Below are positions 1 through 64,000 of a stretch of DNA of 64,000 nucleotides, in pieces. This DNA comes from Zeimonas arvi (GTDB lineage Bacteria > Pseudomonadota > Gammaproteobacteria > Burkholderiales > Burkholderiaceae_E). Position 1 is the stretch's first letter, and the number at the start of each line of letters is the position of its first letter. The DNA is taken from the NCBI RefSeq assembly GCF_008039575.1, contig NZ_VDUY01000001.1, forward strand, positions 124,001 to 188,000. Direction: 5' to 3'. The position numbers were made by a program, and so were the translations under genes. The notes under the pieces were generated by a model. That model saw only the letters and a list, made by a program, of their open reading frames with translations, was not told the DNA's origin and did no database searches.

Positions 1-103
1 CGCACGCGTCCCTTTAGCGCGCGTGCCCCCGCGACTGCGACGACTACCTTAACGACGGCACATCGAAGGCACCGGCCCCAACGGCCAGCCTCCACTCGTG
101 CGG
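1..103. other. Non-coding left edge
   Basis: I recognise no gene, RNA or motif here. The short open frames that cross it (for example 98-412 and 137-391) are arginine/alanine/proline-rich translations of GC-rich non-coding DNA and run through the inverted repeat that follows. Confidence 0.5.
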
Positions 104-457
104 CCCCGGGGTCGGGCGAACGAAGCCAAGACAAGTTCAGCGGCGCGCCACGACCTTGCCGGCGCGGGAGGGCAGGCGGCGGTTTGCGCGGGCGTGTGCG
201 CTGGCGCGGGAGCGCAGCGAAGACCCGGCGCGCGCAGCGCGAGCGGAACGCTGTCTGAGGACCGCCGCAGGCGGGCCGAGTTGCGTTCCGCGACGGGGCT
301 GAGCGTCCGCGCGACCAAGCGTTTCCGCGAAGCGGACAGCGCGCCCGCCCGCGCAAACCGCCGCCTGCCCTCCCGCGCCCCGCGCCAACACGAGCGCGCC
401 GTCTATAATTGAGGGTTTAGTTCGCCCGAACCCGGGCTCGTTCGCCCGACCCCGGGC
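104..457. repeat. Nested inverted-repeat element upstream of argG (element A)
   Basis: Two nested inverted repeats are visible. The inner arms, 161-194 and 346-379, are a perfect 34-bp match in opposite orientation around a 151-nt loop. The outer arms, about 104-126 and 435-457, match over about 22 bp with one indel. The loop carries CGCTGTCTGAG and, about 20 nt later, CGAGTTGCG. The same two words flank the central hairpin in the elements near 15, 17 and 33 kb. It also has a distal hairpin TCCGC-gaa-GCGGA (around 323-335). I therefore treat it as a diverged member of that family. Its right inner arm ends about 25 bp before the argG -10 hexamer. Confidence 0.7.
404..409 (+). promoter_or_regulatory. 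Candidate -10 of the argG promoter
   Basis: A consensus TATAAT lies 80 bp before the argG start. Seventeen bp upstream is GC-rich DNA next to the right arm of element A, and no convincing -35 is visible. Transcription would start near 416 and include the 20-bp tandem repeat at 421-460 in the leader. Confidence 0.5.
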
Positions 458-460
458 CGC
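421..460. repeat. Two-copy 20-bp tandem repeat in the argG leader
   Basis: Two adjacent 20-mers (421-440 and 441-460) both begin TTCGCCCGA and share CCCGGG. They differ at about four positions. Copy two is also present inverted near 104-120, so the repeat doubles as the outer arm of element A. It sits between the candidate -10 and the argG start codon, so it would be transcribed. Confidence 0.7.
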
Positions 461-488
461 ACTCCTTCACACATCATTAGGGCGCCAA

Positions 489-1763
<1,275 letters not shown>

Positions 1764-1781
1764 CGGGCGCGCGCCGCGACG

Positions 1782-3740
<1,959 letters not shown>

Positions 3741-3798
3741 CCAGGCCGCGCGGCGGCGCGGCGCGGCGGCCGGGTCGATTGCCACGCCCGGCTCTACA

Positions 3799-4296
3799 AT
3801 GCCGGACATGCACGACGCCGCCCGCCTCGTCGAGGTCGATCTCGACAACCTGCTTCACCAGTCCGCCCTGCGCGTCCTGCTCGACGAGTACGCGCGCGGC
3901 CCCGAGGGCGGCAGCCAGGCGCTCGCGGCCGAGGTGCTCGCACGCCTGCCCGAGGTGCTGCAGGCCAGCCGCTGCTACGCCGGCTGGCTCGCCTTCGTCG
4001 ACGACACCCCGGCGGGCTTGCTCAACGGATTCCTGGGCGTGTCGACCTTTCGCGGGCAGCCGCTGCTCAACATCCACGACATCGTCGTGTCCGCGCCGTT
4101 TCGCCGCCGCGGCATCGGCCGCGCCTTGCTCGCGGCCGCCGAGGCCGGCGCGCGCGCGCGCGGCTGCTGCAAACTCACCCTCGAGGTGCTCGAGGGCAAC
4201 CGTGGCGCGATCGCCGCCTACCGCGAAGCGGGCTTCGCGCCCTACGCGCTCGACCCGGCGATGGGCCGCGCGATGTTCTTCGAGAAGAAATTCTGA
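3799..4296 (+). CDS. GNAT family N-acetyltransferase
   Basis: A 165-residue single-domain acetyltransferase of unknown substrate. Acetyl-CoA binding motif A is visible as RRRGIGRA at residues 102-109, followed by the helix ending LAAAEAGARARG and the motif-B stretch KLTLEVLEGNRGAIAAYREAGF. The open frame extends upstream to 3385 into the C-terminus of the preceding gene, but that part is a shadow. Conservation begins at MPDMHDAARLVEVD. ATG 3799 and ATG 3808 are both possible. A TACAAT hexamer at 3795-3800 overlaps the first, so if it is a -10 the message would be nearly leaderless and 3808 would be the start. It lies 18 bp before yajQ. Confidence 0.88.
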   Translation: MPDMHDAARLVEVDLDNLLHQSALRVLLDEYARGPEGGSQALAAEVLARLPEVLQASRCYAGWLAFVDDTPAGLLNGFLGVSTFRGQPLLNIHDIVVSAPFRRRGIGRALLAAAEAGARARGCCKLTLEVLEGNRGAIAAYREAGFAPYALDPAMGRAMFFEKKF

Positions 4297-4314
4297 CCAC
4301 GGAGGAAACCATCC

Positions 4315-4800
4315 ATGCCCTCGTTCGACGTAGTCTCCGAAGCCGATGCCGTCGAGGTCCGCAACGCGATCGACCAGGCCAACAAGGAGATCTCCACCCG
4401 CTTCGACTTCAAGGGCTCCGACGCCCGCATCGAGCAGAAGGAGCGTGAGCTCACCGCCTTCGCCGACGACGAGTTCAAGCTCGGCCAGGTGCGCGAGGTG
4501 CTGCTCGGCAAGGCGGCCAAGCGCGGCGTCGACGTCCGCTTCCTGGACTTCGGCGATCCGCAGAAGATCGGCGGCGACAAGATGAAGCAGACGATCACCG
4601 TGCGCCACGGCGTGTCGTCCGAGCACGCCAAGAAGATCGTGCGTCTCATCAAGGACAGCAAGCTGAAGGTGCAGGCCAGCATCCAGGGCGACGCGGTGCG
4701 CGTCACCGGGGCAAAGCGCGACGACCTGCAGACGGCCATCGCCTTGCTGAAGAAGGACATCACCGACGTGCCGCTCGCCTTCCAGAACTTCCGCGACTAG
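4315..4800 (+). CDS. yajQ: YajQ family nucleotide-binding protein
   Basis: Small cytosolic protein of the YajQ family (161 residues, the normal length). Members bind nucleic acids or nucleotides, and some bind cyclic di-GMP as effectors. The N-terminus [18 protein letters not shown], the central [11 protein letters not shown] and the C-terminal [11 protein letters not shown] are all family hallmarks. A GAGGAAA ribosome-binding site lies 8-14 bp before the ATG. The stop codon directly abuts the ATG-like codon of the next frame. Its role in this organism cannot be read from its neighbours. Confidence 0.96.
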
Positions 4801-4836
4801 ATGCGGCGCCGACCGCCCCGCCCAGGGCCCCATCCC

Positions 4837-5994
4837 GTGACCGAGACGCGGCCGCGTCACATCCTGCCGGCGATCGCGGTCGCGCAGCTGGCCGGCTCCT
4901 CGCTCTGGTTCGCGACGAACGGGGTGATGGCCGACCTGCAGCGCGACTGGGGGCTGCCCGAGGTCGCGCTGGGCTGGCTCACCGCGGCGGTGCAGGCCGG
5001 CTTCGTGGCCGGCACGCTGGCCTTCGCCCTGCTCACCGTCGCCGATCGCTTCTCGCCGCGGCGAGTCTTCCTCCTCTGCGCGCTGGCCGGCGCGCTGTTC
5101 AACGCGGCCGCCCTGCTCGTGCCCGAGCGGCTGGCGCCGCTGCTGGCGATCCGCTTCGCCACCGGCTTCTTCCTGGCCGGCATCTATCCGGTGGGCATGA
5201 AGATCGCGGCGGGCTGGTACGAACGCGGGCTGGGCGGCGCACTGGGCTTCCTGGTCGGCGCACTGGTGCTCGGCACCGCCCTGCCCCATGGGCTGCGCGC
5301 GCTCGGCGCCGAGCTGCCCTGGCAGGGCGTTATCCTGGCAGTGTCGGCAATCGCCGCCGCAGGCGGCCTGCTGCTGAACGCCGCGGTGCCCGACGGCCCG
5401 CACCTGCGCCGCAGCCCGGCGATCAACCCGCGAACGCTGGCGCTGATCTGGCGCGACCCGGCGGTGCGCGCGCCGGCCTTCGGCTACTTCGGCCACATGT
5501 GGGAGCTGTACAGCTTCTGGACCCTGGTCCCCGCGATCGTCGCCACGCGGCTGGCCGGCGCCGCGGTGTCGGCCGCCGCCTTCGGGATCATCGCGGCCGG
5601 CTTCCTCGGCTGCGCGGTCGGCGGCCTGCTCGCGAACCGCCACGGCAGCGCACGCGTGGCCGCCATCCAGCTCGCGACCAGCGGCCTGTGCTGCCTGATC
5701 GCACCGGCGATGCTGCAGGCGCCGGACACGGTCTTCGTGGTCTGGCTCGCCGTCTGGGGCGTCGCGGTCGTCGGCGACTCGCCGCAGTTCAGCGCGCTGA
5801 CCGCCAGCGCGGCGCCGCGCGAGCTGGTGGGCAGCGTGCTCACGCTGGTCAACAGCATCGGCTTCGCGCTGACCGCGCTGCTGATCCCGGTCTTCGCCGC
5901 GCTGGCCGCCGCCTGGCCGCTGGCCTGGGTGCTGCCCCTGCTCGCGCTCGGCCCGGTGGCGGGACTTGCGGCGATGCGCCCGCTGCTGAGATAG
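4837..5994 (+). CDS. MFS transporter
   Basis: Inner-membrane carrier of the major facilitator superfamily, about 385 residues with about 12 hydrophobic segments. The first helix carries LAGSSLWFATNGVMADL, and GIYPVGMKIAAGWYERGLGGALGF fits the signature of the YNFM/cyanate-permease-like subgroup. An ATG at 4801 directly follows the yajQ stop, but it would add an Arg/Pro-rich leader that looks non-coding. GTG 4837 (VTETRPRHIL) has AGGG about 10 bp upstream and gives a natural N-terminus, so I prefer it. The substrate is unknown. It precedes the permease-SDR pair without forming an obvious overlap with them. Confidence 0.88.
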   Translation: MTETRPRHILPAIAVAQLAGSSLWFATNGVMADLQRDWGLPEVALGWLTAAVQAGFVAGTLAFALLTVADRFSPRRVFLLCALAGALFNAAALLVPERLAPLLAIRFATGFFLAGIYPVGMKIAAGWYERGLGGALGFLVGALVLGTALPHGLRALGAELPWQGVILAVSAIAAAGGLLLNAAVPDGPHLRRSPAINPRTLALIWRDPAVRAPAFGYFGHMWELYSFWTLVPAIVATRLAGAAVSAAAFGIIAAGFLGCAVGGLLANRHGSARVAAIQLATSGLCCLIAPAMLQAPDTVFVVWLAVWGVAVVGDSPQFSALTASAAPRELVGSVLTLVNSIGFALTALLIPVFAALAAAWPLAWVLPLLALGPVAGLAAMRPLLR

Positions 5995-6071
5995 TCGCGC
6001 CTGCCGACCCGATCGCGCCCGCGAGGACGGCAGGCGACACCCCCGGGCGATCGACCGAAAAGGAAAACAAG

Positions 6072-7352
6072 ATGAGCGGATCGCTGTTCCCGACCTGGCA
6101 GCTCAAGCGCGAGGGCATCGTCGCCCCCGACGAGCGCCTGCCCTGGCCCCAGACCGTCGCGCTCGGCCTGCAGCACGTGGTGGCGATGTTCGGGGCCACG
6201 GTGCTGGCGCCGCTGCTGATGGGCTTCGACCCGAACGTGGCAATCCTGATGTCGGGCATCGGCACGCTGCTCTTCTTCTTCGTGGTCGGCGGCCGGGTGC
6301 CGAGCTACCTGGGCTCGAGCTTCGCCTTCATCGGCGTGGTGATCGCGGCCACCGGCTACGCCGGCTCGGGCCCGAACGCCGGCATCGGCGTGGCGCTCGG
6401 CGGGATCATCGCCTGCGGCGCGCTCTACACGCTGATCGGCGCCATCGTGATGAGCGCCGGCACCGGATGGATCGAGCGCTTCATGCCGCCGGTGGTCACC
6501 GGGGCGGTGGTCGCGGTGATCGGCCTGAACCTCGCGCCGATCGCGGTCAAGGGCGCGAGCGCCACGCCCTTCGACGCCTGGATGGCGGTGGTCACCGTGC
6601 TGTGCGTGGGCGGCGTGGCCGTCTTCACCCGCGGCCTGCTGCAGAAGCTGCTGATCCTGGCGGGCCTGGTCCTGGCCTACCTGATCTACGCGGTGCTCAC
6701 CAACGGCATGGGCCTGGGCAAGCCGGTGGACTTCTCCGGCGTGGCGGCCGCCGCGTGGTTCGGGCTGCCGAGATTCGCGGCGCCGGTGTTCGAGGCCAAG
6801 GCGATGCTGCTGATCGCGCCGGTGGCGATCGTGCTGGTGGCCGAGAACCTGGGCCACGTCAAGGCGGTGTCGGCGATGACCGGCCGCAACCTCGATCCGT
6901 ACATGGGCCGCGCCTTCGTGGGCGACGGCCTGGCCACCATGCTCTCCGGGGGAGTGGGCGGCACCGGCGTGACCACCTATGCCGAGAACATCGGCGTGAT
7001 GGCGGTGACCCGCGTGTACTCCACGCTGATCTTCGTGGTCGCCGCCGCGGTGGCGATCGTGCTGGGCTTCTCGCCGAAGTTCGGCGCGCTGATCGCGACC
7101 ATTCCCGGGCCGGTGCTGGGCGGCGTGTCGATCGTGGTCTTCGGCCTGATCGCGGTGGCCGGCGCCAAGATCTGGGTCGACAACAAGGTCGACTTCACCG
7201 ACAACCGAAACCTGATCGTGGCCGCGGTCACGCTGGTGCTCGGCGCCGGCGACTTCACCCTGAAGATCGGCGGTTTCGCGCTGGGCGGGATCGGTACCGC
7301 GACCTTCGGGGCCATCCTGCTGTATGCCTTGCTTGGAGGAAAAGGACGATGA
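6072..7352 (+). CDS. uraA: Uracil/xanthine (NCS2) permease, UraA-like
   Basis: Inner-membrane nucleobase:proton symporter of the NCS2 family, 426 residues and about 14 transmembrane segments. Family hallmarks are QHVVAMFGATVLAPLLMG at the N-terminus, the substrate-site glutamates in VAENLGH and TYAENIG, and GGVGGTGVTTY. The pattern is closer to UraA than to purine-specific members. ATG 6072 follows a purine-rich AAAAGGAAAAC region that can act as ribosome-binding site. The longer frame from 5499 overlaps the MFS gene and is a shadow. Its stop overlaps the ATG of the next SDR gene by 4 bp (ATGA), so the two are translationally coupled. Confidence 0.92.
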   Translation: MSGSLFPTWQLKREGIVAPDERLPWPQTVALGLQHVVAMFGATVLAPLLMGFDPNVAILMSGIGTLLFFFVVGGRVPSYLGSSFAFIGVVIAATGYAGSGPNAGIGVALGGIIACGALYTLIGAIVMSAGTGWIERFMPPVVTGAVVAVIGLNLAPIAVKGASATPFDAWMAVVTVLCVGGVAVFTRGLLQKLLILAGLVLAYLIYAVLTNGMGLGKPVDFSGVAAAAWFGLPRFAAPVFEAKAMLLIAPVAIVLVAENLGHVKAVSAMTGRNLDPYMGRAFVGDGLATMLSGGVGGTGVTTYAENIGVMAVTRVYSTLIFVVAAAVAIVLGFSPKFGALIATIPGPVLGGVSIVVFGLIAVAGAKIWVDNKVDFTDNRNLIVAAVTLVLGAGDFTLKIGGFALGGIGTATFGAILLYALLGGKGR

Positions 7353-8083
7353 CGACTCCACCGCGTGTTGCGCTGGTGACCGGCGGCAGCCGGGGCATCG
7401 GGCGCGCGATCGTACGACGCCTGTCCGGCGACGGCGTGCGCGTGCTGAACCTGGACCTGCAGGCGCCCGGACAGCTCGAGAACGGCGAGCACTACGAGCA
7501 GCTCGACGTGGCGGACGCGCCGCGCGCCAGGGAGCGGCTCGCCACGCTGGCCCGCGAGTGGCCGGTGACCGACCTCGTCAACAATGCCGGGATCGTTCGA
7601 CCCGCCACGATCGAGGATGCCAGCGAGGACGACCTCGACGCGGTCGTGGCGGTGAACCTCGCCGCCGCGATCCGCTGCGTGCAGGCGGTACTGCCCGGCA
7701 TGAAGGCGCGCGGCTACGGGCGCATCGTCAACATCAGCAGCCGCGCGGCACTCGGCAAGCCGCTGCGCACCGTCTATTCGATCACCAAGGCCGGCCTGCA
7801 CGGGCTGACCCGCACGCTGGCGCTGGAGATCGGCCATCACGGCATCACGGTCAACGCGATCGGCCCCGGACCGATCGCCACCGAACTGTTCGAGCGGGTC
7901 AACCCGCCCGACGCCCCGGCCACCCGGCGGATCGTCGAGTCGATCCCGGTGCGGCGGATGGGCACGCCCGACGATGTTGCCCACGGTGCCGCGATGCTGC
8001 TCGACCCGCGCTCCGGCTTCATCACCGGCCAGGTGCTCTATGTGTGCGGCGGCATGACGGTCGGACTCGGCCACGCTGCCTGA
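7349..8083 (+). CDS. SDR family oxidoreductase (FabG-like)
   Basis: A 244-residue classical short-chain dehydrogenase. The Rossmann motif TGGSRGIG is near residues 12-19, NNAG near 79-82, the catalytic Ser in NISSRAALG and the YxxxK pair in YSITKAG. C-terminal GPGPIATELF and the SGFITGQVLYVCGG ending match 3-oxoacyl-ACP-reductase-like members. The substrate cannot be assigned. It overlaps the permease stop by 4 bp and has GAGGAAAAGG as ribosome-binding site. It converges on dxs with only 14 bp between stops. Coupling to a nucleobase permease may be incidental or may suggest a catabolic role (inference). Confidence 0.9.
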   Translation: MTTPPRVALVTGGSRGIGRAIVRRLSGDGVRVLNLDLQAPGQLENGEHYEQLDVADAPRARERLATLAREWPVTDLVNNAGIVRPATIEDASEDDLDAVVAVNLAAAIRCVQAVLPGMKARGYGRIVNISSRAALGKPLRTVYSITKAGLHGLTRTLALEIGHHGITVNAIGPGPIATELFERVNPPDAPATRRIVESIPVRRMGTPDDVAHGAAMLLDPRSGFITGQVLYVCGGMTVGLGHAA

Positions 8084-8097
8084 GGTCCGCGGGCTGC

Positions 8098-10011
8098 TCA
8101 GGCCCCGAATCGTTCGCGCACCGAGCGCTCGATCCCGGCGCCGTCCAGCCCCTCGAGCCGCAGCAATTGCGCCTGCTCGCCGTGGTCGATGAAGCGGTCG
8201 GGCAGGCCCAGCTGCAGCAGCGGAAGCACGAGGCGCCGCGCGGCCATCGCCTCGGCGACCGCGCTGCCGGCGCCGCCCATGACGACATGCTCTTCCACCG
8301 TCACGAAGGCCTCGTGCGCGGCAGCCAGCTCGCCCAGCAGGTCGGCATCGACCGGCTTCACGAAGCGCATGTTGACCACGGTGGCGTCGAGCGCCTCGCC
8401 GGCGGCCAGTGCCGGCGCGAGCATCGTGCCGAAGGCGAGGATCGCGATCCGCCGGCCCTGCCGGCGGACCTCGGCCTTGCCGAGCGGAATCTCGGTGAAG
8501 GCCTTCTCGACCGCCGCCCCGGCGCCCGCCCCGCGCGGGTAGCGCACCGCCGCCGGACCGTCGTGCCGGAACGCGCTGTAGAGCATCTGCCGGCACTCGT
8601 TCTCGTCGGACGGCGCGTAGACCACCAGGTTGGGCACGCAGCGCAGATAGGCGAAATCGTAGGCGCCCGCGTGGGTGGCGCCGTCGGCCCCCACCAGTCC
8701 GGCGCGGTCGAGCGCGAACATGACCGGCAGGTTCTGCAAGGCCACGTCGTGGATCAGCTGGTCGTAGCCGCGCTGCAGGAAGGTGCTGTAGATCGCGACC
8801 ACCGGCTTGAGTCCCTCGCAGGCGATGCCGGCCGCAAAGGTCACCGCATGCTGCTCGGCGATGCCCACGTCGAAGTAGCGCCGCGGAAAGCGCTTCTCGA
8901 ACTCCACCAGGCCCGAGCCCTCGCGCATGGCCGGCGTGATGGCCACCAGCCGCTCGTCGGCCTCGGCCATGTCGCAGACCCAGTCCGAGAACACTTGCGT
9001 GTAGGTGGGCCGCGAGGGCTTGGTCGACTTGACGATGCCCTGCCCCGGATCGAAACGGCCCGGGCCGTGATAGAGCACCGGGTCGGCCTCGGCCAGCTTG
9101 TAGCCCTGTCCCTTGCGGGTCACGACGTGCAGGAACTGGGGGCCGCGCAGCTCGCGCAGGTTCTGCAAGGTGGGGATCAGGCTGTCGAGATCGTGGCCGT
9201 CGATCGGGCCCACGTAGTTGAAGCCGAACTCCTCGAACAGCGTGCCCGGCACCACCATGCCCTTGGCATGCTCCTCGAGGCGCTTGGCGAGCTCGAAGAG
9301 CGGCGGCACGTTCTGCAGCACCGCGCGGCCCAGGTCGCGGGCCTTGGAGTAGAAGCGCCCCGAGAGAAGCCGGGCCAGGTAGCGGTTGAGCGCCCCCACT
9401 GGCGGCGAAATCGACATGTCGTTGTCGTTGAGGATCACGAGCAGGTCGATGTCCGGCGTGACGCCGGCGTTGTTGAGCGCCTCGAAGGCCATGCCGGCAG
9501 ACATCGCGCCGTCGCCGATCACCGCCACGTGGCGGCGACGGTTCGGGCCTTCGTTCTCGCCCTTGTTGCGCGAGGCCACGGCCATGCCGAGCGCGGCCGA
9601 GATCGAGGTGGACGAATGCGCGGTGCCGAAGGCGTCGTGCTCGCTCTCGCTGCGCTTCGGGAAGCCCGAGATGCCGCCCAGCTGGCGCAGCGTGGCCATG
9701 CGCTCGCGCCGGCCGGTCAGGATCTTGTGCGGGTAGCTCTGGTGGCCCACGTCCCAGATCAGGCGGTCGCGCGGGGTGTCGAACACATAGTGCAGCGCGA
9801 TCGTGAGTTCGACCGTGCCGAGATTCGACGACAGGTGGCCGCCGGTGCGCGAGACCGACTGCAGGACGAAGTCGCGCAGCTCGGCGGCGAGCTGGGGCAG
9901 CCGCGCGCGATCCATGGCGCGCAGGATGGAAGGATCGTCGACGGCGGCCAGCAGCGGCCAGGTCGTGCCGTGCGGCGCCGTCTCGCGGTTCGCGTCGGAC
10001 ATGTCGGTCAT
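8098..10011 (-). CDS. dxs: 1-deoxy-D-xylulose-5-phosphate synthase
   Basis: Thiamine-diphosphate enzyme that condenses pyruvate with glyceraldehyde 3-phosphate, the first step of the MEP isoprenoid pathway. Visible features are the catalytic-loop [12 protein letters not shown] near residue 54, the ThDP motif from GDGAMS at 166-171 to NN at 180-181, [15 protein letters not shown] in the pyrimidine-binding domain and [10 protein letters not shown] with the catalytic glutamate. At 637 residues it has the normal length. The start ATG at 10011 overlaps the ispA stop (ATGA), so it is the last gene of the xseB-ispA-dxs operon. The open frame continues upstream through ispA but that extension is not coding. 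Confidence 0.98.
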
Positions 10012-10985
10012 GAGCGCCTCAGAACGATCAGGTCGGCAAGCTCGCGCAGCCTGCGGCCAGCCTCGCCCAGCGGGGCGATCGCCGACAGCGCCGAGGCATG
10101 CAGGTCGGCGGCCATTCGCCTGGATTCGGCCAGCCCCAGCACCGACACGTAAGTCGGCTTGTTGCTGTCGGCATCCTTGCCTGCCGTCTTGCCCAGCGTG
10201 GCGGCGTCGCCCTCCACGTCGAGAATGTCGTCCACCACCTGGAAGGCCAGCCCGATCGCCTCGGCATACTGGTCGAGACGCGCGCGCGCGTCGTCGAGAC
10301 GCGAATGCGTGTCGCCGGCGCCGGGGCGCGCCAAGGCCTCCGCCGGCGCGTCGCCGCACATCGCGCCCAGCCTCACCGAGGCGCGCAGCAGCGCGCCGGT
10401 CTTGCGGCGGTGCATGTCCTCGAGCGCGGCCTGGGTCATGGGCCCGCCGACCGCGGCCAGGTCGATCGCCTGGCCGCCGGCCATGCCGCGCGAACCGGCC
10501 GCGGCGGCCAGTTCGGCCACCATCCGGGCAGCCCCCGGGCGGTCGACGCCGGCCAGCACCTCGAAGGCCATCGCCTGCAGCGCGTCGCCGACCAGCATCG
10601 CCAGCGCCTCGCCCCAGACCACGTGCACCGTGGGGCGGCCCCGCCTGAGGATGTCGTCGTCCATGCAGGGCAGGTCGTCGTGGACCAGCGAGTAGGCGTG
10701 GATCAACTCGACCGCGCAGCCCGCCGCGACCAGCGCCGCCTGCGGCGCGCCGACCGCCTCGCCGGCCGCCAGGACCAGCAGCGGGCGGATCCGCTTGCCG
10801 CCGCCCAGCACCGCGTAACGCATCGCATCGTGCAGGGGCACCGGGTGCGCGTCCGCCGCGGGCAACGCGGTCTCGAGCGCGCGCTCGATGCAGGCGGCAT
10901 GGCCGCTCATCCAGTCCGGGAAGGACATCGCTGAAGGCGCGCGAGGCGCCGCGGCGGCGCCGGCCTCGTCGGAAACCTCGCTCAC
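10008..10985 (-). CDS. ispA: Polyprenyl (farnesyl) diphosphate synthase
   Basis: Cytosolic prenyltransferase that extends dimethylallyl and geranyl diphosphates with isopentenyl diphosphate to farnesyl diphosphate, feeding quinone and undecaprenyl synthesis. The first Asp-rich motif DDLPCMDDD is at residues 103-111 and the second DDILD at 252-256. [10 protein letters not shown] is at 61-70. The protein has 325 residues, about 25 more than E. coli IspA because of an Ala-rich N-terminus, and a start at the internal MSFPDW (residue 20) is possible. It overlaps xseB and dxs by 4 bp each, so it is a tightly coupled middle gene of the operon. Confidence 0.96.
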
Positions 10986-11290
10986 GCTTCTTCGTCCTGA
11001 CGGGCGTCAAAGGGCCTGAGGACGTCGGCTTCCAGAATACGAACCTGCTGCTCGACCTCCGCAAGCGCCTTGCGGGCAGTCCCCACGAGTTCCGCACCGC
11101 GACGGTAAGCCGCGAGCGACTGCTCGAGACTCAGGGATCCGCCTTCCATCTGCTGGACGATGCCCTCGAGCTCGCTCAACGCGGATTCGAAGCGATCTGG
11201 CGTGGCGGATGCATCGGGCAAGGCATCCGGGTTGCCGCCGGCAGCGTCGGCGGCGGTGCGTCCCGCATCGGGACTGTTGGAACGGGCCAT
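10982..11290 (-). CDS. xseB: Exodeoxyribonuclease VII small subunit
   Basis: Small subunit of exonuclease VII, which degrades single-stranded DNA together with XseA (not in this window). The family core is [19 protein letters not shown] followed by [13 protein letters not shown]. The rest is a short helical tail. I start it at ATG 11290 ([10 protein letters not shown]), giving 102 residues. The longer frame to 11506 runs into the divergent Rieske gene's leader. It leads the xseB-ispA-dxs operon, a very common gene order in proteobacteria. A TAAAAT hexamer on the minus strand (11333-11328) may be its -10, but the -35 is weak. Confidence 0.95.
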
Positions 11291-11462
11291 CGGGGGACGA
11301 TCCTGCGCGCGATTCGGCAAAGGCTTGATTTTACCCGGGTTCCCCAAACGGGGTATCCTTTCGCCTTTTGTCGGCCGTGGCCGGATCCCGTCTCCGGGTC
11401 CTGCGTCCAGCCTGCGGCCGGGCTTGGTTCCGTCCTTCGACTTTTTGAACTGGAGGGTCAGG

Positions 11463-12569
11463 ATGTCGGATCTGGGTCGTCGTGAGTACCTCACCCCCTC
11501 GCGCACGCAGCTTCCCGTTTCTGCCTATTTCGACGAGGCGCTGTTCCAGCGCGAGATCGAAACGCTCTTCCGTAAGGGCCCCGGCTACATCGGCCACTCG
11601 CTGATGGTGCCCGAGGCCGGCGACTATCATGCGCTCGAGGCCGAACGCGGCGGGCGTGTGCTCGTTCGCAGCGAATCCGGAATCGAGCTGCTGTCCAACG
11701 TCTGCCGCCATCGCCAGGCGATCATGCTCAAGGGCCGCGGCAACACCGGCAACATCGTCTGCCCGCTGCACCGCTGGACCTACGACCTGAAGGGGGAGCT
11801 GCTCGGCGCGCCGCACTTCGAGGAGCAGCCCTGCCTGAACCTCGGCCGCACGCCCCTGCAGAACTGGCAGGGCCTGCTGTTCGAGGGCCCGCGCGACGTC
11901 GCGAAGGACCTGGCCAGGCTGGGCGTTCGCCAGGAGTTCGACTTCTCGGGCTACATGCTCGACCACGTCGAGGTCCACGATTGCGCCTACAACTGGAAGA
12001 CCTTCATCGAGGTCTACCTTGAGGACTACCACGTGGCGCCCTTCCACCCGGGGCTGGGCCACTTCGTGACCTGCGAGGACCTGCGCTGGGAGTTCGGCGA
12101 CTGGTACTCGGTGCAGACCGTCGGCATCGCCGACGCGCTGAAGCGGCCCGGATCGCCCGCCTACAAGCGCTGGCACGAGCAGTTGCTGAAGTTCAATCGC
12201 GGCGAGATGCCGAAGCACGGCGCGATCTGGATGACCTACTTCCCGAACGTGATGGTCGAGTGGTATCCACACGTGCTGGTCGTGTCCACGCTGATCCCGC
12301 GCGGCGTGCAGCACACGACCAACATCGTGGAGTTCTACTATCCGGAAGAGATCGTCCTGTTCGAGCGCGAATTCGTCGAAGCCGAACGCGCGGCCTACAT
12401 GGAGACCGCGGTCGAGGACGACGAGATCGCGCTTCGCATGGACGCAGGCCGCCGGGCGCTGTTCGATCGCGGCGAGAACCAGGCCGGCCCCTACCAGAGC
12501 CCGATGGAAGACGGCATGCAGCACTTCCACGAGTTCCTGCGCCGACAGCTCGGGGCGGTCGGTGACTGA
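11463..12569 (+). CDS. Rieske aromatic ring-hydroxylating oxygenase, alpha subunit
   Basis: A 368-residue oxygenase component. The Rieske [2Fe-2S] ligands are Cys81 and His83 (CRHR) and Cys100 and His103 (CPLH). The mononuclear iron site is visible as NWKTFIE (178 on) and the EDYHVAPFHP segment with His190 and His195. ATG 11463 has GGAGGGTCAGG just upstream, and the longer frame from 11160 is antisense to xseB. No ferredoxin, reductase or beta subunit is nearby, so an electron donor must come from elsewhere. The substrate is unknown. From general knowledge, orthologues in this position next to the xseB operon occur in other Burkholderiales. A solitary conserved location suggests a housekeeping hydroxylation and argues against xenobiotic catabolism (inference). 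Confidence 0.9.
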   Translation: MSDLGRREYLTPSRTQLPVSAYFDEALFQREIETLFRKGPGYIGHSLMVPEAGDYHALEAERGGRVLVRSESGIELLSNVCRHRQAIMLKGRGNTGNIVCPLHRWTYDLKGELLGAPHFEEQPCLNLGRTPLQNWQGLLFEGPRDVAKDLARLGVRQEFDFSGYMLDHVEVHDCAYNWKTFIEVYLEDYHVAPFHPGLGHFVTCEDLRWEFGDWYSVQTVGIADALKRPGSPAYKRWHEQLLKFNRGEMPKHGAIWMTYFPNVMVEWYPHVLVVSTLIPRGVQHTTNIVEFYYPEEIVLFEREFVEAERAAYMETAVEDDEIALRMDAGRRALFDRGENQAGPYQSPMEDGMQHFHEFLRRQLGAVGD

Positions 12570-12581
12570 CAGGCAGCGCTG

Positions 12582-13490
12582 ATGCAGGCGCTCTGGATGA
12601 TCGCGGGGGCGCTCGCCTTCACCCTGATGGGGGCGGTGATCAAGCTGCTCGCGGCGTCTTCCTTCGGCGCCTTCGAGCTGGTCTTCTGGCGCGGCGTGGT
12701 CGGCATCGGCCTGATGGCCGCCTTCCTTCGCTGGCACCGGATTTCGCCGGCCAGCGGCCGGTTCGGGATGCACGCTTCGCGTTCGGTCGTCGGCACGCTG
12801 GCGATGTTCTGCTGGTTCTACACGCTGGGCCCGCTGTCGATGGGCACCGCGTTCACGCTGAACTACACCTCGCCGATCTTCATCGCGCTGGCGGTGGCTG
12901 CCGCCGCCCGGTGGCGAGGCGACCGCCAGCCCTCGCGCGGGCGGCTCCACTTCGCGATGGCGGCCAGCTTCGCCGGCGTGCTGCTGATCCTGCGCCCGTC
13001 CATCGGGCAGGGACAGGAGCTCGCGTTCGCGATCGGCCTGCTCGGCGCCCTGCTCACCGCGGCCGCCTACCTGCAGGTGCGCGCGCTGGGCCGGGCCGGC
13101 GAGCCCGAGTGGCGAACCGCGTTCTGGTTCTCGGTGGTCAACTGCCTGCTGGCGGCGCTCGCCGCCACCGCCTTCGGCGGCTGGAGCCCGGTGTCGCTCG
13201 CCGACCTGCCGGCCCTGCTCGCGATCGGCGTGCTGGCGGCCATCGGCCAGCTGTGCATGACCCGCGCGTTCGGACGCGGTCGCACCCTGCTCGCCGCGAA
13301 CCTGCAGTACAGCGGTGTGGTCTTCGCCACGATGGCCGGCTGGATCCTGTTCGGCGAGTCGCACGACCTGCCGGAACTGGCCGGCATCGCGCTGATCGTG
13401 GCCAGCGGCGTCGGCGCCTCGCTGGCGCCGCAGACGGCTGCCCGCCCCGCCTCCCCTTCGATCGAACCCCTGGCCAGGTCGCCACGATGA
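12582..13490 (+). CDS. DMT superfamily (EamA) transporter
   Basis: Inner-membrane protein of 302 residues with ten hydrophobic segments and the duplicated EamA fold. The N-terminal half contains WRGVVGIGLMAAFL and LNYTSPIFIALAVA, and the C-terminal half contains ITAVYC-free repeats ending in LPELAGIALIVASGVGASL. Family members export metabolites or amino acids, but the substrate is not predictable. It begins 12 bp after the Rieske gene and overlaps the rhodanese start by 4 bp (ATGA), so the three genes probably form an operon. Confidence 0.9.
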   Translation: MQALWMIAGALAFTLMGAVIKLLAASSFGAFELVFWRGVVGIGLMAAFLRWHRISPASGRFGMHASRSVVGTLAMFCWFYTLGPLSMGTAFTLNYTSPIFIALAVAAAARWRGDRQPSRGRLHFAMAASFAGVLLILRPSIGQGQELAFAIGLLGALLTAAAYLQVRALGRAGEPEWRTAFWFSVVNCLLAALAATAFGGWSPVSLADLPALLAIGVLAAIGQLCMTRAFGRGRTLLAANLQYSGVVFATMAGWILFGESHDLPELAGIALIVASGVGASLAPQTAARPASPSIEPLARSPR

Positions 13491-14341
13491 TCCACACCAC
13501 GCTGATCGACGCCGAAACCCTCGCCACCGTCCTCGACGACTGCGTGATCGTCGACTGCCGGCACGACCTGATGGACCCGACGGCGGGCCCGCGCGGTTAC
13601 GCCGAGGGCCACATCCCCCGCGCCTGGTTCATGCACCAGGACACTGATCTGGCCGGACCGAAGAACGGCCGCAACGGCCGCCACCCGCTGCCCGACAGGG
13701 CGGTGATGCGCCGCCGGCTCGAGGCCATCGGCCTGTCCGACGCGAAGCAACTGGTCGTGTACGACGTGCAGGGCGGCATGTTCGCGGTGCGCCTGTGGTG
13801 GCTCGCACGCTGGCTGGGTCACCGCGCGGTCGCGGTGCTCGACGGCGGCCTGCCCGCCTGGGCCAATGCCGGTTTTCCGGTCACCCGCGCGGCGCCCCAG
13901 CCACCGGCCGCCCCCGGCAAGCTGAGCGAGCGCCCCTCGCTGGCCGGCGCGGTCGACGCCGCCGCGGTCCTCGCCAACCTGGACACGCGCGAGCGCCTGC
14001 TGGTGGACGCGCGCTCGCCGGAGCGCTACCGCGGCGAGACCGAGCCCCTCGATCCGGTGGCCGGGCACATTCCTGGCGCGATCAACCGGCCCTTCCAGCA
14101 GAACCTGAGGCCGGATGGCCGCTTCAAGCCGGCCGAGGTGCTGCGCCAGGAATTCGCGGCGCTGCTGGGCGAGCGCTCGCCGCGGCAGGTGGTCCACCAA
14201 TGCGGATCGGGCGTGACCGGCTGTCACAACCTGCTCGCCATGGAACTCGCCGGACTGGCCGGCTCGTCCCTCTACCCCGGCTCGTGGAGCGAATGGTGCG
14301 CCGACCCGGCGCGGCCGATGGCCACCGGATCCGAGCCCTGA
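13487..14341 (+). CDS. Thiosulfate/3-mercaptopyruvate sulfurtransferase (tandem rhodanese)
   Basis: A 284-residue sulfurtransferase with two rhodanese domains. The catalytic Cys239 lies in the loop CGSGVT (239-244), the form found in SseA-type enzymes, followed by GCHNLLAMELAG. The N-terminal domain keeps the fold (VIVDCRHDLMDP, EGHIPRAWFMHQD, VLDGGLPAW) but has a VQGGMF loop with no cysteine, as is normal for the inactive half. It moves sulfane sulfur from thiosulfate or mercaptopyruvate to acceptors such as cyanide or thiols. It starts inside the EamA stop codon and ends 13 bp before the P-loop gene. Confidence 0.93.
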   Translation: MIHTTLIDAETLATVLDDCVIVDCRHDLMDPTAGPRGYAEGHIPRAWFMHQDTDLAGPKNGRNGRHPLPDRAVMRRRLEAIGLSDAKQLVVYDVQGGMFAVRLWWLARWLGHRAVAVLDGGLPAWANAGFPVTRAAPQPPAAPGKLSERPSLAGAVDAAAVLANLDTRERLLVDARSPERYRGETEPLDPVAGHIPGAINRPFQQNLRPDGRFKPAEVLRQEFAALLGERSPRQVVHQCGSGVTGCHNLLAMELAGLAGSSLYPGSWSEWCADPARPMATGSEP

Positions 14342-14354
14342 GCGGCCCGCAGCC

Positions 14355-14942
14355 GTGGCAGGCGGCACGCCGAGGCTGATCGTCTTCGCCGGCCACGCGG
14401 GCACCGGCAAGACCACGCTCGCCCGCATGGCCGTGCCGCGTCTGCACGCGATGACCGGCGAGAGCTTCTGCGTGCTCGACAAGGACACCGTCTACGGCGC
14501 ATTCAGCTCGAAGGTCATGGGCCTGCTGACCGGCGATCCCGACGACCGCGACAGCCCGACCTACCTCGAGCACCTGCGCGACCAGGAGTACTCGGGCCTG
14601 CTCGACATCGCCCGCGAGAATCTGGAGCTCGGGGTCAACGTGGTGCTGGTGGGGCCCTTCTCGCGCGAAGTGAAGAGCCGCCGGATGTTCGATGCCGCCG
14701 CGCTCGGCACGCCAGCCGGCAGCCCGATCCGCGTGGTCTGGGTGGCGCTCGAGGAGGCCGAGGCGAAGCGCAGGATCGTGGCCCGCGGCGACCACCGCGA
14801 CCGGTACAAGCTCGAGCACTGGGACGAATATCGGGTGCGGCGCTTCGATCCGGATCCGGCCGAGTACCCGGCGCTGATCCGTTACGACAACACGGTGCGC
14901 TCGGCGGAGCGCTTCGAGGCGCTGCTGGCGCGGCTGTGCTGA
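14355..14942 (+). CDS. P-loop AAA-family ATPase / kinase-like protein
   Basis: A 195-residue protein with Walker A GHAGTGKT at residues 13-20, the AAA_33/zeta-toxin-like kinase fold, and VVLVGPFS as the likely Walker B strand. The C-terminal part, VWVALEEAEAKRRIVARGDHRDRYK, resembles the lid region of small-molecule kinases. It starts at GTG 14355, and no ATG fits the conserved beginning. The substrate is unknown. It ends just before a 700-bp intergenic region that holds two foldback elements. It may be the last gene of the Rieske-EamA-rhodanese operon, from which it is separated by 13 bp. Confidence 0.82.
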   Translation: MAGGTPRLIVFAGHAGTGKTTLARMAVPRLHAMTGESFCVLDKDTVYGAFSSKVMGLLTGDPDDRDSPTYLEHLRDQEYSGLLDIARENLELGVNVVLVGPFSREVKSRRMFDAAALGTPAGSPIRVVWVALEEAEAKRRIVARGDHRDRYKLEHWDEYRVRRFDPDPAEYPALIRYDNTVRSAERFEALLARLC

Positions 14943-14989
14943 CGCTTCGCGGTCACTCCCTCGTCTTTTCGGGTATGCCCGACCCGGCC

Positions 14990-15182
14990 GGGGCATCGGC
15001 ATGAGCCGGGACCGGTGCTGCGCCCCTCGCCTGCGGCGAGGGGTTCCGGCGTCTACCTCGTCGCCGGCGGCTCGGGCGCAACTCGCGAGCCCTGCGGGCT
15101 CGCTCGGACAGCGCCCTCGCTGATCGCCGGCTCCTTCGGTAGCCCGCCGCTTGCACAAGGTCCCGGCTCATGCCGATGCCCC
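14990..15182. repeat. Foldback element E2 (conserved core, private arms)
   Basis: Perfect 24-bp inverted arms (14990-15013 and 15159-15182) enclose a 145-nt core. Read on the minus strand, the core contains GCAAGCGGCGGGCT, GCGATCAGCGAGGGC, GCTGTCCGAGCG, a hairpin AGCCC-gca-GGGCT, CGCGAGTTGCGCCCG and a distal hairpin CCCCTCGCC-gca-GGCGAGGGG. The same words recur in E3, E4 and E5, but the arm sequence is found only here. It lies in the gap between the convergent P-loop gene and GST gene. I see no open frame that it would support. Confidence 0.88.
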
Positions 15183-15408
15183 CGCCGGGCCTGGATGTTG
15201 CGATGTGCGCGAAGGTGTTCGCGCGACGCGACCGGCGCATCGCAAGGCCCGCGCTCCACGGCCCTCGCACTGACGCTCGCGTCGACGCAGGCTCGCGCAG
15301 CCACGCCGACGACCGCGATCGAGCCGCCAAGCGAGCCAGCTCCGCTTCCGCGTCAGCCAACGGCGGAGCGAAGCGAACGCCCCCGCTCGCGCAGGGCGAA
15401 GACCTCCA
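15183..15408. other. Spacer between paired foldback elements E2 and E3
   Basis: A 226-bp GC-rich non-coding stretch. Just outside the E2 right arm it has CCTGG (15190), GTGCGC (15205) and GCGCGAC (15221). The same three words in the same order and nearly the same spacing follow E5 (33471, 33487, 33504). A further inverted repeat TTGCGATG / CATCGCAA (about 15198-15244) encloses GCGCGAA / TTCGCGC. I find no gene. Confidence 0.6.
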
Positions 15409-15617
15409 GGGTCGGCGGTGCGGCGGCCGGATGCCGGACTTTGGGCAAGCCGCGGGCTGCCGTAGTAGCCGGCGATCAGCGAGGGCGCTGTCCGAGCGGG
15501 CCCTCCGGGCCCGCGAGTTGCGCCCGAGCCGCCGGCGACAAGGCAGACGCGGGAACCCCCCGCCGCAGGCGGGGGGCGCAGCCCTCGTCCGGCATCCGGC
15601 CGCCGCGCCGCCGACCC
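15409..15617. repeat. Foldback element E3 (conserved core, private arms)
   Basis: Inverted arms of 31 bp (15409-15439 and 15587-15617) have a single mismatch, which would be a G-T/G-U pair. They enclose a 147-nt core in the opposite orientation to E2. On the plus strand it reads GCAAGCCGCGGGCT, GCGATCAGCGAGGGC, GCTGTCCGAGCG, hairpin GGGCCC-tcc-GGGCCC, CGCGAGTTGCGCCCG and distal hairpin CCCCCCGCC-gca-GGCGGGGGG. The hairpin stems differ from E2 but remain paired. E2 and E3 are therefore a head-to-head pair. The right arm ends 34 bp from the GST stop codon. Confidence 0.88.
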
Positions 15618-15651
15618 GGGCGATACGAACCTGCCCCGAGCCGGGGAACGG

Positions 15652-16278
15652 TCAGCTGAGCGGAACCTCGAAGCCGCGCGCCACGCCAGGCCGCGCCATC
15701 ATCGCCTCGTACCAGCGCTTCACGTTCGGGAAGTCCGCCAGGTCGACCTTGTGGCGCTCATGGCGCCACACCCAGCCGACGATCGCGAAATCGGCGATCG
15801 AGAGTTCGTCGGCGAACCAGTCGCGGCCGCCGAGGCGACGGTCCATCACGCCGTAGAGCCGGCGGGTCTCCTTCATGTAGCGGTCGAGCCCGTAGCGCCG
15901 GTCTTCCTCGCTCTGCAAGCCCAGGAAATGATGGACCTGACCCGGCATCGGACCGAAGCCGCCCATCTGGAACATCAGCCACTCGTAGACCGGAATGCGG
16001 GCACCGAGGTCCCTGGGCAGGAACTTGCCGGTCTTCTCGGCCAGATAGAGCAGGATCGCGCCGGACTCGAACACGCTGACCGGCTTGCCGCCGGGGCCAT
16101 CGGGATCGACGATCGCCGGGATCTTGTTGTTCGGGCTGATCTTCAGGAACTCCGGCGCGAACTGCGCGCCCTTCGTGATGTCGATCGGGGTCACGTGGTA
16201 GGGAAGGCCCATCTCTTCCAGCGCCACGCTGATCTTGCGGCCGTTCGGGGTGTTCCAGGTGTAGAGCTCGATCGTCAT
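15652..16278 (-). CDS. Glutathione S-transferase family protein (YfcG/YghU-like)
   Basis: A 208-residue GST-fold protein with an N-terminal thioredoxin-like domain beginning MTIELYTWNTPNGRKISVAL and a helical C-terminal domain. ISPNNKIPAIVD, and FESGAILLYLAEKTGKFLP with the glutathione-binding ES pair, are hallmarks of the nu-class disulfide-bond oxidoreductases such as E. coli YfcG. It probably reduces disulfides with glutathione. It is not a maleylacetoacetate isomerase, so it does not complete the homogentisate pathway at 30 kb. I start it at ATG 16278, and the longer frame to 16455 lacks similarity. The gene runs toward foldback element E3. Confidence 0.92.
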   Translation of the reverse strand: MTIELYTWNTPNGRKISVALEEMGLPYHVTPIDITKGAQFAPEFLKISPNNKIPAIVDPDGPGGKPVSVFESGAILLYLAEKTGKFLPRDLGARIPVYEWLMFQMGGFGPMPGQVHHFLGLQSEEDRRYGLDRYMKETRRLYGVMDRRLGGRDWFADELSIADFAIVGWVWRHERHKVDLADFPNVKRWYEAMMARPGVARGFEVPLS

Positions 16279-16442
16279 GCGGGTCTCCGTGGGTTCTTTG
16301 GTCGAGTGGAGGAGCATCGGATGGGGATGCCTGATGTTACACTGTCGCATCTTGCTCACCGCGATGGACAGCGCTTCGGCGCGCCGGCAATCGGCCCGCC
16401 GTCCCGCGGCGCGCACCTGACCGCATCCCCGGGGTTTCCTTC

Positions 16443-17222
16443 GTGACTCTCGCAATGATCGTCGCCGCCACGCTGCTGGGCGGCGCCGCGAGCGTGTTCG
16501 CTGCCGCCGCGCTGTCGCTCACCGTCCTCGCCGGCCTGGTCCGGCAGCTGGTGAGTCTCTCCGCCGGCTTGCTGCTGGCCACCTCGATCCTCCACGTGAT
16601 CCCCGAAGCCTTCGAATCCGGCGCCGACCTGCACGCGCTGGCGTGGACGCTGCTGATCGGGGTGATCGCCTTCTTCCTGCTCGAGAAGCTCGAGGTGCTG
16701 CGCCACAGCCATCACCACGAGGGCGACGGGCATGCCCACCACGACGGCCACGACCGCGAGGAAGCCGGGCCCGGCGGCGCGATGATCCTGGTCGGCGACT
16801 CGATCCACAACTTCGCCGACGGCGTGCTGATCGCGGCGGCCTTCATGGTCGACCTCAAGCTGGGCTGGCTCACCACGCTGGCCATCGCGGCTCACGAGAT
16901 ACCGCAGGAGATCGGCGACTTCATCGTGCTTCTGAACGCCGGCTACACGCGCAAGCGCGCGCTGCTGTTCAACGTCCTGAGCGGGCTCGCCGCCGTGATC
17001 GGCGGCGTGGCCGGCTATTTCGTGCTGGCCGAGTCGGCCGCGCTGCTGCCCTACGTGCTGGTGCTGGCCGCGGCCAGCTTCATCTACGTGGCCCTGGCCG
17101 ACCTGGTGCCGGACCTGCACAGGCACTCGCGGCATCGCGGCGAATGGAAGGTGCAGTTCGCGCTGATGATGGTGGGCGTGGCGATCGTGGCGCTGCTCAC
17201 GACGCAGCTGCACGTGCACTGA
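16443..17222 (+). CDS. ZIP family metal transporter
   Basis: Inner-membrane divalent-metal transporter of 259 residues with about eight hydrophobic segments. The His-rich cytoplasmic loop is at residues 88-103 (HSHHHEGDGHAHH). The metal-site helices contain HNFADG (122-127) and AHEIPQEIGDF, both ZIP signatures. The start is GTG 16443, with ATG 16455 as an alternative. Metals are probably zinc or iron. It diverges from the GST gene and converges on polA across element E4. I see no Zur or Fur box in the 164-bp upstream region. Confidence 0.94.
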   Translation: MTLAMIVAATLLGGAASVFAAAALSLTVLAGLVRQLVSLSAGLLLATSILHVIPEAFESGADLHALAWTLLIGVIAFFLLEKLEVLRHSHHHEGDGHAHHDGHDREEAGPGGAMILVGDSIHNFADGVLIAAAFMVDLKLGWLTTLAIAAHEIPQEIGDFIVLLNAGYTRKRALLFNVLSGLAAVIGGVAGYFVLAESAALLPYVLVLAAASFIYVALADLVPDLHRHSRHRGEWKVQFALMMVGVAIVALLTTQLHVH

Positions 17223-17285
17223 TCGCGTTCCGCCCGGCGCGCGTACCCATTGCGCGGCCTGACCCGATGCAGAACGTCAGGTCGA

Positions 17286-17497
17286 GGGCGGCGAGCGGAA
17301 CGGTTCCGACGCCGGACCTCGTGGCAAGCCGCGGGCTGACGAAGGAACCGGCGATCAGGGAGGGCGCTGTCCGAGCGGGCCACTCGGGCCCGCGAGTTGC
17401 GCCCGACCCGCCGGTGACGAGGCAGACGCGGGAACCCCTCGCCGCAGGCGAGGGGCGCCGCCACTGTCCGGCGTCGGAGCCGTTCCACTCGCCGCCC
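17286..17497. repeat. Foldback element E4 (conserved core, private arms)
   Basis: Inverted arms of 32 bp (17286-17317 and 17466-17497) have two mismatches, both transitions. They enclose a 148-nt core in the same orientation as E3: GCAAGCCGCGGGCT, GCGATCAGGGAGGGC, GCTGTCCGAGCG, hairpin GGGCC-actc-GGGCC, CGCGAGTTGCGCCCG and CCCCTCGCC-gca-GGCGAGGGG. It nearly fills the 323-bp gap between the ends of the convergent ZIP and polA genes. There is no paired partner here. Confidence 0.88.
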
Positions 17498-17545
17498 GGG
17501 CGCATGCCCCGACCGAGGGCCAGGCCGCGCACCGGGTGAGCGCGC

Positions 17546-20398
17546 TCAGTGCGCCTGCTCCCAATTGGCGCCGGCGCCGACTTCGACTTCCAGCGGCACG
17601 TCGAGCCTGGCCACGCCGGTCATCAGGCCCGGCAGCTTCTCGCGCACTGCGTCCAGCTCGCCTTCGGGCACCTCCAGCACCAGTTCGTCGTGCACCTGCA
17701 TGATCAGCTTGCTCCGCATGCGCTCGCGGTCGAGCCAGCCCTGCACGGCGATCATGGCCATCTTGATCAGGTCGGCGGCGGTGCCCTGCATCGGCGCGTT
17801 GATCGCGGCGCGTTCGGCGCCGGCGCGGCGCGGGCCGTTGGGGCTGTTGATCTCTGCCAGCCACAGGCGGCGGCCGAACACGGTTTCCACGTAGCCCTGC
17901 TCGTGTGCAAGCGCCCGAGTGCGGTCCATGTACTCGCGCACGCCGGGGTAGCGGGCGAAGTAGCGGTCGATCCAGTTCTTCGCGGCTTCGCGCTCGATGC
18001 CCAGGTTCTGCGCCAGGCCGAAGGCGCTCATGCCGTAGATCAGGCCGAAGTTGATCACCTTGGCGTAGCGGCGCTGCTCGGCGCTGACGTCGGCCGGCGC
18101 CGCGCCGAAGACCTCGGACGCGGTGGCGCGGTGCACGTCCATGCCCTCGGCGAAGGCGCGGCGCAGGCTCGGGTCGGCCGAGATGTGCGCCATGATCCGC
18201 AACTCGATCTGCGAATAGTCGGCCGACACGATCTTCGCGCCCGGCGGCGCGACGAAGGCCTCGCGGATGCGCCGCCCTTCCGCGGTGCGCACCGGGATGT
18301 TCTGCAGGTTCGGGTCGCTGGACGCGAGCCGGCCGGTCACCGCCACCGCCTGCGAGTAGCTGGTGTGCACGCGCCCGGTCTTCGGGTCGACCATCTGCGG
18401 CAGCTTGTCGGTGTAGGTGCTCTTGAGCTTGGCGAGCCCCCGGAAGTCGAGCAGCAGCCGCGGCAGCGGATAGTCCTCGGCGAGCTTGGCGAGCACTTCC
18501 TCGTCGGTGGAGGGCGCGCCGCTGGCCGTCTTCTTGACCACCGGCAGCTTCAGGTTGCCGAACAGGATCTCGCCGAGCTGCTTGGGCGAATTCAGGTTGA
18601 AGGGCTGCCCGGCGACCTCGTAGGCCTGCTTCTCGAGCGCCATCAGCTTGCGGCCCAGCTCGTCGGACTGCCGCGCCAGCGCCCCCGTGTCGACCAGCAC
18701 GCCGTTGCGCTCCACGCGCTGCAGGATCACCGACACCGGGACCTCGATGTCGCGGTAGATCTCGAGCAGGCGATCGTCCTCGGCGATGCGCGGATACAGC
18801 GCGCGGTGCAGGTGCATCGTCACGTCGGCGTCTTCGGCCGCGTACTCCGTGGCGCGCTCCACCGCCACCTGCTCGAAGCCGATGCGGCTCGCGCCCTTGC
18901 CGGTCACCTCGTCGTAGCGGATCGTGCGACGGTGCAGGTGGCGCTCGGCCAACGAGTCCATGTCGTGCGAGCGGTGGGCCTCGAGCACGTAGCTCTGCAG
19001 CAGCGTGTCGTGCGCGATGCCGGCGAGCTTCACGCCGAAGTTCTCCAGCACGTGGGCATCGTACTTCAGGTTCTGGCCGACCTTGTGATGCTTCGGGCTT
19101 TCCAGCCAGGGCCGCAGCCTGGCCAGCACGTGGCCGCGATCGAGCTGGTCGGGCGCGCCGGCGTACGTGTGCGCGACCGGAACGTAGCAGGCCTCCCAGG
19201 GTTCGACCGACAGCGACAGGCCGACGAGCTCGGCGCGCATCGGGTCGAGGGAGGTGGTCTCGGTGTCGAAGGCCACGAGTTCCGCCTTCTCGATGCGGGC
19301 GATCCAGCGATCGAGCTGCGCGTCGGTGAGCACGGTCTCGTAGACCGGTTGGCGCGCCTGGGCGCCGGCCGATCCTGCGTCGGACGCGGTGCCGTCGGCG
19401 CCATTGCCGGCCGCGCCGGCGTTGTCGCTGTCCCGCGCCGCGCTCGCCGCGGGCGACACGGTGTCGGCCGCGCCGCGCGCGCCCACCACGCGGGCGCGCG
19501 GCCTGGGCGACTCGCCCTCGAGCTCGCGCAGCCAGGTGCGAAACCCGCAACGCGTGTAGAGCTCGCGCAGGGTCTCGTCGTCGTCGTCGCCCAGCTGCAG
19601 CGCCGCGTCGACGCCGAGCTCGCCGGGCAGCGCGCAATCGGTCTTCACGGTGACCAGCTTGCGCGCGGTGGGCAGCCAGTCGAGCGACTTTCGCAGGTTG
19701 TCGCCTACCACGCCCTTGATCTCGTCGGCATGCGCCACGACTTCATCGAGCGAGCCGTACTGCTCGAGCCACTTGACCGCGGTCTTGGGGCCGCACTTGG
19801 GCACGCCCGGCACGTTGTCCACCGTGTCGCCGACCAGCGCGAGCCAGTCCACGATCCGCTCGGGCGGCACCCCGAACTTCTCGATCACCGCCTCGCGGTC
19901 CAGCGGCTTCGGCGGCCCGTTGTCGCGGGTCATCGTGTCGACCAGCACGACCTTGTCGTCGACCAGCTGCGCGAGGTCCTTGTCGCCGGTGGCGACCACG
20001 GTCTTCATGCCCCGCTCGCTGGCTTGCCGGGCGAGCGTGCCGATCACGTCGTCGGCCTCGATGCCCTCGATCATGACCAGCGGCCAGCCGAGCGCCCGCA
20101 CGAGCTCGTGGATCACCGGGATCTGCTTGCGCAGGTCGTCGGGCATCGCCTTGCGGGTGGCCTTGTATTCGGGATACCAGTCGTCGCGGAAGGTGGGGCC
20201 CGGCGCGTCGAAGACCACTGCCCCCATCCGGGCGCCGCCGCTCAATTTGCCGTCGTTGCGCAGACGCCGTAGCATCGCGACCATGCCGTAGACGGCGCCC
20301 GTCGGCTCGCCTTCGCCGTTCCGCAGGTCCGGCAGCGCATGAAACGCGCGATACAGAAAACTCGAGCCGTCGACCAGCAGAAGCGTTTCTTCAGACAT
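17546..20398 (-). CDS. polA: DNA polymerase I
   Basis: Repair and Okazaki-fragment-processing polymerase, 950 residues with all three domains. The 5'-nuclease domain runs from the N-terminus (LLLVDGSSFLYRAFHALPDL, EADDVIGTLA, VPGVPKCGPKTA). The 3'-5' exonuclease domain carries an intact VAFDTETTSLD. The polymerase domain has DYSQIELRIMAHIS (motif A), the O-helix RRYAKVINFGLIYG and the catalytic HDE at 903-905 (QVHDELVLEVP). I start at ATG 20398 (MSEETLLLVDG). The frame stays open to 20755, but that extension lies antisense to the next gene. An Ala/Gly/Asp-rich insertion lies between the nuclease and exonuclease domains. The start codon overlaps that of the divergent LOG gene. Confidence 0.98.
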   Translation of the reverse strand: MSEETLLLVDGSSFLYRAFHALPDLRNGEGEPTGAVYGMVAMLRRLRNDGKLSGGARMGAVVFDAPGPTFRDDWYPEYKATRKAMPDDLRKQIPVIHELVRALGWPLVMIEGIEADDVIGTLARQASERGMKTVVATGDKDLAQLVDDKVVLVDTMTRDNGPPKPLDREAVIEKFGVPPERIVDWLALVGDTVDNVPGVPKCGPKTAVKWLEQYGSLDEVVAHADEIKGVVGDNLRKSLDWLPTARKLVTVKTDCALPGELGVDAALQLGDDDDETLRELYTRCGFRTWLRELEGESPRPRARVVGARGAADTVSPAASAARDSDNAGAAGNGADGTASDAGSAGAQARQPVYETVLTDAQLDRWIARIEKAELVAFDTETTSLDPMRAELVGLSLSVEPWEACYVPVAHTYAGAPDQLDRGHVLARLRPWLESPKHHKVGQNLKYDAHVLENFGVKLAGIAHDTLLQSYVLEAHRSHDMDSLAERHLHRRTIRYDEVTGKGASRIGFEQVAVERATEYAAEDADVTMHLHRALYPRIAEDDRLLEIYRDIEVPVSVILQRVERNGVLVDTGALARQSDELGRKLMALEKQAYEVAGQPFNLNSPKQLGEILFGNLKLPVVKKTASGAPSTDEEVLAKLAEDYPLPRLLLDFRGLAKLKSTYTDKLPQMVDPKTGRVHTSYSQAVAVTGRLASSDPNLQNIPVRTAEGRRIREAFVAPPGAKIVSADYSQIELRIMAHISADPSLRRAFAEGMDVHRATASEVFGAAPADVSAEQRRYAKVINFGLIYGMSAFGLAQNLGIEREAAKNWIDRYFARYPGVREYMDRTRALAHEQGYVETVFGRRLWLAEINSPNGPRRAGAERAAINAPMQGTAADLIKMAMIAVQGWLDRERMRSKLIMQVHDELVLEVPEGELDAVREKLPGLMTGVARLDVPLEVEVGAGANWEQAH

Positions 20399-21131
20399 GT
20401 CCAGCAGCAAGCAGGTGCCGCAGTTGCGCGCGATATCGGACCAGGAGCGCTCGACGTCGCTCAAGGCGCGCGAGTCCTGGCACATCCTGGGAATTATCTC
20501 AGAGTTCATCGAGGCCACCGAGCGCCTGGCCGCCACGCGCCCCGCCGTCTCGGTCTTCGGCAGCGCGCGGATCAAACCCGGCCATCGCTGGTACGAGTTC
20601 ACCGTCGAGCTGTCGCGACAGCTCTCCGATGCCGGCTTCGCGGTGATCTCCGGGGGCGGACCCGGCATCATGGAGGCCGCCAACCGCGGCGCCTTCGCCG
20701 GCCGCTCGGCCTCGATCGGGCTGAACATCCAGCTGCCGCACGAGCAGCTCAGCAACGATTACCAGGACATCTCGCTGGGCTTTCGCCACTTCTTCGCGCG
20801 CAAGGTCGCCTTCGCGAAGTACGCGACCGCCTATGTCGCGGTGCCGGGCGGCTTCGGCACGCTGGACGAAACGCTGGAGGTGCTCACGCTGATCCAGACC
20901 CGGATGGGCCGCAGGATCCCGGTGATCCTGGTCGACTCCGGCTTCTGGAAGGGCCTGCTCGACTGGATCCGCGAGCAACTGCTCGGCAACGGCCTGATCT
21001 CGCCCGAGGACCTCGAGCTGATCCAGGTCATCGACGACCCGACCCAGGCGGTCGAGGCGATCTTCGACTTCTACCAGTCGCGCGGCTTCGTGCCCACCGC
21101 CGACGAAAGCGAAAGCCTGCTCTACCTCTGA
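20397..21131 (+). CDS. LOG family protein (TIGR00730)
   Basis: A 244-residue Rossmann-fold protein of the cytokinin-riboside 5'-monophosphate phosphoribohydrolase (LOG) family, often mislabelled lysine decarboxylase. Nucleotide-binding GGGPGIM is at 86-92 and the diagnostic PGGFGTLDE at 150-158. The first 45 residues are an extension before the domain (VSVFGSARIKP near 51). ATG 20397 overlaps the polA ATG by two bases on the opposite strand, leaving no intergenic promoter. No other ATG lies before the domain, so the alternative would be TTG near residue 10. It is followed one base later by thrB. Confidence 0.92.
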   Translation: MSSSKQVPQLRAISDQERSTSLKARESWHILGIISEFIEATERLAATRPAVSVFGSARIKPGHRWYEFTVELSRQLSDAGFAVISGGGPGIMEAANRGAFAGRSASIGLNIQLPHEQLSNDYQDISLGFRHFFARKVAFAKYATAYVAVPGGFGTLDETLEVLTLIQTRMGRRIPVILVDSGFWKGLLDWIREQLLGNGLISPEDLELIQVIDDPTQAVEAIFDFYQSRGFVPTADESESLLYL

Positions 21132-21132
21132 C

Positions 21133-22104
21133 ATGGCCGTCTTCACGACCGTTTCGCGCGACGAACTCGCGCGCTGGCTGCAATCGTTCGATCTCGGCGA
21201 GCTGCTCGGCTACGAGGGCATCGCCTCCGGTATCGAGAACACGAACTACTTCGTCGACCTGGCCCGCGGCCGCTTCGTGCTGACGCTGTTCGAGCGGCTC
21301 TCTCCCCAGGAGCTGCCGTTCTACCTGGAGCTGATGAAGCACCTCGCCTCGCACGGCATCGCTTGCCCCGACCCGGTGGCCGATCGCGAAGGCCGCTTGC
21401 TGTCGACCCTGCACGCCAAGCCGGCGGCGCTGGTCACCCGGCTGGCCGGCCGCGCCCGGATGGATCCCGGGCCCGCGCACTGCGCGCTGGTCGGCGAAGC
21501 GCTGGCCCGGATGCACCTGGCCGCCGTCGACTACCCCGGCACGCTGCCGAACCTGCGCGGCCTGCCCTGGTGGGTCGAGACCACGCCCAAGGTGCTGCCC
21601 TTCCTTTCCACGGACCAGTCCGCGCTGCTGCGCGACGAACTCGCGACCCAGCAGCGCTTTGCCGACGGCCGGGTCTGCGCCGCGCTGCCGCGCACCGCGG
21701 TGCACGCCGACCTGTTCCGGGACAACGTGCTGTTCGACCAGGCCGCCGACGGTTCGCCAAGGCTGGGCGGCGTCATCGACTTCTATTTCGCCGGCGTCGA
21801 CAGCTGGGTCTTCGACCTGGCGGTCACGGTCAACGACTGGTGCATCGTCGATGCCGACGGTCGCTTCGACGACGCGAAACTGGCCGCGCTGCTCGGCGCC
21901 TATCGCGCGGTGCGCCGGCCGAGCGAGGCCGAGGCCGAGGCCTGGCCGACCATGCTGCGCGCGGCCGCGCTGCGCTTCTGGCTGTCGCGGCTGTTCGACC
22001 TGCACTTGCCGCGGCCGGCCGAAATGGTCACCCCGAAGGATCCGGCCGAGTTCGAGCGTATATTGTCGGCGCGCCGCGACTCGGCGAGCGCCCCCTTGTG
22101 CTGA
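21133..22104 (+). CDS. thrB: Homoserine kinase (APH-fold type)
   Basis: Phosphorylates homoserine to O-phosphohomoserine for threonine synthesis. It belongs to the aminoglycoside-phosphotransferase-like kinases and not to the GHMP family. At 323 residues it has the normal length for this type. Characteristic segments are GYEGIASGIENTNYFVD, the catalytic loop HADLFRDN (Asp193) and the metal-binding VIDFYFAG (Asp216). ATG 21133 begins one base after the LOG stop codon, so coupled translation is likely. The following gene is a BPSS1780-family membrane protein, an arrangement I associate with Burkholderiales. Confidence 0.96.
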   Translation: MAVFTTVSRDELARWLQSFDLGELLGYEGIASGIENTNYFVDLARGRFVLTLFERLSPQELPFYLELMKHLASHGIACPDPVADREGRLLSTLHAKPAALVTRLAGRARMDPGPAHCALVGEALARMHLAAVDYPGTLPNLRGLPWWVETTPKVLPFLSTDQSALLRDELATQQRFADGRVCAALPRTAVHADLFRDNVLFDQAADGSPRLGGVIDFYFAGVDSWVFDLAVTVNDWCIVDADGRFDDAKLAALLGAYRAVRRPSEAEAEAWPTMLRAAALRFWLSRLFDLHLPRPAEMVTPKDPAEFERILSARRDSASAPLC

Positions 22105-22143
22105 GCCGGCCGGCCGACCGGCCCCGAAACCCTTCCTGACTCG

Positions 22144-22929
22144 ATGCAGATCAATCCGCTTCGCGCCGCCACCGGCTGGCGCTGGGTTCGAGACGGCTTT
22201 TCGCTGTTGCGCAGGCAGCCGATCGCGCTGCTGGCGATCACCTTCCTGAACCTGATGCTGCTCTCGCTCTCGGTGGTGATCCCGCTGGTGGGCGCGGTGA
22301 GCCCGCTGGTGCTCACGCCGGCGCTGATGGTGGGCCTGATGCATGCGGTGCGCTCGGCCGAGGCCGGCCGGATGCCCTCGCCCGGCCTGCTCTTCGCGGG
22401 CTTTCGCGACGCCGGCGGCACCGCCTGGCGCCCTTTGCTGGTCCTGGGCGGCTTCAACGCCGCGGCCACGCTGGCCGCGCTGGCGCTGGCCGCGCTGGCC
22501 GACGGCGGCACGCTGATGCGGCTCGCGACCGGCCAGGCGGGCGCCGACGAGATGGGCGCCGACGACAGCTCGATGCTCTACGCGGCCATCGTGTTCGTGC
22601 TGGTCTACACGCCGATCCAGATGGCCATGTGGTACGCGCCCCTCTTCGCGGCCTGGCACAAGGTGCCGCCGGCCAAGGCGCTGTTCTTCAGCTTCTTCGC
22701 GGTCTGGCGCAACAAGTGGGCTTTCCTGGTGTTCGGCGCCGGCTGGTTCGCGGTGGCCTTCCTGGCCTCGCTGGCGGTTCGTCTGCTCGACTCGCTGCTC
22801 GGCGACAGTCCGGTCCTGCTGTCGATGCTGCTCTCGCCGTTGTCGCTGGTGCTGATCACCGCGGTGTACTGCTCTTTCTGGGCAAGCTACCGCGACGCGG
22901 TGGTCGACGCTCAGACCCCGCCCGGCTGA
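22144..22929 (+). CDS. BPSS1780 family membrane protein
   Basis: An inner-membrane protein of 261 residues and about six hydrophobic segments. Its function is unknown. The N-terminus RAATGWRWVRDGFSLLRRQP followed by the first helix, and the FSFFAVWRNKWAFLVFG segment, match the family named after a Burkholderia locus. It follows thrB by 39 bp and converges on uvrD, with 19 bp between the stops. No catalytic or binding residues can be pointed out. Confidence 0.85.
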   Translation: MQINPLRAATGWRWVRDGFSLLRRQPIALLAITFLNLMLLSLSVVIPLVGAVSPLVLTPALMVGLMHAVRSAEAGRMPSPGLLFAGFRDAGGTAWRPLLVLGGFNAAATLAALALAALADGGTLMRLATGQAGADEMGADDSSMLYAAIVFVLVYTPIQMAMWYAPLFAAWHKVPPAKALFFSFFAVWRNKWAFLVFGAGWFAVAFLASLAVRLLDSLLGDSPVLLSMLLSPLSLVLITAVYCSFWASYRDAVVDAQTPPG

Positions 22930-22948
22930 CTTCCCGCGGTGCGCCGCC

Positions 22949-25360
22949 TCAGCCGACCGGCTCGAGCCTGGCGACGGACAGTGCCAGCCACTTGATGCCC
23001 TGGCGCCCGAAATTGATCTGCACCCGGGCGTCCTCGCCGCTGCCCTCGATGCCCACGATGACGCCCTCGCCGAAGCGGGCGTGCGCCACGTTCTGGCCCA
23101 CCCGCCAGGGCACGCCGCGGTCGAAGCGCAGCGCCGCGCGCTGCTCGGCCTGGGACAGGCGCCCGTTGTCGCCGGTGTCGCGGCCGGAGTGACCGAACTC
23201 GCGCCACTCGCCGCGGCGCGCGCCGCCGCTCGCGTGCTGCGCGCCGCTCTCCCAGCGCGGGCTCCAGGCTTCGCGCGGCGCGCCGAAGCCGCGCGCCGTG
23301 CCGCCGACCCGCGGCGTGAGCCACTTGAGCGAGCCTTCCGGCAGCTCGTCGAAGAAGCGCGAGCGCAGGTTGTAGCGGGTCTGCCCGTGCAGCATGCGGG
23401 TCTGCGAGAAGGACAGGTACAGGCGCTGCCGGGCGCGCGTGATCGCCACGTACATCAGGCGGCGCTCTTCCTCGAGCCCCTCCGGCTCGGTGGCCGAGTT
23501 CTCGTGCGGGAACAGGCCCTCTTCCAGGCCGGTGATGAAGACCGCATCGAACTCCAGCCCCTTGGCCGAATGCACGGTCATCAGCTGCACCGCGTCGGCG
23601 CCCTCGCCTGCCTGGTTCTCGCCGGCCTCGAGCGAGGCGTGGCCCAGGAAGGCAGCCAGCGGCGTGAGGCGCACCGCCGACACCCCGGGGGCGAGCACCT
23701 CGATGCCGTCGGCCGGGTCGATCGGCGCCACGGGCTGCGCGTCACCGGCCCCCGCCATCGGCGCGTCGGCGACGGCCACGCCCTCGCGCGCCGGCACGTC
23801 CTGCGAGATACCTTCCTCCGCCAGAAAGGCTGCCGCCGCGTTGACCAGCTCGCGCAGGTTCTCGATGCGCTCCTGGCCTTCCTTCTCGGTTTCGAAGTGG
23901 GCCACGAGCCCGCTGCGCTCGATCAGGTGCTCGACCAGATCGGTGAGCGGCATCCGGCGGGTTTCGTCGCGCAGGCGGGCGACCAGACCGGTGAAGGCGG
24001 CCAGCTTGGTGGCGGCCGCCCCGCTCAGGCCGCCCACCGCCGCGAACAGGCTGATGCCGCGCGCCCGTGCGGCGTCTTGCAGTTGCTCGAGGGTCCGCGC
24101 ACCGATCCCGCGCGCCGGGAAGTTCACCACGCGCAGGAAGGCGCCGTCGTCGTCGGGATTCTCGAGCAGCCGCAGATAGGCCAGCGCGTGCTTGATCTCG
24201 GCGCGCTCGAAGAAGCGCAGCCCGCCGTAGACCCGATAGGGCATGCCGGCCGAGAACAGCGCGTGCTCGATCACGCGGGACTGCGCGTTGGAGCGGTACA
24301 GCACTGCCACGTCGTTGCGCAGGTGTCCTTCCGCGACCAGGCTCCGGATCTCCTCGACCAGCCACTGCGATTCCTGGCCGTCGGTCATGGCCTCGTAGAC
24401 GCGGACCGGCTCGCCCTCGCCGGACTCGGTCCAGAGGTTCTTGCCCAGGCGCTTGGCGTTGTTGGCGATCAGCGCGTTGGCGCAGCCCAGGATGTGGCCG
24501 TGCGAGCGGTAGTTCTGCTCGAGCTTGATCAGGTTCTGTACCCGGTACTCGCGCTCGAAGGCCGCCATGTTGCCCACGTTGGCCCCGCGGAACGCGTAGA
24601 TGCTCTGGTCGTCGTCGCCGACCGCGAACACGGCCGCGCTGCCACGCTCGGGCCCGCCCGCCAGCAGGCCGATCCATTTGTACTGCAGGACGTTGGTGTC
24701 CTGGAACTCGTCGATGAGGATGTGGCGGAAACGATGCTGGTAGTGCTCGCGCAGCAGCTGGTTGCGCTGGAGCAGCTCGTAGCTGCGCAGCAGCAGCTCG
24801 GCGAAGTCGACGACGCCTTCGCGCTGGCACTGGTCGTCGTAGGCGGCATACAGCTCGACCATCCGCCGGTTGTAGTCGTCCCAGACCTCGACCTGGCCGG
24901 CGCGCAGCCCCTGCTCCTTGCAGTGGTTGACGAAGTGCTGCAGGTTGCGCGGCGGGTACTTCTCGTCGTCGACCCCGAGCGTCTTGAGCAGGCGCTTGAT
25001 CGCCGCGAGCTGGTCCTGCGAATCGAGGATCTGGAAGGTCTGCGGCAGCGCGGCGTCGCGGTGGTGCGCGCGCAGCATCCGGTTGCACAGCCCGTGGAAG
25101 GTGCCGATCCACATGCCGCGCGTATTGATCGGCAGCATGGCGGTGAGCCGCGTGAGCATCTCCTTGGCGGCCTTGTTCGTGAAGGTGACCGCGAGGATGC
25201 CCTGGGGGCTGGCCTGGCCGGTGGAGATCAGCCAGGCGATCCTGGTGGTGAGCACCCGGGTCTTGCCGCTGCCGGCCCCGGCGAGGATCAGCGCGTGCTG
25301 CGGCGGCAGCGTGACCGCCGCGAGCTGCTGTTCGTTCAGGTTCGCGAGTAGCGTGGACAT
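22949..25360 (-). CDS. uvrD: ATP-dependent DNA helicase UvrD/PcrA
   Basis: Superfamily 1A 3'-5' helicase for nucleotide-excision and mismatch repair, 803 residues. Walker A LAGAGSGKTRVL covers about 27-38. DEFQDTN is motif II, DDDQSIYAFRGA motif III, QNYRS motif IV, LMTVHSAKGLEFDAVF motif V and MYVAITRARQRLYLS motif VI. The C-terminal region carries an Arg/Gly-rich linker and a Tudor-like tail ending VQINFGRQGIKWLALS, found in this family. Upstream is a consensus LexA box overlapping a -10, so the gene is probably induced by DNA damage. Confidence 0.97.
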   Translation of the reverse strand: MSTLLANLNEQQLAAVTLPPQHALILAGAGSGKTRVLTTRIAWLISTGQASPQGILAVTFTNKAAKEMLTRLTAMLPINTRGMWIGTFHGLCNRMLRAHHRDAALPQTFQILDSQDQLAAIKRLLKTLGVDDEKYPPRNLQHFVNHCKEQGLRAGQVEVWDDYNRRMVELYAAYDDQCQREGVVDFAELLLRSYELLQRNQLLREHYQHRFRHILIDEFQDTNVLQYKWIGLLAGGPERGSAAVFAVGDDDQSIYAFRGANVGNMAAFEREYRVQNLIKLEQNYRSHGHILGCANALIANNAKRLGKNLWTESGEGEPVRVYEAMTDGQESQWLVEEIRSLVAEGHLRNDVAVLYRSNAQSRVIEHALFSAGMPYRVYGGLRFFERAEIKHALAYLRLLENPDDDGAFLRVVNFPARGIGARTLEQLQDAARARGISLFAAVGGLSGAAATKLAAFTGLVARLRDETRRMPLTDLVEHLIERSGLVAHFETEKEGQERIENLRELVNAAAAFLAEEGISQDVPAREGVAVADAPMAGAGDAQPVAPIDPADGIEVLAPGVSAVRLTPLAAFLGHASLEAGENQAGEGADAVQLMTVHSAKGLEFDAVFITGLEEGLFPHENSATEPEGLEEERRLMYVAITRARQRLYLSFSQTRMLHGQTRYNLRSRFFDELPEGSLKWLTPRVGGTARGFGAPREAWSPRWESGAQHASGGARRGEWREFGHSGRDTGDNGRLSQAEQRAALRFDRGVPWRVGQNVAHARFGEGVIVGIEGSGEDARVQINFGRQGIKWLALSVARLEPVG

Positions 25361-25387
25361 CGGCGCGCCCGGCCCGGACAGGCCAAA

Positions 25388-25405
25388 ACTGTGATTTTAC
25401 ACAGT
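25388..25405 (-). promoter_or_regulatory. LexA (SOS) box over the uvrD promoter
   Basis: ACTGTGATTTTACACAGT is an 18-bp near-palindrome that contains CTGT-N8-ACAG, the classical LexA operator pattern. It lies 28 bp before the uvrD start. On the minus strand it includes TAAAAT (25399-25394), which fits a -10, with CGGACA (25422-25417) 17 bp further upstream as -35. Repressor binding would therefore cover the promoter. Confidence 0.8.
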
Positions 25406-25433
25406 GCCGCGCCGAGTGTCCGGCGCAACCCGA

Positions 25434-25895
25434 TCAACGGCGAGCGCCGGTCTTGCGCGAGCGCTGCGACCAGACCGGCTGGCGCGGCGTCAGGCTGCCG
25501 TGGCGGATCTCGACGCAGCGGTTAGCCCAGTTGGCCTGCTCGTCGGCCACGTCCGCGATCGGCGCGTTGGCACCGTGGCTGACCCGGACGATCCGGTGGC
25601 TCTGCACGCCGAACTTCTCGAGCAGCGCCGCCACCGCCTGGGTGCGGTCCATGCTCAGCGCCACCGCCTCTTCCGGGTCTTCCACCGGATTGGCGTGGCC
25701 GGACACGATCAGGGTGCCCCCGGGGCCGGTGTTGAAGCGCTCGGCGTGGTCGCGGATCAGATCGACATAGTTGTCGCGAATGTCGGTCGAATCGCCATCG
25801 AAGAAGATCCGGGTGGGCTCGGCCTGACGGGCCTGTGCTGCCGCGGCGTCGACGCCGGGGGTGGTTTCGGGCGACTGACTTGGATTCAACTGCAT
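25434..25895 (-). CDS. OmpA-family domain protein lacking a signal peptide
   Basis: A 153-residue protein whose middle is an OmpA C-terminal-like peptidoglycan-binding domain. IFFDGDSTDIRDNYVDLI, LIVSGHANPVEDPEEAVALS, the DRTQAVAALLEKFGV helix and NRCVEIRHG are recognisable. Typical members begin with a signal peptide or lipobox and show NxxLSxxRA. Here the N-terminus is MQLNPSQSPETTPG with no hydrophobic stretch. The in-frame upstream sequence offers no better start before the divergent MFS gene. It may be cytoplasmic, or the true start may have been missed. It sits upstream of uvrD with 73 bp between them. Confidence 0.75.
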   Translation of the reverse strand: MQLNPSQSPETTPGVDAAAAQARQAEPTRIFFDGDSTDIRDNYVDLIRDHAERFNTGPGGTLIVSGHANPVEDPEEAVALSMDRTQAVAALLEKFGVQSHRIVRVSHGANAPIADVADEQANWANRCVEIRHGSLTPRQPVWSQRSRKTGARR

Positions 25896-25923
25896 GCTGC
25901 GAACTCTCCCCTGCTTGAAGGTC

Positions 25924-25939
25924 CGATTTTAGCAAATCG
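25924..25939. promoter_or_regulatory. Short palindrome between ompA-like and MFS genes
   Basis: CGATTTTAGCAAATCG has perfect 6-bp arms around TAGC. It lies in the 108-bp divergent region, 29 bp before the OmpA-like start and 65 bp before the MFS start. It is a plausible operator for either gene, and AT-rich compared with its surroundings. No regulator is identified. Confidence 0.35.
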
Positions 25940-26003
25940 TTTTGCGGCAATATTTCTGACCCGATCGCAAAGGTTTAAGCTGCCGGAACATCAGGCCCCG
26001 ACC

Positions 26004-27167
26004 ATGACCTCGCTGCTGCTGAACATCGCCCACGCGCTCGACCACCTGGTCCTCCTGATCTTCGCTACGGCGGTCGGCGCGATCGCGGCCGACTTCGGCG
26101 TGGGGCGCTGGGAAGACCTGATGCCCTACACCGCGGGCGCCTTCGTCATGTTCGGGCTCGGATCGGTGCCTTCCGGCAGGCTGGGCGACCTCTGGGGTCG
26201 CCGCTCCATGATGCTGGTCTTCTTCTTCGGGATCGGCGCCGCCGCACTGCTGGTGGCCGCCACCCGGAATCCCTGGCAGCTGGCTGCCGCGCTGGCCCTG
26301 ATGGGCGCCTTCGCGTCGATCTACCACCCGGTGGGCATCCCGATGCTGGTCCAGGGCGCCCGACGACCGGGCCACACGATCGGCGTCAACGGACTCGCCG
26401 GCAACCTGGGCATCGCCGCCGCCGCGATCTCCACCGGCCTGCTGGTCCAGTTCGCCGGCTGGCGCGCCGCCTTCGTCGCGCCGGGGATCCTCGCGATCGC
26501 CTGCGGCCTGCTCTTCATGAAGGTGGCGCCGGCCGAGACCGAATCCCCGGCGAAGCGGGCCGGCAAGCAGCTCGACATCGCGCCCTCCGACCGCAGGCGG
26601 GCCTTCCTGGTGATGACGCTGACCGCAGTCACCGGCGGGCTGATCTTCAACTTCACCACCAACGGCAACGGCGAGTTGCTGAAGTCGCGGCTGCCGCTCC
26701 TGCTCGAGCAGCCGGCCCTGGTGGGTGCGCTGCTGGCCGGCGTCTACGGCATCGCCTCGCTCGCGCAGGTGGTGGTGGGCAAGCTGATCGACCGCGTGCC
26801 GATGAAAACCCTGATGATCGCCATCATGGCCATGCAGCCGCTGCTCTTCGGCGCGGCCTCGCTCGCCGAGGGCTGGGTCTTCTACACGCTGATGATCGTC
26901 TTCATGATCTTCGTGTTCGGGGCAATCCCCTTCACCGACGCGATGATCGTTCGTTACGTCGACGACCGGATGCGCTCGCGCGTCACCGGCATGCGTCTGG
27001 CGGTGTCCTTCGGCGTCAGCTCGATCGCGGTCTGGCTGCTGGGCCCGCTGGTCAAGGCCTCGGGCTTCACGACACTGCTGGTCCTGCTCGCGGCGATCTC
27101 GGCGGTGGCCACCTTGTTCGCCAGCATGCTGCCGGCACAACCTGCGCCCGTGGAGGGCAGACCATGA
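26004..27167 (+). CDS. MFS transporter
   Basis: Inner-membrane carrier of 387 residues with about 12 hydrophobic segments. The segment GRLGDLWGRRSMML is the loop 2-3 MFS signature, and NGLAGNLGIAAAAIS and RYVDDRMRSRVTGMRLA are recognisable later. The substrate is unknown. ATG 26004 starts the transmembrane-bearing sequence. The upstream continuation of the frame to 25404 is antisense to the OmpA-like gene. Its stop overlaps the SDR start (ATGA), and an EamA gene follows, so the three form a probable transport/dehydrogenase operon bounded by a MarR regulator. Confidence 0.9.
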   Translation: MTSLLLNIAHALDHLVLLIFATAVGAIAADFGVGRWEDLMPYTAGAFVMFGLGSVPSGRLGDLWGRRSMMLVFFFGIGAAALLVAATRNPWQLAAALALMGAFASIYHPVGIPMLVQGARRPGHTIGVNGLAGNLGIAAAAISTGLLVQFAGWRAAFVAPGILAIACGLLFMKVAPAETESPAKRAGKQLDIAPSDRRRAFLVMTLTAVTGGLIFNFTTNGNGELLKSRLPLLLEQPALVGALLAGVYGIASLAQVVVGKLIDRVPMKTLMIAIMAMQPLLFGAASLAEGWVFYTLMIVFMIFVFGAIPFTDAMIVRYVDDRMRSRVTGMRLAVSFGVSSIAVWLLGPLVKASGFTTLLVLLAAISAVATLFASMLPAQPAPVEGRP

Positions 27168-27931
27168 CGAACCCGCTTTTCGACCTGAGCGGCCGTCGCG
27201 CGCTGGTCACCGGCTCGAGCCGCGGCATCGGCCTGGCGCTGGCCGCTGCCCTGGGCCAGGCCGGCGCCGCGGTGGTGCTCAACGGCCGCGACTCGGCCAC
27301 CCTCGCCAGCGCCCGCGAGCAGCTCGCCGCGCATGGCATCGCGGCCTCGCGGGCAGCCTTCGACGTGACCGACGAGGCGGCGGTGAACGCCGAGGTGGCC
27401 CGGATCGAGCGCGACGAGGGTCCGATCGACATCCTGGTGAACAACACCGGCATCCAGATCCGCGCGCCGCTCGACCAGTTCGACACGGCGGACTGGCGGC
27501 GCATCGTCGACACCAACCTGACCAGCGTCTTCCTGGTCAGCAAGGCCGTCGTGCAGGGCATGATCGCCCGCCGGCGCGGCAAGATCGTCAACATCCTGTC
27601 GGTCAACGCCGAGGCGGCGCGCGCCTCCATCGCGCCCTACTCGGCGACCAAGGGCGCGCTGAGGATGCTCACCAAGGGCATGTGCGTGGACTGGGCGCGG
27701 CATGGCATCCAGGTCAATGGCCTGGCACCGGGCTACTTCGACACCGAGCTCACCCGCCCGCTGGTGGCCGACCCCGAGTTCAGCGCGTGGATCTCGAAGC
27801 GGGTGCCGGCCGGCCGCTGGGGACAGGTCGAGGAGCTGGGCGGCGCGGCGGTCTTCCTGGCCTCGCGCGCCTCGGACTTCGTCAACGGACACGTCCTGTT
27901 CGTCGACGGCGGCATGACCGCGAGCCTCTGA
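27164..27931 (+). CDS. SDR oxidoreductase, gluconate 5-dehydrogenase-like
   Basis: A 255-residue classical SDR. TGSSRGIG (about 17-24) binds NAD(P), and the catalytic residues are Ser in NILSVNAEAA and Tyr/Lys in YSATKGA. The usual NNAG is NNTG here. MTNPLFDLSGRRALVTG and WARHGIQVNGLAPGYFDTELT resemble gluconate 5-dehydrogenases, but substrate range in this family cannot be inferred safely from sequence. It overlaps the MFS stop by 4 bp, so the transporter may carry its substrate or product (inference). Confidence 0.88.
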   Translation: MTNPLFDLSGRRALVTGSSRGIGLALAAALGQAGAAVVLNGRDSATLASAREQLAAHGIAASRAAFDVTDEAAVNAEVARIERDEGPIDILVNNTGIQIRAPLDQFDTADWRRIVDTNLTSVFLVSKAVVQGMIARRRGKIVNILSVNAEAARASIAPYSATKGALRMLTKGMCVDWARHGIQVNGLAPGYFDTELTRPLVADPEFSAWISKRVPAGRWGQVEELGGAAVFLASRASDFVNGHVLFVDGGMTASL

Positions 27932-27940
27932 CGCATCGCG

Positions 27941-28867
27941 ATGACCATGCCCGCGGTGGCTGCCGCCGAGCACGCGCGGCGGGATTCGATCGCCCTGGCC
28001 GCATCGCTGGTGCTGATCCTGGTCTGGGGCGTCAACTTCGTGGTCCAGAAGGCGGTCTTCGAGGTGCTCCCCCCGACCGGCTTCCTGTTCGCGCGCTACC
28101 TGATCATGCCGGCCTGCGCGCTCGCCATCCTGTTGCACGCCTACGGTCCGAGCTTTCCCCGGATGCCGGCGTCCGACCTGTGGGCCCTGGCCCGGCTCGG
28201 CTTCGTGGGCCATGCGCTGCACGTAGGCATGGTCACCTACGGAATCGACTGGTCGACGCCCTTCTCGAGCTCGGTGATCCTGGCCTGCGGGCCGATCTTC
28301 ACGCTGCTGATCCTGCGCTGGGTCGGCCTCGAGCAGCTGACTCGCGCACAGATCGCCGGCGTGACGATCGCGCTGGCCGGCGTGCTGGTCTTCCTGTCGG
28401 ACAAGTTGCTGGTGGGGCGCCTGCAGGCCACCGGCGGCGACCTGGTCCTGCTGGTGGCGGCGGCCTTCTTTTCGCTCTACACCGTGCGGGCCAAGCCGCT
28501 GATCCAGCGGCACGGGGGCATCACCGTGATGGGCTACGCCACCTTGTTCGGCAGCGCGCCGATCGTGCTGCTGTCCGCGCCGGTAGGCCTGTCGATCGAC
28601 TGGACCGGCCTGCCGATGCTGACCTGGTTCGGCCTGCTCTGGGCGGTGATCATCTCTGCCTTCATCGGCTGGCTGGTCTGGGGATGGGTCAACGCGGTCC
28701 GCGGCGTGGCCCGCACCGCGCCGCTGATGTACCTGATGCCGGCGGTGGCCGGGCTCGCGGCCTGGCTGCTCACCGACGAGCGCTTCACGCTGATCAAGAT
28801 CGCGGGCGCGGCGATCACGCTGGCCGGGGTGGCGGTGGCTCAGTTCACCGGACGCGATCGGGCCTGA
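27941..28867 (+). CDS. DMT superfamily (EamA) transporter
   Basis: A 308-residue inner-membrane protein with ten hydrophobic segments in two EamA repeats. LVLILVWGVNFVVQKAVFEVLPPTGF-type helix 1 (starting near residue 20) and LFARYLIMPACALAIL helix 2 are characteristic, and the second repeat ends IAGAAITLAGVAVAQF. It is probably an exporter or exchanger. It starts 9 bp after the SDR stop in the same operon and converges on the MarR gene, with one base between stops. Confidence 0.9.
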   Translation: MTMPAVAAAEHARRDSIALAASLVLILVWGVNFVVQKAVFEVLPPTGFLFARYLIMPACALAILLHAYGPSFPRMPASDLWALARLGFVGHALHVGMVTYGIDWSTPFSSSVILACGPIFTLLILRWVGLEQLTRAQIAGVTIALAGVLVFLSDKLLVGRLQATGGDLVLLVAAAFFSLYTVRAKPLIQRHGGITVMGYATLFGSAPIVLLSAPVGLSIDWTGLPMLTWFGLLWAVIISAFIGWLVWGWVNAVRGVARTAPLMYLMPAVAGLAAWLLTDERFTLIKIAGAAITLAGVAVAQFTGRDRA

Positions 28868-28868
28868 A

Positions 28869-29468
28869 TCAGATGTCGGCCAGCGGCGTGAGCGCGGCCT
28901 CGGGCTCGATGTCGCGCATGCCGGACAGCACTTCGGACAGCAGCTCGTTGAGCGCTGCAAGCCGCGCCGGCTCGAGGCGGGCCAGCGCGTCGGGCAGCAG
29001 GCCGCTCAGCGGCCTGGGTGCCCGCGCGATCACGGTGCGGCCGGCATCGGTGGGGTACAGCTGCACGATCCGGTGATCGATCCGGTCGCGCTCGCGTCGG
29101 ATGAAGGCCTGGCGCGACAGCTGCTCGACCAGGTTGCTCGCGGTGGATTGATGCACCGCCATCGCCTGGGCGAGGTCCTTGACCCGGATGCCCGGAGACG
29201 CCACGACGACCGAAAGCGCCCAGAGCTGCGAGCCCGACACGCCGCAGCGCCGCTCCACCTCGTGGAAATGCTGGCGAACCGAGCGGAAGATGACCCTGAA
29301 GCTCTTCAGGGCCTGGACGGCCTCGGCCCGCGGTGCGGCCGGCGGGGCCGACGACCCGATCGTCGCAAGCGCCCGCCCATCATTCGGTGCAGCCGGCAGG
29401 AGGTTCGGGTCGGTGGAGGCAGTCGTCATCGGATCCTCGGGTCGGGCGACCGTTTGGGCGGAATGCAT
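28869..29468 (-). CDS. MarR family transcriptional regulator
   Basis: A 199-residue winged-helix repressor. The DNA-binding core is the segment SGSQLWALSVVVASPGIRVKD, helix LAQAMAVHQSTASNLVEQL and wing RRERDRIDHRIVQLYPTD. The first 45 residues are a poorly conserved extension, so a start at ATG 29429 (MTTASTDPN) is also possible. The ligand is unknown. It is divergent from purU and lies at the end of the MFS-SDR-EamA operon, so either could be a target. A perfect palindrome GAATGCATTC overlaps its first start codon. Confidence 0.88.
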   Translation of the reverse strand: MHSAQTVARPEDPMTTASTDPNLLPAAPNDGRALATIGSSAPPAAPRAEAVQALKSFRVIFRSVRQHFHEVERRCGVSGSQLWALSVVVASPGIRVKDLAQAMAVHQSTASNLVEQLSRQAFIRRERDRIDHRIVQLYPTDAGRTVIARAPRPLSGLLPDALARLEPARLAALNELLSEVLSGMRDIEPEAALTPLADI

Positions 29469-29470
29469 TC
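29461..29470. promoter_or_regulatory. Perfect 10-bp palindrome at the MarR gene start
   Basis: GAATGCATTC is fully self-complementary and includes the CAT of the ATG at 29468. A second palindrome CGCATGCG follows within 15 bp. Both lie where an autorepressing MarR protein would bind. No binding consensus is known to me for this regulator, so this is a candidate only. Confidence 0.3.
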
Positions 29471-29543
29471 AACGCGCATGCGGAACTCCGGTTGACCCGA
29501 CCGGATACACTTGCGCCCTCGATCCGCCGACCCCTCCCGCACG

Positions 29544-30383
29544 ATGAAAGACGGCCACATCCTCACCCTCTCCTGTCCGGACCGTCCGGGCATCGTCCAC
29601 GCCGTTTCGGGCTTCCTCCTCGAACAGGGCGGCAACATCCTGGAAGCAGGCCAGTTCGATGACCCCGACACGGGTCTGTTCTTCATGCGCGTGCACTTCG
29701 CCGCACCGAAGGCGGACTTCGCGTCGGCTTTCGGCCCGGTGGCCGAGCGCTTCGGCATGCGATTCCGCTTCGCCGACGCGGCCCGCCCCATGCCGACGCT
29801 GATCCTGGTCTCGAAGCTGGGCCACTGCCTGAACGATCTGCTGTTCCGCTGGCGCTCCGGGCTGCTGCCGATCGACATCCGCGCGATCGTGTCGAACCAT
29901 CGCGATTTCTACCAGCTGGCGGCGTCCTACGACATTCCCTTCCACCACGTGCCGGTCACTGCCGCGACGAAGGCCCATGCCGAGGCGCGCCTGCTGGAGA
30001 TCGCCGACTGCGAGGGCGTCGAGCTGGTGGTGCTGGCCCGCTACATGCAGATCCTGTCGGCCGAACTGTGCGGCAAGCTCGAGGGCCGCGCGATCAACAT
30101 CCACCATTCCTTCCTGCCCAGCTTCAAGGGCGCTCGCCCCTACCAGCAGGCCCATGATCGCGGCGTGAAGCTGATCGGCGCGACCGCCCACTACGTGACC
30201 ACCGACCTCGACGAGGGCCCGATCATCGAGCAGGACGTGGCCCGCGTGGATCACGCGATGGACGTGCCGACGCTGACCGCGATCGGGCGCGATGTGGAGA
30301 ACGTGGTGCTGGCCCGGGCGCTGAAATGGCATGCCGAGCGCCGGATCGTCCTGAACGGCTCGAAGACGGTGGTGTTCCGCTAG
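29544..30383 (+). CDS. purU: Formyltetrahydrofolate deformylase
   Basis: Hydrolyses 10-formyl-tetrahydrofolate to formate and tetrahydrofolate, balancing one-carbon pools. An N-terminal ACT domain (ILTLSCPDRPGIVHAVSGFL) is followed by a formyltransferase-like catalytic domain with NIHHSFLPSFKGARPYQQA and ATAHYVTTDLDEGPIIEQ. I start at ATG 29544 (MKDGHILTL), giving 279 residues, in place of 29511. A TACACT 33 bp upstream may be its -10. It is divergent from the MarR gene and 120 bp before hmgA. Confidence 0.96.
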   Translation: MKDGHILTLSCPDRPGIVHAVSGFLLEQGGNILEAGQFDDPDTGLFFMRVHFAAPKADFASAFGPVAERFGMRFRFADAARPMPTLILVSKLGHCLNDLLFRWRSGLLPIDIRAIVSNHRDFYQLAASYDIPFHHVPVTAATKAHAEARLLEIADCEGVELVVLARYMQILSAELCGKLEGRAINIHHSFLPSFKGARPYQQAHDRGVKLIGATAHYVTTDLDEGPIIEQDVARVDHAMDVPTLTAIGRDVENVVLARALKWHAERRIVLNGSKTVVFR

Positions 30384-30503
30384 CCGCCCAAGGACAGCGC
30401 CGGCGACCACGGCCCGGCGCGCGCCGCCTTCATGGCTTGCATGTAGGATTCACCGGCGGGTCGGGATTCGCGTCGGGCCCGCCTCGAACGACCGGAGGAC
30501 GAC

Positions 30504-31873
<1,370 letters not shown>

Positions 31874-31877
<4 letters not shown>

Positions 31878-33187
31878 TCAACGAAACCCACGACGCCGGC
31901 CTGCGCAGCTGGGTCGCCTCGGCCAACACGCCCGGCACCGACTTCCCGGTCCAGAACCTGCCCTTCGCGGTCTTCCGCCGTCGCGGCAGCGCCGAGGCCT
32001 GGCGAGGCGGCGTCGCGATTGGCGACCAGGTCCTCGACCTGGCCGCCGCGCACGCGACTGGCGCCTTTGCCGGCGAAGCCGCGGTCGCCGCCGCGCACGC
32101 CTCGGCCGCCACGTTCAACGGCCTGATGGCGCTCGGCCCCCGCTACGGGTCGGCGCTGCGCCTGGCGTTGTCGCGTGCGCTGCGCGAGGGCGCCGCCCAG
32201 GCCGGCTCGCTGGCCGCCTGCCTGGTGCCGCAGCGCGAGGCCGAGTACACCGTGCCCGCCCGGATCGGCGACTACACCGACTTCTACGCCTCGGTGCACC
32301 ACGCGACCAACATCGGCCGGCTGTTCCGCCCCGACAATCCGCTGATGCCGAACTTCAAGTGGATCCCGATCGGCTATCACGGCCGCGTGTCCTCGATCGG
32401 GGTGAGCGGCCAGCGCTTCCGCCGACCCAAGGGCCAGATCATGCCGCCCGGCGAGAGCGCCCCGCTGTTCTCCGCCTGCCGGCGCCTCGACTACGAGCTC
32501 GAGGTCGGGATCTGGGTGGGGCAAGGCAACGCGCTGGGCGAACCGATCCCGATCGACCGGGTCGACGAGCACGTGTTCGGACTGTGCCTGCTCAACGACT
32601 GGTCGGCGCGCGACATCCAGGCCTGGGAGTACCAGCCGCTCGGCCCCTTCCTGGCCAAGAACTTCGCCACCACGATCTCGCCCTGGATCGTCACGCTCGA
32701 GGCGCTCGCGCCGTACCGGACCGCCTGGAGCCGCCCGGCCGAGGACCCGCAGCCACTCGCCTACCTGGACGGCGAAGGCGTCCGCAAGCACGGCGCGATC
32801 GACTTGCAGCTCGAGGCCTGGATCGAGAGCGCGAAGATGCGCGCCGACGGCAGCGGCGCGTGCCGGCTGTCGCACACCAGCCTGCGCCACTCGTACTGGA
32901 CCGTGGGCCAGATGGTGGCCCACCACTCGGTCGGCGGCTGCAACCTGCAGCCCGGCGACCTGCTCGGCACCGGCACCCAGTCCGGGCCCTCGCTCGACGA
33001 GGCCGGCGCGCTGATCGAGCTGTCGGCCGGCGGCAAGAACCCGGTCTCGCTGCCCAACGGCGAGAACCGTACCTTCCTGGAAGACGGCGACGCGGTGATC
33101 CTGCGCGGCTGGTGCGAGCGGAAGGGGTTTGCGAGGATCGGGTTCGGGGAGTGCCGCGGCGAGGTGCTCCCGGCCAGCGGGGACTGA
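31874..33187 (+). CDS. fahA: Fumarylacetoacetase
   Basis: Hydrolyses fumarylacetoacetate to fumarate and acetoacetate, the last step of homogentisate catabolism. At 437 residues it has the eukaryote-like two-domain length. The active-site segment is [13 protein letters not shown] with the catalytic His. Metal ligands are in [13 protein letters not shown] and [15 protein letters not shown], followed by [16 protein letters not shown]. It is coupled to hmgA by ATGA overlap. The frame is open far upstream (to 30326) across hmgA, but only the part from 31874 is coding. Downstream lie foldback elements E5 and B, in the gap to the convergent IclR gene. Confidence 0.97.
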
Positions 33188-33262
33188 CGCCGCTCGCGGC
33201 TCGGCCCGCGTTCGGACTTCGCGGCGGCGTGCTCTCGGCGGGCCGGGCGTCGCGGCGCTCGC

Positions 33263-33470
33263 CCGGCTGGCGGGGCTTGGCTTTTCCCGGACAGACGGCT
33301 TCGCCCCTCGCCTGCGGCGAGGGGTTCCGGCGCCTTCCTCGTCAGCGGCGGCTCGGGCGCAACTCGCGAGCCCTGCGGGCTCGCTCGGACAGCGCCCTCG
33401 CTGATCGCCGCTTCCTTCGGAAGCCCGCCGCTTGCCGAATGTCCGGGAAAAGCCAAGCCCCGCCAGCCGG
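33263..33470. repeat. Foldback element E5 (conserved core, private arms)
   Basis: Perfect 31-bp inverted arms (33263-33293 and 33440-33470) enclose a 146-nt core in the same orientation as E2. Over most of its length the core reads like E2: CCCCTCGCC-tgc-GGCGAGGGG hairpin, CGGGCGCAACTCGCG, AGCCC-tgc-GGGCT hairpin, CGCTCGGACAGCGCCCTCGC and GCCCGCCGCTTGC. The arms share nothing with the E2 arms except the inner GGAC/GTCC. It lies 75 bp after the fahA stop. Confidence 0.88.
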
Positions 33471-33635
33471 CCTGGGATGCGGTGACGTGCGCAGCCGTGA
33501 CGAGCGCGACGACACCGGGCGGGCCGAACACGGGCCGAGCCGCGAGCGCCGGCATCCCGCTGTCCTCACGCAGCCATGAAGAAACGGCGGCGAGCGAGGC
33601 GAGCGCCCTCGCGCTCACGCATGACTCGACATCCA
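33471..33635. other. Spacer between paired foldback elements E5 and B
   Basis: A 165-bp non-coding stretch. It begins CCTGGGATG and carries GTGCGC and GCGCGAC at the same relative positions as the E2-E3 spacer. Open frames crossing it (for example the upstream extension of the leuS frame) are compositional shadows. I see no gene. Confidence 0.55.
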
Positions 33636-33828
33636 GGTCCGGCGGAGGCTCGGCTTCGCGCGGGACAGTGTGCAAGCCGAGCGCCACGGAAAGAAATCTC
33701 GCGGGCCCCGCTCATCCGCGCGAAGCGCGCATGAGGCGGGTGCGAGATTTCGACGTGGGCGAGGGAAGCCCCGCCAACGGCGGGGCCGCAGCACCCTGTC
33801 CCGCGCGAAGCCGAGCCTCCGCCGGACC
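33636..33828. repeat. Foldback element B (diverged core, same architecture)
   Basis: Perfect 32-bp inverted arms (33636-33667 and 33797-33828) with the same GGGACA/TGTCCC inner boundary enclose a 129-nt loop. The loop starts GTGTGCAAGCCG, like E3 and E4, and ends with a distal hairpin CCCCGCC-aac-GGCGGGG. Between them the common CGCTGTCCGAG...GAGTTGCG segment is replaced by another nested stem, GAAATCTCGC / GCGAGATTTC, enclosing CCCGCTCAT / ATGAGGCGGG. Head-to-head with E5, in the gap between fahA and the IclR gene. Confidence 0.8.
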
Positions 33829-33877
33829 GGGCGTACGAAAAGAGCGAGAGCGCGCCGGCGATCAGCCGAGCGAGCGC

Positions 33878-34726
33878 TCAGGTGTCGAGCGTCTGGCTCA
33901 TCGCCTCGGCCGCCGACTGCATCTCCGGCAGCAGCTGCACGGCCTCGTCCATCGGCAGCCGCGACACCGGCGCGTGCACCGACACCGCGGCCACCACGCG
34001 GCCGTCGCCGTCGTGCACCGGGACCGCCATCGCGAAGATGCCGGGCAGGTACTCCTCGCACTCGGTCGAGTAACCGCGTTCGCGGATCAGCTCGAATTCC
34101 TCGAACAGACGCCCCGGCTCGGTCAGCGTGCGCGGGGTGTTGCGCACCAGGGGGAGCTGCCGCACCAGGCGTTCGCGGCTGCGCCGGGGCATGTGCGCCA
34201 TGAACAGCTTGCCACTGGCCGACGAGTGAATCGGCACGGTGGTTCCCGCGGTGATCGTGATCTTCAACGGCCAGGAAGTCTCGACCCGGTCCAGGCAGAG
34301 CACCGTGCTGCCGTTGGCGATCGTCAGGTTGCACGTCTCGCCGACCTGCTCGACCAGCTCTTCCAGGATCGCGCGGCGCGCCGAGCGCGCGGGCGAGGTC
34401 AGCAGCACTTCGCCCGCCAGCTGGTTCATGCGCGGACCGCAGTGATAGCGCTTGCTGCCTGGCTCGCGACCGACCAGCCCGGCGTGCTCGAGCGTGGAGA
34501 GGATCCTGAACACCGTCGGCTTGGGCAGGTCCACCGCCTTGCAGATCTCGGCGAGCTGCGGCGGGGCATGGCAGGCGGCGATCGCCTCGAGAACCCGCAT
34601 CGCCCTCAGGATGGCGGAGCCGGCCGGAACCGGTTCGCCGGGGCCCGCGCCGGGCCCGGAAGCGATCGATCCTGCCGGGGCCTCCTGCCCTTCGTCCGCC
34701 TGGTAGTCGCTGGTGAAATCGCTCAT
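33878..34726 (-). CDS. IclR family transcriptional regulator
   Basis: A 282-residue regulator with an N-terminal winged helix ([42 protein letters not shown]) and a C-terminal effector domain ending in [19 protein letters not shown] and [17 protein letters not shown] start at ATG 34726 (MSDFTSDY). The frame stays open antisense through leuS, but that part is not coding. The gene is convergent to hmgA-fahA and divergent from leuS. Homogentisate operons in pseudomonads are controlled by an IclR-type repressor (HmgR), so this protein is a candidate for that role (inference). A palindrome covers its own presumed promoter. Confidence 0.93.
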
Positions 34727-34759
34727 TTCGGAAACTATTCGCGCCGTTCGTTTCGTTTT

Positions 34760-34794
34760 TTCCGGATTCTGGCAAGTGTACCTGCAATCCGGAA
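34760..34794 (-). promoter_or_regulatory. Candidate IclR operator
   Basis: TTCCGGATT (34760-34768) and AATCCGGAA (34786-34794) are perfect 9-bp inverted arms separated by 17 bp. On the minus strand the spacer contains TACACT (34780-34775), which fits a -10 for the IclR gene 49 bp downstream. This placement suggests autorepression. The same site could also affect leuS, which starts 89 bp to the right on the other strand. Confidence 0.55.
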
Positions 34795-34882
34795 GGAACC
34801 CGAGTGCGAGCGGCCGCCGTGTAAACTTGATCGTTTGACCTTCCGGCCCCCTCCGAGCCCCCGTCCCGAGCCCTTCAGCGCC

Positions 34883-37561
34883 ATGCAAGAGAAATACGAC
34901 GCCCGCGCGGTCGAAGCCGCCGCGCAGTCCGAATGGCAGGCCACCGACGCCTACCGCGCGATCGAGAACGATCCGCGTTTCCCGAAAGGCAAGTTCTACG
35001 CCTGCTCGATGCTGCCCTACCCCTCGGGCAAGCTGCACATGGGGCACGTGCGCAACTACACGATCAACGACGTCATGTACCGGCATCTGCGGATGAACGG
35101 CTACAACGTGCTGATGCCCATGGGCTGGGACGCCTTCGGCCTGCCCGCCGAGAACGCCGCGATGAAGAACCGCGTGGCGCCGGCGAAGTGGACCTGGGAC
35201 AACATCGCCTACATGAAGAAGCAGATGCAGGCGATGGGGCTGGCGATCGACTGGTCGCGCGAGGTCGCCACCTGCTCGCCCGACTACTACAAGTGGAACC
35301 AGTGGCTGTTCCTGAAGATGCTCGAGCACGGCATCGCCTACCTGAAGACCGGCACGGTGAACTGGGACCCGGTCGACCAGACGGTGCTGGCCAACGAGCA
35401 GGTGATCGACGGGCGCGGCTGGCGCTCGGGCGCGCTGGTCGAGAAGCGCGAGATCCCGATGTACTACCTCGGCATCACCCGCTATGCCGACGAGCTGATC
35501 TCGGAGCTCGAGGGCCTGGGCTGGCCCGAGCGGGTCAAGCTGATGCAGGAGAACTGGATCGGCCGTTCCACCGGCGTGCGCTTCGCCTTCACCCACGACA
35601 TCCGTGATGCGCAGGGCAATCTGGTCGACGACGGCCGCATGTACGTCTTCACCACCCGGGCCGACACGATCATGGGCGTGACCTTCGTGGCGGTGGCGCC
35701 CGAGCACCCGATCGCCGAGGTCGCGGCCGCCGCCGACCCCGATCTCGCCGCTTTCGTCGAGACGTGCCGCAAGGGCGGCGCGACCGAAGCCGAGATCGCC
35801 ACCCGCGAGAAGGACGGGCGGCCGACCGGCCTCACCGTCACCCATCCGCTGACCGGCGAACCGGTCGAGGTCTGGATCGGCAACTACGTGCTGATGAGCT
35901 ACGGCGACGGCGCGGTCATGGGCGTGCCGGCGCACGACGAGCGCGACTTCGCCTTCGCGAAGAAACTCGGCCTGCCGATCCGGCAGGTCGTGGCGCGCGC
36001 GGGCAAGCCGGCCGGCGAGGACTTCTCCACCGACGCCTGGCAGGAGTGGTACGCCCTGAAGGAAGGCGTGGCCTGCGTGAACTCGGGCCGGTACGACGGT
36101 CTGCCCTACGAGGCCGCGGTCGACGCGATCGCCGCCGACCTGGCCGCGAAGGGCCTGGGCGAGAAGCGCGTGCAGTACCGGCTGCGCGACTGGGGCGTCT
36201 CCCGGCAACGCTACTGGGGCACGCCGATCCCGATCATCCACTGCGATGACTGCGGCGCAGTGCCGGTGCCCTGCGAAGACCTGCCGGTGGTGCTGCCCGA
36301 GGACCTGATCCCGGACGGCAGCGGCAATCCGCTGGCGAAGAACGAAGCCTTCCTGAAGTGCCAGTGCCCGAAATGCGGCAAACCCGCGCGGCGCGAGACC
36401 GACACGATGGACACCTTCGTCGACTCGTCCTGGTACTACATGCGCTATTGCTCGCCCCACAACGCCGATGCGATGGTCGACGCGCGCAACGACTACTGGA
36501 TGCCGATGGACCAGTACATCGGCGGCATCGAGCATGCGGTGCTCCACCTGCTCTACGCGCGCTTCTGGACCAAGGTGATGCGCGACATCCAGGGCGACTT
36601 CCCGGGCGACGCCTCGCGCGGCCTGGTGAAGTTCGACGAGCCCTTCACCAACCTGCTCTGCCAGGGCATGGTCCTCAACCACATCTTCTTTCGCAAGGGC
36701 GAGAAGGGCGGCATCGAGTACTTCTGGCCCGACGACATCGAGTGGGTCCACGACGACACCGGCAAGCCGGTCTCGTGCGTCTCGAAGACCGACGGCCAGC
36801 CGGTCGAGTACGGCGGCATCGGCACGATGTCCAAGAGCAAGAACAACGGTGTCGACCCGCAGTCGCTGATCGACCAGTACGGCGCCGACACCGCGCGGCT
36901 CTTCGTGATGTTCGCCTCGCCGCCCGAGCAGACGCTCGAGTGGTCGGGCGCCGGCGTCGACGGCGCCCAGCGCTTCCTGCGCCGCCTGTGGGGCTGCGCG
37001 CACGCGCGCCACGAGGCGGTTCGCGGCGCCGGCCCGGTCGACGCGGCCGCGCTCGACGACATGCAGAAGGCCTTGCGCCGCGAGATCCACACGATCCTCA
37101 GGCAGGCCGACTACGACTACCAGCGCAAGCAGTACAACACCGTGGTCTCGGCCACGATGAAGATGCTGAATGCGATCGACGGCGCCGACATCGCCGCCAC
37201 GGCGGCCGGGGCGGCGGTGTTGCGCGAATCGCTGTCCATCCTGATCCGGGTGCTCTACCCCGTCGTGCCGCACGTCACCCAGGCGCTTTGGCAGCAGCTC
37301 GGCCTCGCCGACACGCACGGCCCGCTGCTCGACGCCCCCTGGCCGCAGGTCGACGAGGCCGCGCTGGTGCAGGACGAGATCGAGCTGGTGCTGCAGATCA
37401 ACGGCAAGGTGCGCGGCTCGGTCAGGATTTCGGCGCAGGCCGACCGCGCGGCGATCGAGGCCGCCGCGATGGCCACCGAGGCCTGGACCCGCCACGCCGC
37501 AGGCCGCTCGCCGAAGAAGGCCATCGTCGTGCCGGGCCGGCTGGTCAACCTGGTCGTCTGA
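34883..37561 (+). CDS. leuS: Leucyl-tRNA synthetase
   Basis: Class I synthetase that charges tRNA-Leu, 892 residues. The HIGH motif appears as HMGH at residues 52-55 and the KMSKS loop as MSKSK at 649-653. In between are the CP1 editing domain (residues about 230-420, including [26 protein letters not shown]) and a zinc-ribbon-like region with [11 protein letters not shown] and [10 protein letters not shown]-terminal leucine-specific domain ends [13 protein letters not shown] 34883 gives the usual [11 protein letters not shown]. The stop is two bases before lptE, so it leads the leuS-lptE-holA-proA-hemJ-like operon. Confidence 0.98.
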
Positions 37562-37563
37562 AC

Positions 37564-38058
37564 ATGCGCCGGCGACTGTTCGCGGCCGGCCTTCTGGGCG
37601 CCGCCTCGCTGCTCGCCGGCTGCGGGTTTCGGCTGCGCCGTTCCGCAGCCCTGCCCTTCCGCACGCTCTACACCGGTTTCGCGCCCACCTCGGCGATCGG
37701 CGCCGAGTTCCGGCGGCTGGTGCGGGTGGCCGAGGACACCGAGCTGGTCGACGACCCGAAGAAGGCCGAGGCGCGGCTCGAGGTGCTTCGCGAGCAGCGC
37801 GAGCGCGAAGTCGTCGCCTTCTCGACCACCGGCCGGCCGCGCGAGTACCAGCTGCGCCTGCGCTTCGGCTTCCGGGTGGTGGACGCGCAGTCGCGCGAGC
37901 TGCTGCCCCCCACCGAACTGGTGCTGTCGCGCGACATCACGTCGACCGACATCGAGGTCGTGGCCAAGCAGCAGGAAGAGGAGCTGCTCTTCCGCGACAT
38001 GCAGTCGGACCTCGTCCAGCAGCTGCTGCGCCGGCTCGCCGCGATTCCGCGGCCGTGA
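37564..38058 (+). CDS. lptE: LPS-assembly lipoprotein LptE
   Basis: Outer-membrane lipoprotein that plugs LptD during lipopolysaccharide insertion. The 164-residue precursor has a type II signal peptide with lipobox LLAGC (Cys20) and the GFRLR sequence that follows it in LptE proteins. The rest is a small alpha/beta domain ending SDLVQQLLRRLAAI. ATG 37564 is right after the leuS stop. It overlaps holA by 4 bp (GTGA), the leuS-lptE-holA order found in many Gram-negatives. Confidence 0.94.
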   Translation: MRRRLFAAGLLGAASLLAGCGFRLRRSAALPFRTLYTGFAPTSAIGAEFRRLVRVAEDTELVDDPKKAEARLEVLREQREREVVAFSTTGRPREYQLRLRFGFRVVDAQSRELLPPTELVLSRDITSTDIEVVAKQQEEELLFRDMQSDLVQQLLRRLAAIPRP

Positions 38059-39089
38059 GCCAGGTGCGCCCCGAGGGACTGGCCGCCGCGCTGGAGCGCG
38101 GGCTGCCCGCGATCGCCTGGATCCACGGCGACGAGCACTTGCTCGCGCTCGAGGCCGCCGACGCGGTGCGGGCCGCCGCCCGAGCCGCCGGCGCCACTGA
38201 GCGCATCGTCTTCGAGGGCGGACGCGGCTTCCGGCCAGAAGCTCTCGCGGCCGAGGCCGGCGCGCTGTCCCTGTTCGGCGAGGGCAAGCTGCTCGAGCTG
38301 CGGCTCGCGGCCAAGCCGGGCAGGGAGATCGGCCAGTTGCTCGCCGACCTCGCCGCCCGGCTGCCCGACGAAGTCAGGCTGCTGGTGCAGAGCCCGCGGC
38401 TGGACCGCGCGGTCACCGACAGCGCCTGGTTCGCCGCGGTGGATCGTCACGCGATCGTGGTGCCGGTCTACCCGGTCGCCCGCCAGCAACTGCCGCAGTG
38501 GATCGGCGCGCGGCTCGCTCGCCAGCGCCAGCGCGCCGACCCCGACACGCTGGCGTTCATCGCCGAGCGGGTCGAAGGCAACCTGCTGGCCGCCCACCAG
38601 GAGATCCGCAAGCTCGCGCTGCTCTTCCCGGAAGGTCCCTTGCCGGCCGAGGAGACCCGTGCCGCCGTGCTCAACGTGGCCCGCTACGGGGCCTTCGACC
38701 TGGTCGAGCCGATGCTGGGCGGCGATGCCGCCCGCACCCTGCGCACGCTGGAAGGCCTGCGCGCCGAAGGCGAGGCCGGGCCGCTGATCCTGTGGAGCGT
38801 GGCCGACGCGCTGCGCACGCTGCTCAGGCTGCACGAGGCCCTCGCCGCCGGCCGGCCGATCGCCGGCGAACTGCGCGCCGCCCGCGTGTTCGGTCCGCGC
38901 GAGCAGCTGTTCCAGGGCGCCCTGCGCAGGCTGGACGCCGAGACGGTGCGCGACACGCTGCAGCAGGCGGCGCTGACCGATAAAATGATGAAGGGTCTGG
39001 CGGCGGGCGACGCGTGGCGCGCGCTCGAGACGCTGGCCCTCGCGATCGCCGGCGCCCGCCCGCCGGCCAGGAAACACCGTGGACATTGA
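38055..39089 (+). CDS. holA: DNA polymerase III subunit delta
   Basis: Clamp-loader delta subunit, which opens the beta clamp as part of the gamma/tau complex. It has 344 residues. The N-terminal AAA-like domain begins [22 protein letters not shown], and the clamp-contact region [15 protein letters not shown] is recognisable. The middle domain includes [19 protein letters not shown]. The start is GTG 38055 overlapping the lptE stop. The last 11 bp overlap the start of proA, so all three are translationally coupled. Confidence 0.95.
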
Positions 39090-40368
39090 CGCCCGCCCCA
39101 TCGACATCGACGCCTACGTGGCCGACCTGGGCCGCCGCGCCCGCCGCGCCTCGCGCGCCATGGCGCGCGCCGGTACCGCCGCCAAGAACCGCGCCCTCGA
39201 GGCGACCGCCGCCGCCATCCGCGCCGCCGCTCCCGAGCTGAAGGCCGCGAACGCCAGGGACCTCGAGGCCGCGCGCGCCGCCGGCCACGACGCGGCCTTC
39301 GTGGACCGGCTCGCGCTGACCGACGCGGTCATCGCCGGCATGGCCGACGGCCTGGCCCAGATCGTCGCCCTGCCCGACCCGGTGGGCGAGATGAGCAAGC
39401 TGCGCTACCGCCCCACCGGCATACAGGTGGGCCAGATGCGGGTGCCGCTCGGCGTGATCGGCATCGTGTACGAGTCGCGCCCGAACGTGACCATCGACGC
39501 GGCCGGCCTGTGCATCAAGTCGGGCAATGCCACGATCCTGCGCGGCGGCTCCGAGGCCATCCACAGCAACCGGGCGCTGGCCGAACTGATCCGCCGCGGC
39601 CTGGCCGAGGCCGGCCTGCCCGAAGACGCGGTGCAGCTGATCGCCGTCACCGACCGCGCCGCGGTCGGCGCGCTGATCACCCGTCCGGAGTACGTCGACG
39701 TGATCGTGCCGCGCGGCGGAAAGTCGCTGATCGAGCGCATCGCCCGCGAGGCCAAGGTGCCCACGATCAAGCACCTCGACGGCATCTGTCACGTCTACAT
39801 CGACGACGCCGCCGATCCCGACAAGGCCATCCGGATCGCCGACAACGCCAAGACCCAGCGCTACTCGCCCTGCAACACCATGGAGACGCTGCTGGTCGCC
39901 GAGGGCATCGCCGGTCGGATCCTGCCGCCGCTCGGCCGGATCTACGCCGACAAGGGCGTCGAGCTGCGCGGCGACACGCGCTCGCGCGAGCTCCTGGCGG
40001 CCGCCGGCATCGCCTGCCGCGAGGCCACCGAGGAAGACTGGCGCACCGAGTACCTGGCGCCGATCCTCGCCATCCGGGTGGTGGCGGGGCTCGACGCCGC
40101 GATCGAGCACATCGCCACTTACGGCTCGCAGCACACCGACGCGATCGTCACCGAGCACCACGGCCGCGCCATGCGCTTCCTGCGCGAGGTGGACTCGGCC
40201 TCGGTCATGATCAACGCGTCGACCCGCTTCGCCGACGGCTTCGAGTACGGGCTGGGAGCCGAGATCGGCATCTCCACCGACAAGCTGCACGCGCGCGGCC
40301 CGGTCGGCCTCGAGGGCCTTACCTCGCTGAAGTACGTCGTCTTCGGCGACGGCCAGGTGCGGGGCTGA
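39079..40368 (+). CDS. proA: Glutamate-5-semialdehyde dehydrogenase
   Basis: Reduces gamma-glutamyl phosphate to glutamate semialdehyde with NADPH in proline synthesis. It is 429 residues long, and catalytic Cys265 is in [10 protein letters not shown]. Family segments [16 protein letters not shown] and [12 protein letters not shown] are intact, as are [10 protein letters not shown] and [19 protein letters not shown]. The start is GTG 39079, inside the end of holA. ProB is not in the window, but proC lies about 10 kb downstream at 50.3 kb. The stop is followed six bases later by the TTG of the hemJ-like gene. Confidence 0.98.
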
Positions 40369-40373
40369 TCGCC

Positions 40374-40805
40374 TTGGGTTCCGGCTACCTCTGGGTCAAG
40401 GCCTTCCACATCGTCTTCATGACGAGCTGGTTCGCCGGCCTGTTCTACCTGCCGCGCATATTCGTGAACCTGGCCATGGTCGACGGGCCCGGCGCCGAAC
40501 GCGACCGGCTCCTGCTGATGGCCGGCAAACTCTGGCGATTCATGCAGCCGCTGATGCTGCTGGCCATCGCGCTGGGGCTCTGGCTCTGGCTGGGCTACGG
40601 CGTGGGGGTCGGCGCAGGCTGGATGCACGCCAAGCTCGCGATCGTGGCCCTGCTGCTCGGCTATCACCATGCCTGCGGCCGCCTGCTCGAGCGCCTGGCC
40701 GCGGGCGCCGACACCCGCTCGCACGTCTGGTACCGCTGGTTCAACGAGGTGCCGGTGCTGGCGCTGCTGGCCGTGGTCGTGCTGGTCGTCGTCAAGCCTT
40801 TCTAG
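40374..40805 (+). CDS. hemJ: HemJ-like (UPF0093/CopD-type) protoporphyrinogen oxidase
   Basis: A small membrane protein of about 143 residues with four hydrophobic segments. WVKAFHIVFMTSWFAGLFYLP near the start and WMHAKLAIVALLLGYHHACG match the HemJ family, with the expected His12 and Lys87. HemJ oxidises protoporphyrinogen IX to protoporphyrin IX in organisms without HemG or HemY. It is often annotated only as a CopD family protein. No ATG precedes the first helix, and I take TTG 40374 as start. The first in-frame ATG (about 40419) would cut off His12. It follows proA closely and probably shares its transcript. Confidence 0.8.
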   Translation: MGSGYLWVKAFHIVFMTSWFAGLFYLPRIFVNLAMVDGPGAERDRLLLMAGKLWRFMQPLMLLAIALGLWLWLGYGVGVGAGWMHAKLAIVALLLGYHHACGRLLERLAAGADTRSHVWYRWFNEVPVLALLAVVVLVVVKPF

Positions 40806-40814
40806 GAGAAGAAG

Positions 40815-41411
40815 ATGAAGACGATCCGCTACTACATGGCGCCGCAGTCCCCCTGGACCTGGCTGGGCCACGATCGCCTGATCGCGATCGCGAAACGCCA
40901 CGGCGCCGAGATCGACCTGCGGCCCGCCGACCTCAACCGCGTGTTTCCGGTGTCGGGCGGCCTGCCACTGGCCAAGCGCGCGCCGCAGCGCCAGGCGTAC
41001 AGACTGGTCGAGCTCGCACGCTGGTCGAAGTTCCTCGGCGTGCCGCTGAACCTGCATCCGAAGTTCTTCCCGGTACCCGGCGATGACGCTTCCAGGCTCA
41101 TCGTTTCCGCTCGCGAAGTCGCCGGGAACGACGCCGGCCTGAACCTTGCCGGCGCGCTGCTGCGCGCGGTCTGGGTGGAGGAGCGCGACATCGCCGACGC
41201 CGGCACGCTGCGCGCGATCGCCGCCGAATGCGGGCTCGACGCCGGCGCACTCGACGCCGCCCGCGATGCCGCCGCCGCGATCTACGAGCGCAACACGCAG
41301 GACGCGATCGAGGCCAAGGTCTTCGGCGCGCCCTGGTACGAGTATCGCGGCGAGCCCTTCTGGGGCCAGGACCGGCTCGATTTCCTCGACCGCGCGCTGG
41401 CCACCGCCTGA
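40815..41411 (+). CDS. 2-hydroxychromene-2-carboxylate isomerase (DsbA-like)
   Basis: A 198-residue thioredoxin-fold protein of the DsbA/kappa-GST superfamily. It begins MKTIRYYMAPQSPWTWLG, with the family's SPW/SPY glutathione-contact segment in place of a CxxC. YRLVELARWSKFLGVPLNLHPKFFP and AKVFGAPWYEYRGEPFWGQDRLDFL are characteristic. Known members isomerise 2-hydroxychromene-2-carboxylate in naphthalene breakdown, but no such pathway is near, so the true substrate is uncertain. AGGAGAAG precedes the ATG by about 5 bp. It is 9 bp after the hemJ-like stop. Confidence 0.9.
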   Translation: MKTIRYYMAPQSPWTWLGHDRLIAIAKRHGAEIDLRPADLNRVFPVSGGLPLAKRAPQRQAYRLVELARWSKFLGVPLNLHPKFFPVPGDDASRLIVSAREVAGNDAGLNLAGALLRAVWVEERDIADAGTLRAIAAECGLDAGALDAARDAAAAIYERNTQDAIEAKVFGAPWYEYRGEPFWGQDRLDFLDRALATA

Positions 41412-41422
41412 CCCGCGGCCCC

Positions 41423-42637
41423 GTGACCTGGAACCTGTTCTCCCCCTGTCCGCGAGGCCTGGAGCCGGCGCTCGCCGCCGAGCTCACCGGGCTCGGCGCG
41501 ACCACCAGCCGGCCGGTGGCCGGTGGCGTGGTCTTCAACGGCGATCGTCGCGTCGCGTATCTCGCCAACCTGCGCTCGCGCCTGGCGAGCCGGGTGCTGC
41601 GCGAGGTCGGCCGGCGCCGCTACCGCGGCCCGGAGGACCTGTACAAGCTCGCCGCCGGCATCGAATGGGAGCGCCATTTCGACGGCCGGCACACGCTGCG
41701 GGTCGACACCAGCGCGACCCGCTCGCCGCTGCGCAGCCTCAATTTCGCGACCCTGCGCATCAAGGACGCGATCGTCGACCGGTTGCGCGAACGCACCGGC
41801 GATCGGCCGTCGATCGACACCCGGGCGCCCGACGCGCGGGTCTGGCTCTTCCTGGAGCCGCAGGAAGCCACCCTCTACCTCGACCTGTCGGGCGAGCCGC
41901 TGTTCAAGCGCGGCTGGCGCTCGGGGCGCGACGACGGCGGCGACGCACCGCTCAAGGAGAATCTCGCCGCCGGCCTGCTGGTGCTCGCCGGATGGACTCC
42001 GGAACAGGCTCTGGCCGATCCGTTCTGCGGCTCGGGCACCATCGCGATCGAGGCCGCCTGCGTCGCCTGCGACATCGCACCCGGCCTCTCGCGCGACTTC
42101 GGCTTCGAGCGCCTGCTCGACCACGACGCCGTGCTGTGGGCGCAACTGCGCGGCGAGGCGGTGCGGCAGGCCCAGGCCGGCATCGCGCGCGCCACGGCCC
42201 TGCGGATCGCCGCCTCGGACATCGACCCCGAGGCCATCGCCCGCGCCCGCCGAAACCAGGAGCGCGCCGGCCTGCCCGAAGGGACGATCCGCTGGCAGGT
42301 CGCCGACGTCGCGAGCCTGCGCCCGCCCTTCGCGCAGCCCGGGCTGGTCGTGAGCAACCCGCCCTATGGCGAGCGGCTCGAGGCCGGGCCTGCGCCGGGC
42401 GCCCACGACGCGGCGATGCGCGCCGTGGGCGCGTCGCTGCGCAGCGACTGGGCCGGCTGGCGGATCTGGATGCTGAGCGCCGACCCTGCGCTGCCTCGGC
42501 AGATCGGGATGAAGGAGAACCGCCGCACGCCGCTCTTCAACGGCGCGCTCGAATGCCGCTTCTTCAGGTTCGACGTGTTCGCGCCAGGCGAGCGGCCCGA
42601 AAGGCCCAGGCCGCCAGGCAAGCCCAGCCCGCAATGA
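41423..42637 (+). CDS. THUMP-domain class I SAM-dependent RNA methyltransferase
   Basis: A 404-residue enzyme related to the N-terminal half of RlmL and to YpsC, which methylate guanine N2 in 23S rRNA. An N-terminal ferredoxin-like/THUMP domain (NLFSPCPRGLEPALAAEL onward) precedes the methyltransferase domain. DPFCGSGTIAIEAA is the SAM-binding motif and NPPYGERL at 312-319 the catalytic motif. [22 protein letters not shown] is the conserved C-terminal end. The start is GTG 41423. It overlaps the convergent DUF423 gene by 74 bp, using the Arg/Pro-rich last residues beyond the conserved domain. Confidence 0.92.
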   Translation: MTWNLFSPCPRGLEPALAAELTGLGATTSRPVAGGVVFNGDRRVAYLANLRSRLASRVLREVGRRRYRGPEDLYKLAAGIEWERHFDGRHTLRVDTSATRSPLRSLNFATLRIKDAIVDRLRERTGDRPSIDTRAPDARVWLFLEPQEATLYLDLSGEPLFKRGWRSGRDDGGDAPLKENLAAGLLVLAGWTPEQALADPFCGSGTIAIEAACVACDIAPGLSRDFGFERLLDHDAVLWAQLRGEAVRQAQAGIARATALRIAASDIDPEAIARARRNQERAGLPEGTIRWQVADVASLRPPFAQPGLVVSNPPYGERLEAGPAPGAHDAAMRAVGASLRSDWAGWRIWMLSADPALPRQIGMKENRRTPLFNGALECRFFRFDVFAPGERPERPRPPGKPSPQ

Positions 42638-42992
42638 AGGCCACGCCGCCCAGCGGCGTGATCGCGCCCAGCGCGCGGACGCCGGTCAGGACCAGCGCGT
42701 AGAGGCTGCCCGAGAACACCAGGATCCCCGCCACGAAGAGCCAGCCCGCCGCGCTCGCGAGCCGCCCGGGCGCGACGGCGATCGCCCACGCCACCGCCAG
42801 CAGGCCCAGCGCGTGGTACATCTGGTAGCGCGCGCCGGTCTCGAACACCGCGAGCATCGCCGGATCGACCCGCGCGCGCAGGCCGTGCGCGCCGAAGGCG
42901 CCGGCCGCCACCGCGATCATCGCGAACAGCGCGCCCAGCGCGAAGAAGCGCAGTGCCGAGGGGCTGGGATCCGTCACGACGCCCCCGCTCAC
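42564..42992 (-). CDS. DUF423 family membrane protein (YgdD-like)
   Basis: An inner-membrane protein of about 142 residues with four hydrophobic segments. [23 protein letters not shown] and [14 protein letters not shown] are the DUF423 hallmarks, and the end [15 protein letters not shown] also matches. Function is unknown. GTG 42992 overlaps the DUF481 stop (GTGA), which I take as evidence for this start. GTG 42995 and GTG 42977 are close alternatives. Its 3' end lies inside the convergent methyltransferase gene. Confidence 0.88.
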
Positions 42993-44056
42993 CACTGGTA
43001 GCCCAGCCCGAGCAGCCAGGTCGAGTCGGTCGAGCGCCGGCCGGGCGACGGTTCGCGCTCCCAGTCGACGTTGAGCTGCAGCGAAGCGGTCAGGCCCTCG
43101 CGCACCGGCAGGCGGATGCCGCTGCGGCTTCGCATCGTCATCTTTCCGGTGTCTTCCAGATTCCAGTAGCCTTGCTGGTCGTGGAAGAGCTCGGCGCTTG
43201 CGAAGTCGAGCCGGTGCTTGAAGTCCACGCCCCAGCCAGCCGCGGGATAGGCCTCGTCGGGCGCGGCGATCCGGTCCTCGCTGACCGCGTCGGCGCCGGC
43301 GCGCAGCGAGAGCTGCGTGCGCTCGCTGTCGAGCAACTGCCAGCCGTAACCTGCGCCGACCGCACTGCGCAAGGACAGGTCCTTGAAGCGATCGCGTTCG
43401 AGCGAGCCGCGCAGGTACCAGAAACGAGTCTCCTCGACGAAGCGGTCGCGCTTGCCGCTCGCCAGCCAGTGATCGGCGGTGGTCTGCCCGCCGTCGCTCT
43501 CGCGCCGCAGCTTCAGCCCCAGGTCGTAGCGCCAGTCCCGCGCGCGAGCCGCGAAATCGGCCTCGGCCCAGATCCGCTCGCTGTCGCTGTTGCCCTCGGA
43601 CCAGCCGGTCGACAGCATGACCCGCCCCTTGTAGGCGACGCCGTCCTCAGTCTCGTGCGGCTTGGGCCGCAGAAGCGCCACCCGCGACATCGGCACCTGC
43701 TTCGGACCGTCGCCTTCGTCGATGGTCACGACACCGGGCGCCTCGGCAAGCCCGAAGGTGGCGCGATTCGGCTCGCCGCCCCACTGGCGCGACCAGCGGA
43801 CGGGGCGGTCGGTAGCGAAGCTCGCCACTTCGGCCCGGTCGATCGAGACCTCGCCGCCCCACTGGGTGGCGAGCGTCAGCTTGTCGGGCGACAGATGCTT
43901 GATCGTGCCGGACAGGCGATCGCCGTTGCGCAGCACCACCGTATCGGCCAGGGCGAGGCCCGAGGCGCCGGCGAGCAGCAAGGCAGCCAGCATCCGCGTG
44001 CCGCCGGACGCCCGGGCCGCGGGGCACGGACGCGCCACCGTCGGATTCGCGGTCAT
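42989..44056 (-). CDS. DUF481 outer-membrane protein (YdiY-like)
   Basis: A 355-residue protein with a signal peptide ending near ASGLALA (residues 30-38, after an unusually long N-region). After it come a domain beginning [23 protein letters not shown], a linker, and a C-terminal DUF481 domain of alternating aromatic/polar strands. That domain ends in [11 protein letters not shown], typical of an outer-membrane beta barrel. I start at ATG 44056 with GGAGAAAC upstream. A start at MLAALLLAG (residue 22) would give a more conventional signal peptide. Function is unknown. Coupled to DUF423 downstream. Confidence 0.87.
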
Positions 44057-44083
44057 TCGGGTTTCTCCGGTTGGAAAGGCCCC

Positions 44084-44112
44084 CTTATAGGCGATCGACC
44101 GGGACGACGCAA
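44084..44112 (-). promoter_or_regulatory. Sigma70-like promoter of the DUF481 gene
   Basis: On the minus strand TTGCGT (44112-44107) and TATAAG (44089-44084) are separated by exactly 17 bp. The -10 ends 27 bp before the start codon, leaving room for the GGAGAAAC ribosome-binding site. Confidence 0.6.
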
Positions 44113-44141
44113 ATCGGCAGACGGCCGGCACGTCGAAGAGG

Positions 44142-44170
44142 CTGACATCTGCTTCGAATCGGGCTATAAT
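44142..44170 (+). promoter_or_regulatory. Strong sigma70-like promoter of infA
   Basis: CTGACA (44142-44147), a 17-bp spacer and a perfect TATAAT (44165-44170) form one of the best promoters in this window. Transcription would begin near 44177, about 300 bp before the infA ATG. It is divergent from, and about 30 bp away from, the DUF481 promoter. Confidence 0.75.
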
Positions 44171-44479
44171 TGTTTTTATTCGAAGCCGATTTTCTCGGAT
44201 CTAACGTCGATTCGGCAGTCGTGCACACGCCGTGCATCTGTCGGTTCGGGCGGCAACCAGGCTGCGTCCGGATCCGTCGTGCTCCCGGGTCGCGCGCCCG
44301 GGTTCCCGCCACGAATCGGACTTCATCCCGCCGCCGCGCCGGTTCCGCCCCGAACCAGCCCCTGTCAGCCAGCCCGGCCGACAATGCCGCGCGGCACGCC
44401 TGTCCGGCTCGTCCCGGCCCTCAAACCAGACGACAAGCGTCGCTCGCTGGCGCCTGTCCCACTCGTCCGGAGAAATCAC
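44171..44479 (+). other. Long untranslated leader of infA
   Basis: About 300 nt between the strong promoter and the start codon, with no convincing gene. It contains several GC-rich inverted repeats, for example CCGGGTCGCGCGCCCGG (about 44285-44301), and AT-rich sequence only in its first 40 nt. Open frames through it (such as the upstream extension of the infA frame) have no recognisable domain. It may hold leader-based control of infA or an sRNA (inference). Confidence 0.5.
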
Positions 44480-44698
44480 ATGGCGAAAGAAGAACTGATC
44501 GAAATGCAAGGCGTCGTCGAAGAGGTGCTGCCCGACACCCGCTACCGTGTCCGGCTCGACAACGGCCACGCGCTGTCCGCCTACGCGGCCGGCAAGATGA
44601 AGAAGCACCGCATCCGGGTGCTGGCAGGCGACCGCGTCACGCTCGAACTCTCGCCCTACGACCTGACCAAGGGTCGCATCCGCTTCCGCCACAAGTAA
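44480..44698 (+). CDS. infA: Translation initiation factor IF-1
   Basis: A 72-residue OB-fold factor that occupies the ribosomal A site during initiation. The sequence [19 protein letters not shown] and [19 protein letters not shown] leave no doubt, and it ends [15 protein letters not shown]. The initial [11 protein letters not shown] is the variant seen in betaproteobacterial stand-alone copies and differs from the MAKED form. A second copy in a ribosomal-protein operon would be expected elsewhere. GGAGAAATCAC precedes the ATG. Confidence 0.97.
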
Positions 44699-44727
44699 GC
44701 GACGGCGAGGCCCCCGGCGGCATCGAG

Positions 44728-44745
44728 CGGCGGCGATGGCCGCCG
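44728..44745. terminator. Hairpin between convergent infA and pilU
   Basis: CGGCGGC-gatg-GCCGCCG is a 7-bp stem with a 4-nt loop in the 62-bp gap between the infA and pilU stops. It has no T-tract on either strand, so it is at best a weak bidirectional terminator or an mRNA 3'-end stabiliser. Confidence 0.4.
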
Positions 44746-44760
44746 TCGGCGCCCCGCGGA

Positions 44761-45894
44761 TCAGACGATCCCGAGGTGCTCGATGCCCGCGTTCAGGTCG
44801 CGCTCGGTGCGCTTGCTGTTCAGCTTGATGTTCAGCCGCAGGTCGTTGACCGAATCGGCATTGCGCAGCGCATCCTCGTAGGTGATCCGTCCGGACTCGA
44901 ACAGGTCGAACAGTGCCTGGTCGAAGGTCTGCATCCCGAGTTCGCGGCTCTTCTTCATGATCTCCTTGATCTGCCCGACTTCGCCCTTGAAGATCAGGTC
45001 GGCGATCAGCGGCGAGTTCAGCAGGATCTCCACCGCGGGCACCCTGCCCTTGCCCGAGGCCATCGGAATCAGGCGCTGCGAGACGATCGCGCGCAGGTTG
45101 AGTGACAGATCCATCAAGAGCTGAAGGCGCCGCTCCTCGGGGAAGAAGTTGATGATCCGGTCCAGTGCCTGGTTGGCGCTGTTCGAGTGCAGGGTGGCCA
45201 GGCACAGGTGACCGGTCTCGGCAAAGGCCACCGCGTGCTCCATCGTCTCGCGGTCGCGGATCTCGCCGATCATGATCACGTCGGGCGCCTGGCGCAGCGT
45301 GTTCTTCAGCGCCACCTCCCAGCTCTCGGTGTCCACGCCCACCTCGCGGTGCGTGACGATGCAGTTCCGGTGCGGGTGAACGAACTCCACCGGGTCCTCG
45401 ATCGTCACGATGTGCCCGTGGGTGCTTTCGTTCCGGTGACCCACCACCGCCGCCAAGGTGTTCGACTTGCCCGAGCCGGTCGCCCCCACCACGATCATCA
45501 ACCCGCGCTTGGTCAGCGCCAGTTCCTTGAGCACCGCCGGGAGCTGAAGCTGCTCGAAGCTCGGGATCTCGGTGTTGATCGTGCGCAGCACGATGCCTAC
45601 GCGGCCCAGCTGCATGAAGGCGTTCACCCGGAAACGGCCGATGCCCGAGGGGCTGATCGCGAAGTTCACCTCCTTGTGCGCCTCGAACTCCGCCGCCTGC
45701 TTGTCGTTCATCAGCGCGCGGGCCAGCTCGATCGTGTGCTGCGAGCTCAGCGCGACGTTCGAGACCGGCTGGAGCTTCCCGTCGATCTTGAAGGCCGGCG
45801 GAAACTCGGCGGTCAGGAAGAGGTCCGATCCGCCCTTGGTCATCATCAGGCGCAGCAGGTCGTGAAGGAATTTCGAGGCCTGTTCGCGTTCCAT
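44761..45894 (-). CDS. pilU: PilT-like twitching motility ATPase PilU
   Basis: A 377-residue hexameric ATPase that assists type IV pilus retraction. Walker A GATGSGKSN is at 137-145, and the Asp box is IVTIEDPVEFVH. Walker B is PDVIMIGEIRD and the His box includes GHLCLATLHSNSA. The N-terminus MEREQASKFLHDLLRLMMTKGGSDLFL and a C-terminal extension beyond PilT length support PilU over PilT. It lies downstream of pilT on the same strand with an 88-bp gap, the usual pilT-pilU order. Confidence 0.95.
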   Translation of the reverse strand: MEREQASKFLHDLLRLMMTKGGSDLFLTAEFPPAFKIDGKLQPVSNVALSSQHTIELARALMNDKQAAEFEAHKEVNFAISPSGIGRFRVNAFMQLGRVGIVLRTINTEIPSFEQLQLPAVLKELALTKRGLMIVVGATGSGKSNTLAAVVGHRNESTHGHIVTIEDPVEFVHPHRNCIVTHREVGVDTESWEVALKNTLRQAPDVIMIGEIRDRETMEHAVAFAETGHLCLATLHSNSANQALDRIINFFPEERRLQLLMDLSLNLRAIVSQRLIPMASGKGRVPAVEILLNSPLIADLIFKGEVGQIKEIMKKSRELGMQTFDQALFDLFESGRITYEDALRNADSVNDLRLNIKLNSKRTERDLNAGIEHLGIV

Positions 45895-45982
45895 ATGTGC
45901 TCCTAGATTCTCGCTCCGGCCGCCGGCTCGACGTCGGCTGCGCCAACGTCAGTCCGCGCCGGAGTTTCCCAGGATGACTGCG

Positions 45983-47026
45983 TCATCCAGGGAAATTCTC
46001 TTTCACGGTGGCGACGGCTCGGGCGTCGGCCATCGAGACCTTGTTCTTGCGGACCAGATCGGTCAGGCACTGGTCGAGCGTCTGCATGCCCAGGGCGCCG
46101 CCGGTCTGGATCGCCGAGTTCATCTGGGCGACCTTGGCCTCGCGGATCAGGTTCCGGATCGCCGGCGTGCCGATCATGATCTCGTGCGCCGCCACCCTGC
46201 CCTTGCCGTCCTTGGTCTTCATCAGCGTCTGCGAGATCACCGCGCGCAGCGACTCGGACAGCATCGCTCGGACCATGTCCTTCTCGGCGGCCGGGAACAC
46301 GTCGATGATCCGGTCGATGGTCTTGGCGGCCGACGAGGTGTGCAGCGTGCCGAACACCAGGTGACCGGTCTCGGCCGCGGTGAGGGCCAGCCGGATCGTC
46401 TCGAGGTCGCGCAGCTCGCCCACCAGGATCACGTCCGGGTCCTCGCGCAGCGCCGAGCGCAGCGCGTTGTTGAACGACAGCGTCATCGGGCCGACTTCGC
46501 GCTGGTTGATCAGGCAGCGCTTGGACTCGTGGACGAACTCGATCGGGTCCTCCACGGTCAGGATGTGGCCGTAGACGTTCTCGTTGACGTGGTTGATCAT
46601 CGCCGCCAGCGTCGTGGACTTGCCCGAACCGGTGGGCCCGGTCACCAGCACCAGGCCGCGAGGCGTCATCGAAAGCTCCTGGAACACCTTGGGCGCGTTC
46701 AGGTCCTCCAGCGACAGGATCTTCGACGGGATGGTCCGCATCACCGCGCCCGCGCCCCGCTGCTGCACGAAGGCGTTGACCCGGAACCGTGCCAGGCCCG
46801 GGATCGCGAAGGAGAAGTCGCACTCGAGGTTTTCCTCGTACTCCTTGCGCTGCGAGTCGTTCATGATGTCGTAGATCATGCCGTGCACCTCCTTGTGTTC
46901 CATCGGAGGCAGGTTGATCCGGCGCACGTCGCCATGCACCCGGATCATCGGCGGAAGGCCCGACGACAGGTGCAGGTCCGACGCGTTGTTCTTCACGGCG
47001 AACGCAAGCAGCTCGGCAATGTCCAT
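45983..47026 (-). CDS. pilT: Type IV pilus retraction ATPase PilT
   Basis: A 347-residue motor for pilus retraction. MDIAELLAFAVKNNASDLHL is the classic N-terminus. Walker A GPTGSGKST is at 130-138. Walker B is PDVILVGELRD, the Asp box is LTVEDPIEFVH, and the retraction-associated AIRNLIRE (AIRNLIRE-type) motif is present in the C-terminal third. ATG 47026 fits the family start. The frame is open much further upstream, antisense to yggS. It is divergent from yggS, with 93 bp between starts. Confidence 0.97.
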   Translation of the reverse strand: MDIAELLAFAVKNNASDLHLSSGLPPMIRVHGDVRRINLPPMEHKEVHGMIYDIMNDSQRKEYEENLECDFSFAIPGLARFRVNAFVQQRGAGAVMRTIPSKILSLEDLNAPKVFQELSMTPRGLVLVTGPTGSGKSTTLAAMINHVNENVYGHILTVEDPIEFVHESKRCLINQREVGPMTLSFNNALRSALREDPDVILVGELRDLETIRLALTAAETGHLVFGTLHTSSAAKTIDRIIDVFPAAEKDMVRAMLSESLRAVISQTLMKTKDGKGRVAAHEIMIGTPAIRNLIREAKVAQMNSAIQTGGALGMQTLDQCLTDLVRKNKVSMADARAVATVKENFPG

Positions 47027-47119
47027 CTCGATCCCTCGGAATGCTGCGGTGTTCCTGCTATCTTGGCCGGGCGACTCCCGGCGAGGCGAGCGCCGGCGGA
47101 ACGAACGGAGAACCAGACG

Positions 47120-47962
47120 ATGAACGGCAGCCCTTCCCCCGACCCTGCCCGAGCCGCGTTGCGCGAGCACGACGCGGGGGAGCGTGTCGTTCCATCCGAA
47201 GCGCGGGAGCGCGTCGTTCCGCCTGGTGCGCAGGGACTGGCCGGCCGCCTGGCCCAGCTGCGCGCGCGGATCGATGCGGCCGCTCGCTGCGCGGGGCGCG
47301 ATCCGGATTCGGTGAAGCTGCTGGCGGTAAGCAAGACCTTCGACGCCGATCTCGTGCTGGCGCTGGCGGAACTGGGCCAGCGCGCCTTCGGCGAGAACTA
47401 TGTTCAGGAAGCCGTGGCCAAGATGGATGCCTGCCGCGACCGGCGGCCGGAAGCAGGTCTCGAATGGCATTTCATCGGGCCAATCCAGTCGAACAAGACC
47501 CGCACCATCGCCGAGCGCTTCGACTGGGTGCACTCGATCGACCGGGAGAAGATCGCCACGCGTCTCGGCGAGCAGCGTCCCGAGAGCCTGCCGCCGCTGG
47601 ATTGTTGCGTGCAGGTCAACGTGTCGGGTGAGGCCAGCAAGAGCGGCTGCGCCCCCGAGGACGCGCCCGCGGTGGCCAGGGCGATCGCCGCCCAGCCCCG
47701 GCTGAAGCTGCGCGGCGTGATGGCGATACCGGAACCGACCGAGGATCTGGCGCTGCAACGCATGCGCTTCGCCGCCGCACGCGCCGTGCTGCAAGGCCTG
47801 CGCGACGAACTGGCCGGCGATCACGCCAAGGCCATCGTCACCCTGGACACGCTGTCGATGGGAATGTCGGCGGACCTCGAGTCCGCCGTCGCCGAAGGCG
47901 CCACGATCGTGCGGATCGGGTCAGCCCTGTTCGGCCACCGGCCACGGATAGTGGCCGGTTAG
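47120..47962 (+). CDS. yggS: PLP homeostasis protein YggS
   Basis: A PLP-binding TIM-barrel protein of the YggS/PROSC family that buffers pyridoxal phosphate. The PLP lysine is Lys72 in LLAVSKTFDADL. FGENYVQEA, WHFIGPIQSNK, VNVSGEASKSG and LDTLSMGMSADLE are all hallmarks. Compared with E. coli YggS the protein has about 38 extra N-terminal residues, including a duplicated ERVVP. No later ATG precedes the domain. A TATCTT 44 bp upstream may be its -10. The last eight codons and the TAG lie inside a 32-bp tandem repeat. Confidence 0.95.
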   Translation: MNGSPSPDPARAALREHDAGERVVPSEARERVVPPGAQGLAGRLAQLRARIDAAARCAGRDPDSVKLLAVSKTFDADLVLALAELGQRAFGENYVQEAVAKMDACRDRRPEAGLEWHFIGPIQSNKTRTIAERFDWVHSIDREKIATRLGEQRPESLPPLDCCVQVNVSGEASKSGCAPEDAPAVARAIAAQPRLKLRGVMAIPEPTEDLALQRMRFAAARAVLQGLRDELAGDHAKAIVTLDTLSMGMSADLESAVAEGATIVRIGSALFGHRPRIVAG

Positions 47963-48041
47963 TACAAACCAAGCCACGGAAAGTGGCCGGTTAGTACAAA
48001 CCAAGCCACGGATAGTGGCCGGCCAGTGGAAAGCCGGCCAC
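47938..48041. repeat. 32-bp tandem hairpin repeat over the yggS stop
   Basis: The unit GCCACGGATAGTGGCCGGTT plus AGTACAAACCAA occurs at 47941-47972, again at 47973-48004 with one change (GGATA to GGAAA), and in part at 48005-48022. Each unit contains a GCCAC/GTGGC stem. The first is extended to CCGGCCAC-ggata-GTGGCCGG. A larger hairpin GTGGCCGGC / GCCGGCCAC follows at 48015-48041. The yggS TAG (47960-47962) is part of the first unit. There is no run of T after the stems on either strand. Confidence 0.85.
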
Positions 48042-48240
48042 AAAAAGAGGCCGGTCAGCCGATATCGAGCCGGCGCGAAGCGACCGGCCGGAGGCGACTC
48101 GAGACGTCTGAAGAAATCGTGGCGAGCGGCTCGAGGTCACGCCGAGAAGCGCAGCCGTACGGGCGTACGGCGAGCATCGCAGGGGGGAGACCGAGCGTGG
48201 GCGCGAGACGGACCCGCGCAGTAGATCTACCCAGACGTCT
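48042..48240. other. Intergenic region between convergent yggS and rpsT
   Basis: No gene is recognised. A 7-bp-stem hairpin GCCGTAC-gggc-GTACGGC lies near 48155 and could end rpsT transcripts, although no T-tract follows. I do not see a foldback-family core here. Confidence 0.45.
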
Positions 48241-48504
48241 TCAGGCCATCGACTTGATGGCCGCCGCCAGCCGACTCTTGTACCGAGCCGCGGCGTTCTT
48301 GTGCACGATCTTCTTGTCGGCGATGCGGTCGATGACGCCTTGCGCCGCCTGCAGCGACTTGGCGGCGGCCGGCTTGTCGCCGGTGGCGATCGCCTTGCGA
48401 ACCGACTTGATCGCCGTGCGCAGGCGCGAGCGCAGGCTGGAGTTGTGCGCGTTGCGCAGGGCGTCCTGACGAGCGCGCTTGCGGGCCGATGCGATGTTTG
48501 CCAT
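48241..48504 (-). CDS. rpsT: 30S ribosomal protein S20
   Basis: An 87-residue basic protein that binds the 5' domain of 16S r[24 protein letters not shown], with [16 protein letters not shown] following, is typical of betaproteobacterial S20. It is divergent from murJ, a common proteobacterial arrangement. A good promoter lies about 90 bp upstream. S20 autoregulates its translation in E. coli through the leader, but I cannot confirm that here. Confidence 0.97.
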
Positions 48505-48593
48505 GCGAGAATTCCGTGTCCGTTCGATCCGGTTGCGCCGCCCGCAACCATTGTCGGACGCCTCGAACCGGAAAATATCTGGAAAGCCTTGAA

Positions 48594-48622
48594 TAATAAC
48601 CGATTTCGCGACCCGATGACAA
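48594..48622 (-). promoter_or_regulatory. Sigma70-like promoter of rpsT
   Basis: On the minus strand TTGTCA (48622-48617) is followed after 17 bp by TTATTA (48599-48594), or after 18 bp by TATTAT. It directs transcription toward rpsT, with a leader of about 80 nt. It lies within 50 bp of the divergent murJ start. Confidence 0.6.
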
Positions 48623-48641
48623 GCCGGCGCGTGCCCGCCCG

Positions 48642-50222
48642 ATGAACCTGCTCCGCGCGGCAGCCACCGTCAGCGGCCTGACCCTCCTTTCCCGGATCAC
48701 CGGCCTGATCCGCGAGAACCTGACCGCGGCGATCTTCGGTGCTTCGGCCTTCACCGACGCGTTCTTCGTGGCCTTCCGCCTGCCCAACCTGCTGCGGCGG
48801 ATGTTCGCCGAGGGGGCATTCTCCCAGGCCTTCGTGCCGATCCTCGGCGAGGCCAAGGCGCGCGCCGACACCACCTGCGCCACCGGTGCCGAGGCGGCCG
48901 CCCGGGACATGCGCCGTTTCGTCGACCGCGTGGCCTCGGCCCTGTTCTGGACGCTGGTGCTCGTCTCGGCTGCCGGTGTCGCGGCCGCGCCCTGGCTGGT
49001 CACCGCGATGGCCTCCGGCCTGCGCGCGCAGCCCGAGGTCTTCGCCACCGCGGTCACGATGACACGCTGGATGTTCCCGTACATCCTGTTCGTGTCGATG
49101 GTCGCCCTGGCTGCCGGCATCCTGAACACCTGGAAGCGCTTCGCGATCCCCGCTTTCACGCCGGTGCTCCTCAACCTGTGCTTCATCGGCGCGGCGCTCG
49201 GGCTGTCCTCGCATTTCGATCCGCCGATCCACGCGCTGGCCGCGGGCGTGTTCATCGGCGGCATCGCGCAGCTCGCGATCCAGCTGCCTGCGCTCGCCCG
49301 GATCGGCATGCTGCCGCGCATCGTGAACCCGATGGCCGCCTTCGCCGACGCCGGCACCCGGCGGGTGCTCAAGCAGATGGGGCCGGCCCTGCTGGCCGTC
49401 TCGGTGGCGCAGATCAGCCTGATCATCAACACCCACATCGCCTCGCGGCTGGGGGCTGGCAGCGTGTCGTGGATCTCCTACGGCGATCGGCTGATGGAGT
49501 TTCCCACCGCGCTGCTCGGCGTGGCACTGGGCACGGTCCTTCTGCCCAGCCTCTCGCGTGCCGGGAGCCTGGGCGACGCGGCCGAGTATCGCTCGCTGCT
49601 CGACTGGGGCCTGCGCCTGTGCGTGGTGCTGGCGGCGCCCTGTACGGTGGGACTCGCGCTGATGGCCGAGCCGCTGACCGCGCTGCTCTTCCACTACGGC
49701 CGCTTCGACGCCAACGACGTCGCGATGACGCGGATGGCGGTGGCCGCCTACTCTGTCGGGCTGATCGGGCTCATCGCGATCAAGGTCCTCGCTCCGGGCT
49801 TCTACGCCAGGCAGGACCTGCGCACGCCGGTGAAGATCGCGCTCTTCGTGCTGGTGGTGACGCAGCTGCTGAACCTGGTCACCGTGCCCTGGCTGCGCCA
49901 TGCCGGCCTGGCCCTGTCGATCTCGATCGGCGCGCTCGCCAATGCCGGGCTGCTGCTGTCCGGGCTCTGGCGGCGCGGCGCCTGGCGCCCATTGCCCGGC
50001 TGGCCCCGCTTCCTGCTGGCCACCGGCGCCGGCAGCGCGGCGATGGCGCTGGCGCTGGGGTCCTTCGTGCCGGGCGTGGACTGGGTGGGCATGCAGGCGC
50101 AGCCGCTCACGCGGGTGGCCCTGGTGCTCGGCACCGTGGCGGCCGCCGGACTGCTTTACCTGGCGGTGCTGGCGGCCTTCGGACTTCGGCCCGCGCAATT
50201 CCTGCGGCGCAGCCGCGACTGA
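48642..50222 (+). CDS. murJ: Lipid II flippase MurJ
   Basis: Inner-membrane MOP-superfamily flippase that moves lipid II outward for peptidoglycan synthesis. It has 526 residues and about 14 hydrophobic segments. The N-terminus [49 protein letters not shown] and PxR-like [23 protein letters not shown] are diagnostic (long segments named by their ends). [22 protein letters not shown] is present later. It is divergent from rpsT and 64 bp before proC. Confidence 0.97.
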
Positions 50223-50286
50223 CCCGGTCATGCAGCCGAGACCCTTTCGAATCAACCGATTTCCCTGAGAAATGCGAGGACCCAGA

Positions 50287-51102
50287 ATGAAGATGCTGTT
50301 CATCGGAGGCGGCAACATGGCCGCGGCGCTGATCGGCGGCCTGATCGCCCGCGGCACCTCGGCCGCGGACATCCTCGTGGCCGACCCGTCCGAGGCGCAG
50401 CGCGAGTCGCTGTCCGCGCGCTTCGGCGTGGCCGCGGTGCCGGCCGCCGACGCCGCCACGATCGGCGCCAGCGGGCTGATCCTGCTGGCGGTGAAGCCGC
50501 AGCAGATGCGCGAGGCGGTCGGCGCGCTGGCGCCCGCCATCGCCGGCCAGCTGGTCATCAGCGTGGCGGCCGGCATTCGCGCCGTCGACCTGGCGCGCTG
50601 GCTGGGCGGCCATCGGCGCATCGTGCGGGCCATGCCCAACACGCCCGCGCTGATCGGCCAGGGCGTCACCGGCCTTGCCGCGCCGGCCGACCTGGCGAGC
50701 GGCGACCGCGCGCTGGCCGAGCGGATCCTCGGCGCGGTCGGCACGACCGTGTGGGTCGACGACGAATCGAAGCTCGACGCGGTCACCGCGATCAGCGGCA
50801 GCGGTCCGGCCTACGTGTTCCTGTTCATCGAAGCCCTCGAGGCTGCGGCAGTGAAGCTCGGCCTGAATCCCGAGCAGGCCCGCGCGCTGGCCCAGGGCAC
50901 GGTGGCCGGCGCGGCCCAGCTCGCCGCCCAGTCGAGCGAACCACCGGCCACGCTGCGCGAGCGGGTGACCTCCAAGGGCGGGACCACCGCGGCGGCGCTC
51001 GCCGAGTTCGAGGCCGCCGGCCTGCGCGAGCTGGTCACCCGGGCGACCCGGGCAGCCGAGCGCCGCAGCGTGGAGCTGGGCGACGAGTTCGGGCGGGCCT
51101 GA
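50287..51102 (+). CDS. proC: Pyrroline-5-carboxylate reductase
   Basis: Last step of proline synthesis, reducing pyrroline-5-carboxylate with NAD(P)H. The protein has 271 residues. The Rossmann motif FIGGGNMAAALIGGL is at the N-terminus. VKPQQM, RAMPNTPALIGQGVTG and AISGSGPAYVFLFIEAL follow, and the end carries RVTSKGGTTAAAL. I start at ATG 50287, although 50272 and 50293 are in frame. It converges on ubiA with 16 bp between stops. Confidence 0.97.
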   Translation: MKMLFIGGGNMAAALIGGLIARGTSAADILVADPSEAQRESLSARFGVAAVPAADAATIGASGLILLAVKPQQMREAVGALAPAIAGQLVISVAAGIRAVDLARWLGGHRRIVRAMPNTPALIGQGVTGLAAPADLASGDRALAERILGAVGTTVWVDDESKLDAVTAISGSGPAYVFLFIEALEAAAVKLGLNPEQARALAQGTVAGAAQLAAQSSEPPATLRERVTSKGGTTAAALAEFEAAGLRELVTRATRAAERRSVELGDEFGRA

Positions 51103-51118
51103 TCGGCCCGGACACGGC

Positions 51119-52048
51119 TCAGGGCAGCCAGAACTCGGCCGCGACGCCCGCGAAGATCGCCGCGCCGAACCAGTTGTTGTGGTTGAAGGCGCGAAAGCAG
51201 CCCTCGCGGGAGCGGTCGCGGATCAGCGCGTAGTGGTAGAGCGCGATCACCACGGCGATGGCGATGCCCAGCCAGTACCAGCTGCGGAACTGCTCGACGA
51301 CGCCGACCGCGGCCAGCAGCCCCAGCGTGATCGCGTAGCAGGCCATGACCGCTGCCACGTCTTGGCGCCCGAAGGTGATCGCTGCGGTGCGGATGCCGAG
51401 CTTGAGGTCGTCCTCGCGATCGACCATCGCGTACTCGGTGTCATAGGCAAGCGCCCAGGAGATGTTGGCCGCCAGCATCAGCCAGGCCGACAGCGGCAGC
51501 GACTCCTGAACCGCCGCGTAGGCCATCGGAATGCCGAAACCGAAGGCGATGCCCAGGTAGGCCTGTGGCAAGGCGAAGAAGCGCTTGGTGAACGGATAGC
51601 TGGCCGCGAGGAAGACGGCGACGAAGGCCAGCTTCCAGACCAGCGCGTTCATCGGAAGGATGAGCAGTCCGGCCAGCAGTGAGAGCGTCACGAACACCGC
51701 CACCGCCTCCCAGGGCCGGATCAGGCCCGAGGTGAGCGGACGCTCGCGCGTGCGCTCGACGTGCAGATCGATGTCGCGATCGGCCCAGTCGTTGATCGCG
51801 CAGCCTGCCGAGCGCATCAGCAAGGTGCCCAGCGTGAAGGCGAACACCAGGTAGGGCGCGGGATGGCCATCGGCGGCGGTGAGCAGCGCCCACATCGTGG
51901 GCCAGAGCAAGAGCAGCGTGCCGATCGGCTTGTGCATGCGCACCAGGCGCCAATAGAGCAGCGCCCGCGAGGGGCGGGCCTGCGGCCCTGGGGGCCCTTC
52001 GGCCGCGCGCGAGGCCTCCTGTCGCCGGGTCCGGAAACGCGCGCTCAC
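51119..52048 (-). CDS. ubiA: 4-hydroxybenzoate octaprenyltransferase
   Basis: Inner-membrane prenyltransferase that attaches the isoprenoid tail to 4-hydroxybenzoate in ubiquinone synthesis. The two Asp-rich motifs are NDWADRDID (about 85-93) and [34 protein letters not shown] marks the first helix. It has 309 residues, with a 30-residue polar N-terminus before the domain. It starts 25 bp after the ComEA-like stop. The dxs-ispA products at 8-11 kb feed the same pathway. Confidence 0.97.
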
Positions 52049-52073
52049 CGGCCCGCCCCCGCAGGTGCCCGCG

Positions 52074-52436
52074 TCAGGGCCGCGACGGCGGCGCTCGTCG
52101 CGCCGGCGCAGGCCCTTGCCCCGCTCCGCCGCTGCCCACGAAGGTCTCGGCGCCGCCGGGACCGCGCGATCGGTCCACGACCAGCCCGCCCTCCTGCATG
52201 CGTCGCAGGCTGGCCGGGCCCACGCCGCGCACCCGCTGCTCGAGGTCGTCGAGGCTGGCGAACGGCGCCTTGCGCCGCTCCTCGACGATGCGCGCGGCCA
52301 AGGCCGGGCCGATCCCGGAGATCGCGTCGAGCTCGACCTCGGTGGCGGTGTTCGCGTCGATGCCGGGCGCCGCCAGCGCGGCGGCGGGCGGCAAGGTCAG
52401 CAGCGCAAGGATCAGCAGGGCAGTCGAACGGATCAT
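52074..52436 (-). CDS. ComEA-like helix-hairpin-helix protein
   Basis: A 120-residue secreted protein. A signal peptide ([22 protein letters not shown]) is followed by a helix-hairpin-helix DNA-binding domain with [25 protein letters not shown] and two GxGPxxA-type turns. A Gly/Ala/Pro-rich tail follows. It resembles ComEA, the periplasmic DNA receptor of natural transformation, but single-domain members of this kind are common in Betaproteobacteria and a competence role is not shown. It has its own 42-bp gap to hldD. Confidence 0.87.
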
Positions 52437-52478
52437 GGCCGGGCTCCGGGTTCGGACGATCCATCCGATTGAACTCCG

Positions 52479-53468
52479 TCAGCCTCGATTTCGCCAGAGC
52501 CATTCGACGTAGGCCGAAACGCCTTCCTGGACCGTGGCAAAGCGGTGGTCGCAGCCCGCCGCGCGCAGGCGCGCCGGATCGGCCTGCGTGAAGCTCTGGT
52601 ACTTGCCCTTCAGCGCGTCGGGAAAGGGGATGTACTCGACGAGGTCCTGCGCGACCTGCGCCTCGAGCCCGAGCGGGGCCTCGCCGCGCAGCCTGCGCAC
52701 CGTGTTCACGACCGTGCTGGCGATGTCGTTGAAGGGCTGGGCCTGCCCGGTGCCGCAGTTGAAGACGCCGCTGCGCTCCGGGTGGTCGTAGAAGAAGAGG
52801 TTGACCGCCACCGCGTCGTCGACGTGCACGAAGTCGCGGGTCTGCCCGCCGTCGGGCCAGCCGTCGTGGCCCGCGAAGAGCTTCACCTTGCCTTCGGCCA
52901 GGAACTGGTTGAAGTTGTGGAAGGCCACCGAGGCCATCCGCCCCTTGTGCGATTCGCGCGGACCGTAGACGTTGAAGTAGCGAAGCCCCACCACCTGCGT
53001 GGCGGCCCGGTCGCCGATCCGGCGCCGCACCACCTGGTCGAACAGCAGCTTGGAGTAGCCGTACACGTTCAGCGGCTGCTCGGCCGAGGGTTCCTCGACG
53101 AAACGGTCGGACCCGCCGTACACCGCCGCCGACGATGCGTAGATCAGCCGGATGCCGTGCGCGCCGGCGTGCTTGAGCAGCGCCAGCGAGTAGCGGTAGT
53201 TGTTCTCCATCATGTAGCGCCCGTCGGACTCCATCGTGTCCGAGCAGGCCCCCTGGTGGAAGATGACCCGCACGCCCTTGTAGCGGTCGATCTGGTCGAG
53301 GAATTCGCGCTTGTCGATGTACTCGGCGATCTCGCAGTCGACGAGGTTGCGGAACTTGTCGGCGCGCGAAAGGTTGTCGACCGCGATGACGTCGCGCTCG
53401 CCGCGCGCGTTCAGCGCGCGGATCAGGTTGCTGCCGACGAACCCGGCGGCGCCGGTGACGATGATCAT
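52479..53468 (-). CDS. hldD: ADP-L-glycero-D-manno-heptose-6-epimerase
   Basis: Extended SDR that epimerises ADP-heptose at C6 for the lipopolysaccharide inner core, 329 residues. NADP-binding [15 protein letters not shown] is at the N-terminus. [10 protein letters not shown] and [10 protein letters not shown] carry the catalytic Ser and Yxxx[22 protein letters not shown] is a heptose-epimerase signature. It overlaps rfaE1 by 4 bp, so the two heptose genes are coupled. Confidence 0.97.
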
Positions 53469-54466
53469 TCGAACAACTCCTCGGGGAGCACCACCGCGGT
53501 GCCCAGCTTGCCGACCACGATGCCGCCGGCCCGGTTGGCCAGGCGCACCGCCTCGGCGATCGGCCGGCCCGCGGCCAGCATGGCCGCCAGTACCGCGACC
53601 ACCGTGTCGCCGGCACCGGAGACATCGTAAACCTCGCGGGCCTGGGCCGGCACCGTCAGCGCTCCTTGGTCGGAGAAGAGCGTCATGCCCTCCTCGGAGC
53701 GGGTCACCAGCAGCCAGCGCAGGCCCAGCTGCGCACGAATGCGCTGGGCCCGCGCGACCAGGTCGGCTTCGTCGCGCCAGGTGCCGACCACTGCGCGCAA
53801 CTCGGCCCGGTTGGGTGTGAGCACCGTGGCGCCCGCATAGCGCTCCCAGTCCTCGCCCTTGGGATCGATGACGACCATCCGGCGGGCGGCGCGCGCCAGC
53901 CCGATGATTTCGCGGATCTGGGCCAGGCCGCCCTTGCCGTAGTCGGACAGCACCAGCACGCTGGCCTGGCCGATGAGCTCCCGCAACGACTCGAACTTGC
54001 GCGCGAGCGCCTGCTCGCCGGGCGCCTGCTCGAAGTCGATGCGAAGCAGCTGCTGCTGTCGGCCGATCACCCTGAGCTTGATCGTGGTGGGAAGATCCGG
54101 GTCGACCGCGAGCCGCGCGTCGATCCCCCGGGCGCGCGCCAGATCGGCCACCCGGCGGCCCGCCTCGTCGTCGCCCACCACCCCGATCAACGTGGCCGGA
54201 GCGCCGAGGACCACCGCGTTCAGCGCCACGTTGGCCGCCCCGCCGAGCCGCTCCTCGCTGCGCCGCACGCGCACCACCGGCACTGGCGCCTCGGGAGAGA
54301 TCCGGTCGACGTCGCCGAACCAGTAGCGATCGAGCATCAGGTCGCCCACGACCAGCACCCGCGCGCCCGAGAGATCGATTGCGGCGAAGCGCTCCCCGCC
54401 GGCGGAAGCGCTTGCTCCGCTGGCGCCCTCAGCCACGTTCGAGTTCCTCGCTGCGCTTGGGCGCAT
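53465..54466 (-). CDS. rfaE1: D-glycero-beta-D-manno-heptose-7-phosphate kinase
   Basis: PfkB-family kinase that phosphorylates heptose 7-phosphate at C1. It has 333 residues and only the kinase domain: [21 protein letters not shown] (near 40-60), [13 protein letters not shown] and the C-terminal [15 protein letters not shown] anion hole. E. coli HldE is bifunctional, but here the adenylyltransferase half is absent and must be a separate gene outside the window. The first 30 residues are variable, and its start overlaps the lapB end by 38 bp. The exact start is therefore uncertain. Confidence 0.94.
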
Positions 54467-55616
54467 AGGTATCCCACTGGTTGCAGCCCGGGCAGTGCCA
54501 GTAGAACTGCCGTGCCTTGAAGCCGCAATTGCGGCACACGTAGCGCGAGAGCCGAAGTGCCTGCGCCCGGATCAGCCGCTGGGCCAGCTCCACCTCGGCA
54601 CGCTCTCGCCCCTCGACCTGCGGCGCCCTCATGGCCAGCAGCTTCTCCAGGCCCAGGAGCGAGGGCGCAGCCTGCAGCGCCTGCTCGGCCCAGTTGCGCG
54701 CCTCGTCGGCGCCATCGCGTGCCGCGCGCGCGTTGGCCAGCGCGGCGAAGCCGTCGATGGAGGGATGCTCGCGCTGCACCGCCTCGAGCGTGTCGATGCC
54801 CTCGTCGCGTCGCCCGGCGATCTCGTGGGCGCGCAGCCAGCCTTCGGCGACCAGCGACAGGTGCGCCGGGCTCTGCGCCGCGACCCGCCGCCAGGCGTCG
54901 ATCGCGGCGTCGGCGTCGCCGTCGGCCAGCGCAGCCTCGCCGGCGAGCACCCAGGCCCTGGGGTGCTGCGGGTCGGCGCGCACCGCCTGCTCGAGCTCGC
55001 GCCGGGCCTGCTCGTAGCCGGCATCCGGATCGGCCAGCGCCCGCTGGGCGAGCTCGCAGCGGAAATGCGCGATCTCGCGGCTGCGGTTCTCGTCGAGGTC
55101 GCGCTCCAGGCGCTGCGCCAGCTCGATCGCCTGCGGCCAGTCGCGCACCATCTGGGCGATCTCCAGGCGGTGATGCAGGGCCGCGGCAGCATAGCGGCCG
55201 CCCTCGAGGCGGTTGAACGCGTCCTCGGCCCGGTCCAGCAAGCCGGCCTTCAGGAAGTCCTGGCCCAGCTCGTAGAGCGCGTGCTCGCGCTCGGCGGCGT
55301 CGAGCCCGGGGCGCTCGGCGAGGTTCTGGTGCACGCGGATCGCGCGGTCGGTTTCCCCGCGGCGGCGGAACAGGTTGCCCAGCGCGAAGTGCAGCTCGAT
55401 GGTCTCGGGCTCGATCCGCACCACGTCGATGAAGGCGTCGATCGCCTTGTCGGGCTGCTCGTTGAGCAGGAAGTTCAGGCCGCGGAAGTAAGCGTCGGGC
55501 AGTCCGCTGCGGCGCCCGCCCCGCCCCGCCTCACGGCTGTCGAAGCGCGCCGCGAACCAGCCCAGGCCGAAGAAGAGCGGCAGCGTGAGCAGCCACCAGA
55601 TCTCGAGCTCGATCAT
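54429..55616 (-). CDS. lapB: Lipopolysaccharide assembly protein LapB
   Basis: An inner-membrane-anchored TPR protein (YciM) that regulates LpxC turnover through FtsH and thereby LPS amount. A short N-terminal anchor (MIELEIWWLLTLPLFFGLGW) is followed by a run of TPRs from about residue 45 to 350. A C-terminal rubredoxin-like metal site with CRNC and CPGC follows. It has 395 residues, the normal length. I start at ATG 55616. It follows lapA by 13 bp, and the lapA-lapB order is conserved. Confidence 0.95.
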   Translation of the reverse strand: MIELEIWWLLTLPLFFGLGWFAARFDSREAGRGGRRSGLPDAYFRGLNFLLNEQPDKAIDAFIDVVRIEPETIELHFALGNLFRRRGETDRAIRVHQNLAERPGLDAAEREHALYELGQDFLKAGLLDRAEDAFNRLEGGRYAAAALHHRLEIAQMVRDWPQAIELAQRLERDLDENRSREIAHFRCELAQRALADPDAGYEQARRELEQAVRADPQHPRAWVLAGEAALADGDADAAIDAWRRVAAQSPAHLSLVAEGWLRAHEIAGRRDEGIDTLEAVQREHPSIDGFAALANARAARDGADEARNWAEQALQAAPSLLGLEKLLAMRAPQVEGRERAEVELAQRLIRAQALRLSRYVCRNCGFKARQFYWHCPGCNQWDTYAPKRSEELERG

Positions 55617-55629
55617 CTGCCCTCGACGC

Positions 55630-55950
55630 TCAGACGCCCAGGCCGATGCCGGGGCCGACGGCCGCCTCGGGGGGCAGCTGGTCGGTCTTCGACTGCGGCG
55701 CCGTGGCGTGGCGCAGCTCGCGCCCCAGGCGCGCGATCTCGCGCCGCTGCCGGAACATGGCCGGCACCGCGGCCAGCAGGCCGATGACCACGCCCGCGGC
55801 AAAGAACACGAGCAGGAAGATCACCAGCGGCGCGCGCCAGCTCAGGTCCCCGATCAGGAACCGCAGGTCGACCGGTTCGGTGTTCGACAGCGCGAAGCCG
55901 AGTGCGATCAGGAACAGCAGAAAATTGAAAATCCAGGAAACGATCCGCAT
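55630..55950 (-). CDS. lapA: LapA domain protein (DUF1049)
   Basis: A 106-residue inner-membrane protein with two hydrophobic segments (IVSWIFNFLLFLIALGFALS and IFLLVFFAAGVVIGLLAAV) and NTEPVDLRFLIGDLSWRAPL between them, the family pattern. A cytosolic coiled tail RQRREIARLGRELRHA follows. It works with LapB. GGAGAG precedes the ATG. It lies between ihfB and lapB in the rpsA downstream block. Confidence 0.93.
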   Translation of the reverse strand: MRIVSWIFNFLLFLIALGFALSNTEPVDLRFLIGDLSWRAPLVIFLLVFFAAGVVIGLLAAVPAMFRQRREIARLGRELRHATAPQSKTDQLPPEAAVGPGIGLGV

Positions 55951-56030
55951 CGGTCTCTCCGTTCGGCGCTTCGATCAGCCGCTATTCTGAACGAGACCGG
56001 CGCAAGACGGAAAACCGGGACCCCGAGAGA

Positions 56031-56339
<309 letters not shown>

Positions 56340-56494
56340 CGTCGGAAGCTGGTTGTCGGCGATCAGGTCTTCGTCGATCCGGGCGGCCATGGTCGGGGCG
56401 AAGTCGCGAAACGCGGGATTGCGGAGAATCGTTGACGGCTCGAAAGCGCCGGGAAACGCGCGCGCCGCCGGACACCCGGCGGCGCGCGCACCCG

Positions 56495-58213
56495 TCACTC
56501 TTTCGAGGTGTCGAGCTTGGCGCGCAGCAGCGCGCCGAGGTTCGTGGTGCCGGTCGCGGCACCGCTCTCGGCCTGCATGCGCTGCAGGGCCTCGGCGGTC
56601 TCGACCGAATCCTTCGCCTTGATCGACAGGTTGATCGAACGGTTCTTCCGGTCGATGTTGACGATCATGGCCTCGACCTCTTCGCCTTCCTTCAGGTGGC
56701 TGCGCGCGTCTTCCACGCGGTCGCGCGAGATCTCGGAGGCACGCAGGTAGCCCTCGACGTCGCCAGCCAGCTCGACGACGGCGCCCTTCGGATCCACCGA
56801 CTTGACGACGCCGCGAACCACGGCGCCCTTCTCGTGAGTGGCCGCGAAGTTGTTGAACGGATCGCCTTCGAGCTGCTTGATGCCCAGCGAGATGCGCTCG
56901 CGCTCGGTGTCGATCGCCAGGACGACCGCCTCGACCTCGTCACCCTTCTTGAAGTTGCGCACCGCCTCTTCGCCGGCAACGTGCCAGGACAGGTCGGACA
57001 GGTGCACCAGGCCGTCGATGCCGCCGGGCAGGCCGATGAACACGCCGAAGTCGGTGATCGACTTGATCGTGCCCGAGACCTTGTCGCCCTTGCGATGGTT
57101 GTCGGCGAACTCTTCCCACGGGTTGGCGCGGCACTGCTTCATGCCCAGCGAGATGCGGCGACGCTCCTCGTCGATCTCCAGGACCATGACCTCGACCTCG
57201 TCGCCCAGGGCGACGATCTTGCCCGGGTTGACGTTCTTGTTGGTCCAGTCCATTTCGGACACGTGCACCAGGCCCTCGATGCCGGGCTCGATCTCGACGA
57301 ACGCACCGTAGTCGGTGATGTTCGTGACCTTGCCGAACATGCGGGTGCCCTGCGGATAGCGGCGGCCGATGCCGACCCAGGGGTCGTCGCCCAGCTGCTT
57401 GACGCCCAGCGAGACGCGGTTGCGCTCCTGGTCGAACTTGAGGACCTTGGCGGTGACTTCCTGACCCACCTGCAGCACCTCGGACGGGTGACGCACGCGG
57501 CGCCACGCCATGTCGGTGATGTGCAGCAGACCGTCGATGCCGCCCAGGTCGATGAACGCACCGTAGTCGGTGATGTTCTTGACCACGCCGTTGACGATCG
57601 CGCCCTCGTGCAGGGTCTCCAGAAGCTTGGCCCGCTCTTCGCCCTGCGTGAGCTCCACCACGGCGCGACGCGACAGCACCACGTTGTTGCGGCGGCGGTC
57701 GAGCTTGATGACCTTGAACTCCATGGTCTTGCCCTCGTAGGGCGTGGTGTCCTTGACCGGGCGCGTGTCGATCAGCGAGCCGGGCAGGAAGGCGCGGATG
57801 CCGTTGGTCATGACGGTGAGACCGCCCTTGACCTTGCCGGTGATCGTGCCTTCGACGACCTCGCTGGACTCGAGCGCTTTCTCGAGGTTGATCCAGGCCG
57901 AGAGCCGCTTGGCGCGGTCACGCGACAGCCGCGTTTCGCCGTAGCCGTCTTCGAGGGATTCGATCGCCACGGAGACGAAGTCGCCTTCCTTGACGTCGAG
58001 TTCGCCGCGGTCGTCGTAGAACTCCTCGATCGGGACGAAGCTCTCGGATTTCAGGCCGGCGTTGACGACGACGAAGTTGTGGTCGATGCGGATCACCTCG
58101 GCGGTGATCACCTCGCCCGCCCGCATTTCCTGCTTGGACAGCGACTCTTCGAAGAGCTGGGCGAAACTTTCGGTTGCAGTGTTCAAAACGTTGGTTCCAG
58201 TGTTTGCTGACAC
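56495..58213 (-). CDS. rpsA: 30S ribosomal protein S1
   Basis: mRNA-binding ribosomal protein with six S1 OB-fold repeats in 572 residues, from [22 protein letters not shown] to [22 protein letters not shown]. The repeats with [21 protein letters not shown] and [22 protein letters not shown] are clear. No ATG lies before the conserved [14 protein letters not shown] 58213 gives an N-terminus of normal length, with TTG 58186 as alternative. A GC hairpin (58221-58236) ends 7 nt before the GTG, and no Shine-Dalgarno is visible. S1 represses its own translation in E. coli, and weak initiation elements fit that. Confidence 0.97.
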
Positions 58214-58220
58214 GCCGGAC

Positions 58221-58236
58221 GGCCGTTTCGACGGCC
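58221..58236 (-). promoter_or_regulatory. Hairpin immediately upstream of the rpsA start
   Basis: On the minus strand GGCCGT-CGAA-ACGGCC is a 6-bp stem with a tetraloop that ends 7 nt before GTG 58213. It occupies the place where a Shine-Dalgarno would be. It could present or mask the initiation region in the way described for rpsA leaders. Confidence 0.55.
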
Positions 58237-58295
58237 CGCACGATACTGAGCGGACCGAAGCGACAACCCAGCGGAGTTGGCGAAAATGCCGCCTT

Positions 58296-59003
58296 TCAGC
58301 GGCCCCTGCGCAGAGCCCAGAGCCCGAGCACCCGCTCGACGGTTTCGTCGATGCCGAGCGCCGTGGAGTCGACGACCTGCGCGTCTTCGGCGGGCGCCAG
58401 CGGAGCGACGGCCCGGGAGGCATCCCGGCGGTCGCGCTCTTCCAGATCCCGCAAAAGACCCGGGAGGTTAGCAGAAAACCCCTTTTCGATCAACTGTTTA
58501 TAACGCCTCTCGGCGCGCGCCCGAGCGCTCGCGGTCAGGAAGACCTTCAAGGCCGCGTCGGGGAAGATCACCGTGCCCATGTCGCGGCCGTCCGCAACCA
58601 GCCCGGGCGGCCGCCTGAAGGCCCGCTGCCGGTCGACCAGGGCCGCGCGCACCGCGGGCATGACCGCGATGCGCGAGGCGGCATTGCCGACCGCCTCCTC
58701 GCGGATCGCGTCGGTCACGTCGGCGCCGTCGAGCAGGATCCGGTCGCCGTCGAAGCGCACGGGCAGGCGGGCGGCGAAGGCGGCGATCGCGGCTTCGTCG
58801 GCGTCCGGCGACGGCGCGGCGCAGTCGCCGAGCGACATCGGCCCGGCCATCCCGCGCAGCGCGCCCAGCGCCGCCAGCCGATACAGCGAGCCGGAATCCA
58901 GGTAGTGCCAGCCCAGCGCGCGAGCCACCCGCTGTGCGACCGTGCCCTTGCCCGACGCGGTCGGACCGTCGATCGCGATCACCGGGGCGGCGCGATCGCT
59001 CAC
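58296..59003 (-). CDS. cmk: Cytidylate kinase
   Basis: Phosphorylates CMP and dCMP, 235 residues. P-loop GPTASGKG is at 13-20, after [19 protein letters not shown] has the usual Y-D-S/T-G-x-x-Y-R pattern. [22 protein letters not shown] and ERRYKQL are diagnostic. It starts at GTG 59003, overlapping the aroA stop by 4 bp. It lies 82 bp before rpsA, as in many proteobacteria. Confidence 0.97.
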
Positions 59004-60322
59004 CCCCGGGTCTCCTCGATGTCCAGCCCGGCGCCGCGGGCGAGCGCCACGAAGCCCGGGAACGAGGTGGCCACCACGTCGGTGTCGCGGATCGAGATCG
59101 TGCCGCCGGCGCGCAGCGCCGCGATCGCGAAGGACATCGCGATCCGGTGATCGTGATGGGTGGCGATCTCGCCGCCGCCGAAGACCCGCGCGTCGCCGCC
59201 CCGCCCTTCGATGACGATCCCGTCGGGCGTGGGCTCGGCGCTCACGCCGAGCGCGCGCAGGCCGTCGGCCATCACCGCGATGCGGTCGGACTCCTTGACC
59301 CGCAGCTCCTCGGCGCCGGTCACCACGGTGCGACCCTCGGCGCAGGCCGCTGCCACGAAGAGCGCCGGGAACTCGTCGATCGCCAGCGGCACCAGCTCGC
59401 GCGGCACCGCGATGCCGCGCAGCGCGCCGCCGCGCACGCGCAGGTCGGCCACCGGCTCGCCGCCGACCTCGCGCGGGTTCTCGACGGCGATGTCGGCGCC
59501 CATCAGGCGCAGGATGTCGATGACGCCGGTGCGGGTCGGGTTCATGCCCACGTGCTCGAGCCGCAGATCCGAATCCGGCGAGATCGCCGCGCCGACCAGG
59601 AAGAAGGCCGCCGACGAGATGTCGGCCGGCACGTCGATGGCGGTCGCGCGCAGCGGCCGCCCGCCGACCAGCGAGGCGGCCGCACCGTCGCGCACGACCC
59701 GGACCCCGAAGCCGCCGAGCATCCGCTCGGTGTGGTCGCGGGTGGGCGCGGGCTCGATCACCGTGGTCTCGCCCTCGGCATACAGGCCCGCGAGCAGCAG
59801 CGCCGACTTGACCTGGGCGCTGGCCATCGGCATCTCGTAGCGGATGCCCTTCAGGCGATCGCAGGGAAGGATGCGCACCGGCGGCCGGCCGTCGCGCGTC
59901 TCGATCCGGGCGCCCATCAGGGCCAGCGGGTCGGCGACCCGCCGCATCGGACGCTTCGACAGGCTCTCGTCGCCGATCAGCGTGGACTCGAAGCGCTGGC
60001 CGGCGAGCAGCCCCATCATCAGGCGCATCGCGGTGCCCGCGTTGCCGCAGTCGAGCGGCCCGGCCGCCTGCCGAAGGCCGTGCAGGCCCACGCCGTGCAC
60101 CACCACCCGGCCGGCGGCCGGCCCCTCGATCGTGACCCCCAGCGCGCGGAAGGCGTTCATCGTGGACAGCGCGTCGGCGCCCTCGAGAAAGCCCGAGACG
60201 CGGGTGACACCGTCGGCGATCGCGCCCAGCATGATCGCGCGGTGCGAGATCGACTTGTCGCCGGGCACCCGCAGGCTGCCGGACAGGCGCCCGCCCGGGG
60301 CGGCGCGAAAGCTTTGTCGCAT
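59000..60322 (-). CDS. aroA: 3-phosphoshikimate 1-carboxyvinyltransferase (EPSP synthase)
   Basis: Shikimate-pathway enzyme that joins PEP to shikimate 3-phosphate, 440 residues in two inverse beta-alpha domains. [18 protein letters not shown] (Lys23 region), [30 protein letters not shown] and RVKESDRI are all present. [15 protein letters not shown] follows. I start at ATG 60322 ([11 protein letters not shown]). The open frame extends to 60649 antisense-free but inside tyrA, and has no family match there. Coupled to cmk by GTGA overlap. Confidence 0.97.
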
Positions 60323-60365
60323 GGTCAATGGTTTCCTTCGGTGTTCGGCGGCTGCGCGGAGGCGC

Positions 60366-61226
60366 TCAGCCCAGCCGCGAGCGCCAGCGGCTGGCGGCCG
60401 CGAAGACCTCGGCCAGCCGATCGCGGTCGCCGGCCTCGAGCGCGGCGACGATCTCGTCGACCTGGCCCCGGAAGCGCGCCGCCGAGGCCAGGCAGGCCTC
60501 GCGGTTGTCGAGCAGGATGCCGGCCCACAGGGCGGGCGAGGAGGCGCCGATCCGCGAGGTGTCGCGCAGCCCGGCGCCCGAGTATTCGATGGCCTCCTCG
60601 GCCAGGTCGCCTGCGGCGATGGCCGCCGAAAGCGCGAAAGCCACTGCATGCGGCCAGTGCGAGACCTCGGCGAAGACCCGGTCGTGCAGCGACGGATCCA
60701 TCGTGCCGAAGCGCGCGCCGGTGGGCGCGAGCATGTCGCGGACCGACTCGCAGTGCTGCCGGGGCGTGGCCTCGACCGGGCAGAGCAGCCAGCGGCGGTC
60801 GCGGAATAGGCCCGCGCCGGCCGCCTGCGGCCCGCTCAGTTCCGAGCCCGCGATCGGGTGCCCAGGAACGAAGCGCAGGAAAGCTTCGCCGAGCTCGCGC
60901 CGCGCGGCGTCGATCACGCTGCGCTTGGTGCTGCCGCAGTCGGTCACCAGCGCCTGCGGCGCGAGCGACGCCTTGATCCGCGCGAACAGCGCGGGCATCT
61001 CGGGCACCGGCGCCGCGACCACGACCAGAGTCGCGCCCGCCACCGCCTGCTCGGGCGAATCGCAGGCGGTGTCCACGAAACCCAGCGCCCGCGCGACCTG
61101 CGCATCGTCGCCGGGCGAATAGCCGACGATCTCGGCCACGGTGCCGCCGGCGCGCAGCGCGGCCGCCACCGAAGCTCCGATGAGCCCGACGCCGAGGACC
61201 GCGACCTTGTCGATCGTCGCCGACAC
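60366..61226 (-). CDS. tyrA: Prephenate dehydrogenase
   Basis: Oxidatively decarboxylates prephenate (or arogenate) on the way to tyrosine, 286 residues. NAD(P)-binding VLGVGLIGASVAAALRAGG is at residues 9-27. TDCGSTKRSVIDAARRELG and FVPGHPIAGSELSGPQAA include the catalytic His. No chorismate mutase domain is fused. It lies 3 bp after hisC and 43 bp before aroA, so transcription as hisC-tyrA-aroA-cmk is likely. Confidence 0.96.
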   Translation of the reverse strand: MSATIDKVAVLGVGLIGASVAAALRAGGTVAEIVGYSPGDDAQVARALGFVDTACDSPEQAVAGATLVVVAAPVPEMPALFARIKASLAPQALVTDCGSTKRSVIDAARRELGEAFLRFVPGHPIAGSELSGPQAAGAGLFRDRRWLLCPVEATPRQHCESVRDMLAPTGARFGTMDPSLHDRVFAEVSHWPHAVAFALSAAIAAGDLAEEAIEYSGAGLRDTSRIGASSPALWAGILLDNREACLASAARFRGQVDEIVAALEAGDRDRLAEVFAAASRWRSRLG

Positions 61227-61229
61227 GGG

Positions 61230-62324
61230 TCAGCGCCCGAGCGCCGCGGGCAGCGCGGCCAGGAACCGCTCGTTCTCCTCGGGCAGGCCGATCGAGACCC
61301 GCAGCCACTCGGGCAGGCCGTAGCCCGCCACCGGACGCACGATCACGCCGGCGCGCAGCAGGCGCTCGTAGACTGCGGCCGCGTCGCCCACCCGCACCAG
61401 CACGAAGTTGCCGTACGAAGGCACGTATTGCAGGCCCAGGGCGTCGAAGGCCGTCTGCAGCCGCGCCTTGCCCTGGCGGTTGATCTCGTAGCTGCGCTCG
61501 AGGAAATCCGCGTCCCCCAGCGCCGCGATCGCGGCCGCCTGCGCCAGCGAGTTCACGTTGAAGGGCTGGCGGATCCGGTTCATCAGGCCGGTCAGCTCGG
61601 GCTGGGCCAGCGCAAAGCCCACCCGCAGCCCGGCCAGGCCGTAGGCCTTGGACAGCGTGCGCGACAGGATCAGGTTCGGGAAGCGGCGCACCCACTGGGT
61701 GGAGTCGAAGCGCAGCCCGGGGTCGAGGTACTCGTTGTAGGCCTCGTCGAGCACGACGACCACGTCCGGGGGCACGCTGGCCAGGAAGGCCTCGATGGCC
61801 TGCGCCGGCGCGAAGGTGCCGGTGGGGTTGTTCGGGTTGGCGATGAACACGACCCGCGTGTCGGGCTCGATCGCCGCGCGCATCGCGTCGAGGTCGTGGC
61901 CGAAGTCGCGTGCCGGCACCACGATCGCGCGGGCGCCCACTGCCTGCGTGGCCAGCGCGTAGACCACGAAGGAGTACTGCGCGTAGACGGCCGACTCCCC
62001 CGGCTGCAGCAGCGCGTGCGCCGCGATCTCCAGGATGTCGTTGGAGCCGTTGCCCAGCGTGATCCAGTCCTGGGGCACCGCGTAACGGCGGGCGATCTCG
62101 GCCTTGAGGTCGAAGCCGTTGGAGTCCGGGTAGCGCCCGAGCTCGTCCATGGCGGCCATCATCGCGCGCCGCGCCGACTCCGGCATGCCGAGCGGGTTCT
62201 CGTTCGAGGCCAGCTTGACGATCGAGGCCTCGTCGAGGCCGTATTCCCGGGCCAGCTCGCCGATCGGCTTGCCGGCCTGGTAGGGCGCGATCTTCCGGAC
62301 GTATTCGGGTGCGTGGATGCTCAT
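61230..62324 (-). CDS. hisC: Histidinol-phosphate aminotransferase (HisC2-type)
   Basis: PLP aminotransferase of 364 residues. PLP Lys226 is in SRTLSKAYGLAGLRVG. KLASNENPLGMPESA, NPNNPTGTF and VVLDEAYNEYL complete the family pattern. Its position next to tyrA and aroA, away from his genes, suggests that it may serve as the aromatic aminotransferase of tyrosine/phenylalanine synthesis (inference from context). ATG 62324 starts the family homology. Upstream is a 92-bp gap to an acyl-CoA ligase gene. Confidence 0.95.
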   Translation of the reverse strand: MSIHAPEYVRKIAPYQAGKPIGELAREYGLDEASIVKLASNENPLGMPESARRAMMAAMDELGRYPDSNGFDLKAEIARRYAVPQDWITLGNGSNDILEIAAHALLQPGESAVYAQYSFVVYALATQAVGARAIVVPARDFGHDLDAMRAAIEPDTRVVFIANPNNPTGTFAPAQAIEAFLASVPPDVVVVLDEAYNEYLDPGLRFDSTQWVRRFPNLILSRTLSKAYGLAGLRVGFALAQPELTGLMNRIRQPFNVNSLAQAAAIAALGDADFLERSYEINRQGKARLQTAFDALGLQYVPSYGNFVLVRVGDAAAVYERLLRAGVIVRPVAGYGLPEWLRVSIGLPEENERFLAALPAALGR

Positions 62325-62416
62325 GGACGGATCCTGTGCCAAACCCGAAAGGATAACCCGGCACCGGGCGGCGGCCTTCCGGCCGGCCGGTGCCGCGCCC
62401 CGCCCGTCGCCCAGCC

Positions 62417-64000
62417 CTACAGCCTCTCGCGCAGCACCCGCTTGAGCAGCTTGCCGTTCGGATTGCGCGGCAGCGGCTCGGTCGTGATCGTGACCGTCTC
62501 CGGCACCTTGTAGTCGGCCAGCCGCTCGGCACAGAAGGCCCGGATGGCCTCGGCGTCGACCGCCGGATCGGTGGCATGAACGAAGGCGTGCACCCGCTCG
62601 CCGAGCACCGGGCAGGGGCGCCCGACCACGGCCGCCTCGACCACGCCCGGCATCGCGGCGATCAGGTTCTCGACCTCCACGCTGAAGATCTTGTAGCCGC
62701 CGCGGTTCAGCATGTCCTTCTTGCGGTCGAACACCCGCACGAAGCCGTCGGCGTCGACCGACCCCAGGTCGCCCGAGTGCCACCAGCCGGCGGTGAACTC
62801 GCGGGCGGTGGCGGCCTCGTCGTTCCAGTAGCCGCGCACCACCATCGGGCCGGAGATCCACAGCTCGCCGACCTCCCCCGGCGGCAGCTCGCGGCCGTCG
62901 TCGTCCACCGCGATCACGTCGGCGCAGGGCAAGGCCACGCCGACCGAGTCGGCGTGATCGCGAGTCAGGCCGGCCGGGATCATCGTGGTCGGCGACGTGG
63001 TCTCGGTGGCCCCGTAGGCGTTGAGCAAGGTCAGGCCCGGCAGCCGCGCGGCCAGCGCGTCGATCGTGGCGACCGGCATCGGCGCACCGCCGTAGCCGCC
63101 GATCCGCCAGGCGGACAGGTCGTGGACGTCGAAGTCCGGCTGCAGCAGCGCGAGGTTGTACATGGCCGGCACCATCAGCGTGTGGCTGATGCGCTCGCGC
63201 GCGGCCAGGGCGAGGAACTCGGCCGCCTTGAAGGCCGGCATCACGACCAGCGCGCCGCCGGCCGCCACGAAGGACGCGATGTTGGCGATCAGCCCGGTCA
63301 CGTGACTGGCGGGCACCGCTAGCAGCGAGCGGTCTTCGGCCGCAATGCCCATGCAGGACACGAAGTGGGCGGCCGAGTGCACCACGTTCAGGTGGGTCAG
63401 CATCGCGCCCTTGGGGCGGCCGGTCGTGCCGGAGGTGTACAGGATCACCGCAGCCGCTTCCTCTTCGACCGCGGCAGCCTCGCGCAGCGGCGAGGCGGAC
63501 GCCAGTTCGGAGAAGGCGAGCGAGGGTTCGCCGGGGCGCTCCTCGGGCGCGCCCTCTGGCGGCGCGCTCGGCTGGGGCGCACCGCCTGCGACGTGCTCCG
63601 GCGGCGGGCAAGCCACCCGGAGAGCCAGCATCGGCAGCTCGGCCGCCGCCGGCAGCCGGCCCGCCAGCTCCGCGTCGTGGAATACCGCCCGCGCGCCGCA
63701 GTGGCCGAGGATCCACCTCAGCCCGTCGCGCTGCTCGCGCGCGCCGATCGGAACGGCGATCGCGCCGATCCGCTGGATCGCGAACAGCGCGATCACGAAC
63801 TCGGGGCGATTGGACACGAAGAGCGCCACCCGGTCACCGGCCTCGATGCCGCGGGCCGCCAGCCCGCCGGCGACCCGCGCGACCCGCTCGTCGAGTCCGC
63901 GCCAGTCGAGCCTGAGATGGCCGCAGACCAATGCCTCGCGATCGGGGTGGGCCGCGACGGTCGCGGCGAAGAGATCGTGGAACGAGCGCGCGCGCCCGAC
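62417..64000 (-). CDS. AMP-dependent acyl-CoA synthetase, 5' end beyond the window
   Basis: ANL-superfamily ligase that activates a carboxylic acid as an acyl-AMP and then a CoA thioester. At least 527 residues are visible. The P-loop is ILYTSGTTGRPKGAMLTH, followed by NAYGATETTSPT and GELWISGPMVVRGYW. HSGDLGSVDADGFVRVFDRKKD and the catalytic Lys in NPNGKLLKR follow. Codons are open to the last base of the window (RARSFHDLFAATVAAHPDREAL), so the start lies outside. The substrate is unknown. It occupies the place where pheA/serC would be expected before hisC in related genomes. Confidence 0.9.
   Translation of the reverse strand, partial: VGRARSFHDLFAATVAAHPDREALVCGHLRLDWRGLDERVARVAGGLAARGIEAGDRVALFVSNRPEFVIALFAIQRIGAIAVPIGAREQRDGLRWILGHCGARAVFHDAELAGRLPAAAELPMLALRVACPPPEHVAGGAPQPSAPPEGAPEERPGEPSLAFSELASASPLREAAAVEEEAAAVILYTSGTTGRPKGAMLTHLNVVHSAAHFVSCMGIAAEDRSLLAVPASHVTGLIANIASFVAAGGALVVMPAFKAAEFLALAARERISHTLMVPAMYNLALLQPDFDVHDLSAWRIGGYGGAPMPVATIDALAARLPGLTLLNAYGATETTSPTTMIPAGLTRDHADSVGVALPCADVIAVDDDGRELPPGEVGELWISGPMVVRGYWNDEAATAREFTAGWWHSGDLGSVDADGFVRVFDRKKDMLNRGGYKIFSVEVENLIAAMPGVVEAAVVGRPCPVLGERVHAFVHATDPAVDAEAIRAFCAERLADYKVPETVTITTEPLPRNPNGKLLKRVLRERL

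Follow-up and report, generated by a model that had tools for sequence, protein, structure and literature searches.

Fold-back elements with a conserved core and copy-specific arms at gene 3' ends in Burkholderiaceae genomes

Instability is the expected fate of a long perfect palindrome in a bacterium. Despite this expectation, the genomes analysed here carry tens of long palindromes each, at sites common to species. Template switching associated with quasipalindromes was reportedly described by Ripley in 1982, and by Lovett.

As outlined in PMC7202029, quasipalindrome template switching uses the nascent strand as template and perfects imperfect repeats, with arms that end up identical, and in this it resembles what we report; it is described as a type of mutation at scattered sites, however, whereas here it would be linked to one conserved, dispersed core and yield arms of up to 160 bp. 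The fold-back inverted duplications that form in yeast without Mre11 nuclease activity (PMC10622511) and in E. coli without SbcCD and RecA (PMC3315005) are, in the accounts given there, also like our elements as we interpret them: both involve a hairpin turn, copying of the flank by fill-in and suppression by a hairpin-cutting nuclease. Those are large chromosome duplications, whereas the arms here are short, local and stable. The actively maintained inverted repeats of Caenorhabditis (PMC1803023) likewise conserve structure far more than sequence, but they are gene-sized and eukaryotic, and no common core figures in that description. The coding palindromes of Nematomorpha mitochondria (PMC6649704), perfect inverted repeats of up to 284 bp, similarly overlap coding sequence but, as summarised there, with no dispersed core element. 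Closest in appearance are bacterial MITEs, REP/BIME, ERIC and Rickettsia palindromic elements (PMC10969869), which are dispersed palindromic intergenic repeats of 100-250 bp; according to that overview, MITEs conserve their terminal repeats, whereas in our elements conservation lies in the centre and not in the arms. The titles and abstracts retrieved in searches of open PMC papers describe no such element family, and a survey of perfect inverted repeats on a genome-wide scale (PMC13155455), which used spacers of up to 8 bp, would miss these elements.

Elements in the window and their conserved core

The window, i.e. the whole 64-kb stretch of DNA that was analysed, was scanned for inverted repeats whose arms span 24 bp or more, with mismatch of at most 8% and a loop of at most 300. 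Six near-perfect inverted repeats were found, all six being core-bearing elements, and the same scan of 21 control loci (113,226 bp) returned none. The sequence-only reading had proposed four elements (14990-15182, 15409-15617, 17286-17497 and 33263-33470), all of which this separate scan places where that reading had them; elements 5 (33633-33831) and 6 (161-379) are additional. The elements and the annotated neighbouring genes are:

161..379, (+): element 6, atypical core with a CTGTCTGAG...CGAGTTG hairpin; arms 34 bp, 0 mismatches (43 nt at 95%)
14355..14942, (+): gene for an AAA_33 kinase-like protein, convergent neighbour of element 1; the stop is at the 3' side of that element
14981..15191, (-): element 1, type A core (covariance model 151.6 bits; inverted-repeat scan); arms 14981-15013 and 15159-15191, 33 bp, 2 mismatches; core 15014-15158
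15192..15405: spacer of the divergent pair formed by elements 1 and 2
15406..15620, (+): element 2, type A core (covariance model 144.3 bits; inverted-repeat scan); arms 15406-15439 and 15587-15620, 34 bp, 2 mismatches; core 15440-15586
15652..16455, (-): glutathione S-transferase family gene, convergent neighbour of element 2
16443..17222, (+): ZIP zinc transporter family gene, neighbour of element 3
17286..17497, (+): element 3, type A core (covariance model 141.4 bits; inverted-repeat scan); arms 17286-17317 and 17466-17497, 32 bp, 2 mismatches; a lone copy with convergent genes on both sides
33261..33472, (-): element 4, type A core (covariance model 160.6 bits); arms 33 bp, 1 mismatch
33633..33831, (+): element 5, type B core, partner of element 4; arms 36 bp, 1 mismatch

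The core length first given for the four elements, 145-148 nt, is reproduced for three of them by local alignment; for 33263-33470 that alignment gives 134 nt because the arm alignment extended further inward, and the inverted-repeat scan gives 146. The inner GGAC/GTCC of the arms, also noted earlier, is present in these four elements but does not hold for the family, in which GGGCGC, GGTCC, GGGCT and others occur. Two covariance models were used, R1 built on 33 type A cores and R2 on 51 cores, mostly type B. The core of element 5 is a divergent subtype, scoring 80.1 bits with R1 (cmsearch) and 141 bits with R2, and in element 6 a core fragment (246-288) alone scores, with 31.4 bits. Element 6 lies upstream of an argG-like gene (start at about 489, by eye), without a convergent gene pair around it, and a TATAAT-like sequence is found downstream of it at about 404-409.

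The predicted folds are very stable. Folded as RNA, 15409-15617 has a z-score of -10.5, with none of 200 shuffles equally stable, and folded as DNA, 161-379 and 33636-33828 have z-scores of -12.1 and -12.3. In an alignment of 33 cores (A1; of the 38 first copies, five were left out, namely two that lie at contig edges, two that have a swapped module and one whose core carries a deletion), 46 consensus pairs are found, pairing holds in 97.4% of cells and 28 pairs have changed on both sides. The covariation score of 0.422 compares with 0.109 (sd 0.009) for shuffled alignments, none of 500 shuffles reaching as high, and 236 two-sided changes stand against one-sided states in 18 of 1511 cells, 16 of which fall in a single isolated pair. 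There are conserved unpaired positions as well. The internal loops of the core have not been perfected, and therefore something selects the core. We conclude that the core is a conserved structured nucleic acid of about 130-150 nt, with a stem closing a three-way junction, and a function as RNA may be compatible with these data.

The two subtypes can replace each other at one site. Where elements 4 and 5 lie, genome G003 (L041) has a type A core in its (+) copy and the window a type B core, and the arms of these two (+) copies are identical at 26 of 27 positions, the sole change being present in both arms. Two damaged copies were also seen: L038:2530-2691 (G000) has lost the inner part of the core and kept long arms, its G007 orthologue (L051) having a full core, and L110:1173-1307 (G001) is a decayed third core amid a divergent pair, its arms gone.

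Distribution and placement of the family

A blastn search with one core gave 13 copies in G000, 13 in G003 and 12 matches in G007. R1 matched 13 of the 18 genomes in the genus (Lautropia-like MAGs of the Burkholderiaceae), with 150 candidates scored per genome, which makes the copy counts lower bounds. Across the family, R2 matched 18 of 74 genomes and 4 of the 16 genera; on folding, the matches in G074, G075 and G061 have long arms and that in G020 a partial pair, and clear arms were not seen for the match in G079. An order-wide search found at least 3 matching genomes among 300, and, at 10 candidates scored per genome under strict filters, it is weak evidence of absence. The exact type B pattern occurs in 44 stretches of GTDB contigs, 43 of them in Burkholderiaceae, Burkholderiales, Lautropia or Limnobacter records. 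The remaining one belongs to a Pirellulales MAG (L155, JABWBD010000164.1) and is perhaps a misbinned contig.

Several known kinds of element were considered and rejected or set aside. The viral contigs, phages and plasmids searched contain no core match, which speaks against phage or plasmid cargo. Rfam gave 0 matches in the window and none above a gathering threshold, the best weak match being RF02917 (18.8 bits against 67.9, E 1.7); the sequence-only reading had likewise named no described family that it could match with confidence. A REP/RAYT system was discarded, since the Y1 transposase (PF01797) is present in 3 of the 18 genomes and absent from G000, G003 and G005, as were a retron, group II intron or other element driven by reverse transcriptase, PF00078 being found in 5 of 18 genomes and absent from G000, G003, G001, G008 and G013. 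Intrinsic terminators do not account for the elements either: between 14900 and 17600 no terminator-like site coincides with them, the two terminator-like matches lying inside genes or at 16278. The gene flanked by a pair does not appear to be cargo, as the proteins encoded between paired copies look ordinary (by eye) and those genes that were read are not transposases. A hammerhead-like CUGANGA was seen by eye in one copy and dropped, since the other copies are without it. The elements are not filed as a MITE, a REP or a known RNA, since defining features of these were looked for and not found.

The orientation of the elements is regular. Among 26 neighbour pairs within 1.5 kb, counted over 108 typed elements from the R1 and R2 searches in eight genomes, 24 are (-)(+) and two (-)(-), with no (+)(-) or (+)(+) pair. 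For 93 elements placed against heuristic open reading frames, the 3' side faces the 3' end of a gene in 73 cases and a 5' end in 14, with no reading frame in 6; the heuristic errs at times, having missed, for example, the frame ending at 33878. The median distance from core to stop is 69 nt. Both members of a pair at one locus obey the 3'-end rule, so that direction would be set by the gene rather than by the replication fork. That the elements keep to gene ends, at sites common to species, suggests either that they are of use in this position or that they are tolerated nowhere else. In the spacers of the two divergent pairs of the window (33473-33632 and 15192-15405), short stretches (GCGAGGCGAGCGCC, CGACATCCAGG) resemble G003 spacers.

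Arm turnover and the relA and phoH loci

Arm length was taken as the prefix with at most 6% mismatch, for 92 of 96 copies (L038:2530, L052:6411, L004:2 and L110:1173 were dropped). Arms are short in G000 (26-37 bp in 21 of 23) and G003 (24-35 bp in 20 of 25), and long in G005 (83-160 bp in 12 of 14) and G008 (68-142 bp in 5 of 5). Elsewhere we measured 148 bp in G006, 134 and 153 in G015, 13, 105 and 158 in G013, 20 and 84 in G011, 45 in G012, 11, 24 and 38 in G017 and 21 in G009. Most long-arm copies, with arms of up to 160 bp, have 0-4 mismatches. The 13 bp of G013 belong to its phoH copy, in which an 11-bp tandem duplication beside the core interrupts an otherwise long palindrome.

Complementarity in the short-arm group is 0.95-0.98 over the first 20 bp and has dropped to 0.50 by 31-40 bp (control 0.57), after which it recovers weakly to 0.67-0.69 at 51-80 bp; in the remaining genomes it is at least 0.87 out to 80 bp. 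In the clade of the window the arms end at about 28 bp, beside conserved motifs outside the arms, a CC[A/G]GG-like one bounding the 5' side and a CCGGGCGCA-like one the 3' side, which are found in 48 and 41 of 63 copies in this clade versus 9 and 9 of 33 elsewhere. The arms are otherwise private to each copy and differ in all the copies listed. Twelve G005 arms returned 24 matches in their genome, each matching only itself and its mirror among the 40 of 332 first-look candidates that were scored. This bears out the earlier observation that arms are unrelated between copies; arms common to many copies, which would have refuted it, did not turn up.

In the 79 of these 92 arm pairs with arms of at least 15, we counted 4007 Watson-Crick pairs, 29 G.T, 21 A.C and 60 other mismatches, and 70 gap positions. 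There is no clear preference for G.U, which selection for RNA pairing would be expected to favour on one strand. Among orthologous and paralogous arms, 13 of 14 pairs could be aligned, giving 324 columns: 261 are unchanged, 49 show a change in both arms and 14 a change in a single arm. Arms corrected to identity are a feature of quasipalindrome template-switch products, and the arms here look as if they are copied at the DNA level. That they turn over between close species suggests that copying recurs, perhaps in addition to copying at insertion.

The sequence-only reading had also offered selection for a transcript closed by any self-complementary stem, and these counts do not favour it. Stated more fully, a structured 3' UTR or antisense RNA under selection, accepting any long closing stem and acquiring its arms by compensatory substitution, would agree with the strong covariation and conserved unpaired positions of the core, with the very stable folds, and with the gene-end position in constant orientation to the neighbouring gene. 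One-sided wobble states, however, are almost absent from core and arms alike, and near-perfect arms of 70-160 bp differ from one species to another where the flanking proteins are 96-99% identical, a change that is hard to reach by paired substitutions. Nor would this explanation lead one to expect the copied coding end of phoH described below, and we consider it unlikely.

The relA locus can be compared in occupied and empty states. It holds an element pair in G000, G003, G001, G005 and G008, with 641-905 nt between the aligned gene ends, and is empty in G006, G015, G014, G004, G002 and G011, with 54-124 nt. The occupied genomes fall in two places on the RelA tree, which requires the pair to have been gained twice or lost several times. 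In the G005 and G008 spacers, the final bases of the relA-like gene with its stop recur in inverted orientation, identical over 32 and 28 nt; in the G000 and G003 spacers it is the end of the mog-like gene that recurs inverted, slightly decayed, with 3 and 1 differences in 30 nt (both by eye).

No long inverted repeat was found at the six empty sites. Another option of the earlier reading, that the core inserted into the loops of long palindromes already in place, would explain why the core always sits at the palindrome centre; with these six sites, at the one locus that could be compared, and the control loci all free of such palindromes, we regard it as very improbable. A non-autonomous, MITE-like transposon that duplicates the target flank in inverted form once, at insertion, followed by ordinary decay, fits with dispersed copies at orthologous sites that are empty or occupied, with the boundary motifs of one clade and with the inverted copies of gene ends. 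The copies nevertheless have no terminal repeats in common, only short boundary motifs recurring in one clade; no transposase was found among the families searched (Y1 PF01797 and RT PF00078, both absent from G000); and a single event with decay does not yield 49 two-arm against 14 one-arm changes. We judge such a transposon to be quite unlikely.

A further trace of copying from a gene is found at the phoH locus, where G005, G008 and G013 share the order phoH-like gene, (-) element, threonine dehydratase-like gene (families assigned on the G008 proteins), with arms that differ among all three species. In G008 the arm reaches 36 nt into both convergent genes, and the dehydratase ends in the last 11 residues of PhoH, SRLADYATDAL, plus the stop. 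This tail is on phoH in G005, G008 and G013, and is absent from the dehydratases of G013, G009, G001, G004, G000 and G003. The two genes have only TDAL-stop in common in G005, where the position of the G013 stop reads as a sense codon, and only bases after the stop in G013. The gene-side end was thus copied to the far side, to an extent that depends on the species. PhoH of G005 and G013 is 99% identical as protein, yet the gene-side arm is hardly alignable, which implies that the native flank of the gene accounts for the outer ends of the arms but not for the arms as a whole. Together with the inverted gene ends at relA and the concerted change of arms, the overwritten dehydratase C-terminus speaks for the option of one flank copied into the other, the remaining one that had been proposed from the sequence.

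An assembly artefact arising from fold-back chimeric reads would be in keeping with the predominance of MAGs among the sources and with long arms known from assemblies alone. The same covarying core nonetheless occurs at orthologous loci of independently assembled genomes, the arms change in concert between species and the palindromes are restricted to cores, all of which makes an artefact highly unlikely.

We therefore come back to copying at the DNA level. Judged from sequence comparison, the best explanation, and a fairly probable one, is that intrastrand template switching is seeded by a conserved fold-back core that sits where genes end. The core is dispersed at gene 3' ends, for the most part where two genes converge, and its 3' side faces the adjacent stop codon; the strand carrying it would fold back, the core serving as a ready-made hairpin turn. 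A polymerase that has passed the gene and the core would then switch to its own nascent strand and copy the gene-side flank onto the far side, and each copy would in this way gain arms of its own locus. We infer that gene side to far side is the general direction, as seen at the phoH and relA loci. Repeated quasipalindrome template switching would keep the arms identical as their sequence drifts fast, and a hairpin-cutting nuclease of the Mre11-Rad50 type would limit their length. Several points count against this explanation: the evidence is comparative and comes mostly from MAGs; plain template switching does not predict the limit of about 28 bp beside boundary motifs; the internal loops of the core are not perfected; the gene-side arm at phoH can hardly be aligned between G005 and G013; and the copied gene ends come from two loci, relA and phoH. 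If it is true, the elements are a natural, replicated record of template switching, whose arms give rates, tract lengths and copying direction in the wild, and they offer a route by which a gene could lose its own tail and take on that of its neighbour, copied in inverted form.

In the relA-side element of G008 (L112, about 1187-1300), a tandem duplication of about 40 bp is present in the 5' arm and single in the 3' arm, another sign of arm hypermutability.

Arm length and a candidate nuclease

Matches to SbcD (TIGR00619, all below the cut-off) were found in G000, G003, G007, G001, G004 and G010, and in none of the other 12 of the 18 genomes; for SbcC (TIGR00618), no match exceeded the cut-off and weak ones occur in all 18. 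The four genomes that combine an sbcD-like match with elements all have short arms, and long arms are found solely where no match was. This agrees with the formation of fold-back duplications in Mre11- or SbcCD-deficient cells. These four genomes form, with G016, one clade on the RelA tree and so provide one evolutionary contrast, and several genomes in the comparison are 65-90% complete. Short or decayed arms in genomes with no sbcD-like match are misfits to the rule: G009 (21 bp, one copy), G017 (11, 24 and 38 by the strict measure) and one G011 copy (20). We hypothesise from this genomic pattern that an Mre11-like nuclease may limit arm length.

It is also possible, and we put it forward tentatively, that the elements form a new class of dispersed DNA element, in which the folded core is the only heritable part; at gene 3' ends their self-made palindromes would copy the end of the host gene and rewrite the C-termini of neighbours, and arm length would be capped by a YhaO/YhaN-type Mre11-Rad50 nuclease where one is present. 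If so, genomes with and without an Mre11-like nuclease would make a question so far posed with engineered palindromes testable by comparison.

The sbcD-like gene of G000 encodes a protein of 424 aa (PF00149; TIGR00619 53.8 bits) and adjoins genes for an AAA_27 ATPase (1187 aa), with which it forms what we take to be a YhaO/YhaN-like pair, and for a WYL regulator. The WYL-domain regulator, the SbcD-like metallophosphatase and the AAA_27 ATPase lie in one cluster at L172:1722-7579 (contig C1), which we read as encoding a divergent pair of the Mre11-Rad50 type.
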